Positions 1-44,535 of a stretch of DNA of 44,535 nucleotides are shown here, piece after piece. Source of the stretch: a virus; IMG/VR virus record IMGVR_UViG_3300021181_000019, positions 1-44,535 of that record; one strand, 5' to 3'. Every line of letters begins with the position of its first letter. Positions within the stretch are counted from its first letter, which is position 1. The translations under genes were made by a program, and so were the position numbers. The notes below the pieces were generated by a model. It had not been told where the DNA came from and searched no databases. It saw nothing but the letters and a program-made list of their open reading frames with translations.

Positions 1-58
1 GGTAGGACCCCGGCCTTTGAAACCGGCGATGATGGTTCGAGTCCATCATGAGCAACCA
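1..58 (+). tRNA. tRNA-Gln (anticodon TTG), 5' end outside window
   Basis: This is the 3' three quarters of a tRNA. The anticodon loop at 15-21 has T33 at base 16, anticodon TTG at 17-19 and A37. The anticodon stem is 10-14 with 22-26, with a C.A mismatch next to the loop. The T-arm has stem 31-35/43-47 and loop TTCGAGT. The 3' acceptor strand is 48-54, with discriminator A55 and an encoded CCA at 56-58. The 5' acceptor strand and most of the D-arm lie upstream of the window. It should decode CAA. The loop-adjacent mismatch could mean a weakened tRNA, but all other conserved positions that can be seen are intact. Confidence 0.88.
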
Positions 59-66
59 AATTCTTG

Positions 67-131
67 TCGTGATGGTGGAAGTTACCGGATAGAGCCATCC
101 CGCGATATCGGTCGAGATTGCCTCGGCACGA
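67..131 (+). other. Cloverleaf-like segment between the two tRNA genes
   Basis: The gap between the tRNA genes can fold as a four-way junction. The closing stem is TCGTG (67-71) with CACGA (127-131). Inside are ATGG (72-75) with CCAT (95-98), CCG (100-102) with CGG (109-111), and CGAG (113-116) with CTCG (122-125). No normal 7-base anticodon loop, T-loop consensus or CCA end is present. It may be a decayed tRNA, a processing spacer or chance pairing. No protein-coding frame in this stretch looks real. Confidence 0.25.
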
Positions 132-153
132 CGCCGGTAGTAAAATTTTCTGT

Positions 154-227
154 TCCGATGTCATTCAACGGTAGGATGGCGGTCTCTGAAGCCGCTCATT
201 GTGGTTCGAATCCACACGCCGGAACCA
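154..227 (+). tRNA. tRNA-Gln (anticodon CTG)
   Basis: A complete 74-base cloverleaf with an encoded CCA at 225-227. The acceptor 154-160 pairs with 217-223, with one A.C mismatch and one T.G pair. The D-stem is ATTC/GGAT around a GG-containing loop. The anticodon stem 179-183/191-195 closes the loop CTCTGAA, with anticodon CTG at 186-188. The T-arm loop is TTCGAAT. It decodes CAG. With the preceding tRNA-Gln it covers both glutamine codons, just before structural genes that are rich in glutamine. Confidence 0.93.
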
Positions 228-243
228 TTTTCACAGGAGCAAC

Positions 244-612
244 ATGGCCGCTACACTTTACGCATATCTCGTCCGCCAACCCGGTGCGAGCGTCGTTACC
301 GCGTTCCCGCAAGTCACCCCTAACGGTGTAGGGAACCAGAACCTTGACCTCATTCAGATTATCGGTCAAGGTGGTAACATCCTTTTGAACGTGGACCACG
401 CAGGCGCGGTACATAATCCGGCTAGCTCCGCGACCAACGGTACGCGTATCGGTCAGTACTACTCCCGCCTCACATCTGCCGCAACCACAGCGCAGCTCTT
501 CGCAGACGTCTTCTCTGACAATGAATCCCTCGAAGACATCATCCAAGTCATCAACGAAGGTGGCAATATCTCGTACTACCTGAACTACCAGGGAGTCGCC
601 ACAGGGTCCTAA
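244..612 (+). CDS. Small structural-type protein with duplicated GGNI repeat
   Basis: This 122-residue protein starts at ATG 244, four bases after AGGAG (235-239); the longer open frame would run into the tRNA. It has no signal peptide or membrane segment. Residues 38-54 and 101-117 are two copies of one pattern, Q(V/I)I-x2-GGNI followed by alternating hydrophobic residues and a final G. The same pattern occurs near the N-terminus of the appendage protein at 13992-14966. That, and its place beside other particle-type genes, suggests a small decoration or tail-associated protein, but the family is not recognised. Confidence 0.7.
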   Translation: MAATLYAYLVRQPGASVVTAFPQVTPNGVGNQNLDLIQIIGQGGNILLNVDHAGAVHNPASSATNGTRIGQYYSRLTSAATTAQLFADVFSDNESLEDIIQVINEGGNISYYLNYQGVATGS

Positions 613-653
613 TCTGCGCGCAAGCGCATTTTATTTAAGAGTGCGGAGGCCAT

Positions 654-749
654 ACGTGGCGTCGCAAGTGTCCTGTCTGTAAACATCCTCTCCAAAAGAA
701 AACAGGTGAAGAAAAAGTTTGCCCAGGCTGTGGTTGGGTCTGGCATTAA
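654..749 (+). CDS. Mini zinc-ribbon protein with apparent ACG start
   Basis: A 31-codon frame encodes CPVC, 13 residues, then CPGC and ends in WVWH. This is a clean four-cysteine zinc-ribbon pattern. The frame is closed upstream by TAA just before the gene and holds no ATG, GTG or TTG. The best start is ACG at 654, four bases after GGAGG (645-649); one base change would make it ATG. It could be a live gene with a rare start, a gene broken in its start codon, or a sequencing error. A GTG at 656 is nearer the usual spacing but opens only an 8-codon frame. Confidence 0.45.
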   Translation, partial: TWRRKCPVCKHPLQKKTGEEKVCPGCGWVWH

Positions 750-752
750 GTT

Positions 753-771
753 TCCACATATCAGATGTGGA
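753..771 (+). other. Perfect 7-bp hairpin
   Basis: TCCACAT (753-759) and ATGTGGA (765-771) form a perfect stem around a 5-base loop, just after the zinc-ribbon frame. No T-run follows, so it is not an obvious terminator. It could stabilise or process the mRNA ahead of the gene at 868. The rest of 750-867 holds only the ribosome site for that gene. Confidence 0.4.
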
Positions 772-867
772 TTGGTGGTGACGTACAGCACGATCAAGTA
801 CGTTCCATGAACACTCTCGGCGTGGGGTATAAACACTCCTGTCGCGGGCAAAGAAGGAAAAACCAAA

Positions 868-1458
868 ATGGTAGTTCTAAATGACTTTCAGGTCAATGGC
901 CTGAACCCGTCCGTAGTAAGCGCTGCTTCGAGCAGCGTTCAGTATTTCCCTCGCTTGCTAGGCACCAGCATCGGCGTACAGTCGGTTGCTCCCTCGGCAA
1001 CGAGCGCAGTTGGTCAGTTGGCAGTTCCCGGCTCCAGCCGTTTGAACGCACAAAAGTTCACGGTTATCGCAGCTGGTACAGTTGTTAGCGGCAGCGGAGC
1101 GCCGTCAGAAACATTTACGGTTAGACTGTATGCTAACACAGGTACAGTGACATCTCCGTCGTACACAGTCATCGCAGCGAGCAGCGCGAACGCGTTGAAC
1201 CCTACCGTTGACGGTGTTGCGAATAACTGGTTTATTCAGGTTGACCTTCTTGGTGATAGCGCCAGCGGAATCGTCGGTGGAACTCAATCAGGCAGTTACA
1301 GCGGCGTTGCTTCGCCGAGTTCTGGTGTCTTGACAAACAATCTGTCAGCCATAAACTTCGCATCTGAGCCTCCGTTCGGTCTAGTTGTTGGCGTGCAGTT
1401 CAACAGCGCCAACTCTGGCAACATCGCCAAGCTGTATCAATTCCAGCTCGGTCAGTAA
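868..1458 (+). CDS. Ser/Gly/Ala-rich beta-type structural protein
   Basis: A 196-residue protein with start ATG 868 after an AAGGA-type site at 854-858. It is rich in Ser, Ala, Gly, Val and Thr and poor in charge, with alternating hydrophobic stretches typical of beta-sandwich phage particle proteins. It has no Cys, membrane segment or signal peptide. No family was recognised. A stable hairpin follows the stop, so the gene probably ends a short transcript. A capsid decoration or head-fibre role is a guess from composition and location. Confidence 0.7.
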   Translation: MVVLNDFQVNGLNPSVVSAASSSVQYFPRLLGTSIGVQSVAPSATSAVGQLAVPGSSRLNAQKFTVIAAGTVVSGSGAPSETFTVRLYANTGTVTSPSYTVIAASSANALNPTVDGVANNWFIQVDLLGDSASGIVGGTQSGSYSGVASPSSGVLTNNLSAINFASEPPFGLVVGVQFNSANSGNIAKLYQFQLGQ

Positions 1459-1464
1459 TCCCCA

Positions 1465-1484
1465 GGGGCGGCGCGAGTCGCCCC
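1465..1484 (+). terminator. GC-rich hairpin with GNRA loop, possible terminator
   Basis: GGGGCGGC (1465-1472) pairs with GTCGCCCC (1477-1484), eight pairs with one G.T, closed by the tetraloop GCGA. Only TTT follows a few bases later, so termination may be weak or Rho-assisted. It lies directly after the stop of the 868-1458 gene. Confidence 0.5.
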
Positions 1485-1489
1485 ACAAG

Positions 1490-1518
1490 TTTCCCGTGGC
1501 GGTCCAGCCCGATATAAT
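1490..1518 (+). promoter_or_regulatory. Possible sigma70 promoter with perfect -10
   Basis: A perfect TATAAT lies at 1513-1518. The hexamer 17 bases upstream (1490-1495) matches TTGACA at only three positions. It sits between a hairpin and the next gene start, where a promoter would make sense. The poor -35 box keeps this tentative. Confidence 0.3.
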
Positions 1519-1589
1519 GCGGCGGCCCCCGGTGGGTGGAATCCCCAGCATCGAATCGTTATAGCCGATTCTTTAAAACAAAGGACCCC

Positions 1590-1904
1590 ATGTACGACAC
1601 CCAGGTAAACAGTCTGGGTCAGATTATCTCAACGCTGAGAGACGCGGGCTTCTTTGTCGGAATTCTTGTTGTGGGCTGGAATGCACGCAGTTTGTTTCAG
1701 CCTGTTAAAGACTTTTTTCAACGTGCCTCAAAGCACATGGACAATGTCGAAGCGGGCATGATTGGTATTCAGACGGACATGAAAGTCCTCTTGAATAATC
1801 ACCTCTCGCACATCGAAGCCGACATGAAGCACATCGCAGGTCGTACGACAGACCATGTAGTAGCGTTGGTGGATAAAGACCCACTGTTAGAGCAGGAGAA
1901 GTAA
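1590..1904 (+). CDS. Small membrane protein with coiled-coil tail
   Basis: A 104-residue protein with start ATG 1590 chosen for AAGGA five to six bases upstream; an in-frame GTG at 1536 lacks such a site. Residues about 16-31 (AGFFVGILVVGW core) form one membrane segment. The remainder is a long helix with heptad-like spacing and many charged residues. It precedes a run of overlapping small genes and shares a base with the next start (TAATG). A small membrane accessory or lysis-region protein is possible, but no family is recognised. Confidence 0.7.
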   Translation: MYDTQVNSLGQIISTLRDAGFFVGILVVGWNARSLFQPVKDFFQRASKHMDNVEAGMIGIQTDMKVLLNNHLSHIEADMKHIAGRTTDHVVALVDKDPLLEQEK

Positions 1905-2092
1905 TGCCTTTTGTTTCGCAGGCGCAACAAGGATGGGCCCACGCTCATCCCGAAGAATTCGGCAAGAAGAATCTTGCGGAGTTCGATGCGGCGACGAAAG
2001 GTAAGCACGATCTTCCGCAACACGTTCATAACGGCAAGCCGTCATACTCAATCGCGCACGCCGCTCGCAAGAAGCAACAGGAGCAGTCATGA
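1904..2092 (+). CDS. Small conserved phage protein (MPFVSQAQQ type)
   Basis: A 62-residue basic protein starting at ATG 1904 in a TAATG overlap. The opening MPFVSQAQQGWAH and the later WD/FDAATKGK-like segment match, from memory, a widespread family of tiny phage and phage-like proteins of unknown role. It has no Cys or membrane segment. It is translationally coupled to genes on both sides, and its stop overlaps the next ATG. Confidence 0.75.
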   Translation: MPFVSQAQQGWAHAHPEEFGKKNLAEFDAATKGKHDLPQHVHNGKPSYSIAHAARKKQQEQS

Positions 2093-2364
2093 AGATGTCA
2101 AAGATGGATAGCAACGAAGAAACACTTCGCAAGGGCAGCATGCCAACAGGCAACGGTGGGCTTAAGTCATCAGGCAACAAAAATGCCGAGATGGACAAGA
2201 CCACGTCTGATGGTAAGTCTAATCTAGAGTCTCTGCGCCAGGGCAGCATACCGAAGCCAGAGGCGGTCAAGGATGTTACCTTTGACCAAGGTTGCCTAGC
2301 TAGAGCACGTATGCTTAACGAGCGCAGCGAGAACGGCGGCGCCGAGAAAGAAGGTGGGTGGTAA
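2089..2364 (+). CDS. Small hydrophilic phage protein with internal repeat
   Basis: A 91-residue protein starting at ATG 2089 in an ATGA overlap. It is polar, rich in Lys, Glu, Gly, Asn and Ser, and probably largely disordered. Two related segments are seen, ETLRKGSMP near residue 11 and ESLRQGSIP near residue 47, suggesting an internal duplication. The family and function are not recognised. Its length and coupling to its neighbours support it as a real gene. Confidence 0.68.
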   Translation: MKMSKMDSNEETLRKGSMPTGNGGLKSSGNKNAEMDKTTSDGKSNLESLRQGSIPKPEAVKDVTFDQGCLARARMLNERSENGGAEKEGGW

Positions 2365-2366
2365 TC

Positions 2367-2657
2367 ATGGCCGAAGGTCACGCAGGCAAGCACGCGCACC
2401 ACGGATTTACGGACACGCACGTCAAGCATCACGCTGACGGCAGCGCTACGATGCATCACGTTCATCACGAAGGTCCCCACAAGGACGTTCACCACGCGGT
2501 CGCTGACCACGATGGTATGATGGACTCGATGATGGAGCACACAGGTTCGCCGAACCCAGGCGAGGCTGAAGCCGACGCAGGGCAGCACGGTATTCCGGCG
2601 CCAGCGGCAGCCGCTGCAGGCATTCCCGCAGGTCCCGCAGCAACACCGGGGGCATAA
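2367..2657 (+). CDS. Histidine-rich small protein
   Basis: A 96-residue protein starting at ATG 2367 after a GAAGGTGG-type site; an in-frame GTG at 2358 is less likely. It has 17 histidines, nearly all within the first 60 residues and often as HH pairs (KHAHH, KHHAD, MHHVHH, DVHH), with Asp, Glu and Met between them. The C-terminus is an Ala/Pro/Gly linker. Such composition could bind Zn, Ni or Cu, which is an inference. It overlaps the next gene by one base (TAATG). Confidence 0.7.
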   Translation: MAEGHAGKHAHHGFTDTHVKHHADGSATMHHVHHEGPHKDVHHAVADHDGMMDSMMEHTGSPNPGEAEADAGQHGIPAPAAAAAGIPAGPAATPGA

Positions 2658-2848
2658 TGGCAGCCAAGAACCCATCACTCTATCGCGCGATGCACCACCT
2701 CCGCAAAGGCGGGCTCCATCGTGCGCTCCACGTCCCAGAGGGCGAGACGATTCCCGCTGAGAAGATCGCAGCGGCTCGCAACTCAAGCAACGCGCACGTC
2801 GCGCACATGGCAAACTTCGCCCACACGATGGGCGGCTTCAAACACTAA
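2657..2848 (+). CDS. Small conserved phage protein (LRKGGLHRAL type)
   Basis: A 63-residue protein starting at ATG 2657, overlapping the preceding stop. The pattern LRKGGLHRAL, then PEGE-x-IPAEKI and a helical end with AHMANFAHTMGGF, resembles a recurrent family of about 60-residue phage proteins that start near LRKGALH. Their function is not known to me. It probably forms two basic helices. The next gene begins two bases after its stop. Confidence 0.72.
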   Translation: MAAKNPSLYRAMHHLRKGGLHRALHVPEGETIPAEKIAAARNSSNAHVAHMANFAHTMGGFKH

Positions 2849-2850
2849 TC

Positions 2851-3105
2851 ATGGGTTTCGTGAAAGCGTTCTTCGATGACAGGGATGCGTCGGTTAACCC
2901 CGCGCACGTCGTGGCTGCAACACTCGTAGCCGCGAGCATAGGTTGGGTCACATACCTGGTTATTAAAAACCACGTTATGCCCGATCTATCAGGGATAGCG
3001 TATCTCCTCGGTGGAAGCGGCGCAATGAACATAGCACAAAAGGCCGAAGCCATCATAGATAAATTTAAGAAAGCTCCTGTAGTTGCTCCACCTCCAGCAG
3101 TCTAA
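2851..3105 (+). CDS. Holin-like small membrane protein
   Basis: An 84-residue protein with ATG 2851 close behind the upstream stop. Residues about 18-41 form a clear membrane helix (AAT-LVAASIGWV-TYLVI), and 46-62 (LSGIAYLLGGSGAMNIA) a second weak one. A Lys-rich stretch and a Pro/Ala tail follow. Size, two helices and a charged tail fit class II holins or related phage membrane proteins. No endolysin is adjacent in this window, so the holin role is inferred. The next gene encodes a secreted protease. Confidence 0.65.
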   Translation: MGFVKAFFDDRDASVNPAHVVAATLVAASIGWVTYLVIKNHVMPDLSGIAYLLGGSGAMNIAQKAEAIIDKFKKAPVVAPPPAV

Positions 3106-3161
3106 GGCAACGAGGGCCGAACACGGCACCATGTCCTCCGCCAGCTCCCACGGGTACCCCA

Positions 3162-4031
3162 GTGAAAGTTCTACTAGCTCTCGCGCTGTTAGCGGCATCT
3201 TTGATGGTCACGCCAGCTCGTGCGGCGGAATCTAAGCCTGATGCAAAAACAGACTTAGCGAAGGCAACTCTGCTCGTCTATCAAGGCAAGCAGGTGTGCA
3301 AGTATCACACAGAGGATTTTTTCTTCTTTGAGGAACAGGTGTGGGGCTGCGAGTTCATAACCCGTTTTACATGCACGGCAACCGTAGTCGACAAAGATGA
3401 CCAAGGTGATTACGAAGGATTGACAGCAGGTCATTGCTTTAACTACGCAGCCGTCGACAAAGGTCAGTACTACGTGGCCGACACGTTGGCAGATAAGCCC
3501 GTACTTCACAAGATTAAGCTCCACAAGTTTGCTAACGACGAGCGCTATGATTATGCTCTGTTCGCCTTCCAGTCTCTAGAAGTATATCCAGCTATTCCCG
3601 TCGCTATGGTTGTAGAGCCCAAGGCGAACGACGCGGTAACTAACATCAACTTTGCGCTCGGGCTAGTCAAACAGACCACACACGGTTTGGTTGTGAGTGG
3701 CATAATTGATGCCCCTGCAGTAGAAGACCTGAAGAACACAAAAGGACGTTTCTTGGTGTCCATCGGTATTGGACCAGGTGCTTCAGGCAGCGCGGTAATC
3801 GATGATAGTGGAAAGATCATAGGCATAGTCGAAGCCGTTTTCCCCGGTACTCAGATGCCGACTGTGGTCATGCCCACTGGCAAGACATTCAAAGATTTTA
3901 TTCAAGATGATTCAGCTGGCCTGAGACCTCTTCCTCCCGGTCCCTTGCCAAAGCCTCCTGCTCCGCCCGCAGAACCTACGGCGTGGCAGCTGTTCAAACA
4001 ACTCCTAGGACATCTCGCATTTTGGAAATAA
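3162..4031 (+). CDS. Secreted trypsin-like serine protease
   Basis: A 289-residue protein starting at GTG 3162. Residues 1-22 form a signal peptide with a hydrophobic core ending PARA-AE. The chymotrypsin-fold triad can be followed: His91 in TAGHC, Asp130 in YDYALF and Ser208 in GPGASGSAV. Cys46, Cys63, Cys71 and Cys92 could form disulfides. Residues 257-272 are a Pro-rich linker, ending in a short amphipathic tail with Trp. It should cleave proteins in the periplasm or at the cell surface. It follows a holin-like gene, so release, superinfection control or receptor processing are all possible. The S1-type call rests on the ordered triad. Confidence 0.85.
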   Translation: MKVLLALALLAASLMVTPARAAESKPDAKTDLAKATLLVYQGKQVCKYHTEDFFFFEEQVWGCEFITRFTCTATVVDKDDQGDYEGLTAGHCFNYAAVDKGQYYVADTLADKPVLHKIKLHKFANDERYDYALFAFQSLEVYPAIPVAMVVEPKANDAVTNINFALGLVKQTTHGLVVSGIIDAPAVEDLKNTKGRFLVSIGIGPGASGSAVIDDSGKIIGIVEAVFPGTQMPTVVMPTGKTFKDFIQDDSAGLRPLPPGPLPKPPAPPAEPTAWQLFKQLLGHLAFWK

Positions 4032-4032
4032 T

Positions 4033-4287
4033 ATGCCACAACAACAGCAAGACAGTGACCCGGTAAAGGCAGCACTCGCTAGCGCGCACAAATTCATGAA
4101 CGATCAGGCGAAGAGCCCAATCGGAACGCGCAACGATTATAAGATGGCGCATAACATGCGCGTATCTTCTGGTGCTGCAAAGCCGCCAGCCGCGCCAGCA
4201 CCGGTAGCAGCCGGACCTAGTCTCGGCGGTGAGCTGCACGCCAAAATGGCTAACGTCAAGGAATACGAAGACAAAGTACCGCAGTAA
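4033..4287 (+). CDS. Small hydrophilic phage protein
   Basis: An 84-residue protein with ATG 4033 one base after the protease stop. It has a polar N-terminal helix, an Ala/Pro linker near residues 48-61 and an acidic end. It has no motif that I recognise. It sits just before TerL, where a small terminase subunit often lies, but there is no helix-turn-helix and it is short for that role. Confidence 0.65.
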   Translation: MPQQQQDSDPVKAALASAHKFMNDQAKSPIGTRNDYKMAHNMRVSSGAAKPPAAPAPVAAGPSLGGELHAKMANVKEYEDKVPQ

Positions 4288-4326
4288 TTCAGTAGAAGTA
4301 CAATCCAATGGTTCGAGGAAGTTGTA

Positions 4327-6573
4327 ATGGAATTCGAAGAAGAGATAGAGATAGAACCGCTGACGCCAGCACAGAGGCAGCAGCGCCGCAGAGCGAAGCA
4401 GCAAGGGCTCCCACTGCCATACGAAGATCGCATGGACAAAGCGCGCTTGAAGGCAGAGCGCGAAGCCAGTTTAAAACAGCACAATGCTAACGTAGCATGG
4501 GCACACGAGCAAGACGAGAAAGAGACTTTTTATAGAGGCGAGAGCCGCTCGTGCATTGAATTGCTGAGCGTATACGAAGGTCTCGGTCTACAGACGGTAG
4601 ATGAGTCTGAAGATGAAGATGACGACGAAGACGAAACACCGAAGAAGAGCGCGAAGAAGTCAGATAAGCCCGTCGCAAATCCGTCGATCACGCGTATAAA
4701 GATTCCCGCATTTGACCGCCTTAATGGCGAAAAAGACCCATCTGTTTGCGGGATAGTAGAATTTAAAGCCTGGTTGGACTTGCGCGCGAAGGCTCGCTTA
4801 GACCTATACTGGCTCTGCAAGGTTTTGGGTCACGATCTGTTTCCAGATGTTCACCAGATAATCTGCGATCAGTTCGTGAAAAAGAATTTTGAAGGGATGT
4901 ATCATCCCGGATACACGCTCGCTGAGTTCCATCACATGATGGGCAAGCAAGAGCGCTACGACAACAATGGTGTGCCGACACGCGAGATGATGTTGCTGGA
5001 CTCTCGCGGTTTTTACAAGAGCACTATTAACATGGCCGACTGCATAAGTTGGCTAATCAACGCACCCGACGTACAAATATTTATCGTAACCGGAGAGAAG
5101 AGCCTGTCCAAGGACTTCTTGCTCGGTGTTAAACAGCACTTTGAACTGAAGCAGAACTCTACGCCGACAGCCTTTCAACTACTCTTTCCAGAGTACGTGC
5201 TCACCGGTGTCGACGGAAGATCGAAGCAACCTATTAAGTGCCCCGCAAGGATTCTAAAAGGGCGCGGCTACAGCCTTTGGGTAAATTCCATCGATTCCAG
5301 TTTGTCTGGTTGGCACTTCGATGTAAAGAAGGGTGATGACGTTGTCACCAACTCTAACTCGAACTCCGAAGAGACCAGAGCCAGTCTGAAGACTGCCTAT
5401 GATGGTAGTTCGGATTTGATGAACGCTGGCGGTATCATTGACCACATTGGCACGAGATACTTCATGTCAGATTGGTATGGTACGCGCATAGAGCCAAACC
5501 CGGAAACTGGAAAGATTGCACCTATCAAGTTTTTCAAACGCGGATGCTGGGTGGTTAAACCAGAGTACCGCGACGTACCGATGCCTAAATTGACTCTGGA
5601 GATGGTCACCTTGACCTTCCCGCAGAGAGACGGCTCGCCAGAGGCTTCATTCAATGACCTCATGGCTAAGCTGTTGCACAAGCGCGATAAGAAGAACACG
5701 AACCCTTATCGAACGTTCTGCAACCAGCAGCTCAACGAGCCGACAGACGACAACGAAGATAGCCCGTTCCTCAACCCGTTTGATGAGGCGATGATTCGAG
5801 CGTGTACACGCCCAGAGAATTTTTACAACGATATCATCGCTGAGAGAACTATTCAGACATGGGACGTTGCTTACGGAGAGAAGCGTACCTCGGATTATTC
5901 AGTCGGAGCGCAGCACAAGGTCTATGCCAAGGCGGATGGACGGTACGCTGCTTGTACTCGTGAGATTATCTTTGGCAAGTGGAAAGCTTCTGATCTAGTA
6001 GAGAAGATAGTTCTATTCTACGAAAAGCACAGGCCTGACATTGTCCGCATAGAGGGAAGTCTAGGCATAGATTTGCTTATGCTTAACATCCAGCACTACG
6101 CGACTATAAAAGGTTCGGACATCTACTCGCACATAAGTGTGAAGTCGGTGGACCAGAAATATAATGCGAAGGCCGACCGCATCAAGGACCTTGAACTATT
6201 GATGTCGAAAGGTCTTTACGATATCGTTGACGGCGAATGGATGCCAGAGACTACGAAGCAGATGGTCAACTACAGCGGTAAAAAGAGCACAGCATACCGC
6301 AAAGACGACATTCCTGACGCCGTATCAATAGTTCTAGTGCATCTCCCCAGGTCGTCCTTTCAGGACAACGTAAATCCTGAGGAGCTTGAACAAGAGATGC
6401 GTTTACGTCACCAGAAAGCTGAGCGAGAGTATTGGGCGGCGCGCATACACGGCACTGGTCTAGGCGAAGTCAACAGCAAGCAGCCACAAAAGAACGAAGA
6501 GCCTGCAGCACCGGCTAAGCCCCGTGACCCCCGTCTCCGTATCCTGGGCGGTGGACTCGGTTGGAGAATGTAA
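4327..6573 (+). CDS. Terminase large subunit (TerL)
   Basis: A 748-residue DNA-packaging motor starting at ATG 4327 behind GAGGAA. It pumps DNA into the prohead and cuts the concatemer. The first 100 residues are an acidic and basic low-complexity extension. The ATPase P-loop is S-R-G-F-Y-K-S-T at 226-233, followed by helix and strand segments (IFIVTGEKS). The RNase H-like nuclease domain has WDVAYG with Asp513, RIEGSLG about 60 residues later, and a final KDDIPDAV with Asp660, Asp661 and Asp664. The portal gene follows with no gap. No small subunit is recognisable nearby. Confidence 0.93.
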   Translation: MEFEEEIEIEPLTPAQRQQRRRAKQQGLPLPYEDRMDKARLKAEREASLKQHNANVAWAHEQDEKETFYRGESRSCIELLSVYEGLGLQTVDESEDEDDDEDETPKKSAKKSDKPVANPSITRIKIPAFDRLNGEKDPSVCGIVEFKAWLDLRAKARLDLYWLCKVLGHDLFPDVHQIICDQFVKKNFEGMYHPGYTLAEFHHMMGKQERYDNNGVPTREMMLLDSRGFYKSTINMADCISWLINAPDVQIFIVTGEKSLSKDFLLGVKQHFELKQNSTPTAFQLLFPEYVLTGVDGRSKQPIKCPARILKGRGYSLWVNSIDSSLSGWHFDVKKGDDVVTNSNSNSEETRASLKTAYDGSSDLMNAGGIIDHIGTRYFMSDWYGTRIEPNPETGKIAPIKFFKRGCWVVKPEYRDVPMPKLTLEMVTLTFPQRDGSPEASFNDLMAKLLHKRDKKNTNPYRTFCNQQLNEPTDDNEDSPFLNPFDEAMIRACTRPENFYNDIIAERTIQTWDVAYGEKRTSDYSVGAQHKVYAKADGRYAACTREIIFGKWKASDLVEKIVLFYEKHRPDIVRIEGSLGIDLLMLNIQHYATIKGSDIYSHISVKSVDQKYNAKADRIKDLELLMSKGLYDIVDGEWMPETTKQMVNYSGKKSTAYRKDDIPDAVSIVLVHLPRSSFQDNVNPEELEQEMRLRHQKAEREYWAARIHGTGLGEVNSKQPQKNEEPAAPAKPRDPRLRILGGGLGWRM

Positions 6574-8700
6574 TTGTTGGAAGACCTGCAGCGAGACAAC
6601 AACCTAGCTATCGAAGCTGAAGAGCTCTACACAGAGCCTGCTGCGGAGATTAACACCGAAAACACGTACGTTGACGAGGATACCGACACGGTTCAGTTTA
6701 ACGACGAAGCCGCTGTCGCCCTCGTTCTTCACGACGTCGAGAAGGCAGACGAGTACATTAACATCCAGCAGTGGGCCAACGGCTGGACGATGGCCGACCT
6801 ACTGTACCAGAGCCCGGCATCCGCTTCCGCATTCGATGGTGGGAACTCGGGCCAAGCCTCGGTTCCGAAGTACATGGTTTCGAATCACATCAGCGCTATT
6901 GTTCCTAAGCTGATGGGTGGAATCTTCTACGAAGACCCGCCGTTCTTGCTCCGTCCCCGTCCGTCTGTGGAGCAAGACGTGGTTCGCGCGAAGACCGCTA
7001 TATTCTCTGCGCAACTCGGTTCCATGCGTTTCGAAGAGCAGGTTGAGCGCACGCTAGACCAAGCCGCACTTCTTGGCACAGGCATCATGAAGTGGGGCTA
7101 CACCGAGTATAAAAAGAAGATTAAGAAGTACATCCGCAAGGGTGAGAAGCTACGCTTGCCACAGCAAGACGGCTCAGTCAAGGAGTTTGATACCCCTGAT
7201 TCAGACGACTTCACGATTGAGTTCGACACTAAGACTATCTCGCACCCGTGGATTGGTTATTGCGATATCCGCACTGTCCTAGTCAACCCAGGCTGCCGCG
7301 TCGGAGATATCCGTGAAGCTGGTTGGGTAGCGTACAGAGACTACGCTACATTCGCAGACCTAGATAAGTTACGCGAAAAAGAAGGCTACCACATTCCCAA
7401 AGAGGATGTGCTGCGCTACATATTTGCTAACGGTATCTCTTCTGGTTCTGACAACATCACCATGACGTTGCCAGAGGGCATGCTCGGCTACTTGCAGCAC
7501 GCGGTACCGCGCAGTTACAAGACTTCGGCTGACCCTAACGCCGCGCCGATGGAAATCCTTGAGCACTGGACTGCTGACAAGGTCATTGTCGTCCTTTGCT
7601 TCAACGGCCACAACATTTTGATTCGGAACGAGGTCAACCCTTATGGGAAGATTCCGTTCTTCAGCTTTAACTGGAGAAATATTCCAGACTGCTTCTACGG
7701 CCAAGGGCTGGGCTTGCTGATTGGAAGCGAGCAGATTGTGGAGCAAGGTGTAACCAACCTCGCGCTCGACCTCTTGAATTATGGCTTGCAACCAACAGCG
7801 GTTCGCAAGAAGGGCTTCAACCCGCTTACGCAAGACGTACGCTGGAGACAGGGCGGCATCATTGATGTCGAGGACGACGTCGAAAAGGCGTTCAAGTTCT
7901 TGCAGATGCCAGCCGTACCTGGCGAGGCCTGGCAGTTCATTCAGCAAGCACAGAGTGCTGGCGCAGCTACATCCGGGGCTAACGAGCAAGTTGTACAAGG
8001 TGCGGGCGCCATGGGCGTCCACAGCACAGGCATGCGCTCGGGTACTGGGGCTGCGGCGGTTGTAGCAGCTAACGCAAGCCGTCTAGACGGGCCAGATGGG
8101 CGATTCGTTCGACAGGTATTCGAGCCATGGCTGTATCAGATGGACGACCTTAACAATGACTTGTTGCCAACCTCCGTAATCAGAGACCTTCTCGGCGATG
8201 AACTAGGCCAGCCTTACATGGTTGACCACATCAAGTTCCGCGATGCCAAGATAGAGTACGAAGTCTTGGCTGGCGCGAAGCTTGGCGCAAAGCGCGAGAT
8301 GTCTCAAGCGCTCCCGATCATCATTCAACTTTTGAACAACCCAACGTTCGTGGCGAATGCCAATGACGCTGGTTACCAGTTCGACGCGCCCGCGATCTTC
8401 AAGGCGTTCACCGATGCCGCTGGCTGGAAGTTCTCACAGAACTTCTTGCGCAAGATGACACCGGAAGAGAAGCAGAAGCACGACGCCAACTCGCCAGCCG
8501 CACTGCAACAAGCACAGATGGCGAACCAGAACAAGCAGACGCAGCTACAATTCGAGCACGAGCAGCAGCTAGAGAACACCAAGCAGCTCGGCAAGGCGGC
8601 CAACCAAGGCTACCGCACCGCAATCGAACACGCATCACAATCAGAGCTGCAAGAGGGCGAGCCGGGCAACACCGGTGAGTTCTCAGAAACAGCTCTCTAA
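6574..8700 (+). CDS. Portal protein
   Basis: A 708-residue protein that begins directly after the TerL stop. The start is TTG at 6574 (or TTG 6577), placed well behind GGAG at 6563-6566, which lies inside TerL. It forms the ring at the unique capsid vertex through which DNA passes. Order and content fit podovirus portals: a wing region (PKLMGGIFYEDPPF), a central segment with EVNPYGKIPFF and YGQGLG followed by IEQ-type ring contacts, a Gly/Ala-rich loop, and a Gln-rich C-terminal barrel helix. The next gene follows 13 bases later. Confidence 0.9.
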   Translation: MLEDLQRDNNLAIEAEELYTEPAAEINTENTYVDEDTDTVQFNDEAAVALVLHDVEKADEYINIQQWANGWTMADLLYQSPASASAFDGGNSGQASVPKYMVSNHISAIVPKLMGGIFYEDPPFLLRPRPSVEQDVVRAKTAIFSAQLGSMRFEEQVERTLDQAALLGTGIMKWGYTEYKKKIKKYIRKGEKLRLPQQDGSVKEFDTPDSDDFTIEFDTKTISHPWIGYCDIRTVLVNPGCRVGDIREAGWVAYRDYATFADLDKLREKEGYHIPKEDVLRYIFANGISSGSDNITMTLPEGMLGYLQHAVPRSYKTSADPNAAPMEILEHWTADKVIVVLCFNGHNILIRNEVNPYGKIPFFSFNWRNIPDCFYGQGLGLLIGSEQIVEQGVTNLALDLLNYGLQPTAVRKKGFNPLTQDVRWRQGGIIDVEDDVEKAFKFLQMPAVPGEAWQFIQQAQSAGAATSGANEQVVQGAGAMGVHSTGMRSGTGAAAVVAANASRLDGPDGRFVRQVFEPWLYQMDDLNNDLLPTSVIRDLLGDELGQPYMVDHIKFRDAKIEYEVLAGAKLGAKREMSQALPIIIQLLNNPTFVANANDAGYQFDAPAIFKAFTDAAGWKFSQNFLRKMTPEEKQKHDANSPAALQQAQMANQNKQTQLQFEHEQQLENTKQLGKAANQGYRTAIEHASQSELQEGEPGNTGEFSETAL

Positions 8701-8713
8701 TTAAGGATTACCA

Positions 8714-9157
8714 ATGGCCGAAAAAGAGAAAGTAAAAGCACTGCTGTCGGAAGGGGAGAACGCAATAACCCAGGTCGAGCGCGTCATGCTCAATCAGCTG
8801 ATGTACCAGCCCGGGTGGAAAGTTCTCGTGAAGCTCTTTGATGCGGTGTGTACTAAATCTGTAGAGGCCATGGCAAAGCTTAACCCCGAGGACGCTGACT
8901 ACGACCGATTGGTTGTAGTCCGGGCCCAGAATTCCAGAATCACGAACGAGACAGTCAAGCTCATTCGTGACTCCGTTCTCGCCCATGTCAATAGCATTAT
9001 CAAGCAAGAAGAGAAAGAGAACGAAGAGGCTGACGCGCGCGTAGAGAGGATGACAGGGATTCACGCAGCAACCCCGACCGCACCAGACGACGCCATTAAG
9101 AAGACCTTTGGCATCCACCTGGCGAAGCCGGTCAAGAAAAAGAAAGAAGAGAAGTAA
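8714..9157 (+). CDS. Conserved helical protein between portal and scaffold
   Basis: A 147-residue protein with AAGGA just before ATG 8714. It is mostly helical, with the pattern L-x-x-PGWK-VLVKLFDA at residues about 30-45 and a long charged helix, and it ends in a Lys-rich tail. Podophages often have a 100-150-residue protein of this look in this position, of unknown role. It may assist the portal or head assembly. Confidence 0.75.
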   Translation: MAEKEKVKALLSEGENAITQVERVMLNQLMYQPGWKVLVKLFDAVCTKSVEAMAKLNPEDADYDRLVVVRAQNSRITNETVKLIRDSVLAHVNSIIKQEEKENEEADARVERMTGIHAATPTAPDDAIKKTFGIHLAKPVKKKKEEK

Positions 9158-9200
9158 TTCCCGAAAGGGCGCAGTGAATCAATGAAGTATGGAGAATGAA

Positions 9201-10604
9201 ATGATTGAGCCGAATACAGTACTGGATTTGAACTGGTTGATGAACGCAGATTTGAATTCATTCAAGCAGGTAGCAAGCTTGGGCTCCCAGAAGATGGCAG
9301 AGCTCAACTTGTTGTTGCAGACGCCAGAAGGCGGCGCCATCGCCAGAGAACTGGCCAACGGCACCAGAAGCCTAGGCGGGCGAGAAGCTCCTGTCTACAT
9401 CCCGATAGCGCAGCGTTCCGCAGAGGACCAAGCCGCGTTCTGGGAAGAAGCGGGGATTGAGACCGTACAGATTGAAGAAGACATCCAGCGCGCAGACGCG
9501 CAGGCCGCTGCAGATGCCGCCGAGGCGACAGCGTTGTCCTCGCTCGCGGAGCCCGTCGTGGAACAGCCCCAAGTTCCCGTAGCAGCAGAGGTTGACGCAG
9601 AAGCCGAGCACCTCCGTGCGGCAGGTATCACCGTTCACAAGAACGCAACCGGACAGGTTGTTCGCTTGGTTCAAGACTATCAAGTGAAAGATGAGAGTGG
9701 CCGACCGATTGGCCGACCGACTCACTTAGAGGCGAAGAGTTTCGCCGAGCTGATTTTTAAACAGAAGACCGCACACGAGAACGCTGTACGTTACGCGGAG
9801 CGCACGAAGCAAAATCGTGCCAAGTCACAAGAAATTGCACAGCAGTCCGAACAGCTATCCGCCCAGGCCCTGAAGAACAAGGCCGAGGCCGAAGAAGCTG
9901 TCAAGACCGCTGGTAACGAACCGGCAAAGATCGTAGACGCGGTTCGCAAGGTCACCAAGGCCGATGCTGATGCTGAGCAAGCTGTTTTGGCTCATAAGAA
10001 AGCACAGCTGGATATCATCAACGCCTGGTTAACTGACCACTCAGAAGATTACTACAACTGCGAAGCCAACACTCAAGTCCTAGGTGGGTATTTGACAGCC
10101 AATAAACTGTCACTCAGCTATGACAATCTTGAGCGCGCTTACCAGTCTGTAAGAAAGCAGCTGGCCCCATTGGTACCGGGACCTGCTGAGCCCTCTGTCA
10201 CCGTAGCGCCTAATGCGCCAGCGGCGACTACCGCAGCGAGCACCGTAACCGCAGCTCCAATAGAGCCAGCGGCAGCAGTGCAACCAGCGGCCCACGTACC
10301 AGTTACACCTGCTGAACCGGCTTCTCGACCGGCAGCAACGGTGCCAGCAGTCCCGTCTGCAGCGGTGAAAAATACACCAGCTGCCCGGAGACCTGGGGTC
10401 AACGGTTCTCTGCCACCCGGCACGCTCACTGCAGTGCGTCCGAGTGCTCAGCAGCCAGTTCCGCAAGCGACCACGCGAGCTGAAACCCTCAAGCTGGTAA
10501 ACAGCATGTCCAGAGAAGAATACCGTCAAAAGCTGGCCCAGTCGGCACAATTCCGACAGCAGCTCAGAGCGGCGGGCATTGAGGTAATAGGCTACAAAGA
10601 CTAA
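9201..10604 (+). CDS. Putative capsid scaffold protein
   Basis: A 467-residue protein. ATG 9201 is preferred because GGAG lies six bases upstream; an ATG 12 bases earlier lacks a good site. An acidic N-terminal half leads to a long Lys/Glu/Gln/Ala coiled-coil at about 190-270. An Ala/Pro/Val-rich disordered stretch at about 325-430 follows, and a short basic helical end (MSREEYRQKL). Position between portal and major capsid and an elongated helical build fit a scaffold, which shapes the prohead and then leaves. No protease domain is seen here. Confidence 0.72.
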   Translation: MIEPNTVLDLNWLMNADLNSFKQVASLGSQKMAELNLLLQTPEGGAIARELANGTRSLGGREAPVYIPIAQRSAEDQAAFWEEAGIETVQIEEDIQRADAQAAADAAEATALSSLAEPVVEQPQVPVAAEVDAEAEHLRAAGITVHKNATGQVVRLVQDYQVKDESGRPIGRPTHLEAKSFAELIFKQKTAHENAVRYAERTKQNRAKSQEIAQQSEQLSAQALKNKAEAEEAVKTAGNEPAKIVDAVRKVTKADADAEQAVLAHKKAQLDIINAWLTDHSEDYYNCEANTQVLGGYLTANKLSLSYDNLERAYQSVRKQLAPLVPGPAEPSVTVAPNAPAATTAASTVTAAPIEPAAAVQPAAHVPVTPAEPASRPAATVPAVPSAAVKNTPAARRPGVNGSLPPGTLTAVRPSAQQPVPQATTRAETLKLVNSMSREEYRQKLAQSAQFRQQLRAAGIEVIGYKD

Positions 10605-10621
10605 GAGACTAAGGTGCTGCT

Positions 10622-11644
10622 ATGGCAGGACCAAATCCAAGTGGAAATAACGTAGCAAACGTTCTTACCGCACAGGCTATCCTGTTCGATAAGGAACTCA
10701 TCCCTAACCTGAAGGGTGAGACCGACGGATTCGTCGGCGTCGCAGAGCGTCGTATTCAGGGTCTTCACATGGGTATCAACCGTCAGTTCTTCCAGTACAA
10801 CACGCTGGCAGGCGACACGGTTGAGAACTCAGACGGTGTCGTTGGCGCCCCAGAAGTTATCAGCCAGTTGTCCGCCCCAGCCCAGGTTGGTGAGTGGAAC
10901 AACTACGCGAACTTCAGCGCTTTCAGCATCGCCAGCTCAATCGATCAGCTCGTTGGCAACAGCGCCGTGGAACTTGGCTACCAAGCCGGGCAGTCCATCA
11001 GCGAGTTGTACAGCGCGGTCGCGGATAGCGCATCCGGCGTTGACGGCAACGTCAACCAGAGCAGCTTGCTTGTCTCGCCATACACTCTCGACTTGGCAAC
11101 AATTCGTGAGTTGAAGCAGCAGCTAGTGAGCGCAGACGTACTTCCTTGCAAGCGCGGGAAGTACATGGGCGTAATCAGCCCGAACGTGCTAGGTGACATC
11201 TATAACGCAACGACGGTCAACAACTCCATCGTTGATTTCTGGAAGTACACCAACGGCGACAAGTTCGATGCGATGGCTGGCAGCGACCAGACTCGTGAAA
11301 TCGAGCTCCCGGGCACGAACGTAGTTTTCCGTCAGACGCCATTCGTGACGAAGACGGCTAACTACAGCGGAGCCAAGACCGCGTACCGTACGTACGTGTT
11401 CGGCAACTACGCCTTGATCGGCGTGTGGTTGCAGGTTCCTGGCGACACCGACCTCGATGAGGGCGATTGGCGCACGATTGACTGCCGCGTTGTAACTGAC
11501 GCGCCGCCGTCTTCGTACGACCCAGTTGCAACAATTGGGGGTTGGGCGTCGTACAGATTTCACCAAACAGTAACGTTACCACCTGCAGTCGGTACGAATA
11601 CCCAACGTATTCGTTATATCGACAGCGTACCCGCAATTCAGTGA
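10622..11644 (+). CDS. Major capsid protein, N4-gp56-like
   Basis: A 340-residue protein with AAGGTG before ATG 10622. It follows the scaffold gene and is close to the usual length of HK97-fold capsid proteins. The pattern is that of the N4-gp56 group: an N-terminal arm with TAQAILFDKELI, an E-loop/spine-type segment with VGEWNNYANFSAF, then ATIRELKQQL and YMGVISPNVL in the middle, and a C-terminal beta region with an A-domain-like VFRQTPFV. There is no N-terminal propeptide signature. A hairpin and a strong promoter follow its stop. Confidence 0.87.
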   Translation: MAGPNPSGNNVANVLTAQAILFDKELIPNLKGETDGFVGVAERRIQGLHMGINRQFFQYNTLAGDTVENSDGVVGAPEVISQLSAPAQVGEWNNYANFSAFSIASSIDQLVGNSAVELGYQAGQSISELYSAVADSASGVDGNVNQSSLLVSPYTLDLATIRELKQQLVSADVLPCKRGKYMGVISPNVLGDIYNATTVNNSIVDFWKYTNGDKFDAMAGSDQTREIELPGTNVVFRQTPFVTKTANYSGAKTAYRTYVFGNYALIGVWLQVPGDTDLDEGDWRTIDCRVVTDAPPSSYDPVATIGGWASYRFHQTVTLPPAVGTNTQRIRYIDSVPAIQ

Positions 11645-11647
11645 TTC

Positions 11648-11668
11648 TAAAGGACTTAATGTCCTTTA
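11648..11668 (+). terminator. 8-bp hairpin after capsid gene
   Basis: TAAAGGAC (11648-11655) pairs perfectly with GTCCTTTA (11661-11668) around loop TTAAT. A weak T-rich stretch follows. It may attenuate read-through from the capsid gene. The same bases contain AAAGGA four bases before an ATG at 11659 that opens a 7-codon frame, so it could instead be a leftover ribosome site. Confidence 0.45.
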
Positions 11669-11678
11669 TACAAACTTC

Positions 11679-11707
11679 TTGACATTGGTTGCAACCTGTG
11701 TCATGAT
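11679..11707 (+). promoter_or_regulatory. Strong sigma70 promoter with palindrome in spacer
   Basis: A perfect TTGACA at 11679-11684 and CATGAT at 11702-11707 are separated by the ideal 17 bases. TG at 11699-11700 gives an extended -10. The spacer holds the perfect 10-base palindrome GGTTGCAACC at 11687-11696, well placed to act as an operator. It should start transcripts near 11714 that run into the homing endonuclease and the genes beyond. Confidence 0.7.
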
Positions 11708-11715
11708 TAAGAGTG

Positions 11716-11742
11716 GAGGAGTTCGCCGATAACGGACTCCTC
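11716..11742 (+). promoter_or_regulatory. Leader hairpin before homing endonuclease
   Basis: GAGGAGT (11716-11722) pairs with ACTCCTC (11736-11742) over a 13-base loop, right at the start of the expected transcript. It hides an extra GGAGG. The working ribosome site GGAGGG (11758-11763) lies downstream. A leader hairpin is known to limit translation of I-TevI-type endonucleases; here that role is inferred. Confidence 0.4.
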
Positions 11743-11769
11743 GACTCGCTCTTTATCGGAGGGCAGCAG

Positions 11770-12378
11770 ATGTTCGTTTATCAAATAACCAATAAAGTGA
11801 ACGGAAAGAAGTATATAGGTCAGCACGCAGGCGACAACCTTCTGAGGTATTGGGAGAGCACTGTATATTTTGCGGAGCATGGCTATCAGGGAAAACGCCT
11901 GCTCTATCGAGCAATTCGTAAGTATGGCGCAGACAACTTCGACATTAAACCTCTTGTTATCGTTGGTACGAAACAAGATATGGATTACTACGAACGAGGA
12001 TTGATAAAAGCCTTTAAGACCATGAGTCCTGCCTTTGGCTACAACATCACGGCAGGCGGTGGCGGAAGTTTTGGCGTAGTGCCTAATGAAGAGACTCGCA
12101 ATAAAATGTCACAGTCTCGTACTGGTAAAAAGATGCCAGAGAGTCACCGACGTAAACTTTCTGAGCGCAGTAAAGGAAACAAGTATAGCCTTGGTCGTAA
12201 AATGACTAAGGAAAATTTTGACAAACTAATGGCTGCTCATGTGGGTGCTAAACGCAGCGACGAAGCCAGAAAGCGCATGTCAGAGTCCCACAAGGGCAAG
12301 AAACCATCTGAACAAACGAAACAAAGAATGCGCGAGGCGCAGCAGCGTCGACGCGAAAGGGAAAACAACAATGGTTGA
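11770..12378 (+). mobile_element. GIY-YIG homing endonuclease, free-standing
   Basis: A 202-residue selfish DNA endonuclease that cuts alleles lacking it. ATG 11770 is chosen because GGAGGG lies six bases upstream; a GTG at 11713 lies within the leader hairpin. The GIY-YIG nuclease shows VYQI near residue 3, KYIG at 14-17, an Arg helix near 50, catalytic-type Glu75 in YYERGLI and GYNITAGG at 90-97. The C-terminal half has NUMOD3-like DNA-binding repeats (RNKMSQSRTGKK, RRKLSERSKG, RKRMSESHKGKK). It has its own promoter and splits the capsid gene from the next head gene, overlapping that gene by 8 bases. Confidence 0.9.
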
Positions 12379-13036
12379 CAATCGAATCGTTACGCGCCCA
12401 GGGCTCAAAGATGTTGACGCTCCCTTCGCGCCTTTCCGCGACATGGATGCAACAGAAAAACATGTTCAGTGGATTCTGAAAGACGGTACCCCGAACTGGG
12501 TCAAGTGGCCAGCAGATTACAAGGCCATGGCCCAGGAAGATATTCTGTGGCACGAAGAGAACTCTCGAACGATGGCCGCAGATTACGAAATGGAAGACCA
12601 GGCGGAGTTGACTAATCGCAAGGCGCGAATGGTTAACCCGATGGGAACCAGAGATTTTATCGCAAAATTGCGAGCCCACGGCATCAAGTGTTTTACCGTG
12701 GACAACGGACACAAGGGCACGGTTGCCTTATGGTGTCTTCCCCCTCACCTTCTCTCTCGCGCCCGTTATATCTGCTTCTTGCAGATTCCGGCGATGTGGG
12801 AGTGGAGCGTGCTGAACGTAGATCGCTACGGCAAGCCACTAGGCGAAGCGTTCCGTGGATGGCGCACAGCGTGCATCCAGCTAGTTGAAAAAGAGATTCT
12901 TACCGAGACCGAGATGAATAAAATTTTCGGCAATGCATCAGGCGGTAAGGTATTCCGTCGCTACCACCGCAGTTTGTGGGAGCTAAGGAATCGTAAGAAG
13001 TTCTCTGACAAACACGTCAGCGCGAACGACATCTAA
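12371..13036 (+). CDS. Conserved hypothetical protein after capsid
   Basis: A 221-residue soluble protein. ATG 12371 overlaps the end of the endonuclease gene and has AAAGGGA upstream. Residues 25-35 (TEKHVQWILKDG) open a helical N-terminal half; the centre has KGTVALWCLPPHL, and the end is rich in Arg, Trp and Tyr (RYHRSLWELRNRKKF). No catalytic motif is recognised. In podophages this slot often encodes head-completion or unknown proteins. Confidence 0.72.
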   Translation: MVDNRIVTRPGLKDVDAPFAPFRDMDATEKHVQWILKDGTPNWVKWPADYKAMAQEDILWHEENSRTMAADYEMEDQAELTNRKARMVNPMGTRDFIAKLRAHGIKCFTVDNGHKGTVALWCLPPHLLSRARYICFLQIPAMWEWSVLNVDRYGKPLGEAFRGWRTACIQLVEKEILTETEMNKIFGNASGGKVFRRYHRSLWELRNRKKFSDKHVSANDI

Positions 13037-13039
13037 TAG

Positions 13040-13115
13040 CAGTCTGCCCAGCCGGAACTGGGTGCCAACTAAGACCGGCACAATCTGAAGTACTCGAACC
13101 CTCAGGGAGGTTCCA
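13040..13115 (+). promoter_or_regulatory. Leader with small hairpin and strong ribosome site
   Basis: CCCAG and CTGGG (about 13049-13064) form a 5-pair hairpin soon after the previous stop. The near-ideal GGGAGG lies a few bases before ATG 13116. No promoter was seen in this gap. The hairpin could tune transcript stability between the two genes. Confidence 0.35.
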
Positions 13116-13856
13116 ATGAGCGATAAACCAAAGTCCGTATTCGAAGAGATGGCTGAAGGAACATTTGCAGTCACGACTCCAGCGGCGGCAACACCCGTAG
13201 CACCAGCAGCATCAGCAGCATCAGCAGCACAGCAAGTGAAGCAAGCATCAAAGCCGGTTGTTCACACAGGGAAAGCAGAACAGGCAGCAGCCCCAGCGCC
13301 AGCAGCCCAAGTACCCGGGTACGTCCCCATGGACGCTTTCATGAAGTTCGTCGAACTTCTGACAGCCCGTGAGGCACGAGAAGAAGCGAAGTTGCAAGTC
13401 GAACTCCAAGGCAATCAAGCCAAAGAGAGACAGCGCAACCGCAACTCCGCGAACCAAGGCTTGAAGTTAATCAAGAAGCAAGCACGTTGCCGTCACCGCA
13501 AGGGTGCAAAGAATGACCCGCGCGTTGACTATAACGTCGGCATGCATACGCTCCCGACAGGCGAGGCCTACATCAAGTGCCTGACCTGCCGCATGCGTTG
13601 GTTGGAAGGGGACACCGCAGAGTTCCTATATCGTGGTCCTAAGCACTCCGAAATTCCAAACCACACGAAGAAGGGCTGGTACGAAGCGTGCCAGATGGTC
13701 GAGTCGAGCACCAATCGTCCGTCGATGTCGGAAATCCCGATAACGAGTCGTACGAGTGGTATCGGAACGCGCCATGCGCAAATCCAGCACGAGTCCGAGG
13801 TCGACGCGGCAGTTCGCGATTCGAGCGGCGAGCTGGCAGAAGCGATTCAGATTTAA
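13116..13856 (+). CDS. Hypothetical protein with Cys/His zinc-type centre
   Basis: A 246-residue protein with the excellent site GGGAGG before ATG 13116. Residues 20-65 are an Ala/Pro/Gln linker and 75-120 a charged helix. Cys125-x-His127 and Cys155-x2-Cys158 could bind zinc, followed by a WLEGDTAEF-type strand. The last 60 residues are Ser/Thr/Glu-rich. It lies between the head genes and the appendage genes and is followed by a clear terminator. The family is not recognised. Confidence 0.7.
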   Translation: MSDKPKSVFEEMAEGTFAVTTPAAATPVAPAASAASAAQQVKQASKPVVHTGKAEQAAAPAPAAQVPGYVPMDAFMKFVELLTAREAREEAKLQVELQGNQAKERQRNRNSANQGLKLIKKQARCRHRKGAKNDPRVDYNVGMHTLPTGEAYIKCLTCRMRWLEGDTAEFLYRGPKHSEIPNHTKKGWYEACQMVESSTNRPSMSEIPITSRTSGIGTRHAQIQHESEVDAAVRDSSGELAEAIQI

Positions 13857-13879
13857 CCTTAGCAGGGTATACAACCCGA

Positions 13880-13907
13880 GGGGCGGCGGTTACCGCCCCA
13901 CTTTTCT
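13880..13907 (+). terminator. Rho-independent terminator
   Basis: GGGGCGG (13880-13886) pairs perfectly with CCGCCCC (13893-13899) around a 6-base loop, then a CTTTTCT run follows. It lies 24 bases after the stop at 13856 and should end the head transcript before the appendage genes. No -35/-10 pair is obvious between it and the next start at 13992. Confidence 0.75.
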
Positions 13908-13991
13908 CGATGTACACACCCACCTCTCTAGCAGTACAAACTTTCCCACTAAAGACTGCGTTCCAATCTGCCCAGCTGCGCCAGGAGCTTA

Positions 13992-14966
13992 ATGTCATCC
14001 CCAACTAAAACATCTCAAAATGTTTGGCCTACAACGCCAGGTGAAGATGTTCTTCAAATTCAACAACAAGGTGGAAATATTGTCGGCGGAATTGATAGTA
14101 CTGGCACGCCCTTTGGAAATCTAAATATTGGCGGCGGAGCCACCGTAGATACAGATTCCAGTTTGACAGGAAATGGTACATCTGGGTCTCCTCTGAGTGT
14201 TGCCAGCGTTGCTACCTCTAAGATATCTGGAAACGGTTTGACCTTAGGATTGGACACTGGAACGTCCGGTATTCTAACTTTAAATTCTAATGGAACAACA
14301 AAAACCAAAGTAGCTCAGCTTTCTACGGGAAATTGGTTTACCTCGGCGGCGGTCCCCTATTTCCGCCCAGCAGACGCTAGCACCGAGGGTATTTTGGATG
14401 TGATGAGCAACGGGTCTACTGTTGCATCGCAGATTGACGCCTGGATTGATGTTTGCTCAACCGACATTACTTTGGATAGTACAGATTTTGAGTGTGTATC
14501 GATTCACAAATATCCTACGTATAGTTCTGTGGGCAGCAAGGCACAAGGAACTGGAACAGTTCGTCCTCTCGCTGTCAACGAATTTGGTGGTAACGTAACT
14601 GTAGGCGGTAATTCTTCTTTTCCAGCCGCGCTATTCGTATCATCTGGCGCGATGGTTTCTCAATCAGTATCCCCATCCATCGTCGCGGGCGCATTAACAA
14701 TTAACGCCGCTCAAGGGAATACTTTCAGAGTCGCGCTAACTGCAAACGTTACGTCTATGACGATAACGAACCCAGTTCAAGGACAGTTGATTACGATCCT
14801 GTGGATACAGTCTATCGGCGGTAGTCAGACTGTGGCATTCGCGTCAAACTTGAAAGGCGGAACAGCGCCCTCTTCCGGCGGAAGTACAGTTAGCGTTCAA
14901 CAGTTCACGTATGACGCAACTAACGGTAACTGGTACGCTGTTTCTGCTGGCGTAACCGGAATGTAA
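13992..14966 (+). CDS. Tail appendage / fibre-type protein
   Basis: A 324-residue protein with CAGGAG before ATG 13992. It is rich in Ser, Thr, Gly and Asn with strong beta patterning. Residues about 18-38 carry IQQQGGNI followed by a hydrophobic strand and STGTPFGNL, a motif typical of phage fibre N-termini and like the repeat in the 244-612 protein. Residues about 235-324 look like a small beta domain seen at fibre ends (TITNPVQGQLITILW). A role in host contact is likely, but the receptor is unknown. It has lower GC and more A/T-ending codons than the head genes. Confidence 0.75.
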   Translation: MSSPTKTSQNVWPTTPGEDVLQIQQQGGNIVGGIDSTGTPFGNLNIGGGATVDTDSSLTGNGTSGSPLSVASVATSKISGNGLTLGLDTGTSGILTLNSNGTTKTKVAQLSTGNWFTSAAVPYFRPADASTEGILDVMSNGSTVASQIDAWIDVCSTDITLDSTDFECVSIHKYPTYSSVGSKAQGTGTVRPLAVNEFGGNVTVGGNSSFPAALFVSSGAMVSQSVSPSIVAGALTINAAQGNTFRVALTANVTSMTITNPVQGQLITILWIQSIGGSQTVAFASNLKGGTAPSSGGSTVSVQQFTYDATNGNWYAVSAGVTGM

Positions 14967-14978
14967 TGAGGTGATGAA

Positions 14979-16328
14979 ATGGCATTCGGATACATAACAG
15001 GCAGCGCGGCAGGGTCTACGACATCTGCGGTATCCGGCTCCCCGGCATCGGTTGCTTACGGCGTGAACAACAATGTTGGTGACTTACTTATTTTTTGCGC
15101 TAGATTTAATGGCCCGACCCCGGGAACTATAACCATACAAGATACTTTTAACAATTCTTACACTCTTGTGTCAGGGTGGCCTATAGCGGTAGGCACTGGC
15201 TGGATGTACATGTATTACGCCATAGCCAAAACAGCGGGAGCTAACACAGTTCAATTTAAATATACTGGAACTGGACAAGAAGTTGACGAGGTATGCGCGG
15301 CTTATACAGGAATGTCTGCAACCCCATTTGACCAGACGGCGAATGCGACGGGGGTTGGACAAAACGCGGATTCTGGCGCAACAGGAACAACCTCACAGGC
15401 CAATGAGGTTTTGATTGGTCTTGCTACAGACAGCGCAGGTCTTCATGCATATTCTGCTGGTACAAATTTAGCCTACACACTTCGCATTCAGCAGAATAAT
15501 GTTTTTTCACTTGAAGATGTGAATGTTTCGTCAACAGGGCAGTATCATGCCACGGGAACATTTGCGGCAAGCACTACGTGGCAGCAAGCTATCGTTACAT
15601 TTGAAGCCGCACTTTCAATCTCAGGTAATGCAGGCGTAGCGGGGGCGACGGTTTCTTGGTCTGGAACAGCATCAGGGTCTACGACCGCAGATGGTTCTGG
15701 TAATTATACTATTCCAAATTTGGTAAATGGTTCTTATACCATAACCCCTAGTTTGACTGGTTACACATTCAGCCCGACCAGTGCAAATGAAACTGTCAAC
15801 GGTAGCAATATAACTGGCGTGAACTTCACTGCGACTCAGCAAACAGCGGTGACCCCGACATTTAGTCCCGTTGCTGGGACATACTCAAGCACACAGAGTG
15901 TCACGATTTCTACAACGACTCCAGGTGCATCGATTTTTTATACAACGGACGGCTCGACTCCAACAACAAGTTCAACTCCGTATACGACACCAGTTTCGGT
16001 GGCCACATCCTTGACTCTGAAAGCCTTAGCTACCGCCTCTGGTTTTATCAATAGCGCTATAGGTTCTGCTGCATACGTAATTTCGGGTGGCGGCGGAACC
16101 GTGTACAGCGTTCCGGATTGCAGAGATAGTTATTGCGGTCTCGTTCCGGTAACGAACCATTATCCTAACGGTAGCCGCACGGTGAATGGTACTAAAATTT
16201 ATGATGTCGAGACCAGCAACAACCCAGCGATTCCGCCGACAGATAGTCGCGCAACAGGTGCGCCAGTACCGAGTGGAACATACCCACAGAATTCTAGAAC
16301 GCCCGGAACCTATGGGCCAGGTGAATAA
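14979..16328 (+). CDS. Adhesin-like appendage protein with Ig-like domains
   Basis: A 449-residue protein with GAGGTGA before ATG 14979. Residues 1-210 form a beta domain that resembles a segment of the 22723-24732 protein. Residues 212-286 match a carboxypeptidase-regulatory-like (SdrD-B-type) fold, with GVAGATV, TTADGSGNYTI and GYTFSPTS landmarks. Residues 292-368 match the chitobiase C-terminal-like module (TPTFSPVAGTY, IFYTTDGSTPT). The C-terminus is an extended Pro/Ser/Gly tail. Such modules mediate carbohydrate or surface binding, so it probably helps host recognition. It is A/T-richer than the head genes. Confidence 0.78.
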   Translation: MAFGYITGSAAGSTTSAVSGSPASVAYGVNNNVGDLLIFCARFNGPTPGTITIQDTFNNSYTLVSGWPIAVGTGWMYMYYAIAKTAGANTVQFKYTGTGQEVDEVCAAYTGMSATPFDQTANATGVGQNADSGATGTTSQANEVLIGLATDSAGLHAYSAGTNLAYTLRIQQNNVFSLEDVNVSSTGQYHATGTFAASTTWQQAIVTFEAALSISGNAGVAGATVSWSGTASGSTTADGSGNYTIPNLVNGSYTITPSLTGYTFSPTSANETVNGSNITGVNFTATQQTAVTPTFSPVAGTYSSTQSVTISTTTPGASIFYTTDGSTPTTSSTPYTTPVSVATSLTLKALATASGFINSAIGSAAYVISGGGGTVYSVPDCRDSYCGLVPVTNHYPNGSRTVNGTKIYDVETSNNPAIPPTDSRATGAPVPSGTYPQNSRTPGTYGPGE

Positions 16329-16330
16329 GC

Positions 16331-17674
16331 ATGCCGTACAGCGCAGTTAGCACGTACACAGTTCAAGACGAGATAAACAAGATTCGCGGATTCGGTGAGA
16401 TCGAGCCTGTCTTCAACATGCCAGGCTGGACGAATACAATCGCGCTCACGATGGCGAATGATGTTTTCACAGAAATCTGCGGCGTCAATTTCCCTCACAA
16501 GTGGAACGAGACAGCGGCTCCGCAGTTCTACACGAACTCGTGGCAGCAAGACTATGCGCTGATAAACCCTGATGGTACTAGCGTAACGAACATAGAGTGG
16601 CTTCAGCGCGGTGTGGCATTCAACATCAACTCGACCTCGATTCCGAAGGCGTGGGTGGATGTTGAGTGCGGTCGCTCGCTCCCACAGCGCACCGGCACGT
16701 ACAGCAACACCGGCACGCAGATGAGCGCCCCAGGTTTCGTTGTTAATAGCTTTCCGAATTACTCGCTGTACTACGGTGTGTGGGGACAGCCTAATGTCGG
16801 CAACGCGACCCTCGGTAACAACCCGCAACCCGGCTCCGTTTATACAAGCCCGCTCTCGTCTTCAGTGACAGCAGCGAGTTGGTCATCAGGCTCAGGCGGT
16901 CGCACGACGTTCACGCTGACCTATCTCCCGAATGGCATCGCGGTCAGCGGCTTGCTTAATGTGCAAGGCGTGTATCCCGCAGCCTATAACGGTAACTGGA
17001 CGATTGTCAGCATCAACGATTCCTCACCAGCTGCGCCCACTGTGACAGTTACTATGACATCGAACCCGGGTACCTATCAAGCGGGTGGAATCGTCAATAA
17101 CTCTGCGGCGCAATCGCAGCCCGCAAATCCCATCACACAGATAGTAGATTCAAACGGTAACCTGCTCGTGCTCACGACCTACGGCACCGAGGGCACCACG
17201 GCGCCTACTGCGGCAGTTGACGCTGCTCCAGGCGTAACGTGCTCTGGCACCGGCGCAACAACTGTGTGGACAGTGGTAGACCCCAACGGTCTTGGCATCC
17301 GTATCGTCGACGTCCCATCGCAGACAGGCCTCGTGTGGCAGTTCAACCTAGTCGGCCAGATGCCTCCGGTCGTCTTCACGAGCATGAAGCAGACGCTCTT
17401 CCCACTGCCGAACAAGTACGAGAAATTTTTCCGCGACGGTTTGCTAGCGCAAGCCTACAAGTATTCACCGAATCCGAAGACCCGTGCGAAGTTCGAGGAC
17501 ATGTGGAAGTTCTGGATTCAGAGCCTCGATGGTCCTCACGGTCTCCGCGAGGTTCAGGACCGTGAGTTGGAAGAGTACAGCTTTGTTCCCGACCGCACGA
17601 TCTTTGGTGTGGCACGTCCGCGCGGTAACTGGCGTGGAGCTAGCTGGCCATTTAATGGCCCGGCTAATTGCTAA
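16331..17674 (+). CDS. Neck/tail protein with inserted beta domain
   Basis: A 447-residue protein with ATG 16331 two bases after the previous stop. The N- and C-terminal parts form the core: NMPGWTNTIALTMANDVFTEICG early, and KQTLFPLPNKYEKFF with DMWKFW late. Between them (about 170-260) is a Ser/Thr/Gly beta insert with a V-x-GVYPAAYNGNWTI strand, related in style to domains of the large nozzle-like protein. It lies beside the tail-adaptor gene and probably belongs to the neck or tail tube. The exact role is not established. Confidence 0.68.
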   Translation: MPYSAVSTYTVQDEINKIRGFGEIEPVFNMPGWTNTIALTMANDVFTEICGVNFPHKWNETAAPQFYTNSWQQDYALINPDGTSVTNIEWLQRGVAFNINSTSIPKAWVDVECGRSLPQRTGTYSNTGTQMSAPGFVVNSFPNYSLYYGVWGQPNVGNATLGNNPQPGSVYTSPLSSSVTAASWSSGSGGRTTFTLTYLPNGIAVSGLLNVQGVYPAAYNGNWTIVSINDSSPAAPTVTVTMTSNPGTYQAGGIVNNSAAQSQPANPITQIVDSNGNLLVLTTYGTEGTTAPTAAVDAAPGVTCSGTGATTVWTVVDPNGLGIRIVDVPSQTGLVWQFNLVGQMPPVVFTSMKQTLFPLPNKYEKFFRDGLLAQAYKYSPNPKTRAKFEDMWKFWIQSLDGPHGLREVQDRELEEYSFVPDRTIFGVARPRGNWRGASWPFNGPANC

Positions 17675-17682
17675 GGTAAATC

Positions 17683-18414
17683 ATGGCATACACAGTCCAG
17701 CAATCGATAAGTTACGCACAGACTTATTGCAATTATCTCCCGCTCGCGGTTGGTACGGGCAACGAGCCTGCGCTCTCGATAGCGAACGAGATTCAGAACA
17801 TGATCTTGAACGCCCCGTTCACATGGGGTTGGAATCGTAATGAGAACAGCGCAACGTCGACAGCAGCTGGAACACAAGATTACACACTTACTCTTACCGA
17901 CTTTAGCTTCCTAGAGAAGGTTACCTTAACGGACCCGAATGGCGTAGTTCATCAAGTCATGGACGTATACAACACCGCAGCACTAGGTCTAGGTGATGTA
18001 ACAACGGCACAGCAAGCGCTACCGAACGCGGTCAGTGTTCAGATGGTGACCTTCGGCACGAGCGTTAAGTTAAGATTCCTCCCGGTCCCAGACCAGGTTT
18101 ACGTAATCAATGTCACCTACCAGAAGCTGGTGACCCCGCTATCCACGCTAACAGGTGGCACAGGAACGTGGGCGATACCTGTTCAGTATCTAGATATTTA
18201 CAACAACCTCTTCCTCGGAGAGGCTCTCTCCGTTGCGGATGATGCTCGCGCGAATATTTATCGTCAACGCGGGGTCACTGCACTGCTTGCAAAATCTGAG
18301 GGACTTACAGAGATGCAAAAGAACGAATTCTTAGCGCAGTATTGGGCAAGGGATTATCAGTACGCAGCGGGCATGGCCCGTACGCAGCAAGCACAGCAGG
18401 CACGCGGAGTCTAA
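17683..18414 (+). CDS. Head-tail adaptor / tail tubular protein A-like
   Basis: A 243-residue protein with AAGGTAAA before ATG 17683. It starts with helices (QQSISYAQTYCNY, ANEIQNMILN), then a beta-rich centre and a helical C-terminus with WAIPVQYLDIYNNLFLGEA and a Gln/Ala tail. Its length and helical-beta-helical order fit adaptor proteins (gp4/gp11-type) that sit under the portal. It is followed by a large nozzle-type gene, the normal podovirus pairing. Confidence 0.7.
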   Translation: MAYTVQQSISYAQTYCNYLPLAVGTGNEPALSIANEIQNMILNAPFTWGWNRNENSATSTAAGTQDYTLTLTDFSFLEKVTLTDPNGVVHQVMDVYNTAALGLGDVTTAQQALPNAVSVQMVTFGTSVKLRFLPVPDQVYVINVTYQKLVTPLSTLTGGTGTWAIPVQYLDIYNNLFLGEALSVADDARANIYRQRGVTALLAKSEGLTEMQKNEFLAQYWARDYQYAAGMARTQQAQQARGV

Positions 18415-18423
18415 AGGAATTTA

Positions 18424-21400
18424 ATGCCGAGTCCATTCCACGTAGCAGGGTCGCAACCGCAGAAGCAAGCCAAGTATGCGCCTCTGTTTATCGATAGAGC
18501 CTTCACAGGGCTCTACACGCAACGTAACCCACTTCATGACCCGTCTGATTTGGTGACAGCTAAGTTCTACGGGGGAAGACCTGATGCCCTGTGGATGGGC
18601 AGCAACGTCGAACTGACGAATAATCTCACGCTCAAGCGCCGCCCTGGTCTTATAGAGTTTTCTACCTTTAATTACCCTTCGGTCCCCCTGCGCACATTCG
18701 CTTTCGAACTAACGAATGGCACGATTCAGGTTTTGGTTGACACAGGCTCAACAGGTAGCCTAGCGATTACGTCAGTAGATAACGCGTCTGGTTCAACGAC
18801 AGTTTATAACGGAACGTTCCCGAACGGCGGTAGCAACGCGTACGTTGGCTTGACAGTTCAGATCGCCGGATTCGTAACGAACCCCGGGAACAACGGAACC
18901 TTCGTTGTCACCGCGTCCACGACCACAACGTTAACCGTTGCTAGTTCGCAAGGCATAGCTGAGACTCACGCGGCCACAGCGATATCTGCGGGTGGAGTTT
19001 ACTACGACGAGCAGAATGGCACTGCAATCTTACTGTGGTCGAAGCTCCCAGGAGCAGGCCAGAGTTACTTCGTGGCGGTCGGCGGTATCCTTTACGTCGG
19101 TGACGGCGTCAGCAACTGGATTTATACCCCAGGCGGAGCAAACGGAACGGTCTGGGGATTCGGTATTCCTGCGCCTACGGTCGCTCCCACGGTTACCATC
19201 ACCGAGAGCGGTAGCGCGGCGAGCGGCTGGATAGCCTCTACAGATTTTTCTACAATGGGATTGGTCTATGACACCGTTACAGGTGACGTGTTCCAGCTCC
19301 AGTCAGTTAACGCGAGCGGAACTAACTCCACTCAGTCAGGCATGAGTGCCAATGGGCAGCCCGCTTGGAACCAAACTCCGGGCGGAACTACAACGGACAA
19401 CACGATCACCTGGGAGAACAGAGGACCGATTGTCACCTGGCAGCCGTTGACCACGTATAACAACTCTACTATTGGTGGAACGTTCGCGGCGCCTTGTATC
19501 ATCTATGACCCGAAGACTGAGACGTGTTATGTGCAGTCTACCTCAGCGGCGTCAGGTGTCAGCGGCAAGACCCTTCCAAACTTTAACCCAGGACTTGGCC
19601 AGCACACTGTTGACGGTAGCTGCGTATGGATTGTAGTCGGCAGTACGGATTTGCAGCCGTGGCAGGCAAATCACGTATACGGTCTTCAGCACAATCAGAA
19701 CAGCCTGAACGCTTGCGTAGAGCTCAGCGGTCTCCAGAGCGGTTTGCCGACAACGGAATCGGGACAGATTCTGTATTTCCAAGATGCGGGCTCTGGTGGC
19801 ACATCAGGTTCGGGTTATACGCCGTGGGGCACCGCAGCGGTACCAGCGAACACAACGATTGATGATGGAGACCTGATCTGGCTCTCCCTAGGTTCGTACA
19901 CGTGGGTTAGCGGCACGCCGTACACCGCGTGGACAGCTAATGGCGCTGTATTCTCTGTCGTTCTAGATACGTTCGGAAATTTCCAAGTCTGCGTACAAAC
20001 AGGCGTTAGCGGTGGTTCAACGCCAAGCTGGACCATAGGCGGATACGGAACGAAGACCACGGACGGAACTGTAGTCTGGGTTAACGTAGGTATCGCACAA
20101 ACGTGGGCAGCGAGCACGAAGTGGTACCTCCCGCCAGCAGGATTCGCACCGCCGACATCATCACAACCGTACGGTGGCGCTTCGGTCATAGACACTAACG
20201 TTGTCAGAGATGTTGAGTTTGCTATCAATAGCGGAATAAGCGGTTCTAGCGAACCGACGTGGCCAACAGGGACACCGGGGTACGTTGATGATAACGGAAG
20301 TAGTTTCTCGCTGTCATCTGTATCTGTTAGCGGTGGAACGGCGACCTATCATGGAACCGGTCTCAGCACGCTAGCTGGTAAAGAGTTGATAATCGCAGGA
20401 TTCACCAACGCTGGCAACAACGGCTATTTCGTGCCGTTGACCGCTACGGGCACAACGTTCACGGTAGCGACTACCAGCCAGGTAAACGAATCAGCGTCGG
20501 CCACAGCGTCCACGGGCTTGATATGGTTTAATGAGGGACCGTATAGCGCGAACTCACTGGCGTGGCAGTTTGGTTTTGCTTATTCATATTCTTACAAGTC
20601 TCGCTCACTCCTTGACTATTATAGCGTAGACGTCCCGGGCACATCTGCGCCACCTATTCCGCCGGGCTTGCTGGCACCTCTACCAGCCCCGACAGGGAGC
20701 TTGACTGGCGATGTCTCTTCGGCGGCTCCAGTTACTCAGATTACCGGTTCGAACACCGGCGCGGTAATCACGATTCAGGGCCCGTTATCTACGGACCCAG
20801 CGGTTGATACGATTGTGATCTGGCGCTCGGCGGATAGCGCGAGCGGCGGTGGCTCGATGTTTGAGCTGACAGAGATTCCGAACGTACAGGGAACTGCGCC
20901 CGGCACCCTCAAGGGCAACTGGTCGTTCCAAGATTTTCTACCGAGCATACCTACGACTATTAACGGCGTGCAGTACCCAGGTTTGAACGAACTTATTGAT
21001 GCGCCAGTTGACGGGGTCTTCAACCCACCTCCGACAGGTTTCTTGCCGATGGTATATAACTTCGGGCGTATCTGGGGCTCGGTTGGCGCGGTAGTTTACT
21101 TCAGCGGCGGACCTGACACCATCGCCCTAGGCTCGGGAAATCCGAGCGCTACGTTCAATACTGCGGATAATTTCCCGTATCTAGCAACAGTAATACGTTT
21201 AGTCAAGACCTCACAAGGTCTAATCGTGTTCTTGACTGACGGCATCGACATGCTCTTAGGTGGTCCAGCAACGGGTACGTTCTATGACGTGTCACTAGCG
21301 CCAGGCATCGGTCTTGGAAATTACAACGGCCTCGACGTTTACATGGGCGAGATATTCTTCTTCTCATCAGACAATCAGCTTATGTTGCTGAGCCCGTCAT

Positions 21401-22128
21401 TGAACGCCTCAAGCTTCGGATTCCCACTAGGCGACCAGTTCGCGAATATCCCGTCATCTGGAGTTTCGGATGCAACGTGGACAGCCTCGACCGCGTATTT
21501 AGCGGTGCTGCAAGCTGGGATAGACAACGCCTTATTCGTTGCCAATGGCTCAACAGGCTGGTATCGCTGCAATCCTCACCAAGTTCCTGGCGCAGGCCAA
21601 GGTCCGCAGCCCGTGTGGAGCCCATTCGCCGCGATCACTGGCGGATGCAAGATGGTTTACACCACAGAGGTTTCACCGGGTATCAAGAAACTGCTCGTGG
21701 GCTCCACGACACCGAATGAGCCAATCCTTGAGCGTAGCCTAACGACGTTCACGGATAACGGAACGGAATACGATGCGTTCTTTGTTATGGGCAGCCTCGT
21801 GCTCGCGTACCCCGGAGAAATTGCGCTGCTCAAGTTTATAGAACTTGATGCGAGTGGGGTGAGTTTTCAGCCCACCATATCATATTTGTTAGATGAGATT
21901 AGTGGTACGTTCACCGCGTTCACTGCACCGCCGGTCTTCGACCCCCCGACGCAATATGGCACAACAGTAACCCCACTGAGTTATTCTCCGAATCGGTATT
22001 ATTTTCTTGGTAACGCCTCTTTGGCCAGATGTCGCCACATGCAAATTATGGTGGACCTAGGTACGACGTCCAACGGAGATGAAATATATAACCTGACCAT
22101 CAACGGTCGAATAATGATTGAGACATGA
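18424..22128 (+). CDS. Large tail nozzle / tail tubular protein B-like
   Basis: A 1234-residue protein with AAAGGAATTTA before ATG 18424. The N-terminus has the nozzle-type landmark GSNVELTNNLTLKRRPGL at about 59-76, and the C-terminal third is a beta-propeller-like region. The middle is swollen by repeated beta modules. Four short units share a D(G/N)-x3-W-x3-G ending (near 325-400, 470-500 and 540-560), and two units share GF-x4-NNG-x-F (near 155 and 660). Such insertions often bind sugars. It should close the tail tube and contact the host. Its stop overlaps the start of a homing endonuclease. Confidence 0.75.
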   Translation: MPSPFHVAGSQPQKQAKYAPLFIDRAFTGLYTQRNPLHDPSDLVTAKFYGGRPDALWMGSNVELTNNLTLKRRPGLIEFSTFNYPSVPLRTFAFELTNGTIQVLVDTGSTGSLAITSVDNASGSTTVYNGTFPNGGSNAYVGLTVQIAGFVTNPGNNGTFVVTASTTTTLTVASSQGIAETHAATAISAGGVYYDEQNGTAILLWSKLPGAGQSYFVAVGGILYVGDGVSNWIYTPGGANGTVWGFGIPAPTVAPTVTITESGSAASGWIASTDFSTMGLVYDTVTGDVFQLQSVNASGTNSTQSGMSANGQPAWNQTPGGTTTDNTITWENRGPIVTWQPLTTYNNSTIGGTFAAPCIIYDPKTETCYVQSTSAASGVSGKTLPNFNPGLGQHTVDGSCVWIVVGSTDLQPWQANHVYGLQHNQNSLNACVELSGLQSGLPTTESGQILYFQDAGSGGTSGSGYTPWGTAAVPANTTIDDGDLIWLSLGSYTWVSGTPYTAWTANGAVFSVVLDTFGNFQVCVQTGVSGGSTPSWTIGGYGTKTTDGTVVWVNVGIAQTWAASTKWYLPPAGFAPPTSSQPYGGASVIDTNVVRDVEFAINSGISGSSEPTWPTGTPGYVDDNGSSFSLSSVSVSGGTATYHGTGLSTLAGKELIIAGFTNAGNNGYFVPLTATGTTFTVATTSQVNESASATASTGLIWFNEGPYSANSLAWQFGFAYSYSYKSRSLLDYYSVDVPGTSAPPIPPGLLAPLPAPTGSLTGDVSSAAPVTQITGSNTGAVITIQGPLSTDPAVDTIVIWRSADSASGGGSMFELTEIPNVQGTAPGTLKGNWSFQDFLPSIPTTINGVQYPGLNELIDAPVDGVFNPPPTGFLPMVYNFGRIWGSVGAVVYFSGGPDTIALGSGNPSATFNTADNFPYLATVIRLVKTSQGLIVFLTDGIDMLLGGPATGTFYDVSLAPGIGLGNYNGLDVYMGEIFFFSSDNQLMLLSPSLNASSFGFPLGDQFANIPSSGVSDATWTASTAYLAVLQAGIDNALFVANGSTGWYRCNPHQVPGAGQGPQPVWSPFAAITGGCKMVYTTEVSPGIKKLLVGSTTPNEPILERSLTTFTDNGTEYDAFFVMGSLVLAYPGEIALLKFIELDASGVSFQPTISYLLDEISGTFTAFTAPPVFDPPTQYGTTVTPLSYSPNRYYFLGNASLARCRHMQIMVDLGTTSNGDEIYNLTINGRIMIET

Positions 22129-22721
22129 GAATACACCGCGTTGTGTATCGTTTTTGGCACAACATGAGCACGCTAGGACGTGTTGGCTATATAGGAAAAG
22201 ATTCATATCACCCACACAGATTTTCCCTGGAGAGAAGGTCCAAAGAGAAAGGGCACCCAAAACTTTATAGGGCTTTAAAGAAATATCCTCTCAAGGTGTG
22301 GTATAAAGAAATCTTAGCTTCGGGGTTTAAGTCCACAAAAGCTTTAAACAGGGCGGAAATTTTTTATATTAAGAAATTCAACTCAAAAGAAAAAGGTTAT
22401 AACCACACGGATGGCGGAGACGGAAATCGAGGTTTAAGCCCGTCAGTTAAGACGAGGGAAAAAATACGTAAGTCTTTGCTTGGTACCGTATCGCCTATGC
22501 GAGGAAAAAAGTACCCACCTGAATTCGGTCGTAAAATTAGTAAAGCAAAAATGGGTAAAAAGATGTCCCCAGAAGGCAGAGCTGCCATAAGCAAGGCAAA
22601 TGTATTCCGAGGAAAACATTTTTCCGAAGAGCACAAAAGAAAAATTAGCGAGGCTTTGAAAGGACGAAAACTTTCTGATGAACACAAAAGAAAGTTAAGT
22701 GAAGCAGCTAAAAATAGATAA
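22125..22721 (+). mobile_element. Second GIY-YIG homing endonuclease
   Basis: A 198-residue free-standing endonuclease that starts at ATG 22125 in an ATGA overlap with the nozzle-type gene, so translation is probably coupled. The nuclease shows VVY at 6-8, GYIG at 21-24, LYRALKKYP near 48, Glu78 in NRAEIFYIKKF and GYNHTDGG at 91-98. The C-terminal part has four NUMOD3-like repeats (REKIRKSLLG, GRKISKAKMGKK, KRKISEALKGRK, KRKLSEAAK). It is AT-rich compared with its neighbours, a sign of separate origin. It has no promoter of its own. Confidence 0.9.
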
Positions 22722-22722
22722 T

Positions 22723-24732
22723 ATGGCACAGAATAAACCGCCGCAAACAATTCAAGAAGAGGCAGGGCTTCCAGAAAATTGGGTGCCCGTCGAACGTGGG
22801 CCTATCATCCCATCTGCGCCTCCTGCGGCCCAGCAGCAAGGTCCTGGCTCATATTTCGCAGGTCCACTCTCTCCGGTTATTCAGCACGATGCGGCGTTCT
22901 ATCAGACGAAGTACGGCGGAGCTGGAATACCCGAGACAGCGCTGATGCCTCCTAGCGCCGCGACGGCAGCGAACAACGCGGCTACCTCAACCGTGGTAAA
23001 GAATATCCTTGAGACAGCGGCAGCGGCTGCATCAAGCGGAGGCAGCAGTTCTACGTTCACCCCCTCGCTACCGGTTAACAAAATTTCTGCAGCAGATTAT
23101 ACAGTGCTGATAGCTGACTTGGCAGAACTAGATTCGTTCTCGAATAATTCTGGCGGGGTAATCACGCTCCCAGCGGCGGCCCTCCTCCCAGGAACCATAG
23201 GAAATAGTGTAATTGGCAGCGGCCTAGGTTCATCTACGTCCTTGACAGGAACGTCTACGTTCGCAGGCACCGCCATCAGCATAATCAATACAGAGAGCGA
23301 TCTGGGCAGCCCTAGCTGTGTACCGACTGGTGCAGGATGGAACGCGATTGATTCGGCCCAGAACGGTGCTTACGCGAGCATCTATTCACACCCTGTCTCA
23401 GTTGCGCCCGTCACGGTTAACTACGCTCTTGGAACTAGTGTCTCGTGGATTGACTCACTGACGTTCATCTGGAACAGCACGATAACTACTGTACAGACTA
23501 GAGCTATATTCTCTGGTGGCGTTTCAGGCCTGACATCGGACTCGGCAACGTTCACTAACCCGGTAGCGGCGGGAAATACCATCCTTGTTGTTGTAACAGT
23601 CACCGCCGTTCCATATGACGCGGTTCACAGCACTTGGCAGTACACAACGATTGGTGTCAGCGACGGTGTGAACACGTATACCCAGACTATCGGAGCTACC
23701 CAAGGGTCTGCGCCAGGTGACGGAATCCAGCAAGTGGCGTTCATCGCTACGAAGGTAGCTGGCGGCTCGACGACGATCACAGTCACAACGAACACCCCAG
23801 CGGGCCACGCTGTCGGTGGCGTCTCCGCTACCGCCTACGAGCTCAACATAGGAAACGGCTCGCCAATCCAGAGCGGGTTTCCTGCTGGCTGGTATTGCTA
23901 TTTACAGAACACCGGGTCTGGAACGTTCGCGGTTCAGTCCACTGCGCTCATAGATGGTTCTTCTAGCCCGATTATGCTAGGATCGAACCAAGGCACAATC
24001 GTAGCCTTCGATGGAACGAACTGGTTCACCGAGCGCGGTATAGGCGGAAGCTCTATAACGTTTCCGATTTCCGTGGCCGATGGCGGAACAGGAACATCAA
24101 CCCCGGGATTGGTTGCGGGCTCGGGTATAACTATTACCGGCGCTTGGCCTGACCAAACTATCGCCGCGTCTGGTGGAAGCAGCATACCCGCTGGAACCCC
24201 TGTTATTGTTCCTGCGCCGCGAACAGCTAGCGACAGCGGCTTTGGAAACCAAACTATCGTAGCTAAAATTGCCCAGGAAGACATTCTTGTTTATCCTACA
24301 AAATTCAAAGTTTCAGTCCAACTTCAGTCCGCCGCAAGTTGGGTTATGACTGCTGGAGTTATTCTTCGAACCGCACACACAGCAACATCTTTGCTTGCTG
24401 GGGTCGGTGGTCTAACCGTTATCGATAGCACCCCTATAACATGGGGCGGGTCGGCTACTCCCACTCTAGGTAGCGGTGAGAACGTAAGTGACGATATCAA
24501 CCTCGCCCTTGATACCACCCATGACTACTGGTTCTTGGCTCACTTTTCATCAACAAGCGGGCTTATTTACGTCAGCAATGTCACCGGCGTTGTTCAAAGT
24601 CCTGGCATCGGAGCCCTGTACTACGGTTACGTTAGCGGAGATCACACCGCAGATACAACGATGCCTCCGTCTTTAACAACCACATCTGGTGCTCCAGTTG
24701 AAGTTTTATTGTGGCGCGTGATAGCAGGATAA
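22723..24732 (+). CDS. Tail fibre / receptor-binding-type protein
   Basis: A 669-residue protein. ATG 22723 is chosen, one base after the endonuclease stop; no good ribosome site is visible, perhaps because the insertion displaced it. The N-terminus is a Pro/Gln/Ala-rich virion anchor. Residues 90-140 form a helical linker and the rest is Ser/Thr/Gly beta material. A domain near 260-375 resembles the N-terminal domain of the 14979-16328 protein. The ISVADGGTGTSTPG motif near 450 is common in trimeric fibre shafts. A role in host binding is inferred. Confidence 0.72.
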   Translation: MAQNKPPQTIQEEAGLPENWVPVERGPIIPSAPPAAQQQGPGSYFAGPLSPVIQHDAAFYQTKYGGAGIPETALMPPSAATAANNAATSTVVKNILETAAAAASSGGSSSTFTPSLPVNKISAADYTVLIADLAELDSFSNNSGGVITLPAAALLPGTIGNSVIGSGLGSSTSLTGTSTFAGTAISIINTESDLGSPSCVPTGAGWNAIDSAQNGAYASIYSHPVSVAPVTVNYALGTSVSWIDSLTFIWNSTITTVQTRAIFSGGVSGLTSDSATFTNPVAAGNTILVVVTVTAVPYDAVHSTWQYTTIGVSDGVNTYTQTIGATQGSAPGDGIQQVAFIATKVAGGSTTITVTTNTPAGHAVGGVSATAYELNIGNGSPIQSGFPAGWYCYLQNTGSGTFAVQSTALIDGSSSPIMLGSNQGTIVAFDGTNWFTERGIGGSSITFPISVADGGTGTSTPGLVAGSGITITGAWPDQTIAASGGSSIPAGTPVIVPAPRTASDSGFGNQTIVAKIAQEDILVYPTKFKVSVQLQSAASWVMTAGVILRTAHTATSLLAGVGGLTVIDSTPITWGGSATPTLGSGENVSDDINLALDTTHDYWFLAHFSSTSGLIYVSNVTGVVQSPGIGALYYGYVSGDHTADTTMPPSLTTTSGAPVEVLLWRVIAG

Positions 24733-24740
24733 GGTGAAAA

Positions 24741-25187
24741 ATGAAATTTGAAAACACCACAGAAGAGGATATCTGGCAGGTATCAGCCTGGCAGGACGTT
24801 AACATCGACCCAGCTCACCACGGGATGGACCCGAACTTTTGGCTGACAGGACGGGGCTACATAGCATTCAAGCTCGTCGACGACGAGGGTACAGCGATGT
24901 ACGTTCGGTTCAACCGCGTAGATGATAAAACACTCCGCCTCTTCACGCAGTTCGCGCCCGAGTCAGATGTCAGCAAGCAGAGAACAGCCGGTGCCATCTT
25001 ACAAGCGATTCCAGTGTTCATCAAGGAAGTTGCTGAAGACGGGATAGAGGCGATAATTTTTGAATCACGGTCGGAGAGTCTAATCAACTTTATGTCGATG
25101 TCTTTCGGTTTTGAACATCTAAAAGATGCTGACTATATACTTCGATTCCAGAAACACGGAGCAGCATGCGCTACAGTACAAGATTAA
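24741..25187 (+). CDS. GNAT-like small protein in the tail/internal-protein region
   Basis: A 148-residue protein with AAGGTGA before ATG 24741. It alternates strands and helices in the order of a GNAT acyltransferase fold: YIAFKLVDDEG, MYVRFNRV, then a long helix (AGAILQAIPVFIKEVAEDG), AIIFES and a final GFEHLKDADYILRF. No clear acetyl-CoA loop (R/Q-x-x-G-x-G/A) is visible, so it may be a structural relative without activity. Podophages often carry such a protein just before internal virion genes. It overlaps the next gene by 22 bases. Confidence 0.6.
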   Translation: MKFENTTEEDIWQVSAWQDVNIDPAHHGMDPNFWLTGRGYIAFKLVDDEGTAMYVRFNRVDDKTLRLFTQFAPESDVSKQRTAGAILQAIPVFIKEVAEDGIEAIIFESRSESLINFMSMSFGFEHLKDADYILRFQKHGAACATVQD

Positions 25188-26026
25188 TCTTTCAGATGAC
25201 AGATGTCATCGATGAGTACCTTCTGGTCGAGAAGGACTCTCACGAATATAGCGGACCAGTTGATATGTTCTGCGGTAGCGATGGCGCTGAGCAGACTGCG
25301 CAAGACCAGAGCCAAAGCTTCGCTAAGACTTTATCTACCTCGTACAGTTCGTTAATGGACCAGTCGACCGCCGCGTACCAGTCGGCAAATAGCATGCTGC
25401 AACGGTTAAATCAGGGTATCATGAACCCCGGTCTATCGCCGCAAGCAATGGCGGCGCAAGAGACAGCGGCCACGAACGCAGCGGGCGCTAGCGCGCGCAA
25501 CACGCGTCAGCAACTCGGTAATCTCTCAGGTGGTACAACCTCATCGGGAATTTTGTCAGGAGTCGAGGCCCAACTAGGTGCGGCGGCGGACACTAACGCA
25601 TCGAATCAGTTGGCCACAGCGCAAGAGGGAATCGCGAACGAGAACGCAACTCTAGCTCAGCAGAACACAGAATTCGGAATCAAGACAGCAGAGCAGCAAG
25701 CTGGTGAGCTCGGGCAGTTGGCAACGGGACAGGCAAACCCAGCCATCCAGTCTAACAACTCAGCGTTCAGCCAGGCGCAAACGATTAACCAGCAGAATCA
25801 GCAGTTCGCGGAAACCCTCGGCTCGCTCGGCGTCAGCGGTCTTGAGAACTTCGCGCTACCAGGAATAAGCAGCTTGATGCCTGGCGCGGCGGCGTTCCCG
25901 GGCGGCGGAGCCGGTATGTTTGGGACCCCGCAGAGTTTCCAAGGCAATTTGGGCGAGGCTGGTAACATAAACAGCGCGCAGCCTTCTATGTACACAGCGC
26001 CTACAACGTTACAAGGGCCACAGTAA
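25166..26026 (+). CDS. Internal virion / ejection-type protein, small
   Basis: A 286-residue protein. ATG 25166 has GGAG four bases upstream inside the previous gene. An internal ATG at 25265 would give a product that begins MFCGS, as many related small internal proteins do. The body is an Ala/Gln/Ser/Asn-rich helix set (about 55-220) followed by a Gly/Pro tail. It is the first of three such proteins, the usual podovirus arrangement for proteins that leave with the DNA. The family was not confirmed. Confidence 0.62.
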   Translation: MRYSTRLIFQMTDVIDEYLLVEKDSHEYSGPVDMFCGSDGAEQTAQDQSQSFAKTLSTSYSSLMDQSTAAYQSANSMLQRLNQGIMNPGLSPQAMAAQETAATNAAGASARNTRQQLGNLSGGTTSSGILSGVEAQLGAAADTNASNQLATAQEGIANENATLAQQNTEFGIKTAEQQAGELGQLATGQANPAIQSNNSAFSQAQTINQQNQQFAETLGSLGVSGLENFALPGISSLMPGAAAFPGGGAGMFGTPQSFQGNLGEAGNINSAQPSMYTAPTTLQGPQ

Positions 26027-26038
26027 TCGGAGAACAAA

Positions 26039-28309
26039 ATGGCATTCGACGCACCAGAGCAGCAACCAAATCCTGTAGTCCAAGCCGTTCAAAACGTCGC
26101 TAACCCCGGAGGACTCCAGGGACTCGCGACAGGACAGCCGCAACCTAGTGCTGCGCCACAAGACGATGAAGAGCCTGGACTCAGTGAGAAGTTCGCCGAT
26201 GAACAAAAGAAGATGCTCGGTGACCCTCAGCAAGCTGCCCAGATTCTCAATACTCCGGGTGGCTGGGCCAAGAGTGTCTTGATGGCTAGTATTCCTACTC
26301 TCGGCTCTTTCGCTGACAAGATGAAGAGCGCGCTCGGCGGATTCGGTGCAGATGCTGCGGCGGGAATGTCTAGACCGGCGGAAGCGGGTCCCAAGGGCGC
26401 CGGTGCGCTCCAAGGTATCGCTGCCACGCTAGCCGCTCACGACCAGCGCATTAAGCAAGAAAAGCAGCAACAGTTCCAGAACTCGATTGAGTCCCAGAAA
26501 GCTGCAGATGAGCACGCGCACAGTCAAGCCATGATCGCGCACGAGAACATCGCCGCTCTCCACGATCAATACCTGAACACTAAGCTCGACGTCGAACAGC
26601 AAGAGAGAAACGTAGGTATCGGTAAGATGACTTTGCAGCCGTACCTCGATGCAAAAGGCCAGGTCATTAAGGAAGGGATAGATGGAGATGAGGCCAAAGC
26701 GCTCGTAGCCAGCGGGCACCTAGACCCGACGCAGCAGCACATTTTCCAAACTGGTTTCTCTTCCACGAAGAAGAACCCGAACGGCACGCCTGCGCTGACC
26801 TATACAGTTGTCGGCAACGTCCCCGAGGTGGAGATTAAAGATCAAAAGACCGCAGACTTCCTAAGCCAGTACACGGGTCAGAAGGTTGCCGTAGGTCAGA
26901 AGCTACCAGGTGTTCAGTACGGTACCATGTCACAGCAAGCCACCTCTGCGCAAACAGCTGAGGAGGCTATAAACGCTCAGCGTCGTAAGAACGGCATGGA
27001 AGAGATAACAGGCAAGATGAATGAGGAAAAGCTCAACATGCTGCCTTACTGGAATCAAGAGTTGGCGAAAGCTGGCGGGGACCCGCTTCGTGCTATGGAG
27101 TTCGTTCAGCACGATATGCAGAACGACCCAGAGGTAGCCAAGAAATATCCTAACGCAGCCACTAACATTATGTCGCTATATGGCGACCCGACGAAAGACC
27201 CGTCTGGCGCAAAAGAGTGGGAGATCATGCGCAAGGACCGCGAGAATGAGAACATCGCCAAGAAGAAGGAAGCCGATCTCCAGGCTGACCGACTTATACA
27301 GCATGGCGGCGGTCTCAGCGGCGGTGTTATGACCGACGAGATGAAGCAGAAGATTGGAAGCTTGCCTGAAGATAAGCAAGCGGTTCTGAAGACTGCGCCC
27401 CCAGCCTCGCAGGTAGCCTTGCTAGAGACGGCATTCGGCCCGGGCAGCGTAGACTTCGACAAGGTATTCCCGCCGCGCTTGACAGCTGGAGCCTCCGGTC
27501 TAAACAGCCAGGCGGCTATAGGCGTCCTCAAGCAGCTGAACCCGAAGTGGGACGAGCAACAGTACAAGCTTACGCAGAAAGCGTACCAGGCCGCAACGAC
27601 TGGGGCACTCGGCAACCAAGTGGCGCAATACAACAACGTGCTCCAGCACGGTGCCGAGGCGCAAGACGCGGTCATGGCCGCAGGCAACCGCTTGGGTTCG
27701 AAGATTCTCAACTCAGCTCTTAACAAGGCAGAGACAGAGGGCTGGGGAGCCGAGGCAGCAACGCTCCGCGCGTCCCTTGACCCTGTCAAGAACGAGTTCG
27801 CTCTCTTGATGTCAGCGGGTTATAAGCCGTCCGAGGATGAACAGAAGGCGTACGACACTTTATTCAACCCAGCGGCCACGCCAGCACAAATCGGTGGCGC
27901 ACTTAAGGTTGTTGGTTCAGTCGGTTCCATTCGTCTTGAGAACATCAACCAACAGTACAAGAGAGTATCTGGACAAAACCTCCCGGGCATCTTGACGCAA
28001 GACGCTATGGACGCGGCGGTTCACTTGAACCTGGACGCTGCTACCCAAGCGCGCTTGAAGGCGATGAACACCGGCGCCAAGACAATATTCGCTAACCCGC
28101 AGTGGCGCGATGCAAACCCTCAAGAGATTCAAGAACAGAAGGATACCGCAGCGGGCAGCCAAGCGGCAGCAGCTGCAGCAAAGCCACAGCTCGCTGACCA
28201 AGCTAAGAGCTTGGGAGCATCGCAGTATTATGCGGGTACAAATGGAAAACCTGATATATTCTTGATAAATAACCAGTGGGTAACAGCTGATGGTAAGCCA
28301 GCGAAGTAA
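26039..28309 (+). CDS. Internal virion protein, mid-size
   Basis: A 756-residue protein with GGAGAA before ATG 26039. The N-terminus is Gln/Pro-rich, followed by a weakly hydrophobic segment near 80-115 (AKSVLMASIPTLGSF, ALGGFGADAAAG). A long coiled-coil at about 140-190, mixed polar helices and an Ala/Gln-rich end follow. Near 480-650 a helical domain reads NPKWDEQQYKLTQKAY and NLPGILTQDAMDAA. No lysozyme motif was found. Size and order fit an ejection protein between the small internal protein and the giant one. Confidence 0.68.
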   Translation: MAFDAPEQQPNPVVQAVQNVANPGGLQGLATGQPQPSAAPQDDEEPGLSEKFADEQKKMLGDPQQAAQILNTPGGWAKSVLMASIPTLGSFADKMKSALGGFGADAAAGMSRPAEAGPKGAGALQGIAATLAAHDQRIKQEKQQQFQNSIESQKAADEHAHSQAMIAHENIAALHDQYLNTKLDVEQQERNVGIGKMTLQPYLDAKGQVIKEGIDGDEAKALVASGHLDPTQQHIFQTGFSSTKKNPNGTPALTYTVVGNVPEVEIKDQKTADFLSQYTGQKVAVGQKLPGVQYGTMSQQATSAQTAEEAINAQRRKNGMEEITGKMNEEKLNMLPYWNQELAKAGGDPLRAMEFVQHDMQNDPEVAKKYPNAATNIMSLYGDPTKDPSGAKEWEIMRKDRENENIAKKKEADLQADRLIQHGGGLSGGVMTDEMKQKIGSLPEDKQAVLKTAPPASQVALLETAFGPGSVDFDKVFPPRLTAGASGLNSQAAIGVLKQLNPKWDEQQYKLTQKAYQAATTGALGNQVAQYNNVLQHGAEAQDAVMAAGNRLGSKILNSALNKAETEGWGAEAATLRASLDPVKNEFALLMSAGYKPSEDEQKAYDTLFNPAATPAQIGGALKVVGSVGSIRLENINQQYKRVSGQNLPGILTQDAMDAAVHLNLDAATQARLKAMNTGAKTIFANPQWRDANPQEIQEQKDTAAGSQAAAAAAKPQLADQAKSLGASQYYAGTNGKPDIFLINNQWVTADGKPAK

Positions 28310-28318
28310 CGGAAAAAT

Positions 28319-31300
28319 ATGGCCGACAAGTCAACCGATCTATCAACGACCAACCAGCCTGCGGGAACCACGAGCATAGACAACGGTATCGCCTACGATA
28401 TCACAGGAAAGGCCCTCGGTCCCGCCAACATGGGTAACGACCAGAGCGCTGTGCCACAGCCCCCGCCTGGGTACGCGGGAGCTCCGACATCAGTCCAGGC
28501 GACATCTGCGCCAACTGCGTCAACTAACAAGGTCCCTCCGCCGCCTCCTGGATACGAGGGCACGCCTACAACGGTTGGGCAAGCTGCGCCGCCACCGCCT
28601 CCTGGCTACGGCGCGCCAGCGACAACGCCGCAACAAGCTGAGCCTGAGAAGAAAGGCCTCGTGCGCAGAGGTTGGGACTGGCTGAACAAGCCAATTCTTG
28701 ACAACATCCTCCCAGAGGGAATGGACACCGCTGAGGTGTTACGCGGCGCTTTGTTCCAGAAGATGTTCAATGAACCTTATATCCCGGGTACTAACGATTT
28801 CAATACCAAAGGCCAAGCTAACCTTAATGACAGTCCGACCAAGGCTGCGGCTAAGAAATTCATAGCGGGCTCCGCGTCAGACGTGGCACCCGTGGGCGCA
28901 GGCTTGACATCACCTCTATCTATCGGGACTTTCGCTGTTGGCGAGGTTGCTCAAGGTGCCCGCGCCGTACAAACACTATCACGCGTTGCCAAGGCATCAG
29001 AAGCCGCAGATGCAGCCGTTGATACCGCCGCAGCCGTGCGGTCAGCTCGGGTAGCCGAAGCGGCCACGAAGACAGCGCAGATAGCTAAAGCAGACCAAGC
29101 ACTTCAGGAAGCGCAAGCCGGACTAGCCACAGGAAAGACAACGCTAGCGGACGCTGCAGCCGCACAGACTTTTAAATCTCAGGTAGTGGCTGACGCCGCA
29201 AAAGCTGAGAAAGCCGCCCAGGAGGCCGCTGAGCTTCATGCCCAGGCCCAAGTTAAAGCAGGACAGACCGCCAGAGAGCTGGTAGAGGCATCCAAGCACG
29301 CTGAGAGATTGTCTGCCCAGTTCGCATCTAATCTGCCTCCTGGGACTGTCACACCATTGGCGGTCACAGGGACCTTGGCATCTAAAGCTGCAGGAGTCGG
29401 CTTCACAGGACAGGCAGCGGTAGGAGCGCTGACACCGCGTCAAGAGAATGAAGCATTCCCAGATTATCTACAACGTGTTCTAGAATCCGCTGGCTTCGCT
29501 GCGCTCGGCGCGCACGCGACAGGTGAAGATATAGCTGGCGTCGCTGAAGCGAGCAAGCACGCGATAGCTGATATCGGAGAATGGTCGAAGAACCGCGCAG
29601 AGGCTAAGCAAGACGCTGCGCAAGATGCGGCCAAGAAGGCGTTCACACAAGCTATCAAATCTGGTCGCGGCAAGACGAACTACACGACCACCGGCGAGGG
29701 CAATGATTACGATAACATGCGTCCGTTCCTCGAAGCCGAGCACAAGATTAATGATATAGGAACGCCGACGCAAGCGCGTAACGCTTTCCAGAATATCTTC
29801 GATAAACTTGAAGACTTGGTTGCGCCGCAGGTCGAGAAATATGGAAATGAAGAGCTCCAGCTCGGTCGGAACACAGATGGGAGTGCGGTTACTGTAAAGC
29901 AGCGCTTGATATCTGAACTGACGCCAGCCAACGAGGTCAACGACCAGTTCCTAGACAAAGCCCTAAAAGCCGTCGAGGGATTCAACACAACGAACCCAAC
30001 GGTCGCCGAGGCCAAGAAGATAAACAAGACGCTGAACTCTATGGTTCGCGACCGCATGACCACCAAGAACAACTGGGATATCCAGACATTGATGGATTCA
30101 GACCCGAAGTTCGCCGCGCTCTACACGCTTAATGATATCATGCGCGACGGTATCCATGAGACGCTGGAGGCCAAGGGCGTCAAAGGCTCTCGTGAGATTC
30201 GTCAGCTGCAAAAATCTGCAGTCAACCTGCGTAATGCCGCCGACGCGCAAATTAAGAACGAAGAGGCTATCCGAAAGGGCACCGAGCCATCTACAGCGAG
30301 AAAGGCGGCTGGCTGGATTGCCAAGAGAGCTATCCAGGGAACGGCTGCGGCAATTGGCGCCGAGTACGGCGGTCCCGTGGGTGCTGGTGCAGCTGAAGCC
30401 ACCGTAGGAGGTCCCGCTGGAGAGGCTGCGCAGAATGCGATAGCGCCAAAAGGCAAGAGCGTTAACCAGTTAATCAAGGAATCGATGCGCGTATCTGGCG
30501 CGGAGATTGGCGACGCCGGTAAACTCGACACAACGAACGCGCAGCCTGGCGCAGAGGCACCACAGCCTCACCCGCGCGAGAACACTGATATGCACTTCTT
30601 GCTAGCCACGCACTACGGCGAGATGGTCGGTGACACCCCGTACAAAGACTTGGAAGATCGCTTCCGTTCAGATGTCAGACTCAAGAAAAACCACGGCGTT
30701 CCCCTAGAGCCCGACGAGAAGAGCTTGCTGATGGACCTCAACAAGGCCGACGTCAAGGAAATAAACGACGCCAAGAAGGCCGCAGAGGATGAAGCGAAAG
30801 AGCAAGCCAAGCTGAATAAGGCTAATGCTGCACAAACGGTCAATCCCGAAGAGGTAGCCGAGAAAGAGCCTGCGAAGGCCGCAAAGGAAGCTGAGGAAGC
30901 TGCGGGCGGTAAGACAGTCCAGTCCGAGCAAGTTCACGCGCTCCCGAGAGACTATGAGATTGAGATTGAGGAAGAGGGACAGGAGCCACACACAGAGTTA
31001 ATCCAAGGACACTCTGCGCGCGAAGCGATAAAGAACGCTACTGAGGAGTACCCTAACTTCAAGCAAGCTAGAATCGTAGGTGATTTCCCCGAGGGGATTC
31101 CTAACGAGAAGCAGCCGTACGCTGTCCCTGCGGGCAAACTGAAGTCTATGCCAGGTTCACTCATAGGTGATGTTGGCAGCCGAATCAAGAACGCTGTTGA
31201 GACCGTTCGACACGAACTAGGTCATATCCTAGTAGGCCACCGCAATGGCATCAACTCTAGTGAGATGATATCGAGCCAGCATCCTGCGGTCAAGGGTGGT

Positions 31301-34300
31301 CTCAATGGTGCCCGTATTCGCGCCGCTGTTTTAACAGATTATAATCCGCTCATGGAGAAAGGTGAATTCACCCGTAAATCCATGGGTGATAAGCTGCCAG
31401 GTTTCTTAGAACAGCTTATGGGCGGAGCCGCTGCGGATGAATTGTTCAGTGGTATAGACCGTAAGGAAAACTCAGGTGCCCGAGGGGACACAAGGTACGC
31501 AAAAAAGGTCTTGACAGAGCACTTCGGCTTCAGCGATAATGAAGCGGAGACTATGATTGACAACGCTATAGACCGCGCCAAGGAAAAGCTCAACCATCCG
31601 GTTACCCGCCAGATGCTTGAGGAGAACGCGCCCTTCCGAGAGGAGGGGCTCGCGAAGACGCACCACTATAGCCCAGAGCGTGTCGAAGCCATGAAGGCCG
31701 AGCACGATAGAAGGATGGCAGAATATGAAAAAGGAAACCCGAATGACCACGGAACAAGCAATGGAGAAGCTGGACCAAGACCTCAAGAAGTGGAGCTCGG
31801 AGGACAAGGCGCAGGTCTCCGAGCAGCTGCGGAAGGAATTGCTCCAACCAAGTACCACCCAGACCTCCAAAAAGTAATCGATCAAAACAAGCTTGTAGGG
31901 AGCTTGCCGATAGGTGCGTCATTCCTGACGCCTGACGGGAAGTTCGTCGACCTGAGTGGAACACACCCCGAGGCCATAGAGAAAGCCACCGGCGAGCCAT
32001 TCAATGATGCTAGTTTGTCGCACAAGATTAAGAACGAAGAACCTGGTGCCGAAGATAACCGCATCAAGTTCATCAATGATACGGGAGCCGTTCGCACGCG
32101 CTTTCGTGACACCATGGCAGGTAAAGAACTGGTCGCATCGGTTCCCGCTAAGGGCATCACGCAAGACCAGCTCGTTGCGTTGCGTCGCGCGATTGGCAAG
32201 GTTGGCCGCGAGGGTAACTTCGCTATCGAGCGCACGGACGCCACGCCAGAGAACAAACTCTACGCTAAGAAAGATTTCCCGCGCGTCTCTGACGTCGACG
32301 ATATGCTGCGCCAGATTCAAGCGCACCCCGACCAGCGCACAGCGAACGCCGAAACGCTCACTGAGCCAAAGGACGTTGCCGAGCACGCAGACGAGTACAA
32401 CCGCTTGCAGGGCCGCCCAACGATAGATACCCAGACGCACCCGCACAACGTTGAATTCGCGAAGCGCACCGCTGACGCTTACGATGCGATGAAGCACGAG
32501 CCTAACAACCCGAAGGTCAAGGCTGCGTACGACGCGATGAAGAACGATGTCGACAAGCAGTGGGACTACGCGACCCAGAAGATGGGGATGAAGCTTGAGC
32601 CATGGACGAAAGAGGGTCAGCCGTACGCTAACTCGAAAGAGATGGCCGCCGATGTCAAGAACAACAAGCACCTCTACTTCTTCCAGGGTGGCGAGAGCCC
32701 GGCGGACAACCCGCTACAAGCTGTAGACCCGAAGACCGGTCTTAGTTACAACGACAAGTTCCGCGCGGTCCACGATCTATTCGGGCACGCCGCGCAAGGC
32801 AACGAGTTCGGTCCTAAGGGCGAGGAGACCGCGTACCAGCTCCACCGCCAGATGTTCAGCCCCGAGGCTGTACCCGCACTGACCACAGAGACCCGTGGGC
32901 AGAACTCTTGGGTTAACTTCGGCGAGCACATGCGCAACCCAGAGGGCAATGTCCCTAAGAAGGGCGAGCCTGGGTTCGTTCCAGCCACCGAGCGTCCGTA
33001 CGCCGAGCAGAAGACCGGCTTGCTGCCAGAGCAGTTCCACGCTGCGGCTCCCGGGCCTAACTGGGCCCACGATGTGGCCGCTAGGCTCCCTGAGGAGTCC
33101 GCAGGCGGTATCAACCCGCAGAACCCTGAGGCGCCAAGTAAGCGCTACGGGTTCGAGATACTCCCTGAGCACCGCCAGCAGCTCGACAAAGCTCCAACTG
33201 CGCAAGACTTCCAGAAGTACGCACAAGACCACGCAGAGCACATCGGGATGCACCCAGACATGCGATTGGGTTGGGATACCGGCGGAGCGAAGCCAGAGCT
33301 TAACATTGGCGCCGCCACGAACGACCTGGCGACCGCAAAGAAGATAGCGGGCAAGCTAGACCAGCGCGCGCTGTGGGACAATGTCAAGAAGGAAGAGGTT
33401 CCGGTGGGTGGCGAGGGTAAGAAGACGGAGTTTCCAGAGTACCCTATAGCCCAGCGCATCGCCGACTTGGCGAAGGCCGAGCCACAGAATCCTGCGCTGA
33501 CCGCACAACCAGAGACGATGACAGAGGCGCGCCCGAAGGGCTCCACGGTCGAGCTCCTAGACAATCCGCTGAAGATTAAGGGCACGGGAGACGAGGGCCG
33601 CGTTAGCACGAACGATGTTGCGCTCGCGCTCCAGAAGTTCAGCAAGAAGCAGAACCCCGCGCTCGTCCTCGGTAAGGCAGAGCCTGCAGAGCAGCTCGAA
33701 CGCGCGAAGGCGATAGCTGAAGACGAAGCTAAGTACCGTCTCGCCGGTGACAACTCTGGCGCTGACTGGTACGTCAAGGACATGCAGAGGCACGACGCTA
33801 TCTTGGAGAAGATGCGCCCAGAGCTTAAAGACCCCGCGAAGTCGAGCCTCTTTAAGTTTGTCGAGGCTATTTTGAGTTCAGGTCAGAAGCCGTACCAGAA
33901 CATCAAGACCGCAGTCAAAGCCTGGGACCACTACACGAAGACAGGTGAGTTCCCTGCAGGCAATCCAGAGACTGGGAAGTCATGGGGCCCGAGAAACGTG
34001 GCGGCTTACGGCAACGCTATGGACATGCTGACCCGCTTGGTTAAAGAGAACGGCGAAGAGGGCGCGGTCCAGTGGATGATGACCGACCATCCGGTATCCG
34101 AGCTCAAGAAGTATAACGACAACGTCAAAGGTAAAAAGACTGACGAAGTCCCTGGCGTCATGATACTAGGCCCGAAGCGCGGCCCGTTCGCGCTTAACCT
34201 GCACGGTCGTGAGGCCGCGTTCACCGCCGATATGTGGGTCAACCGCACCTGGAACCGCTGGATGGGTACGCAGGAGGTCCAGCCAGACGGCGAACTGCGA

Positions 34301-34600
34301 GATGCCCCGCGCAACGACACTGAGCGCCAGTTGATGAAGCAATCGTTCAAAGAGACTGGCGATAAGCTGGGGCTGAGCACGAGCGCTCTCCAGGCTGTGC
34401 TGTGGTACTATGAGCAAGCTCTCTACACCGCGCACGGGGTACCGAAGGAATCTTGGAGCTACTCAGACGGTGCGCAGCGCGTGGCAGACGGAGAGCAGCA
34501 ACAAAGCATGAAGTTCGGAGAGGCACCAGAGGGGACACACATCAACGCTGCGGATTTTATAAATCTAATGAAGAAAGCAAATGAAAGAGGTAAGAAATAA
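28319..34600 (+). CDS. Giant polyvalent internal protein with M41 protease domain
   Basis: A 2093-residue protein. Residues 1-110 hold three PPPGY repeats (near 48, 75 and 93). Residues 190-420 are Ala-rich coiled-coil with a weakly hydrophobic stretch. A zinc protease of FtsH (M41) type follows: HELGH at 965-969, GGAAADELFSG at 1035-1045 and GARGD with Asp1057 as likely third ligand. Further modules are PDGKFVDLSGTHPEAI near 1200, FRAVHDLFGHA near 1482 with ETRGQNSW near 1524, HPDMRLGWD with LNIGAA at 1645-1666, and a helical domain with LGPKRGPFALNL near 1950. From memory, these recur in phage polyvalent proteins injected with DNA. Protection of incoming DNA and cleavage of a host protein are inferred. 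Confidence 0.8.
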   Translation: MADKSTDLSTTNQPAGTTSIDNGIAYDITGKALGPANMGNDQSAVPQPPPGYAGAPTSVQATSAPTASTNKVPPPPPGYEGTPTTVGQAAPPPPPGYGAPATTPQQAEPEKKGLVRRGWDWLNKPILDNILPEGMDTAEVLRGALFQKMFNEPYIPGTNDFNTKGQANLNDSPTKAAAKKFIAGSASDVAPVGAGLTSPLSIGTFAVGEVAQGARAVQTLSRVAKASEAADAAVDTAAAVRSARVAEAATKTAQIAKADQALQEAQAGLATGKTTLADAAAAQTFKSQVVADAAKAEKAAQEAAELHAQAQVKAGQTARELVEASKHAERLSAQFASNLPPGTVTPLAVTGTLASKAAGVGFTGQAAVGALTPRQENEAFPDYLQRVLESAGFAALGAHATGEDIAGVAEASKHAIADIGEWSKNRAEAKQDAAQDAAKKAFTQAIKSGRGKTNYTTTGEGNDYDNMRPFLEAEHKINDIGTPTQARNAFQNIFDKLEDLVAPQVEKYGNEELQLGRNTDGSAVTVKQRLISELTPANEVNDQFLDKALKAVEGFNTTNPTVAEAKKINKTLNSMVRDRMTTKNNWDIQTLMDSDPKFAALYTLNDIMRDGIHETLEAKGVKGSREIRQLQKSAVNLRNAADAQIKNEEAIRKGTEPSTARKAAGWIAKRAIQGTAAAIGAEYGGPVGAGAAEATVGGPAGEAAQNAIAPKGKSVNQLIKESMRVSGAEIGDAGKLDTTNAQPGAEAPQPHPRENTDMHFLLATHYGEMVGDTPYKDLEDRFRSDVRLKKNHGVPLEPDEKSLLMDLNKADVKEINDAKKAAEDEAKEQAKLNKANAAQTVNPEEVAEKEPAKAAKEAEEAAGGKTVQSEQVHALPRDYEIEIEEEGQEPHTELIQGHSAREAIKNATEEYPNFKQARIVGDFPEGIPNEKQPYAVPAGKLKSMPGSLIGDVGSRIKNAVETVRHELGHILVGHRNGINSSEMISSQHPAVKGGLNGARIRAAVLTDYNPLMEKGEFTRKSMGDKLPGFLEQLMGGAAADELFSGIDRKENSGARGDTRYAKKVLTEHFGFSDNEAETMIDNAIDRAKEKLNHPVTRQMLEENAPFREEGLAKTHHYSPERVEAMKAEHDRRMAEYEKGNPNDHGTSNGEAGPRPQEVELGGQGAGLRAAAEGIAPTKYHPDLQKVIDQNKLVGSLPIGASFLTPDGKFVDLSGTHPEAIEKATGEPFNDASLSHKIKNEEPGAEDNRIKFINDTGAVRTRFRDTMAGKELVASVPAKGITQDQLVALRRAIGKVGREGNFAIERTDATPENKLYAKKDFPRVSDVDDMLRQIQAHPDQRTANAETLTEPKDVAEHADEYNRLQGRPTIDTQTHPHNVEFAKRTADAYDAMKHEPNNPKVKAAYDAMKNDVDKQWDYATQKMGMKLEPWTKEGQPYANSKEMAADVKNNKHLYFFQGGESPADNPLQAVDPKTGLSYNDKFRAVHDLFGHAAQGNEFGPKGEETAYQLHRQMFSPEAVPALTTETRGQNSWVNFGEHMRNPEGNVPKKGEPGFVPATERPYAEQKTGLLPEQFHAAAPGPNWAHDVAARLPEESAGGINPQNPEAPSKRYGFEILPEHRQQLDKAPTAQDFQKYAQDHAEHIGMHPDMRLGWDTGGAKPELNIGAATNDLATAKKIAGKLDQRALWDNVKKEEVPVGGEGKKTEFPEYPIAQRIADLAKAEPQNPALTAQPETMTEARPKGSTVELLDNPLKIKGTGDEGRVSTNDVALALQKFSKKQNPALVLGKAEPAEQLERAKAIAEDEAKYRLAGDNSGADWYVKDMQRHDAILEKMRPELKDPAKSSLFKFVEAILSSGQKPYQNIKTAVKAWDHYTKTGEFPAGNPETGKSWGPRNVAAYGNAMDMLTRLVKENGEEGAVQWMMTDHPVSELKKYNDNVKGKKTDEVPGVMILGPKRGPFALNLHGREAAFTADMWVNRTWNRWMGTQEVQPDGELRDAPRNDTERQLMKQSFKETGDKLGLSTSALQAVLWYYEQALYTAHGVPKESWSYSDGAQRVADGEQQQSMKFGEAPEGTHINAADFINLMKKANERGKK

Positions 34601-34854
34601 TGGATAAGACAATCAAGCCGTCAGATTTGAAGCAGCAAGCGCAGCAACTCATCGCAGCCGGGAAGATGCCGAGCCTAGATGATTTGTTGGGAGCGGTAGC
34701 GGAGACGCGCGCGACCTACAAGCCGAAGATTGAGGCCGCCCAGGCCCTGGGCCCCGAAGGCGGAACCCAAGAGCAAGGTGACTATGTCAAGGATTACCAC
34801 GCAGGCAACTACGTGGGCGCACTACAAGCGGGAATTGCCAATACGGAGGAATAA
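34600..34854 (+). CDS. Small helical protein after the giant gene
   Basis: An 84-residue protein whose ATG 34600 overlaps the giant gene's stop (TAATG). The N-terminal half is a helix pair (SDLKQQAQQLIAAGKMPSL, DDLLGAVAETRATY); the C-terminal half is Gly/Tyr-rich. It has no known motif. It could be a chaperone or a small virion protein. The next gene begins in its stop codon. Confidence 0.68.
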   Translation: MDKTIKPSDLKQQAQQLIAAGKMPSLDDLLGAVAETRATYKPKIEAAQALGPEGGTQEQGDYVKDYHAGNYVGALQAGIANTEE

Positions 34855-34946
34855 TGCAAATCGTCGAGATTGTGGGGCTGGCTCTCTGGCTGTCCCCTGT
34901 GATTATCTGGTTCTTTCAGAAGCCACGACTGTTTAAAGTTGTTTAA
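34854..34946 (+). CDS. 30-residue single-span membrane protein
   Basis: ATG 34854 overlaps the preceding stop (TAATG), with GGAGG six bases upstream. The product is one hydrophobic helix (GLALWLSPVIIWFF) with a short basic C-terminal end (QKPRLFKVV). It is the last gene of the rightward series. Its final 4 bases overlap the stop of the convergent glycosyltransferase gene. Size and placement suggest a mini holin-like or lysis-accessory peptide, which is only a guess. Confidence 0.6.
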   Translation: MQIVEIVGLALWLSPVIIWFFQKPRLFKVV

Positions 34947-34950
34947 AGTT
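34931..34950. repeat. Tandem 10-base repeat at the convergent gene junction
   Basis: Two perfect copies of GTTTAAAGTT lie head to tail where the + and - strand gene sets meet. They carry both stop codons: TAA of the + gene at 34944-34946 and TTA (TAA on the - strand) at 34943-34945. No terminator hairpin is visible here, so transcripts from both sides may overlap. Confidence 0.6.
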
Positions 34951-35707
34951 TCTTAAGGAGCAGTTCGTTTTTTGCTGCGAGATTTTCTGTCTTGTCGTAA
35001 GCTGCCTTGCGGTAGTGGAACACCAGTGGCCTACCATTGAACAGCAGGTATTCGTAGTCTACATCATTTTCGCTCACGTGCAAGGGCACGATTCGGAAGT
35101 ACGGAACCTTGTGCTCTTTGAACCACCAGTAAGACCTCCCGCCTACATCGGTGATCGCCCCGTTCACCTCGCCACCCCACCAACAAATCGAGCTCGGCAT
35201 AGGTAGCTTAGGGATATCCGCGAGCACGAACCCCTCCCACAGATAACACTCGCTCTCACCCTTCGCTAAATCTATGTGCGGCGGTCGATCTTGCGGGATA
35301 AAGGCCAGCGGCTTGTCTGCGATGAAGTTCGATAGAACGCAGTCCTCGACCAAGAACATGTCATGATGACACACAAGGACCTTTCCGTCTCTGTGGGAGA
35401 TTATCTCGGACCAAGTAATATCGACGCTGTAACCACAGCTTGCCCCTACACTCGTGTACATCCCAGTGCCTTGGTTAAATATATTGCCAAGGTGCGTTGC
35501 GTGGGTTAGGTCCTTGGGGACGTCAATTGCCTCTAATCCTAGATTGTGGCACCCAAGGTCGATGCGATACCACGCCTCGCGGTCGTTCCAGAATCCATTG
35601 TTGACGACGCGGAACACGAACGGTTCCTTCAAGTGCTTTTCGAAGGATTCGAACTGTGGCCGGATGAGATCGGGCCGGTTGGACGCGAACGAATAAATCT
35701 CAAGCAT
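34943..35707 (-). CDS. GT-A-like glycosyltransferase 1
   Basis: A 254-residue protein with AGAGGTGA before its ATG. The N-terminus reads like a GT-A fold (EIYSFASNRPDLI, then VFRVVNNG). The metal/nucleotide-sugar site could be HHDMFLV at 114-120, which replaces the usual DxD. Trp-rich segments follow (ICWWGGEVNG, RSYWWFKEH). Phage glycosyltransferases modify DNA, lipopolysaccharide or particles; which applies here cannot be told. It is the last gene of the - strand set and overlaps the upstream gene by 8 bases. Confidence 0.62.
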   Translation of the reverse strand: MLEIYSFASNRPDLIRPQFESFEKHLKEPFVFRVVNNGFWNDREAWYRIDLGCHNLGLEAIDVPKDLTHATHLGNIFNQGTGMYTSVGASCGYSVDITWSEIISHRDGKVLVCHHDMFLVEDCVLSNFIADKPLAFIPQDRPPHIDLAKGESECYLWEGFVLADIPKLPMPSSICWWGGEVNGAITDVGGRSYWWFKEHKVPYFRIVPLHVSENDVDYEYLLFNGRPLVFHYRKAAYDKTENLAAKNELLLKKL

Positions 35708-35894
35708 TTTTCACCTCTGGTGGGATTCGCCAGAACTTCGGGACGTAGTAGATGTACATGCTCATGTCGGCGAACCACCACATGTTGCCCTTCAACACGA
35801 GCTGGCTCATCTGCCCAGCGGAGTTAAGCGTGTCCACGACAACCCCGTCCGGGGGTCGCTTGTCATTCGGGCTAAACCACTCTTGTTCGCTCAT
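35700..35894 (-). CDS. Small DUF551-like protein
   Basis: A 64-residue protein. The start is the ATG at 35894 (MSEQEW), placed right behind AGGAGGAAAG; an upstream in-frame ATG lies inside the repeat cassette. The opening W-F-S-P-N-D-K-R-P-P-D-G resembles the DUF551 pattern of small phage proteins (W-x-x-x-x-x-x-P-P-x-G). It is Trp/Tyr-rich afterwards. Its function is unknown. Confidence 0.62.
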   Translation of the reverse strand: MSEQEWFSPNDKRPPDGVVVDTLNSAGQMSQLVLKGNMWWFADMSMYIYYVPKFWRIPPEVKNA

Positions 35895-35928
35895 CTTTCC
35901 TCCTGTGTTTAGTGACATACTATACTCA
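35895..35928 (-). repeat. Start cassette A, copy 1
   Basis: Read on the - strand, it runs TGAGTATAGTATGTC, then ACTAAACACAG and AGGAGGAAAG, directly before the start at 35894. The first TGA is the stop of the upstream gene. The core ACTAAACACAG recurs in copies 2 and 3 and, with one change, in copy 4. Confidence 0.7.
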
Positions 35929-36126
35929 AAACGCTGCTATGCGCTCAAGCAGGACGGCCGCATAGGACTTCATTAACCCGTACTGACGGATTAGACGCTC
36001 TCGTTCTGCCGCTGGTAATGGCGGGAAGGTATTTCCTTCGGTGATGAATTTATACAGCTTTGTCACCTTGTCCGCCAATTCTGCGTGCTCGTTTACTACC
36101 CGTTCTTGATGCGGTGCTAGACTCAT
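35926..36126 (-). CDS. Small helical conserved phage protein
   Basis: A 66-residue protein, start behind GAGGAGGATAAA. It forms a helical hairpin: VNEHAELADKVTKLYKFI, a turn with FPPLPAAE, then ERLIRQYGLMKSY and AAVLLERIAAF. The pattern is familiar from many phage genomes as a 65-70-residue protein of unknown role. It may form a small helical bundle. Confidence 0.72.
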   Translation of the reverse strand: MSLAPHQERVVNEHAELADKVTKLYKFITEGNTFPPLPAAERERLIRQYGLMKSYAAVLLERIAAF

Positions 36127-36160
36127 TTTATCCTCCTCTGTGTTTAGTAACTACCTAAAC
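36127..36160 (-). repeat. Start cassette A, copy 2, with hairpin
   Basis: On the - strand GTTTAG (36160-36155) pairs with CTAAAC (36147-36142), and AGAGGAGG follows. The 5' arm contains the TAG stop of the upstream gene and the 3' arm leads into the ribosome site of the next. It thus joins stop, hairpin and start. Confidence 0.7.
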
Positions 36161-36355
36161 TTTTTTCAGTAAAAGTCGCTTCGTCAAATGATATACTCGG
36201 ACGCCCTCGGAGCCGTAATAAGCAAGAATTTTCTTTCGAGCTATCTTGTCTGTTTTGTATCGCACAAGTTCAACGTCTTCGTAAAATCCTTCGCCAAAGC
36301 CAAGAGAACCGCGTTCTCCTCTTTCAGTTTGGTGAATCACTACATACATTTTCAT
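36155..36355 (-). CDS. Small basic phage protein
   Basis: A 66-residue protein starting MKMYVVIHQ, with GGAGGAAAC before the ATG. It has beta strands at the start (MYVVIHQTERGERG-S) and at GVRVYHLT, around a Lys/Arg-rich helix, and ends RLLLKKV. Two small proteins near 39.3-39.7 kb open in a similar way, so it may belong to the same loose group. No function can be assigned. Confidence 0.65.
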   Translation of the reverse strand: MKMYVVIHQTERGERGSLGFGEGFYEDVELVRYKTDKIARKKILAYYGSEGVRVYHLTKRLLLKKV

Positions 36356-36540
36356 GTTTCCTCCTCTGTGTTTAGTACACTACTACACTCAACGCACTCT
36401 TGATTGAACTCCTGTAAAATCTTTTCGAGAACGATCTTCACCCACGCGTCGCAAGGTTTGAGGTCGTTCTCGTGCTTTTTGATGATTCGTCTCAAAATCT
36501 CTCGATGGTGTTCTGCATCTATATCACTAAATATGCTCAT
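36352..36540 (-). CDS. Small helical protein with two Cys
   Basis: A 62-residue acidic protein behind GAGGAGGAAGC. It is helical (HHREILRRIIKKHENDL, WVKIVLEKILQEFN) with Cys near 30 and a C-x-x-C at about 49-52. Its last nine codons run through start cassette A copy 3, so that repeat is translated as VLNTEEET, and the stop overlaps the next ATG (ATGA). Confidence 0.65.
   Translation of the reverse strand: MSIFSDIDAEHHREILRRIIKKHENDLKPCDAWVKIVLEKILQEFNQECVECSSVLNTEEET
36356..36393 (-). repeat. Start cassette A, copy 3 (translated)
   Basis: The - strand reads GTTGAGTGTAGTAGTGT, then ACTAAACACAG and AGGAGGAAAC before ATG 36355. Unlike copies 1, 2 and 4 it lies inside the upstream reading frame. 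The ribosome site for the next gene is thus also its coding sequence. Confidence 0.68.
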
Positions 36541-36574
36541 GCTTCCTCCTCTGGGTTTAGTGCATGACTATACG
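36541..36574 (-). repeat. Start cassette A, copy 4
   Basis: The - strand reads CGTATAGTCATGC, then ACTAAACCCAG and AGGAGGAAGC before ATG 36540. TAG in the first part is the stop of the upstream glycosyltransferase gene. One base differs from the core of the other copies. Confidence 0.66.
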
Positions 36575-37347
36575 TACGGCTCAAAGTCTGTGGCGTACCG
36601 CTCGCCGGGCACGATTCCCGCGATGATCTCGCGGAGCCGAGCTATCTTGCCCCAGATGGTTGGCTCGTGATTCATGTATCTGTCCAGCCGATTGTAGTAG
36701 AAGAATCCTTGATGCACGGCCACACCTTCGGTCGCAGTCAGGCTCCTCCCGCCAGCTTTCTTGATGACCCTGCGAATCAGCCCATCGTCCAATATGCTCA
36801 TCCCAATCCAAGGCTCGAAGTTCTCGACCACGTACTCGGCTGGGCGAGTGAAATAGTCATCGTTGATATGAGGCGCGAGGTGCTCGAACAACTTACGCGT
36901 TAAACAAGCGCCTGGGTTCGTGTACTGCTCGCCGAAGAACCGCTCAAGTCGCTTCTCTACCCGCCCGCAGGTTGCCAAGACGGTGCCATCGTGGGCGCTC
37001 GCGTCATGGATGCTGCGGTGCCACTGGAAGAAGTTCGGTCGGACCATCACGTCTTCCTCGACTAGGTAGACGCGGTCGGCCCCATGCAGAAAGCCAGCCT
37101 CGATTGACCTAAGGATATTCCAGGTCCCTGATGGGGCCTCTGTATGCTTGCTCCACTGATAGACCGTGGCTTCGGGAAAGTATCTATCACGGACAAACTC
37201 GACTGACGCAATGTCAGCCGAGGTGTCCGCGTAGATATGGACATTTAAGTCAGAAGGATGCTCTTCAGGAGCTGCCGACAGCTTTTCTAACGCCAGAGCC
37301 AAAAACTCCGGACGTTTACAAGTCGGCATGACTACGATCTCTTTCAT
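36568..37347 (-). CDS. GT-A-like glycosyltransferase 2
   Basis: A 259-residue protein starting MKEIVVMPTCKRPEFL, the usual first strand and loop of GT-A/GT2-like enzymes. A DxD-type site is VEEDVMVRP with Glu97-Glu98-Asp99. Later NPGACLTRKLFEHL and YNRLDRYMNHEP could form the acceptor side. It differs in sequence from the other glycosyltransferase-like gene nearby. The start overlaps the upstream stop (TAATG). It may glycosylate DNA, host surface or virion; nothing here decides. Confidence 0.72.
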   Translation of the reverse strand: MKEIVVMPTCKRPEFLALALEKLSAAPEEHPSDLNVHIYADTSADIASVEFVRDRYFPEATVYQWSKHTEAPSGTWNILRSIEAGFLHGADRVYLVEEDVMVRPNFFQWHRSIHDASAHDGTVLATCGRVEKRLERFFGEQYTNPGACLTRKLFEHLAPHINDDYFTRPAEYVVENFEPWIGMSILDDGLIRRVIKKAGGRSLTATEGVAVHQGFFYYNRLDRYMNHEPTIWGKIARLREIIAGIVPGERYATDFEPYV

Positions 37348-37718
37348 TAGAATGGCAGACCGTCTTCCGGAAGTTTCGGAGCCTCTACAAACTCTGGTTC
37401 AGGCACCGTCTTCGATGTCTCGACTCCGCCAATTGGCTGGAAGCCAGCGTAGACCGCGATCTCGTAGCAATCTTCAGCCAAGCACTTCCCAACCTTGTGT
37501 TCATCGGGCCCCAAAGGATAGTCGCCCTTCAAGAAGAACTGCTTCCCTGATGCGAACTCTCCGTGAACTGGGCACTTCAGGATGTACTCGGCCTTTTGGA
37601 CCGGGTCGTTCCCGAACTGTGCGTCCCACTGCTCTTGGCTCATCCGCGTCCCGCTAGGCCCGAAATTCGCGCGTACAGCGCCCCGTGCCAAGCGATCTCC
37701 TGTTCCTGCTCCACCCAT
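37347..37718 (-). CDS. Hypothetical protein with CxxH and Cys pair
   Basis: A 123-residue protein with AGAGGTGA before its ATG. It has a Gly/Arg-rich start, a helix (SQEQWDAQF), then CPVHG and KCLAEDC, which could bind a metal, and an acidic Pro/Glu tail. It is the first gene after the promoter at 37762-37790 and is coupled to the glycosyltransferase gene. The family is not recognised. Confidence 0.65.
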   Translation of the reverse strand: MGGAGTGDRLARGAVRANFGPSGTRMSQEQWDAQFGNDPVQKAEYILKCPVHGEFASGKQFFLKGDYPLGPDEHKVGKCLAEDCYEIAVYAGFQPIGGVETSKTVPEPEFVEAPKLPEDGLPF

Positions 37719-37761
37719 GTGTCACCTCTCTTTTTAAAACTCAGTCAGATTTTACTTCCGA

Positions 37762-37790
37762 AGCATATACTAAATCTTTAAAAATGTCAA
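37762..37790 (-). promoter_or_regulatory. Strong sigma70 promoter on the - strand
   Basis: TTGACA (37790-37785) and TATGCT (37767-37762) are 17 bases apart, with an A/T-rich spacer. The TGA inside TTGACA is the stop of the upstream gene, so the promoter sits exactly at that gene's end. It should start transcripts near 37755 that run leftward through 37718 to 34943. Confidence 0.72.
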
Positions 37791-38035
37791 GCCTTATTTT
37801 TGGCCACGACCCGCCACTCGTTGCACGTGGGGCAGAAAACAAAGACCTCCCCTGGGTGGGTCAATGCCACTCGTATCTCGCCTTCGTTGCCCGTTTCGCA
37901 GGCGTAAGTTTGGACGTAGCCTAGGGTAGTCCCTATAGCCTCCGCAAATTTCTTCTGGCTGGTAACTGCCGCTATGGTGCGGGCCTGATCTCCTAGCAAG
38001 AATGTGTTGACACCGAATACTTTTAATTTTCTCAT
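37787..38035 (-). CDS. Small phage protein with C-terminal CxxC
   Basis: An 82-residue protein. ATG 38035 is chosen: it overlaps the upstream stop (ATGA) and has AAGGG close by; a longer frame opens in the upstream gene. The pattern FGVNTFLLGDQARTIAAV, SQKKFAEAIGT, ETGN and ALTHPGEVF resembles a common phage family of unknown role. It ends with FCPTCNEW, a possible metal knuckle. Confidence 0.7.
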   Translation of the reverse strand: MRKLKVFGVNTFLLGDQARTIAAVTSQKKFAEAIGTTLGYVQTYACETGNEGEIRVALTHPGEVFVFCPTCNEWRVVAKNKA

Positions 38036-38232
38036 TGAGCCCTTGTCGACATCATATCTAGGTTGAACAAAAGGTGCCCTACCGCGTGCATCGGCTCGGG
38101 GATGCTGCACACCCAATCAGGGAAGCTGATCGAGGTCTTGTCGGCCATCCAGCCCCTGTAATACGAGGCGCGCGCGTCCCTGCGCTTCTCCTCGGTCGTC
38201 CTGGTGTCCTTCGGTTTCGGCTCTTCGCTCAT
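38032..38232 (-). CDS. Small basic-acidic phage protein
   Basis: A 66-residue protein in ATGA overlap with the genes on both sides. The first 30 residues are charged (KDTRTTEEKRRDARAS), the second half aromatic and hydrophobic (FPDWVCSIPEPMHAVGHLLF). No known motif is seen. Confidence 0.65.
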   Translation of the reverse strand: MSEEPKPKDTRTTEEKRRDARASYYRGWMADKTSISFPDWVCSIPEPMHAVGHLLFNLDMMSTRAQ

Positions 38233-38828
38233 GCTTTATCCGTCGTGAGCGGGTTCTGGGTGTTACCGCCAATCGTCCCGGTTGGGTCAAAACCGGAATT
38301 TACAGAGCCGTCTCTCGCTTCCGCGAGAACCTCGCGCACGATGCCCTTCAGCCTCTCACGCTCGTCGTTCTCTTTCTTGGCGAGCTCTAGTGCCTCTACT
38401 CGGGCCCTTAGAGAGCGTAGGGCCTGCTCTTCTCTCGCGCCGAATCTAGTCCAGCACAACGTGCTACCCTCGACCTCGTAAAGGCGCTCCACCAAGCCTG
38501 TGAACTCCGCAATCATCTCCTCATCTTTGCTCATAATCGTCATTTTTGTTGTATCCATTTTCCCTCCCTTAAGGGCTACCCAATTGTGCTTGACTGATAG
38601 CCAGCCGCGCATACCGTCGCAGTTATCAGCAAATAAGTCCTCGACGTCACGCGTCTTACTGCACCGAGTACATACCATGACACGCCTCTGGTCCCAACAC
38701 GCTTCTTTGTGCTTAGCAACGTTCTCGTCTACCACAATATCGCATCCACTAGTGCTGTAGTTGCGGCAAACAGGGCAGCTCCAGCTCTTCGTGTTTCGCC
38801 ATCCGTAAGAGCTAAACCAAGTCTTCAT
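38229..38828 (-). CDS. Cys-rich zinc-type protein with coiled-coil
   Basis: A 199-residue protein behind CAGGAGGG. Residues 17-60 hold CPVC, Cys29, HKEAC and CTRC, enough for one or two zinc sites, with Trp nearby. Residues 130-170 form a charged coiled-coil (ALRSLRARVEALELAKK), and the end is Gly/Asn/Thr-rich. It could bind nucleic acid or a host protein. It overlaps both neighbours by four bases. Confidence 0.68.
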   Translation of the reverse strand: MKTWFSSYGWRNTKSWSCPVCRNYSTSGCDIVVDENVAKHKEACWDQRRVMVCTRCSKTRDVEDLFADNCDGMRGWLSVKHNWVALKGGKMDTTKMTIMSKDEEMIAEFTGLVERLYEVEGSTLCWTRFGAREEQALRSLRARVEALELAKKENDERERLKGIVREVLAEARDGSVNSGFDPTGTIGGNTQNPLTTDKA

Positions 38829-39013
38829 TTGACCCTCCTGTAAAGCGCCACTCGCGTTATGAACTGTTTCTCGGCGGCCAATTCCTTCGCCAAATCTTCA
38901 GCGTGCTCCCTCGACCGGCACGCCTTAGTACCACAGAAGGGCGCAAAGGCAAGCTGTTTCAACTGTTTCGGCTTTCCCTCGACTACCCAAATCTCGACAG
39001 GTTCTTTCTTCAT
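38825..39013 (-). CDS. Small basic protein with Cys pair
   Basis: A 62-residue protein. The start at 39013 (MKKEPVE) is behind GGGAGGAAGC; a longer frame from 39049 is less likely. The pattern EIWVVEGKPKQLKQL, then CGTKACRSREHAEDLAKELA and VALYRRVK, is a beta-helix-beta build with two Cys. Similar openings occur in other small proteins of this cluster. Both ends overlap neighbours by ATGA. Confidence 0.66.
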   Translation of the reverse strand: MKKEPVEIWVVEGKPKQLKQLAFAPFCGTKACRSREHAEDLAKELAAEKQFITRVALYRRVK

Positions 39014-39291
39014 GCTTCCTCCCGTACAAATTCGATTGGCGGGAGCCACGCTGTTGGCGGTGGCCCATCCATCATTCCGATAGGTCCATACCCGTCCATA
39101 ATCACGTAGAACAGTCTCCAGCCATCGCGCACGTCCGCAAGCTCCATGTCATGAAACCTAACGGTAGCAGACCCTAGAGTGTACTTACGTACGATCTTTC
39201 CTAAGTGCGCGAGAAATTCTTCCTTCGTGCTCAGCTCGACAGCCGTTGCCATCGATTCGGCGTATCCGCCTTTGTGTTCTCTGAATTTCAT
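39010..39291 (-). CDS. Small acidic-basic protein
   Basis: A 93-residue protein behind GGAGGGACG. Helix EEFLAHLGKIVRKY is followed by strands (SATVRFHDMEL, WRLFYVIMDGYGP) and a Pro-rich end. No family is recognised. The repeat cassette with an AATCAAT/ATTGATT hairpin lies just upstream. Confidence 0.65.
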   Translation of the reverse strand: MKFREHKGGYAESMATAVELSTKEEFLAHLGKIVRKYTLGSATVRFHDMELADVRDGWRLFYVIMDGYGPIGMMDGPPPTAWLPPIEFVREEA

Positions 39292-39322
39292 CGTCCCTCC
39301 AAATCAATGGTCTATTGATTAT
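39292..39322 (-). repeat. Start cassette B, copy 5 (variant)
   Basis: On the - strand AATCAAT (39320-39314 as complement) and ATTGATT (39308-39302) form a 7-pair hairpin with loop AGACC, then GGAGGG before ATG 39291. The 5' arm ends in the TAG stop of the upstream gene. It lacks the TATC of the other B copies. Confidence 0.68.
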
Positions 39323-39515
39323 TCCCTAGAAGTTCTTCGCCCTTCGGCAGCTTTGGAATCTCCGTCCATGTGAGCAAACTGGAGGGAATAGGTCCTGCGA
39401 ATTCTTCGAGTTGTCGGAGAGCATCGGACTGATGGTTTGCTCGAATGTACAGTGTGTCGCCTTGCGCTTCGACTTTGAAGATTTTCATTGTTTCTTTTTG
39501 CTTCGTTTTCTTCAT
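39312..39515 (-). CDS. Small two-strand/helix protein
   Basis: A 67-residue protein. The start at 39515 (MKKTKQKE) lies behind GAGGAGAGAGT; it overlaps the upstream stop (ATGA). A Lys-rich start, IFKVEAQGDTLYIRANH, a helix (SDALRQLEEFAG) and a Pro/Leu end suggest a small beta-alpha protein. The stop lies in the 5' arm of cassette B copy 5. Confidence 0.66.
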   Translation of the reverse strand: MKKTKQKETMKIFKVEAQGDTLYIRANHQSDALRQLEEFAGPIPSSLLTWTEIPKLPKGEELLGNNQ

Positions 39516-39733
39516 ACTCTCTCCTCGATTAATTCGTGGACAGTGAAATAGACATACCATCCGTTGCCTTGGCCGCCGCCAGATTTCGTATCGGCTTTTT
39601 CTTGTTCGAAGTACTTTTCTTTCAGCTTCTCTTGCTGCGCCAACGTTGGTTTGGAGTTAAAATATCCTAAGACTCCTTGGTCGCCGCTTTCGGTGCTCCA
39701 CGTAATCACCCAAATTTTCTTTGCTTTCTTCAT
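39512..39733 (-). CDS. Small protein starting KKIWVITW
   Basis: A 73-residue protein behind CAGGAGGAACG. Strand KIWVITWSTESGDQG-VLGYF leads into a charged helix (TLAQQEKLKEKYFEQEK), a Gly-rich turn, and strand WYVYFTVHELIEERV. The same opening style is seen at 36155-36355 and 38825-39013. It has no function that I recognise. Confidence 0.68.
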   Translation of the reverse strand: MKKAKKIWVITWSTESGDQGVLGYFNSKPTLAQQEKLKEKYFEQEKADTKSGGGQGNGWYVYFTVHELIEERV

Positions 39734-39766
39734 CGTTCCTCCTGATAATCAATATCCCGTTGATTT
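39734..39766 (-). repeat. Start cassette B, copy 1
   Basis: The - strand has AATCAA (39765-39760), then TTGATT (39752-39747), then ATCAGGAGGAACG before ATG 39733. The TGA stop of the upstream gene lies inside the 3' arm. Confidence 0.7.
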
Positions 39767-40048
39767 TGTTTTCTTCAGCCGCCTAAGAATCAATATCCCG
39801 GGAATACCGTCCTTCGATATATAGCCGTGCTCGCTAACAGTATTCTCCCCTGGTTTGCTCACATAGTCCGCAGTAAGGTAAACATGCCCGCTGGTTGCTG
39901 GCATGTATAGCGTGCTGTGTCCTTCTATCTTTTGAACGTCTTCTCCAACCGCCCAAAGATGTTCACTTCGGTCGTGACGAACAAACGTTCCGTCATCCAT
40001 CTTAGCTACGATAACGTCTTCCGTCACGAGAATAATTTTTCCTTGCAT
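39749..40048 (-). CDS. Small beta-rich protein
   Basis: A 99-residue protein. The start at 40048 (MQGKIILVTED) is set by AAGGAGGGCAC; a longer frame would overlap the upstream gene by over 100 bases. Successive strands (GKIILVTEDVIVAKM, TLYMPATSGHVYL) suggest a small beta-barrel; the end is Lys-rich. It overlaps the upstream gene by 25 bases. Confidence 0.66.
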   Translation of the reverse strand: MQGKIILVTEDVIVAKMDDGTFVRHDRSEHLWAVGEDVQKIEGHSTLYMPATSGHVYLTADYVSKPGENTVSEHGYISKDGIPGILILRRLKKTKSTGY

Positions 40049-40752
40049 GTGCCCTCCTTCGTTGGCGCTCCCGGTTGAGCCAGGGCAGCCAAACAACGGG
40101 TATGATACTTGCACAGAGACGCTACCAATCCACAATTTTTGCAGGCGAATCCTTGTATTTCATGCTCCCGCGTCCCCGGCGCTCCTTGGGCGGGAGGGGC
40201 AGCCAGTGCCTTGCCGACTTCCTCTATCCACTTGTCTCGGCACGCCATCGCGTTCTTGGCGTCACCTACGCCGCGCTCATATTCTTCTTTCAGTTGCTGC
40301 TCATGGCGGAGACCGAAGCCGTCGATTTCGTGAGCCTTGCGCACAATGTAGCCGCCAAGGTGACGCAGCCAAGCGCCCCGCCAAAGCCGAAACTGGAATC
40401 GCTCCAAGCGAAGTTCCTCATTCAGCCGGATAATTTCTCGCTCCAGTTCGTTGACCAATCCAGTCGGCGGCGTGCGCCCCGGCTCCCCGACGGGGGCAGC
40501 GGTAACGCCATTCGCTTCATCCACTGCTTCATTGATGCGCGATTGCAAGGCATCATCCTTCCATGCTGCCTGCGGCGACGCGACAGACGGAGTAGCGAGC
40601 GCCGCCTGCCAACCCTCCCAGTGTTTCTGTGTATAGAGATCAAAATAACCCTCACCAGAACGTTCAATCAGTCCGAAGGGCTGCGTCTGCTTCCTTGTCC
40701 CTAGAATCCACCTTTCAAACGTCGTCCGCATCTCACTCGTCGTCATGCCCAT
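40024..40752 (-). CDS. Phage protein with FERW/W-x-x-W-AA start and Cys-rich end
   Basis: A 242-residue protein with GGAGGAATT before ATG 40752. The first 55 residues (TTFERWILG, GYFDLYTQKHWEGWQAAL) match a short domain seen in many unrelated phage proteins. A helical region with NELEREIIRLNEELRLERFQ follows, and a late CKNCGLVASLCKYHTRC could hold zinc. Its function is unknown. Confidence 0.68.
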   Translation of the reverse strand: MGMTTSEMRTTFERWILGTRKQTQPFGLIERSGEGYFDLYTQKHWEGWQAALATPSVASPQAAWKDDALQSRINEAVDEANGVTAAPVGEPGRTPPTGLVNELEREIIRLNEELRLERFQFRLWRGAWLRHLGGYIVRKAHEIDGFGLRHEQQLKEEYERGVGDAKNAMACRDKWIEEVGKALAAPPAQGAPGTREHEIQGFACKNCGLVASLCKYHTRCLAALAQPGAPTKEGTCKEKLFS

Positions 40753-40783
40753 AATTCCTCCTGATAATCAATTGGTTGATTTT
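40753..40783 (-). repeat. Start cassette B, copy 2
   Basis: The - strand has AATCAA (40781-40776), loop CCAA overlap, TTGATT (40771-40766), then ATCAGGAGGAATT before ATG 40752. Its 5' arm also forms one side of the outer stem of the tRNA-like element upstream, so the two structures could compete. Confidence 0.68.
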
Positions 40784-40890
40784 CCATCTTAGAGCCAATC
40801 CGACGTTCACCCATAGAACTCTTCGGGCCGTCCGACCCGTGTAGGATTCGAACCTACCTCTTCCGGATTGGTTCTAAAACGGAAAATCAA
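40776..40890 (-). ncRNA. tRNA-like four-way junction, possible permuted tRNA
   Basis: The gap 40753-40921 has no gene. On the - strand, GGAAAATCAA pairs with TTGATTTTCC (40881-40890, 40776-40785). Inside, 5-base loops lead to a 12-pair stem (40864-40875 with 40791-40802, one G.T). The junction carries GTAGG-TTCGAAT-CCTAC (40857-40841), a perfect T-arm. Next is a capped stem CGGGTC-GGAC-GGCCCG (40839-40824), then GTTC-TATGGGT-GAAC (40819-40805), a D-arm-like hairpin with GGG. Taking TCGGA/TCCGG as anticodon stem gives a 5-base variable loop (AAGAG) and T32-T33. So the 3' tRNA half comes before the 5' half. Weak points: no CCA, odd D-loop bases, acceptor A.A pair. Confidence 0.5.
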
Positions 40891-40921
40891 TCGACTACTA
40901 TAATTAATGCTTACTCGATTA

Positions 40922-41134
40922 TTACATATCCCATTCTATGATACCAGCCGAAGATGCTTGTATAGGGTCTTTCGTAGCATTCCAGGCTCCCACGAAAGAC
41001 TCTAGCCACTCCGTAAACATTCCCAATTTAAGAGCATGTTTGGCATCCGTCTCGAACCTCAAAGCCAGTTTTCGGTTTTCTTCATCGTCTTCGAATGTCA
41101 TCAGATTTTCTATCGGCAATCCTGCACTTGGCAT
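40922..41134 (-). CDS. Small acidic helical protein
   Basis: A 70-residue protein behind CAGGAGGAACA. It is acidic at the start (FEDDEENRKLALRFETDAKHAL) and helical in the middle (FTEWLESFVGAWNATKD). No motif is recognised. The tRNA-like element begins about 30 bases after its stop. Confidence 0.66.
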   Translation of the reverse strand: MPSAGLPIENLMTFEDDEENRKLALRFETDAKHALKLGMFTEWLESFVGAWNATKDPIQASSAGIIEWDM

Positions 41135-41168
41135 TGTTCCTCCTGATAATCAATTGGCTCTTGATTAT
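41135..41168 (-). repeat. Start cassette B, copy 3 (best hairpin)
   Basis: The - strand has TAATCAA (41167-41161), a 7-base loop, then TTGATTA (41153-41147) and TCAGGAGGAACA before ATG 41134. The TAA of the first arm is the stop of the upstream gene. All seven pairs are perfect. Confidence 0.72.
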
Positions 41169-41431
41169 TTCTTTTCCCACTTTATGCCTTGAGTGTCGAG
41201 AAGCGCTTTGGCACTTTTTGTGATAGGCTCGTTTGAGTCAAACAAAGATGTGAGTAGAGTTTGGAGCAAGCCGAGAGCGTGTTTAGGGCACAGATCGAAG
41301 CACGCATACCAGTGATCGGAGCCGTTACCACTAGCGTCGCGGGTCGATTCAAGATAAGCAGTCAGATTCGCTTCACCTATCCTCTCGTTTTTGCATCCAG
41401 TTCTATCACAGTAAAATTTTTCTATTTTCAC
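41165..41431 (-). CDS. Small protein with zinc-type Cys/His
   Basis: An 88-residue protein that starts at GTG 41431 behind CAGGAGGAAAC. FYCDRTGCKN near residue 6 and DLCPKHALG near 47 give C-x4-C and C-x2-H, a likely zinc site of the type common in small phage proteins. The rest is helical. Its stop lies in cassette B copy 3. Confidence 0.68.
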   Translation of the reverse strand: MKIEKFYCDRTGCKNERIGEANLTAYLESTRDASGNGSDHWYACFDLCPKHALGLLQTLLTSLFDSNEPITKSAKALLDTQGIKWEKK

Positions 41432-41462
41432 GTTTCCTCCTGATAATCAACTGCTTATTGGT
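41432..41462 (-). repeat. Start cassette B, copy 4
   Basis: The - strand shows GTTGATTATCAGGAGGAAAC before GTG 41431. The 5' arm (CCAATAAGCA) is only partly complementary, so the hairpin is imperfect. The TAA in it is the stop of the upstream gene. Confidence 0.62.
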
Positions 41463-41622
41463 TTTCCTGATCTCGCTGACCATGTTGTTCTGATTCCGAG
41501 CACGGCGTGTCCTTGCGCTCTTCTAGCAGGTCTCTGTAATGGTCGGCCTGCGTCTTCAGTCCTTCGGAGTTGAGAAGTGTCCGAATGTAAGCGTCGCCCC
41601 AGCATTTTTCGCAACAAGCCAT
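41455..41622 (-). CDS. Mini Cys-rich protein
   Basis: A 55-residue protein. ATG 41622 (MACCEKCWGDAY) is placed behind AGTAGGAGGAAAC; a longer frame from 41694 would overlap the upstream gene. C-C-x-x-C at the start may bind metal. A helix and an acidic Gln/Glu tail follow. Confidence 0.6.
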   Translation of the reverse strand: MACCEKCWGDAYIRTLLNSEGLKTQADHYRDLLEERKDTPCSESEQHGQRDQENQ

Positions 41623-41630
41623 GTTTCCTC

Positions 41631-41837
41631 CTACTCGTACTTCGTGTACGCCAGTCGCCTGAACCAAGTGTCCCTGACTAGATGCGCAAACCACAGAGGG
41701 ACACCCTTTCTGTGAACCCAGATTGTATCGCCCTCGGGGCTAGGATTCCAAGAGATCATCTGCTTGGCGCGCTCAAGCGCCGCCTCTTTCGTGTCGTACA
41801 AAGGCTCGCCATCCGTTGGGTCAAATCCTGTGAACAT
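41631..41837 (-). CDS. Small Trp-rich protein
   Basis: A 68-residue protein starting at ATG 41837 in TAATG overlap with the upstream stop. TKEAALERAKQMI is a helix, and TIWVHRKGVPLWFAHLV and WFRRLAY are aromatic. No family is known to me. Confidence 0.64.
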   Translation of the reverse strand: MFTGFDPTDGEPLYDTKEAALERAKQMISWNPSPEGDTIWVHRKGVPLWFAHLVRDTWFRRLAYTKYE

Positions 41838-42100
41838 TAGACTTCGAATTCCAAAGTCGAACCTGGCTCGAACAGTTTGACTTTGAGCGAATTCTTGTCC
41901 AGCATTGTCGACCAGTACTCACCGTGCTCGCTGTTGAGCGCGACAACAACGCCACCGGTCTTTACAGGTTGGCCTTTGGAGCCAACTGCCAGTACGATTA
42001 TGCCCGAGTAGCCATTGCTAATCAGCTCTCCCACATCACCGCACTTCATGTCGCTCATGGTAAATTCTCTTGGTTTGTTACTGGTTGCCTTTAGCTTCAT
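41837..42100 (-). CDS. Small beta-rich protein
   Basis: An 87-residue protein behind TAGGAGGAAAC. Strands such as GYSGIIVLAVGSKG, TGGVVVALNSEHG and SLKVKLFEPGS suggest a small SH3- or OB-like barrel. Its function is unknown. Confidence 0.65.
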   Translation of the reverse strand: MKLKATSNKPREFTMSDMKCGDVGELISNGYSGIIVLAVGSKGQPVKTGGVVVALNSEHGEYWSTMLDKNSLKVKLFEPGSTLEFEV

Positions 42101-42108
42101 GTTTCCTC

Positions 42109-42327
42109 CTATTTATGACACGGACAATCGCACGGTTGCTGCAATGGTTGTCCGTCTAACTTATGCCCGCAGCCCTGGCAGACTCCCGCCGCCAGGGATG
42201 TTGCCGAAGACTTCGCGGCGGCGCGTTCTTCTGGGGCCCACGGCTTCAATGATTCCTCTACGCAAGGCGTACAGACGAGAGAGTCGTCCACGTCGATCTC
42301 GCCTTGGCAGTGGTTGCAGCGGCTCAC
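42109..42327 (-). CDS. Double zinc-ribbon-type small protein
   Basis: A 72-residue protein. GTG 42327 is chosen: GGAGGAG lies a few bases upstream, and the GTGA overlap with the upstream stop supports coupling. CNHC, then CTPC, CQGC and a final CDCPCH give four cysteine knuckles. It probably binds zinc and perhaps nucleic acid. Confidence 0.68.
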   Translation of the reverse strand: MSRCNHCQGEIDVDDSLVCTPCVEESLKPWAPEERAAAKSSATSLAAGVCQGCGHKLDGQPLQQPCDCPCHK

Positions 42328-42452
42328 TTCGACTCCTCCGCCTTCTTGCACTCAACGCAGAAGGTAAATCTCGTTTCCTTAACCCGTGGCTCGCCCACCA
42401 ATATAGGTCGGCGGCAGCGAGCGCAAACGATATTGCCGTTAGAGGAGATCAT
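42324..42452 (-). CDS. 42-residue protein with two CxxC pairs
   Basis: It starts at ATG 42452, 14 bases before the upstream gene ends, and stops in GTGA overlap with the next start. CARC near residue 10 and CVEC near 32, about 18 residues apart, form a treble-clef-like zinc pattern, with RRPILVGEP between. It is too short for default gene finders. The two overlaps and the paired Cys argue that it is real. Confidence 0.62.
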   Translation of the reverse strand: MISSNGNIVCARCRRPILVGEPRVKETRFTFCVECKKAEESK

Positions 42453-42855
42453 CTAGAGCCCCCTGGATGTAAAGATCATGCATGCAGCTCTGCCACTTCT
42501 TCCCGTGGTGATCTTTCTCTAGGTCCCATGTTGCGACGTGGCACTCTTCGTGGAGCATCGTCTCTTCCTTGGTGACGGACGCGGGTGCCCACTTCGGGTC
42601 TATCGTGATTACGAAGCGGTTGCCTAACTTGTTCGTGTTCCCGAGAGCGTGGCACAAGATATTATCTAGGCTGATGAAGTCGTTGCTACCGAATTCAATG
42701 TCAACATCCTTCGGGAGGCTCCCGTGGAAGTACTCGCGGTTAGTGCTCGCGTAAAACTGGCGAGTCTCCTCTAGAGTCATCTGGTGCTCTTCGGCGGGAC
42801 CGCCTACGTTCCAGATAGTGGTAAGCAGTACCACCGATAGCGCAAAAATCCTCAT
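42439..42855 (-). CDS. Secreted SprT-like zinc metalloprotease
   Basis: A 138-residue protein with an N-terminal hydrophobic segment (RIFALSVVLLTTIWNV) like a signal peptide. The SprT-type layout follows: TRQFYASTNREYFHGSLP near 31-48, then HEECH at 102-106 and DHHGKKW at 115-121, where His117 is the likely third zinc ligand. SprT/Spartan proteases usually act on DNA-bound proteins in the cytoplasm, so a signal peptide is unusual. It is coupled to the secreted protein upstream (ATGA), hinting at a joint role in the cell envelope. Confidence 0.78.
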   Translation of the reverse strand: MRIFALSVVLLTTIWNVGGPAEEHQMTLEETRQFYASTNREYFHGSLPKDVDIEFGSNDFISLDNILCHALGNTNKLGNRFVITIDPKWAPASVTKEETMLHEECHVATWDLEKDHHGKKWQSCMHDLYIQGALDDLL

Positions 42856-44048
42856 CGTAGCTCCCGGATGGAGACGTTCACAGAGCCAGCTTCTTGCAGG
42901 TTAACGCTCACGCGGGTCACCCCGTGCCTCTTGAGATAGCCTGTGGCCACCGCAACATCGCGGGTGTCACCTGTTAGGATGATCTCGTCGCCAGAGCTAA
43001 TGGCTTTGTTCAAGATGGCTGTGCCGCGCACGCCGAGCTGCACCGCAACCGTGGGGCACGTTCCTGTCGAGGTGAGTCTGGTAATCGTGAAATCACCCAG
43101 GTCAGTCAGCGTAGCGCTCTGTTTAACGGTCTCGGTCGGAACCGCAGCAGGCACCGGTGCGGGCATTGGCGGAAGGACAATCGTGATAGGCGGAGCCACC
43201 GGCGCGGGCTGCGGAGGGGCTGGCAGAGGGAGAACCGCAGGGCGGAACGCCGTCATGCAATCCTCCAAGGTGACGCCTGCCTCTTTCGAGTACTTGCGCT
43301 TCACCATAACCTTGCAGTAGCTGATGAGCGAGCCGACGCTAGCGAAGCTCCGCGCGGTCTCAAGACCCGCGCAATTCTTGTCGATCTTGCCGCCAGAGAT
43401 ACTCCCGCCGAAGACCATCGTCTGGACTCCAGCGCCCATGCCTACCACGCAGGGGCTAGTCGCTGGAGGGGCCACCGCTAGCGCCGTCGCCACCGGAATC
43501 TTCGACGCTTCTACCGTTGTGTTGCTCTCGTACGTCGATGTGTTCCCGCTACTATTATTTGTAGCCGAGGAATTTGCGGACCCACCAGAACCACCCTGGG
43601 CGCTGTTGTTGTTTGTGTTGGAGGAATTCCCTGAATTGGTTAATGTGGAATTCCCACTGTTCTTCACTGCCGATGCGCCGCCCGTTGCTGTCGAAGAGCC
43701 ACCGGCGGCTGTACTGTTCGAGTTTCCTCCCGTCGCGCTGGAGGTACTGTTCGAATTCGAGCTGGAGCTGGAGGTCGCCCCGGAATTGCTTGAGGAATTT
43801 ACTGTAATCGGTGACCCCTTCGTTTTTGTCGGGGTCGGTGCTGGAGTTGGTACTTTGCATTCGTAGAGTTGTCCTTTCACACCTTCGCTACCGGTGCCCA
43901 TAAAAAGTTGCCCATCGCCGTCGCCGTAACTGCCTGTGGTGCCAGCTGGGACGGGTACGCGCGCCGCGAGTGGGTCACTACAGTTCCACGCGCGCGCGGG
44001 AGAAGCTAGAAACAGTACAGCGACTAAAGTTAACAGAGATGCTTTCAT
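42852..44048 (-). CDS. Secreted Ser/Asn-rich protein
   Basis: A 398-residue protein. ATG 44048 begins a good signal peptide (KASLLTLVAVLFLASPARA). The longer frame above it lacks this. Residues 82-178 are almost only Ser, Asn, Thr, Gly and Ala. Residues 200-265 form a Cys-containing domain (PCVVGMGAGVQTMVFGGS, NCAG, YCKVMV, DCMTAF) that I recall from other phage proteins of unknown role. A Pro-rich linker at 271-303 leads to a C-terminal domain with DEIILTGDTRDVAVATGYL, faintly OmpA-like. It probably sits in the periplasm or outer membrane. Confidence 0.7.
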   Translation of the reverse strand: MKASLLTLVAVLFLASPARAWNCSDPLAARVPVPAGTTGSYGDGDGQLFMGTGSEGVKGQLYECKVPTPAPTPTKTKGSPITVNSSSNSGATSSSSSNSNSTSSATGGNSNSTAAGGSSTATGGASAVKNSGNSTLTNSGNSSNTNNNSAQGGSGGSANSSATNNSSGNTSTYESNTTVEASKIPVATALAVAPPATSPCVVGMGAGVQTMVFGGSISGGKIDKNCAGLETARSFASVGSLISYCKVMVKRKYSKEAGVTLEDCMTAFRPAVLPLPAPPQPAPVAPPITIVLPPMPAPVPAAVPTETVKQSATLTDLGDFTITRLTSTGTCPTVAVQLGVRGTAILNKAISSGDEIILTGDTRDVAVATGYLKRHGVTRVSVNLQEAGSVNVSIRELR

Positions 44049-44077
44049 GGTTACCGCTTTCTGGCCAGTGGCCTTTG

Positions 44078-44535
44078 TTATTTTCCGATATTTGTGAACA
44101 TATGAATGAAGAGACCGTACTGTTCGATCTCTTCTTTCGTGTAGCCCTCGGCGCGGCCTATCGCCTTGTAGTGCTCCTGCCAGTACTCGAACGTGTGTTC
44201 GTGGCAGCCTATCGCGATGTGGCCGTGCCTGGAGTTCGTGAGCGAGTGTCGCGTGCCTTGGATGTACAAGGGTGATTGCTCCCACGCGTTGCCGGACACC
44301 TGCGCGTTGCCGGACACCTGCGCGTCGCCGGACACCAGCGCGTCGCCGGACACCAGCGCGTCGCCGTACACCTGCGCGTCGCCGGACACCTGCGCGTCGC
44401 CGGACACCTGCGCGTTGCCGGACACCAGCGCGTTGCCGTACACCTGCGCGTTGCCGGACACCAGCGCGTTGCCGTACACCTGCGCGTTGCCGTACACCTG
44501 CGCGTTGCCGGACACCCGCGCGTTGCCGTACACCC
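44078..44535 (-). CDS. Hexapeptide-repeat protein, N-terminus outside window
   Basis: A partial protein of at least 152 residues. In the visible part, 14 hexapeptides of form V(Y/S)G(N/D)A(Q/L/R/W) make a left-handed beta-helix. The C-terminal 68 residues are a separate domain (SPLYIQGTRHSLT, HIAIGCHEHTFEYWQEHY, YTKEEIEQYGLF) found, from memory, in similar phage proteins. The apparent start at the edge is a Val codon inside a repeat, so the true start is beyond 44535. Confidence 0.72.
   Translation of the reverse strand, partial: VYGNARVSGNAQVYGNAQVYGNALVSGNAQVYGNALVSGNAQVSGDAQVSGDAQVYGDALVSGDALVSGDAQVSGNAQVSGNAWEQSPLYIQGTRHSLTNSRHGHIAIGCHEHTFEYWQEHYKAIGRAEGYTKEEIEQYGLFIHMFTNIGK
44281..44535 (-). 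repeat. 18-base tandem repeats encoding the beta-helix
   Basis: Fourteen near-identical 18-base units lie head to tail and continue past the window edge. They differ only at a few codon positions (Tyr/Ser, Asn/Asp, Gln/Leu). Such tracts can gain or lose units by slippage, and assemblies often mis-count them. Confidence 0.85.

What the first reader, a model, noticed from the sequence alone, without database searches (positions are those of the whole stretch)
40776..40890. A tRNA turned inside out: possible circularly permuted tRNA gene
Seen: on the - strand a perfect T-arm is followed by a stem closed with a GGAC tetraloop and then a D-arm-like hairpin. The whole is enclosed by a 12-pair stem and a 10-pair outer stem with 5-base internal loops between. 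Read as a tRNA, the 3' half precedes the 5' half, the acceptor ends are joined and the anticodon side is open, as in permuted tRNA genes of some algae and archaea. The canonical 5-base variable loop falls in the right place. I know of no such gene in a phage. Alternatives are a tRNA-mimic RNA, a leftover attachment site or a regulatory leader.
Basis: partly seen in the sequence, partly recalled or inferred. Interest (0 to 1): 0.82.

Follow-up and report, generated by a model that had tools for sequence, protein, structure and literature searches.

The report
Phage Y-RNA-like permuted tRNA mimic
A phage genome carries a short RNA gene shaped like a tRNA cut open at the anticodon and sewn shut at the other end, which makes it most likely an unusual relative of the bacterial 'Y RNAs' that imitate tRNAs rather than a working, rearranged tRNA gene.

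Summary
On the minus strand, 40776-40890 folds into a 27-pair stem topped by a T-arm, an acceptor-like hairpin closed by GGAC, and a D-arm (MFE -55.9 kcal/mol, z -5.65). The "5-base internal loops" actually pair. Rotated, ARAGORN calls it a tRNA; shuffles never do, even with the T-arm kept.

That topology defines bacterial Y RNAs (YrlA), which are permuted tRNA mimics. YrlA is the best of 4227 Rfam families (full length, 21.3 bits, below the 69-bit cut-off, which Rsr-linked phage Y RNAs also miss). A model built from 23 Y-like domains scores it 31.0 bits (E 5.8e-10). Portal-sharing relatives of this phage carry an Rsr (Ro60) gene preceded by classic Y RNAs; one (G027) is 96% identical to the window across the gene just upstream, but its contig ends before the element.

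A decoding tRNA is unlikely: the anticodon region is duplex, with no BHB motif or anticodon loop. Nor is it a textbook Y RNA: the Rsr-linked stem motifs, U8, A14, A21 and C48 are missing, and no Rsr lies in this partial record. I file it as a divergent Y-RNA-like tRNA mimic, probably Rsr-independent. Expression and function are untested.

The parts
40776..40890 (-). whole Y-RNA-like / permuted tRNA-like RNA element
   Evidence: fold z -5.65; Rfam YrlA full-length best hit, 21.3 bits; R1 31.0 bits for its domain
40863..40890 (-). 5' arm of the long stem (18 pairs, A mismatch, 9 pairs); its last 5 nt TCCGG sit where the 3' strand of an anticodon stem would be
40858..40862 (-). 5-nt 'variable loop' AAGAG
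   Evidence: sequence; position as in R1
40841..40857 (-). perfect T-arm GTAGG-TTCGAAT-CCTAC
   Evidence: Rfam tRNA model 13.6 bits on these 17 nt only
40824..40840 (-). acceptor-like stem closed on itself: A-CGGGTC-GGAC-GGCCCG
   Evidence: pair probability 0.92-0.98
40805..40819 (-). D-arm-like hairpin GTTC-TATGGGT-GAAC (GG kept; A14, A21 not)
   Evidence: pair probability 0.97-0.98; comparison with A1
40776..40803 (-). 3' arm of the long stem; first 5 nt TCGGA sit where the 5' strand of an anticodon stem would be
40753..40775 (-). leader of the next gene, TTGATTATCAGGAGGAA, repeated before three neighbouring genes; the stem's 3' end (GGAAAATCAA) uses the 5' arm of this leader hairpin
   Evidence: repeats D3-D5; leaders listed
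40922..41134 (-). gene just upstream (70 aa); 96% identical DNA in the Rsr-carrying relative G027, whose contig ends inside it
40024..40752 (-). gene just downstream (242 aa, no Pfam family)

Best explanation
It is a phage-encoded, divergent Y-RNA-like RNA: a stable rod of about 27 base pairs capped by a circularly permuted tRNA mimic (T-arm, self-closed acceptor stem, D-arm). Shown: sequence, predicted topology, placement between two early-region genes, similarity to Y-RNA models, and Rsr plus Y RNAs in related phages. Inferred: it is transcribed with the minus-strand operon (no promoter stands out), its long duplex is cut (RNase III type) or trimmed to release a ~115-nt RNA, and the tRNA-like elbow then binds host proteins that recognise tRNA T/D arms, as YrlA's module does for TruB, DusA and PNPase. 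The stem lacks the motifs common in Rsr-linked Y RNAs and Rsr was not found, so I think it most likely acts without Rsr, as a tRNA-mimic tether or decoy.
For: YrlA is the best of 4227 Rfam families and aligns end to end (1-114, 21.3 bits). R1, built from 23 Y-like domains with strong covariation (score 0.694 against 0.21 in shuffles), finds it full length at 31.0 bits, E 5.8e-10. Rsr-linked Y RNAs in viral contigs mostly score 27-48 bits with Rfam, and two in this phage group only 12.7 and 17.1, so 21.3 is within their range. Thirteen of 20 records with Y-like RNAs carry a TROVE gene. Portal-sharing relatives G027, G028 and G031 carry TROVE with Y RNAs directly upstream. G027 shares 96% identical DNA with the window up to the gene before the element. 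Relatives G035 and G036 hold further permuted tRNA-like elements outside tRNA genes, and G037 and G042 hold G036-like ones. Y RNA architecture and the TruB/DusA/PNPase roles: PMC8394870.
Against: The Rfam score is below the 69-bit cut-off. Tandem tRNA genes also score 20-49 bits with R1, so score alone is not decisive; the case rests on topology. TTACTTC-like and GCGUAGA/GCGAAGG-like stem motifs of most Rsr-linked Y RNAs are absent, as are U8, A14, A21 and C48 (against the window). No ortholog of this exact element was found, so its own pairs have no covariation evidence. No Rsr in the 44.5-kb record. No expression data.
Confidence: 0.7

Rival explanations
1. A real circularly permuted tRNA gene: the RNA is cut in the long stem, the ends are ligated at the anticodon and the GGAC loop is opened to make a functional tRNA.
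For: After rotation ARAGORN calls a tRNA for every join, shuffles never. The phage group has large tRNA clusters.
Against: The anticodon loop positions are base-paired within a 9-bp helix; no BHB motif; 4 nt between acceptor ends leaves little for RNase P/tRNase Z; U8, A14, A21 and C48 absent; 17/23 Y-like domains pass the same rotation test. Permuted tRNA maturation is known in some algae and archaea (own knowledge).
Confidence: 0.05
2. A cis-regulatory leader: the tRNA-like fold and stem control translation or decay of the 242-aa gene, for example through a tRNA-binding protein or by competing with the leader hairpin next to the ribosome-binding site.
For: It ends about 13 nt before the ribosome-binding site; its 3' arm uses the 5' arm of a leader hairpin repeated before neighbouring genes; no own promoter or terminator stands out.
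Against: Neighbouring genes have the same leader without the element; a complete permuted tRNA fold is not needed for such control; similar elements in relatives lie in tRNA clusters or before Rsr.
Confidence: 0.15
3. A canonical Rsr-bound Y RNA whose Rsr gene lies in the missing part of this genome.
For: The record is a fragment; portal relatives reach 77-119 kb and three carry TROVE; G027 is 96% identical next to the element; one Rsr-linked Y RNA (L614) also lacks the stem motif.
Against: The usual Rsr-linked stem motifs are missing (13/19 TROVE-linked RNAs have a TTACTTC-like motif, 2/11 others, window not); in relatives the Y RNAs sit directly before Rsr, here they do not.
Confidence: 0.1

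Closest known systems
YrlA, bacterial Y RNA (Rfam RF02553; Salmonella YrlA, PDB 6CU1 as cited in PMC8394870)
   Same: T-arm, self-closed acceptor stem and D-arm in permuted order on a stem formed by the two ends; full-length match to the model
   Different: 21.3 bits against a 69-bit cut-off; nearly uninterrupted stem without the usual Rsr-linked motifs; U8, A14, A21, C48 missing; no rsr gene in the record
Y RNAs beside Rsr in related phages G027, G028, G031 (this survey)
   Same: permuted domain in G027 and G028; same phage group by portal protein; near-identical neighbouring gene in G027
   Different: they carry CCGUAGA...GUUACUUC and a CGCUUGUCG-type 3' arm and lie directly upstream of Rsr
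Permuted tRNA-like elements in tRNA clusters of relatives G035, G036, G037, G042 (this survey)
   Same: permuted T-arm, acceptor, D-arm order on a short proximal stem; no Rsr found in these records
   Different: only a 5-6-bp proximal stem; G036, G037, G042 share a 5' hairpin and GGCGGAAGAG; located among tRNA genes
Permuted tRNA genes of Cyanidioschyzon and some archaea (own knowledge)
   Same: 3' half precedes 5' half
   Different: those have an anticodon loop at a BHB splice site and a removable intervening sequence; this has neither

Membership tests
YrlA / bacterial Y RNA | permuted tRNA-like module: T-arm, closed acceptor stem, D-arm | tested here: met
YrlA / bacterial Y RNA | 5' and 3' ends paired into a long stem | tested here: met
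   27 pairs with one mismatch
YrlA / bacterial Y RNA | Rfam gathering score (69 bits) | tested here: not met
   21.3 bits; none of the 22 records searched reaches it either, though 13 of them carry TROVE
YrlA / bacterial Y RNA | tRNA core nucleotides U8/A9, A14, G18G19, A21, C48 | tested here: not met
   only A9 and GG kept; U8, A9, A14, G18G19 and A21 are invariant columns of A1
YrlA / bacterial Y RNA | stem motifs associated with Rsr | tested here: not met
   motif defined after the fact and not universal
YrlA / bacterial Y RNA | rsr (TROVE) gene in the same genome | tested here: inconclusive
   none in 44.5 kb, but the record is about half a genome
YrlA / bacterial Y RNA | binding of Rsr, PNPase, TruB or DusA | not testable with these tools
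   needs biochemistry
Circularly permuted tRNA gene | tRNA fold after rotation | tested here: met
   ARAGORN, 8 of 8 joins; shuffles 0/600
Circularly permuted tRNA gene | 7-nt anticodon loop with U33 at the open end | tested here: not met
   positions are in a continuous helix
Circularly permuted tRNA gene | bulge-helix-bulge splice site | tested here: not met
   18 pairs, 1x1 mismatch, 9 pairs; no 3-nt bulges around a 4-bp helix
Circularly permuted tRNA gene | processed, ligated product | not testable with these tools
   needs RNA-seq of infected cells

The most novel reading that the evidence does not exclude
Phages of this tRNA-rich group carry a family of permuted tRNA-like RNAs (window, G035, G036, G037, G042) that act without Rsr, for example as decoys for host tRNA-cleaving defence enzymes or as handles for tRNA-modifying enzymes or PNPase; a minority might even be matured into tRNAs.
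Probability: 0.3. Interest if true: 0.75.

Novelty: new variant of a known kind. Interest (0 to 1): 0.5.

Why it matters
Y RNAs are known almost entirely as partners of Ro60/Rsr. A phage RNA that keeps the permuted tRNA module but not the usual Rsr-linked stem would suggest that the module has uses of its own, in phages that also carry large tRNA sets, RNase P-like RNA or Rsr. Those are settings where tRNA damage and repair are part of the fight with the host. The survey also shows that Rfam's YrlA cut-off misses the phage Y RNAs examined, so they are under-annotated.

Tried and rejected
An exact T-arm scan of viral contigs found only ordinary tRNAs. Broad T-arm/D-arm patterns mostly hit tandem tRNAs, so a fold filter and tRNA overlap were needed. 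The terminase search gave only a near-identical 15-kb contig that does not cover the element. BLAST of the region against GenBank phages found nothing. A distant relative of the downstream gene (G038) has no element before it. The leader pattern scan led to G027 but its contig stops just short. The MAFFT alignment of clade members (A2) was mis-gapped, so I drew no covariation from it. Rejected: coding sequence (no ORF of 50 aa or more covers it), attachment site (no integrase among the 20 proteins scanned with Pfam), miRNA and other weak Rfam hits. Key Y RNA papers (Chen 2014, Sim 2018, Wang 2018) were not held; their content is taken from citing papers or own knowledge.

Full report
Observation. 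Folding 40770-40896 gives -55.9 kcal/mol against -33.8 +/- 3.9 for 200 dinucleotide shuffles (z -5.65, none as low), with pair probabilities close to 1 for nearly all pairs. The claimed 5-base internal loops pair with two G-U wobbles, so the stem is 18 + 9 pairs around one A/C mismatch. The element fills most of the 169-nt gap between ORFs 40922-41134 and 40024-40752, and no listed ORF covers it.

First identification. ARAGORN finds no tRNA there, and Rfam's tRNA model matches only the T-arm (13.6 bits). The best of all 4227 Rfam families is YrlA, the bacterial Y RNA, aligned over its whole length: 21.3 bits, E 0.018 for 191 nt, cut-off 69. YrlA is a permuted tRNA mimic: T-arm, acceptor and D-arm on a stem made by the two ends, modified by DusA and TruB, tethering Rsr to PNPase (PMC8394870). 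Y RNAs have been reported in mycobacteriophages (Chen 2014, cited in PMC12282133), and an Rsr-like protein in a Vibrio jumbo phage (PMC7765460).

Rotation test. Joining the D half to the T half with any 7-nt loop drawn from the sequence gives a tRNA call every time (8/8). Control: 17 of 23 Y-like domains are also called after rotation; 0 of 300 full shuffles and 0 of 300 shuffles that keep the T-arm are called. So the tRNA-like geometry is real, but the test cannot tell a permuted tRNA from a Y RNA.

Reference set. Pattern scans of viral and genome contigs, followed by fold and tRNA-overlap filters, gave about 20-25 Y-like RNAs in viral contigs plus some in bacterial genomes. Thirteen of 20 records with such RNAs carry a TROVE gene, many within about 1 kb, and three more of nine checked later. 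All miss the Rfam cut-off, so that cut-off is not informative for phage members. Model R1, from 23 domains, has strong covariation (score 0.694 against 0.21 shuffled and 0.10-0.16 slid). The set was chosen partly by fold, so this leans towards the structure; it includes the G036 element but not the window.

Window against R1. The element is hit full length at 31.0 bits, E 5.8e-10. Tandem tRNAs also score 20-49 bits, so the score alone does not prove membership. What separates the element is that no tRNA gene overlaps it. A geometry-only scan of 1.81 Mb of this phage group returns six places, three free of tRNA genes: the window element, one in G036 and one in G035. Random Markov DNA (12 Mb, both strands) gives none; given the window T-arm, 0.26% of random flanks pass. 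With hundreds of T-arms in the group, one or two chance hits of the bare geometry are possible, so the G035 element is only a candidate; the window's 27-pair stem lies far outside that null.

Relatives. The portal protein finds 75 contigs, several of 77-119 kb, so this 44.5-kb record is about half a genome. Three of 32 relatives searched encode TROVE (G027, G028, G031), each with Y-type RNAs just upstream carrying CCGUAGA...UUACUUC-type motifs. G027 is 96% identical to the window over 40956-41169, the gene immediately before the element, and shares its leader, but its contig ends inside that gene. G036, G037 and G042 carry homologous permuted tRNA-like elements in their tRNA clusters with a shared 5' hairpin whose stem changes compensatorily (CCTGC/GCAGG to CCTAC/GTAGG) and a shared GGCGGAAGAG; in G037 the acceptor part is unclear. 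The window's T half also resembles the G037 element (88% over 25 nt, E 0.0096), but T-arms of ordinary tRNAs match as well.

What is missing. The domain alignment has invariant U8, A9, A14, G18, G19 and A21; the window keeps A9 and the GG only, and lacks the GGUC that most have before the T-arm. TTACTTC-like stem motifs are found in 13/19 TROVE-linked RNAs and 2/11 others (Fisher p 0.02, motif chosen after the fact) and not in the window. No TROVE in the window record. No promoter or terminator above chance.

Judgement. Topology, family scores and the company it keeps place the element with Y-RNA-type tRNA mimics; missing core nucleotides, missing Rsr-linked motifs and the long duplex make it a divergent variant, probably Rsr-independent. 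A decoding permuted tRNA is unlikely. Function is inferred. The most likely use is as a tRNA-mimic tether or decoy released from the operon; PMC7790460 raised the idea that YrlA's tRNA-like domain could inhibit an anticodon nuclease. A cis-regulatory role in the 242-aa gene's leader is the main rival.

Noticed in passing
L494:84-413 (minus strand; portal relative G036): RNase P class A RNA-like match, 81.2 bits (cut-off 100), beside a tRNA cluster and the permuted tRNA-like element: a phage that may carry its own RNase P RNA.
   Followed up: no
L613:8629-8905 and 1822-2187 (viral contig): RNase P class A RNA (187.7 bits) and tmRNA (132.1 bits) among many tRNA genes in a contig classed as viral.
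   Followed up: no
L489:about 1120-1345 (relative G031): Before Rsr: a short Y-like RNA without a tRNA module and a second Y-type RNA whose insert looks like a tRNA in normal, not permuted, order.
   Followed up: partly
L529, L527, L494 (G042, G037, G036): Conserved 5' hairpin with GGCGGAAGAG next to a permuted tRNA-like domain inside tRNA clusters; a possible new small RNA family of these phages.
   Followed up: partly
window 39302-41457, minus strand: Leader hairpins ending TTGATTATCAGGAGGAA repeated before several early-region genes; a second repeated leader (CACTAAACACAGAGGAGGA) before genes at 36126-36540.
   Followed up: partly
window 11713-12378 and 22125-22721: Homing-endonuclease-like genes (GIY-YIG/NUMOD3 and NUMOD3) next to structural genes.
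   Followed up: no
window 44231-44534: 11 overlapping copies of an 18-bp tandem repeat coding for an SGNAQVYGNA-type repeat protein that runs off the record.
   Followed up: no
L008:1-1861: Tightly packed tRNA cluster left of the window in a near-identical phage; some tRNAs are unusual, for example a tRNA-Trp with A8 and U14.
   Followed up: no
window 28319-34600: 2093-aa ORF with no Pfam match.
   Followed up: no
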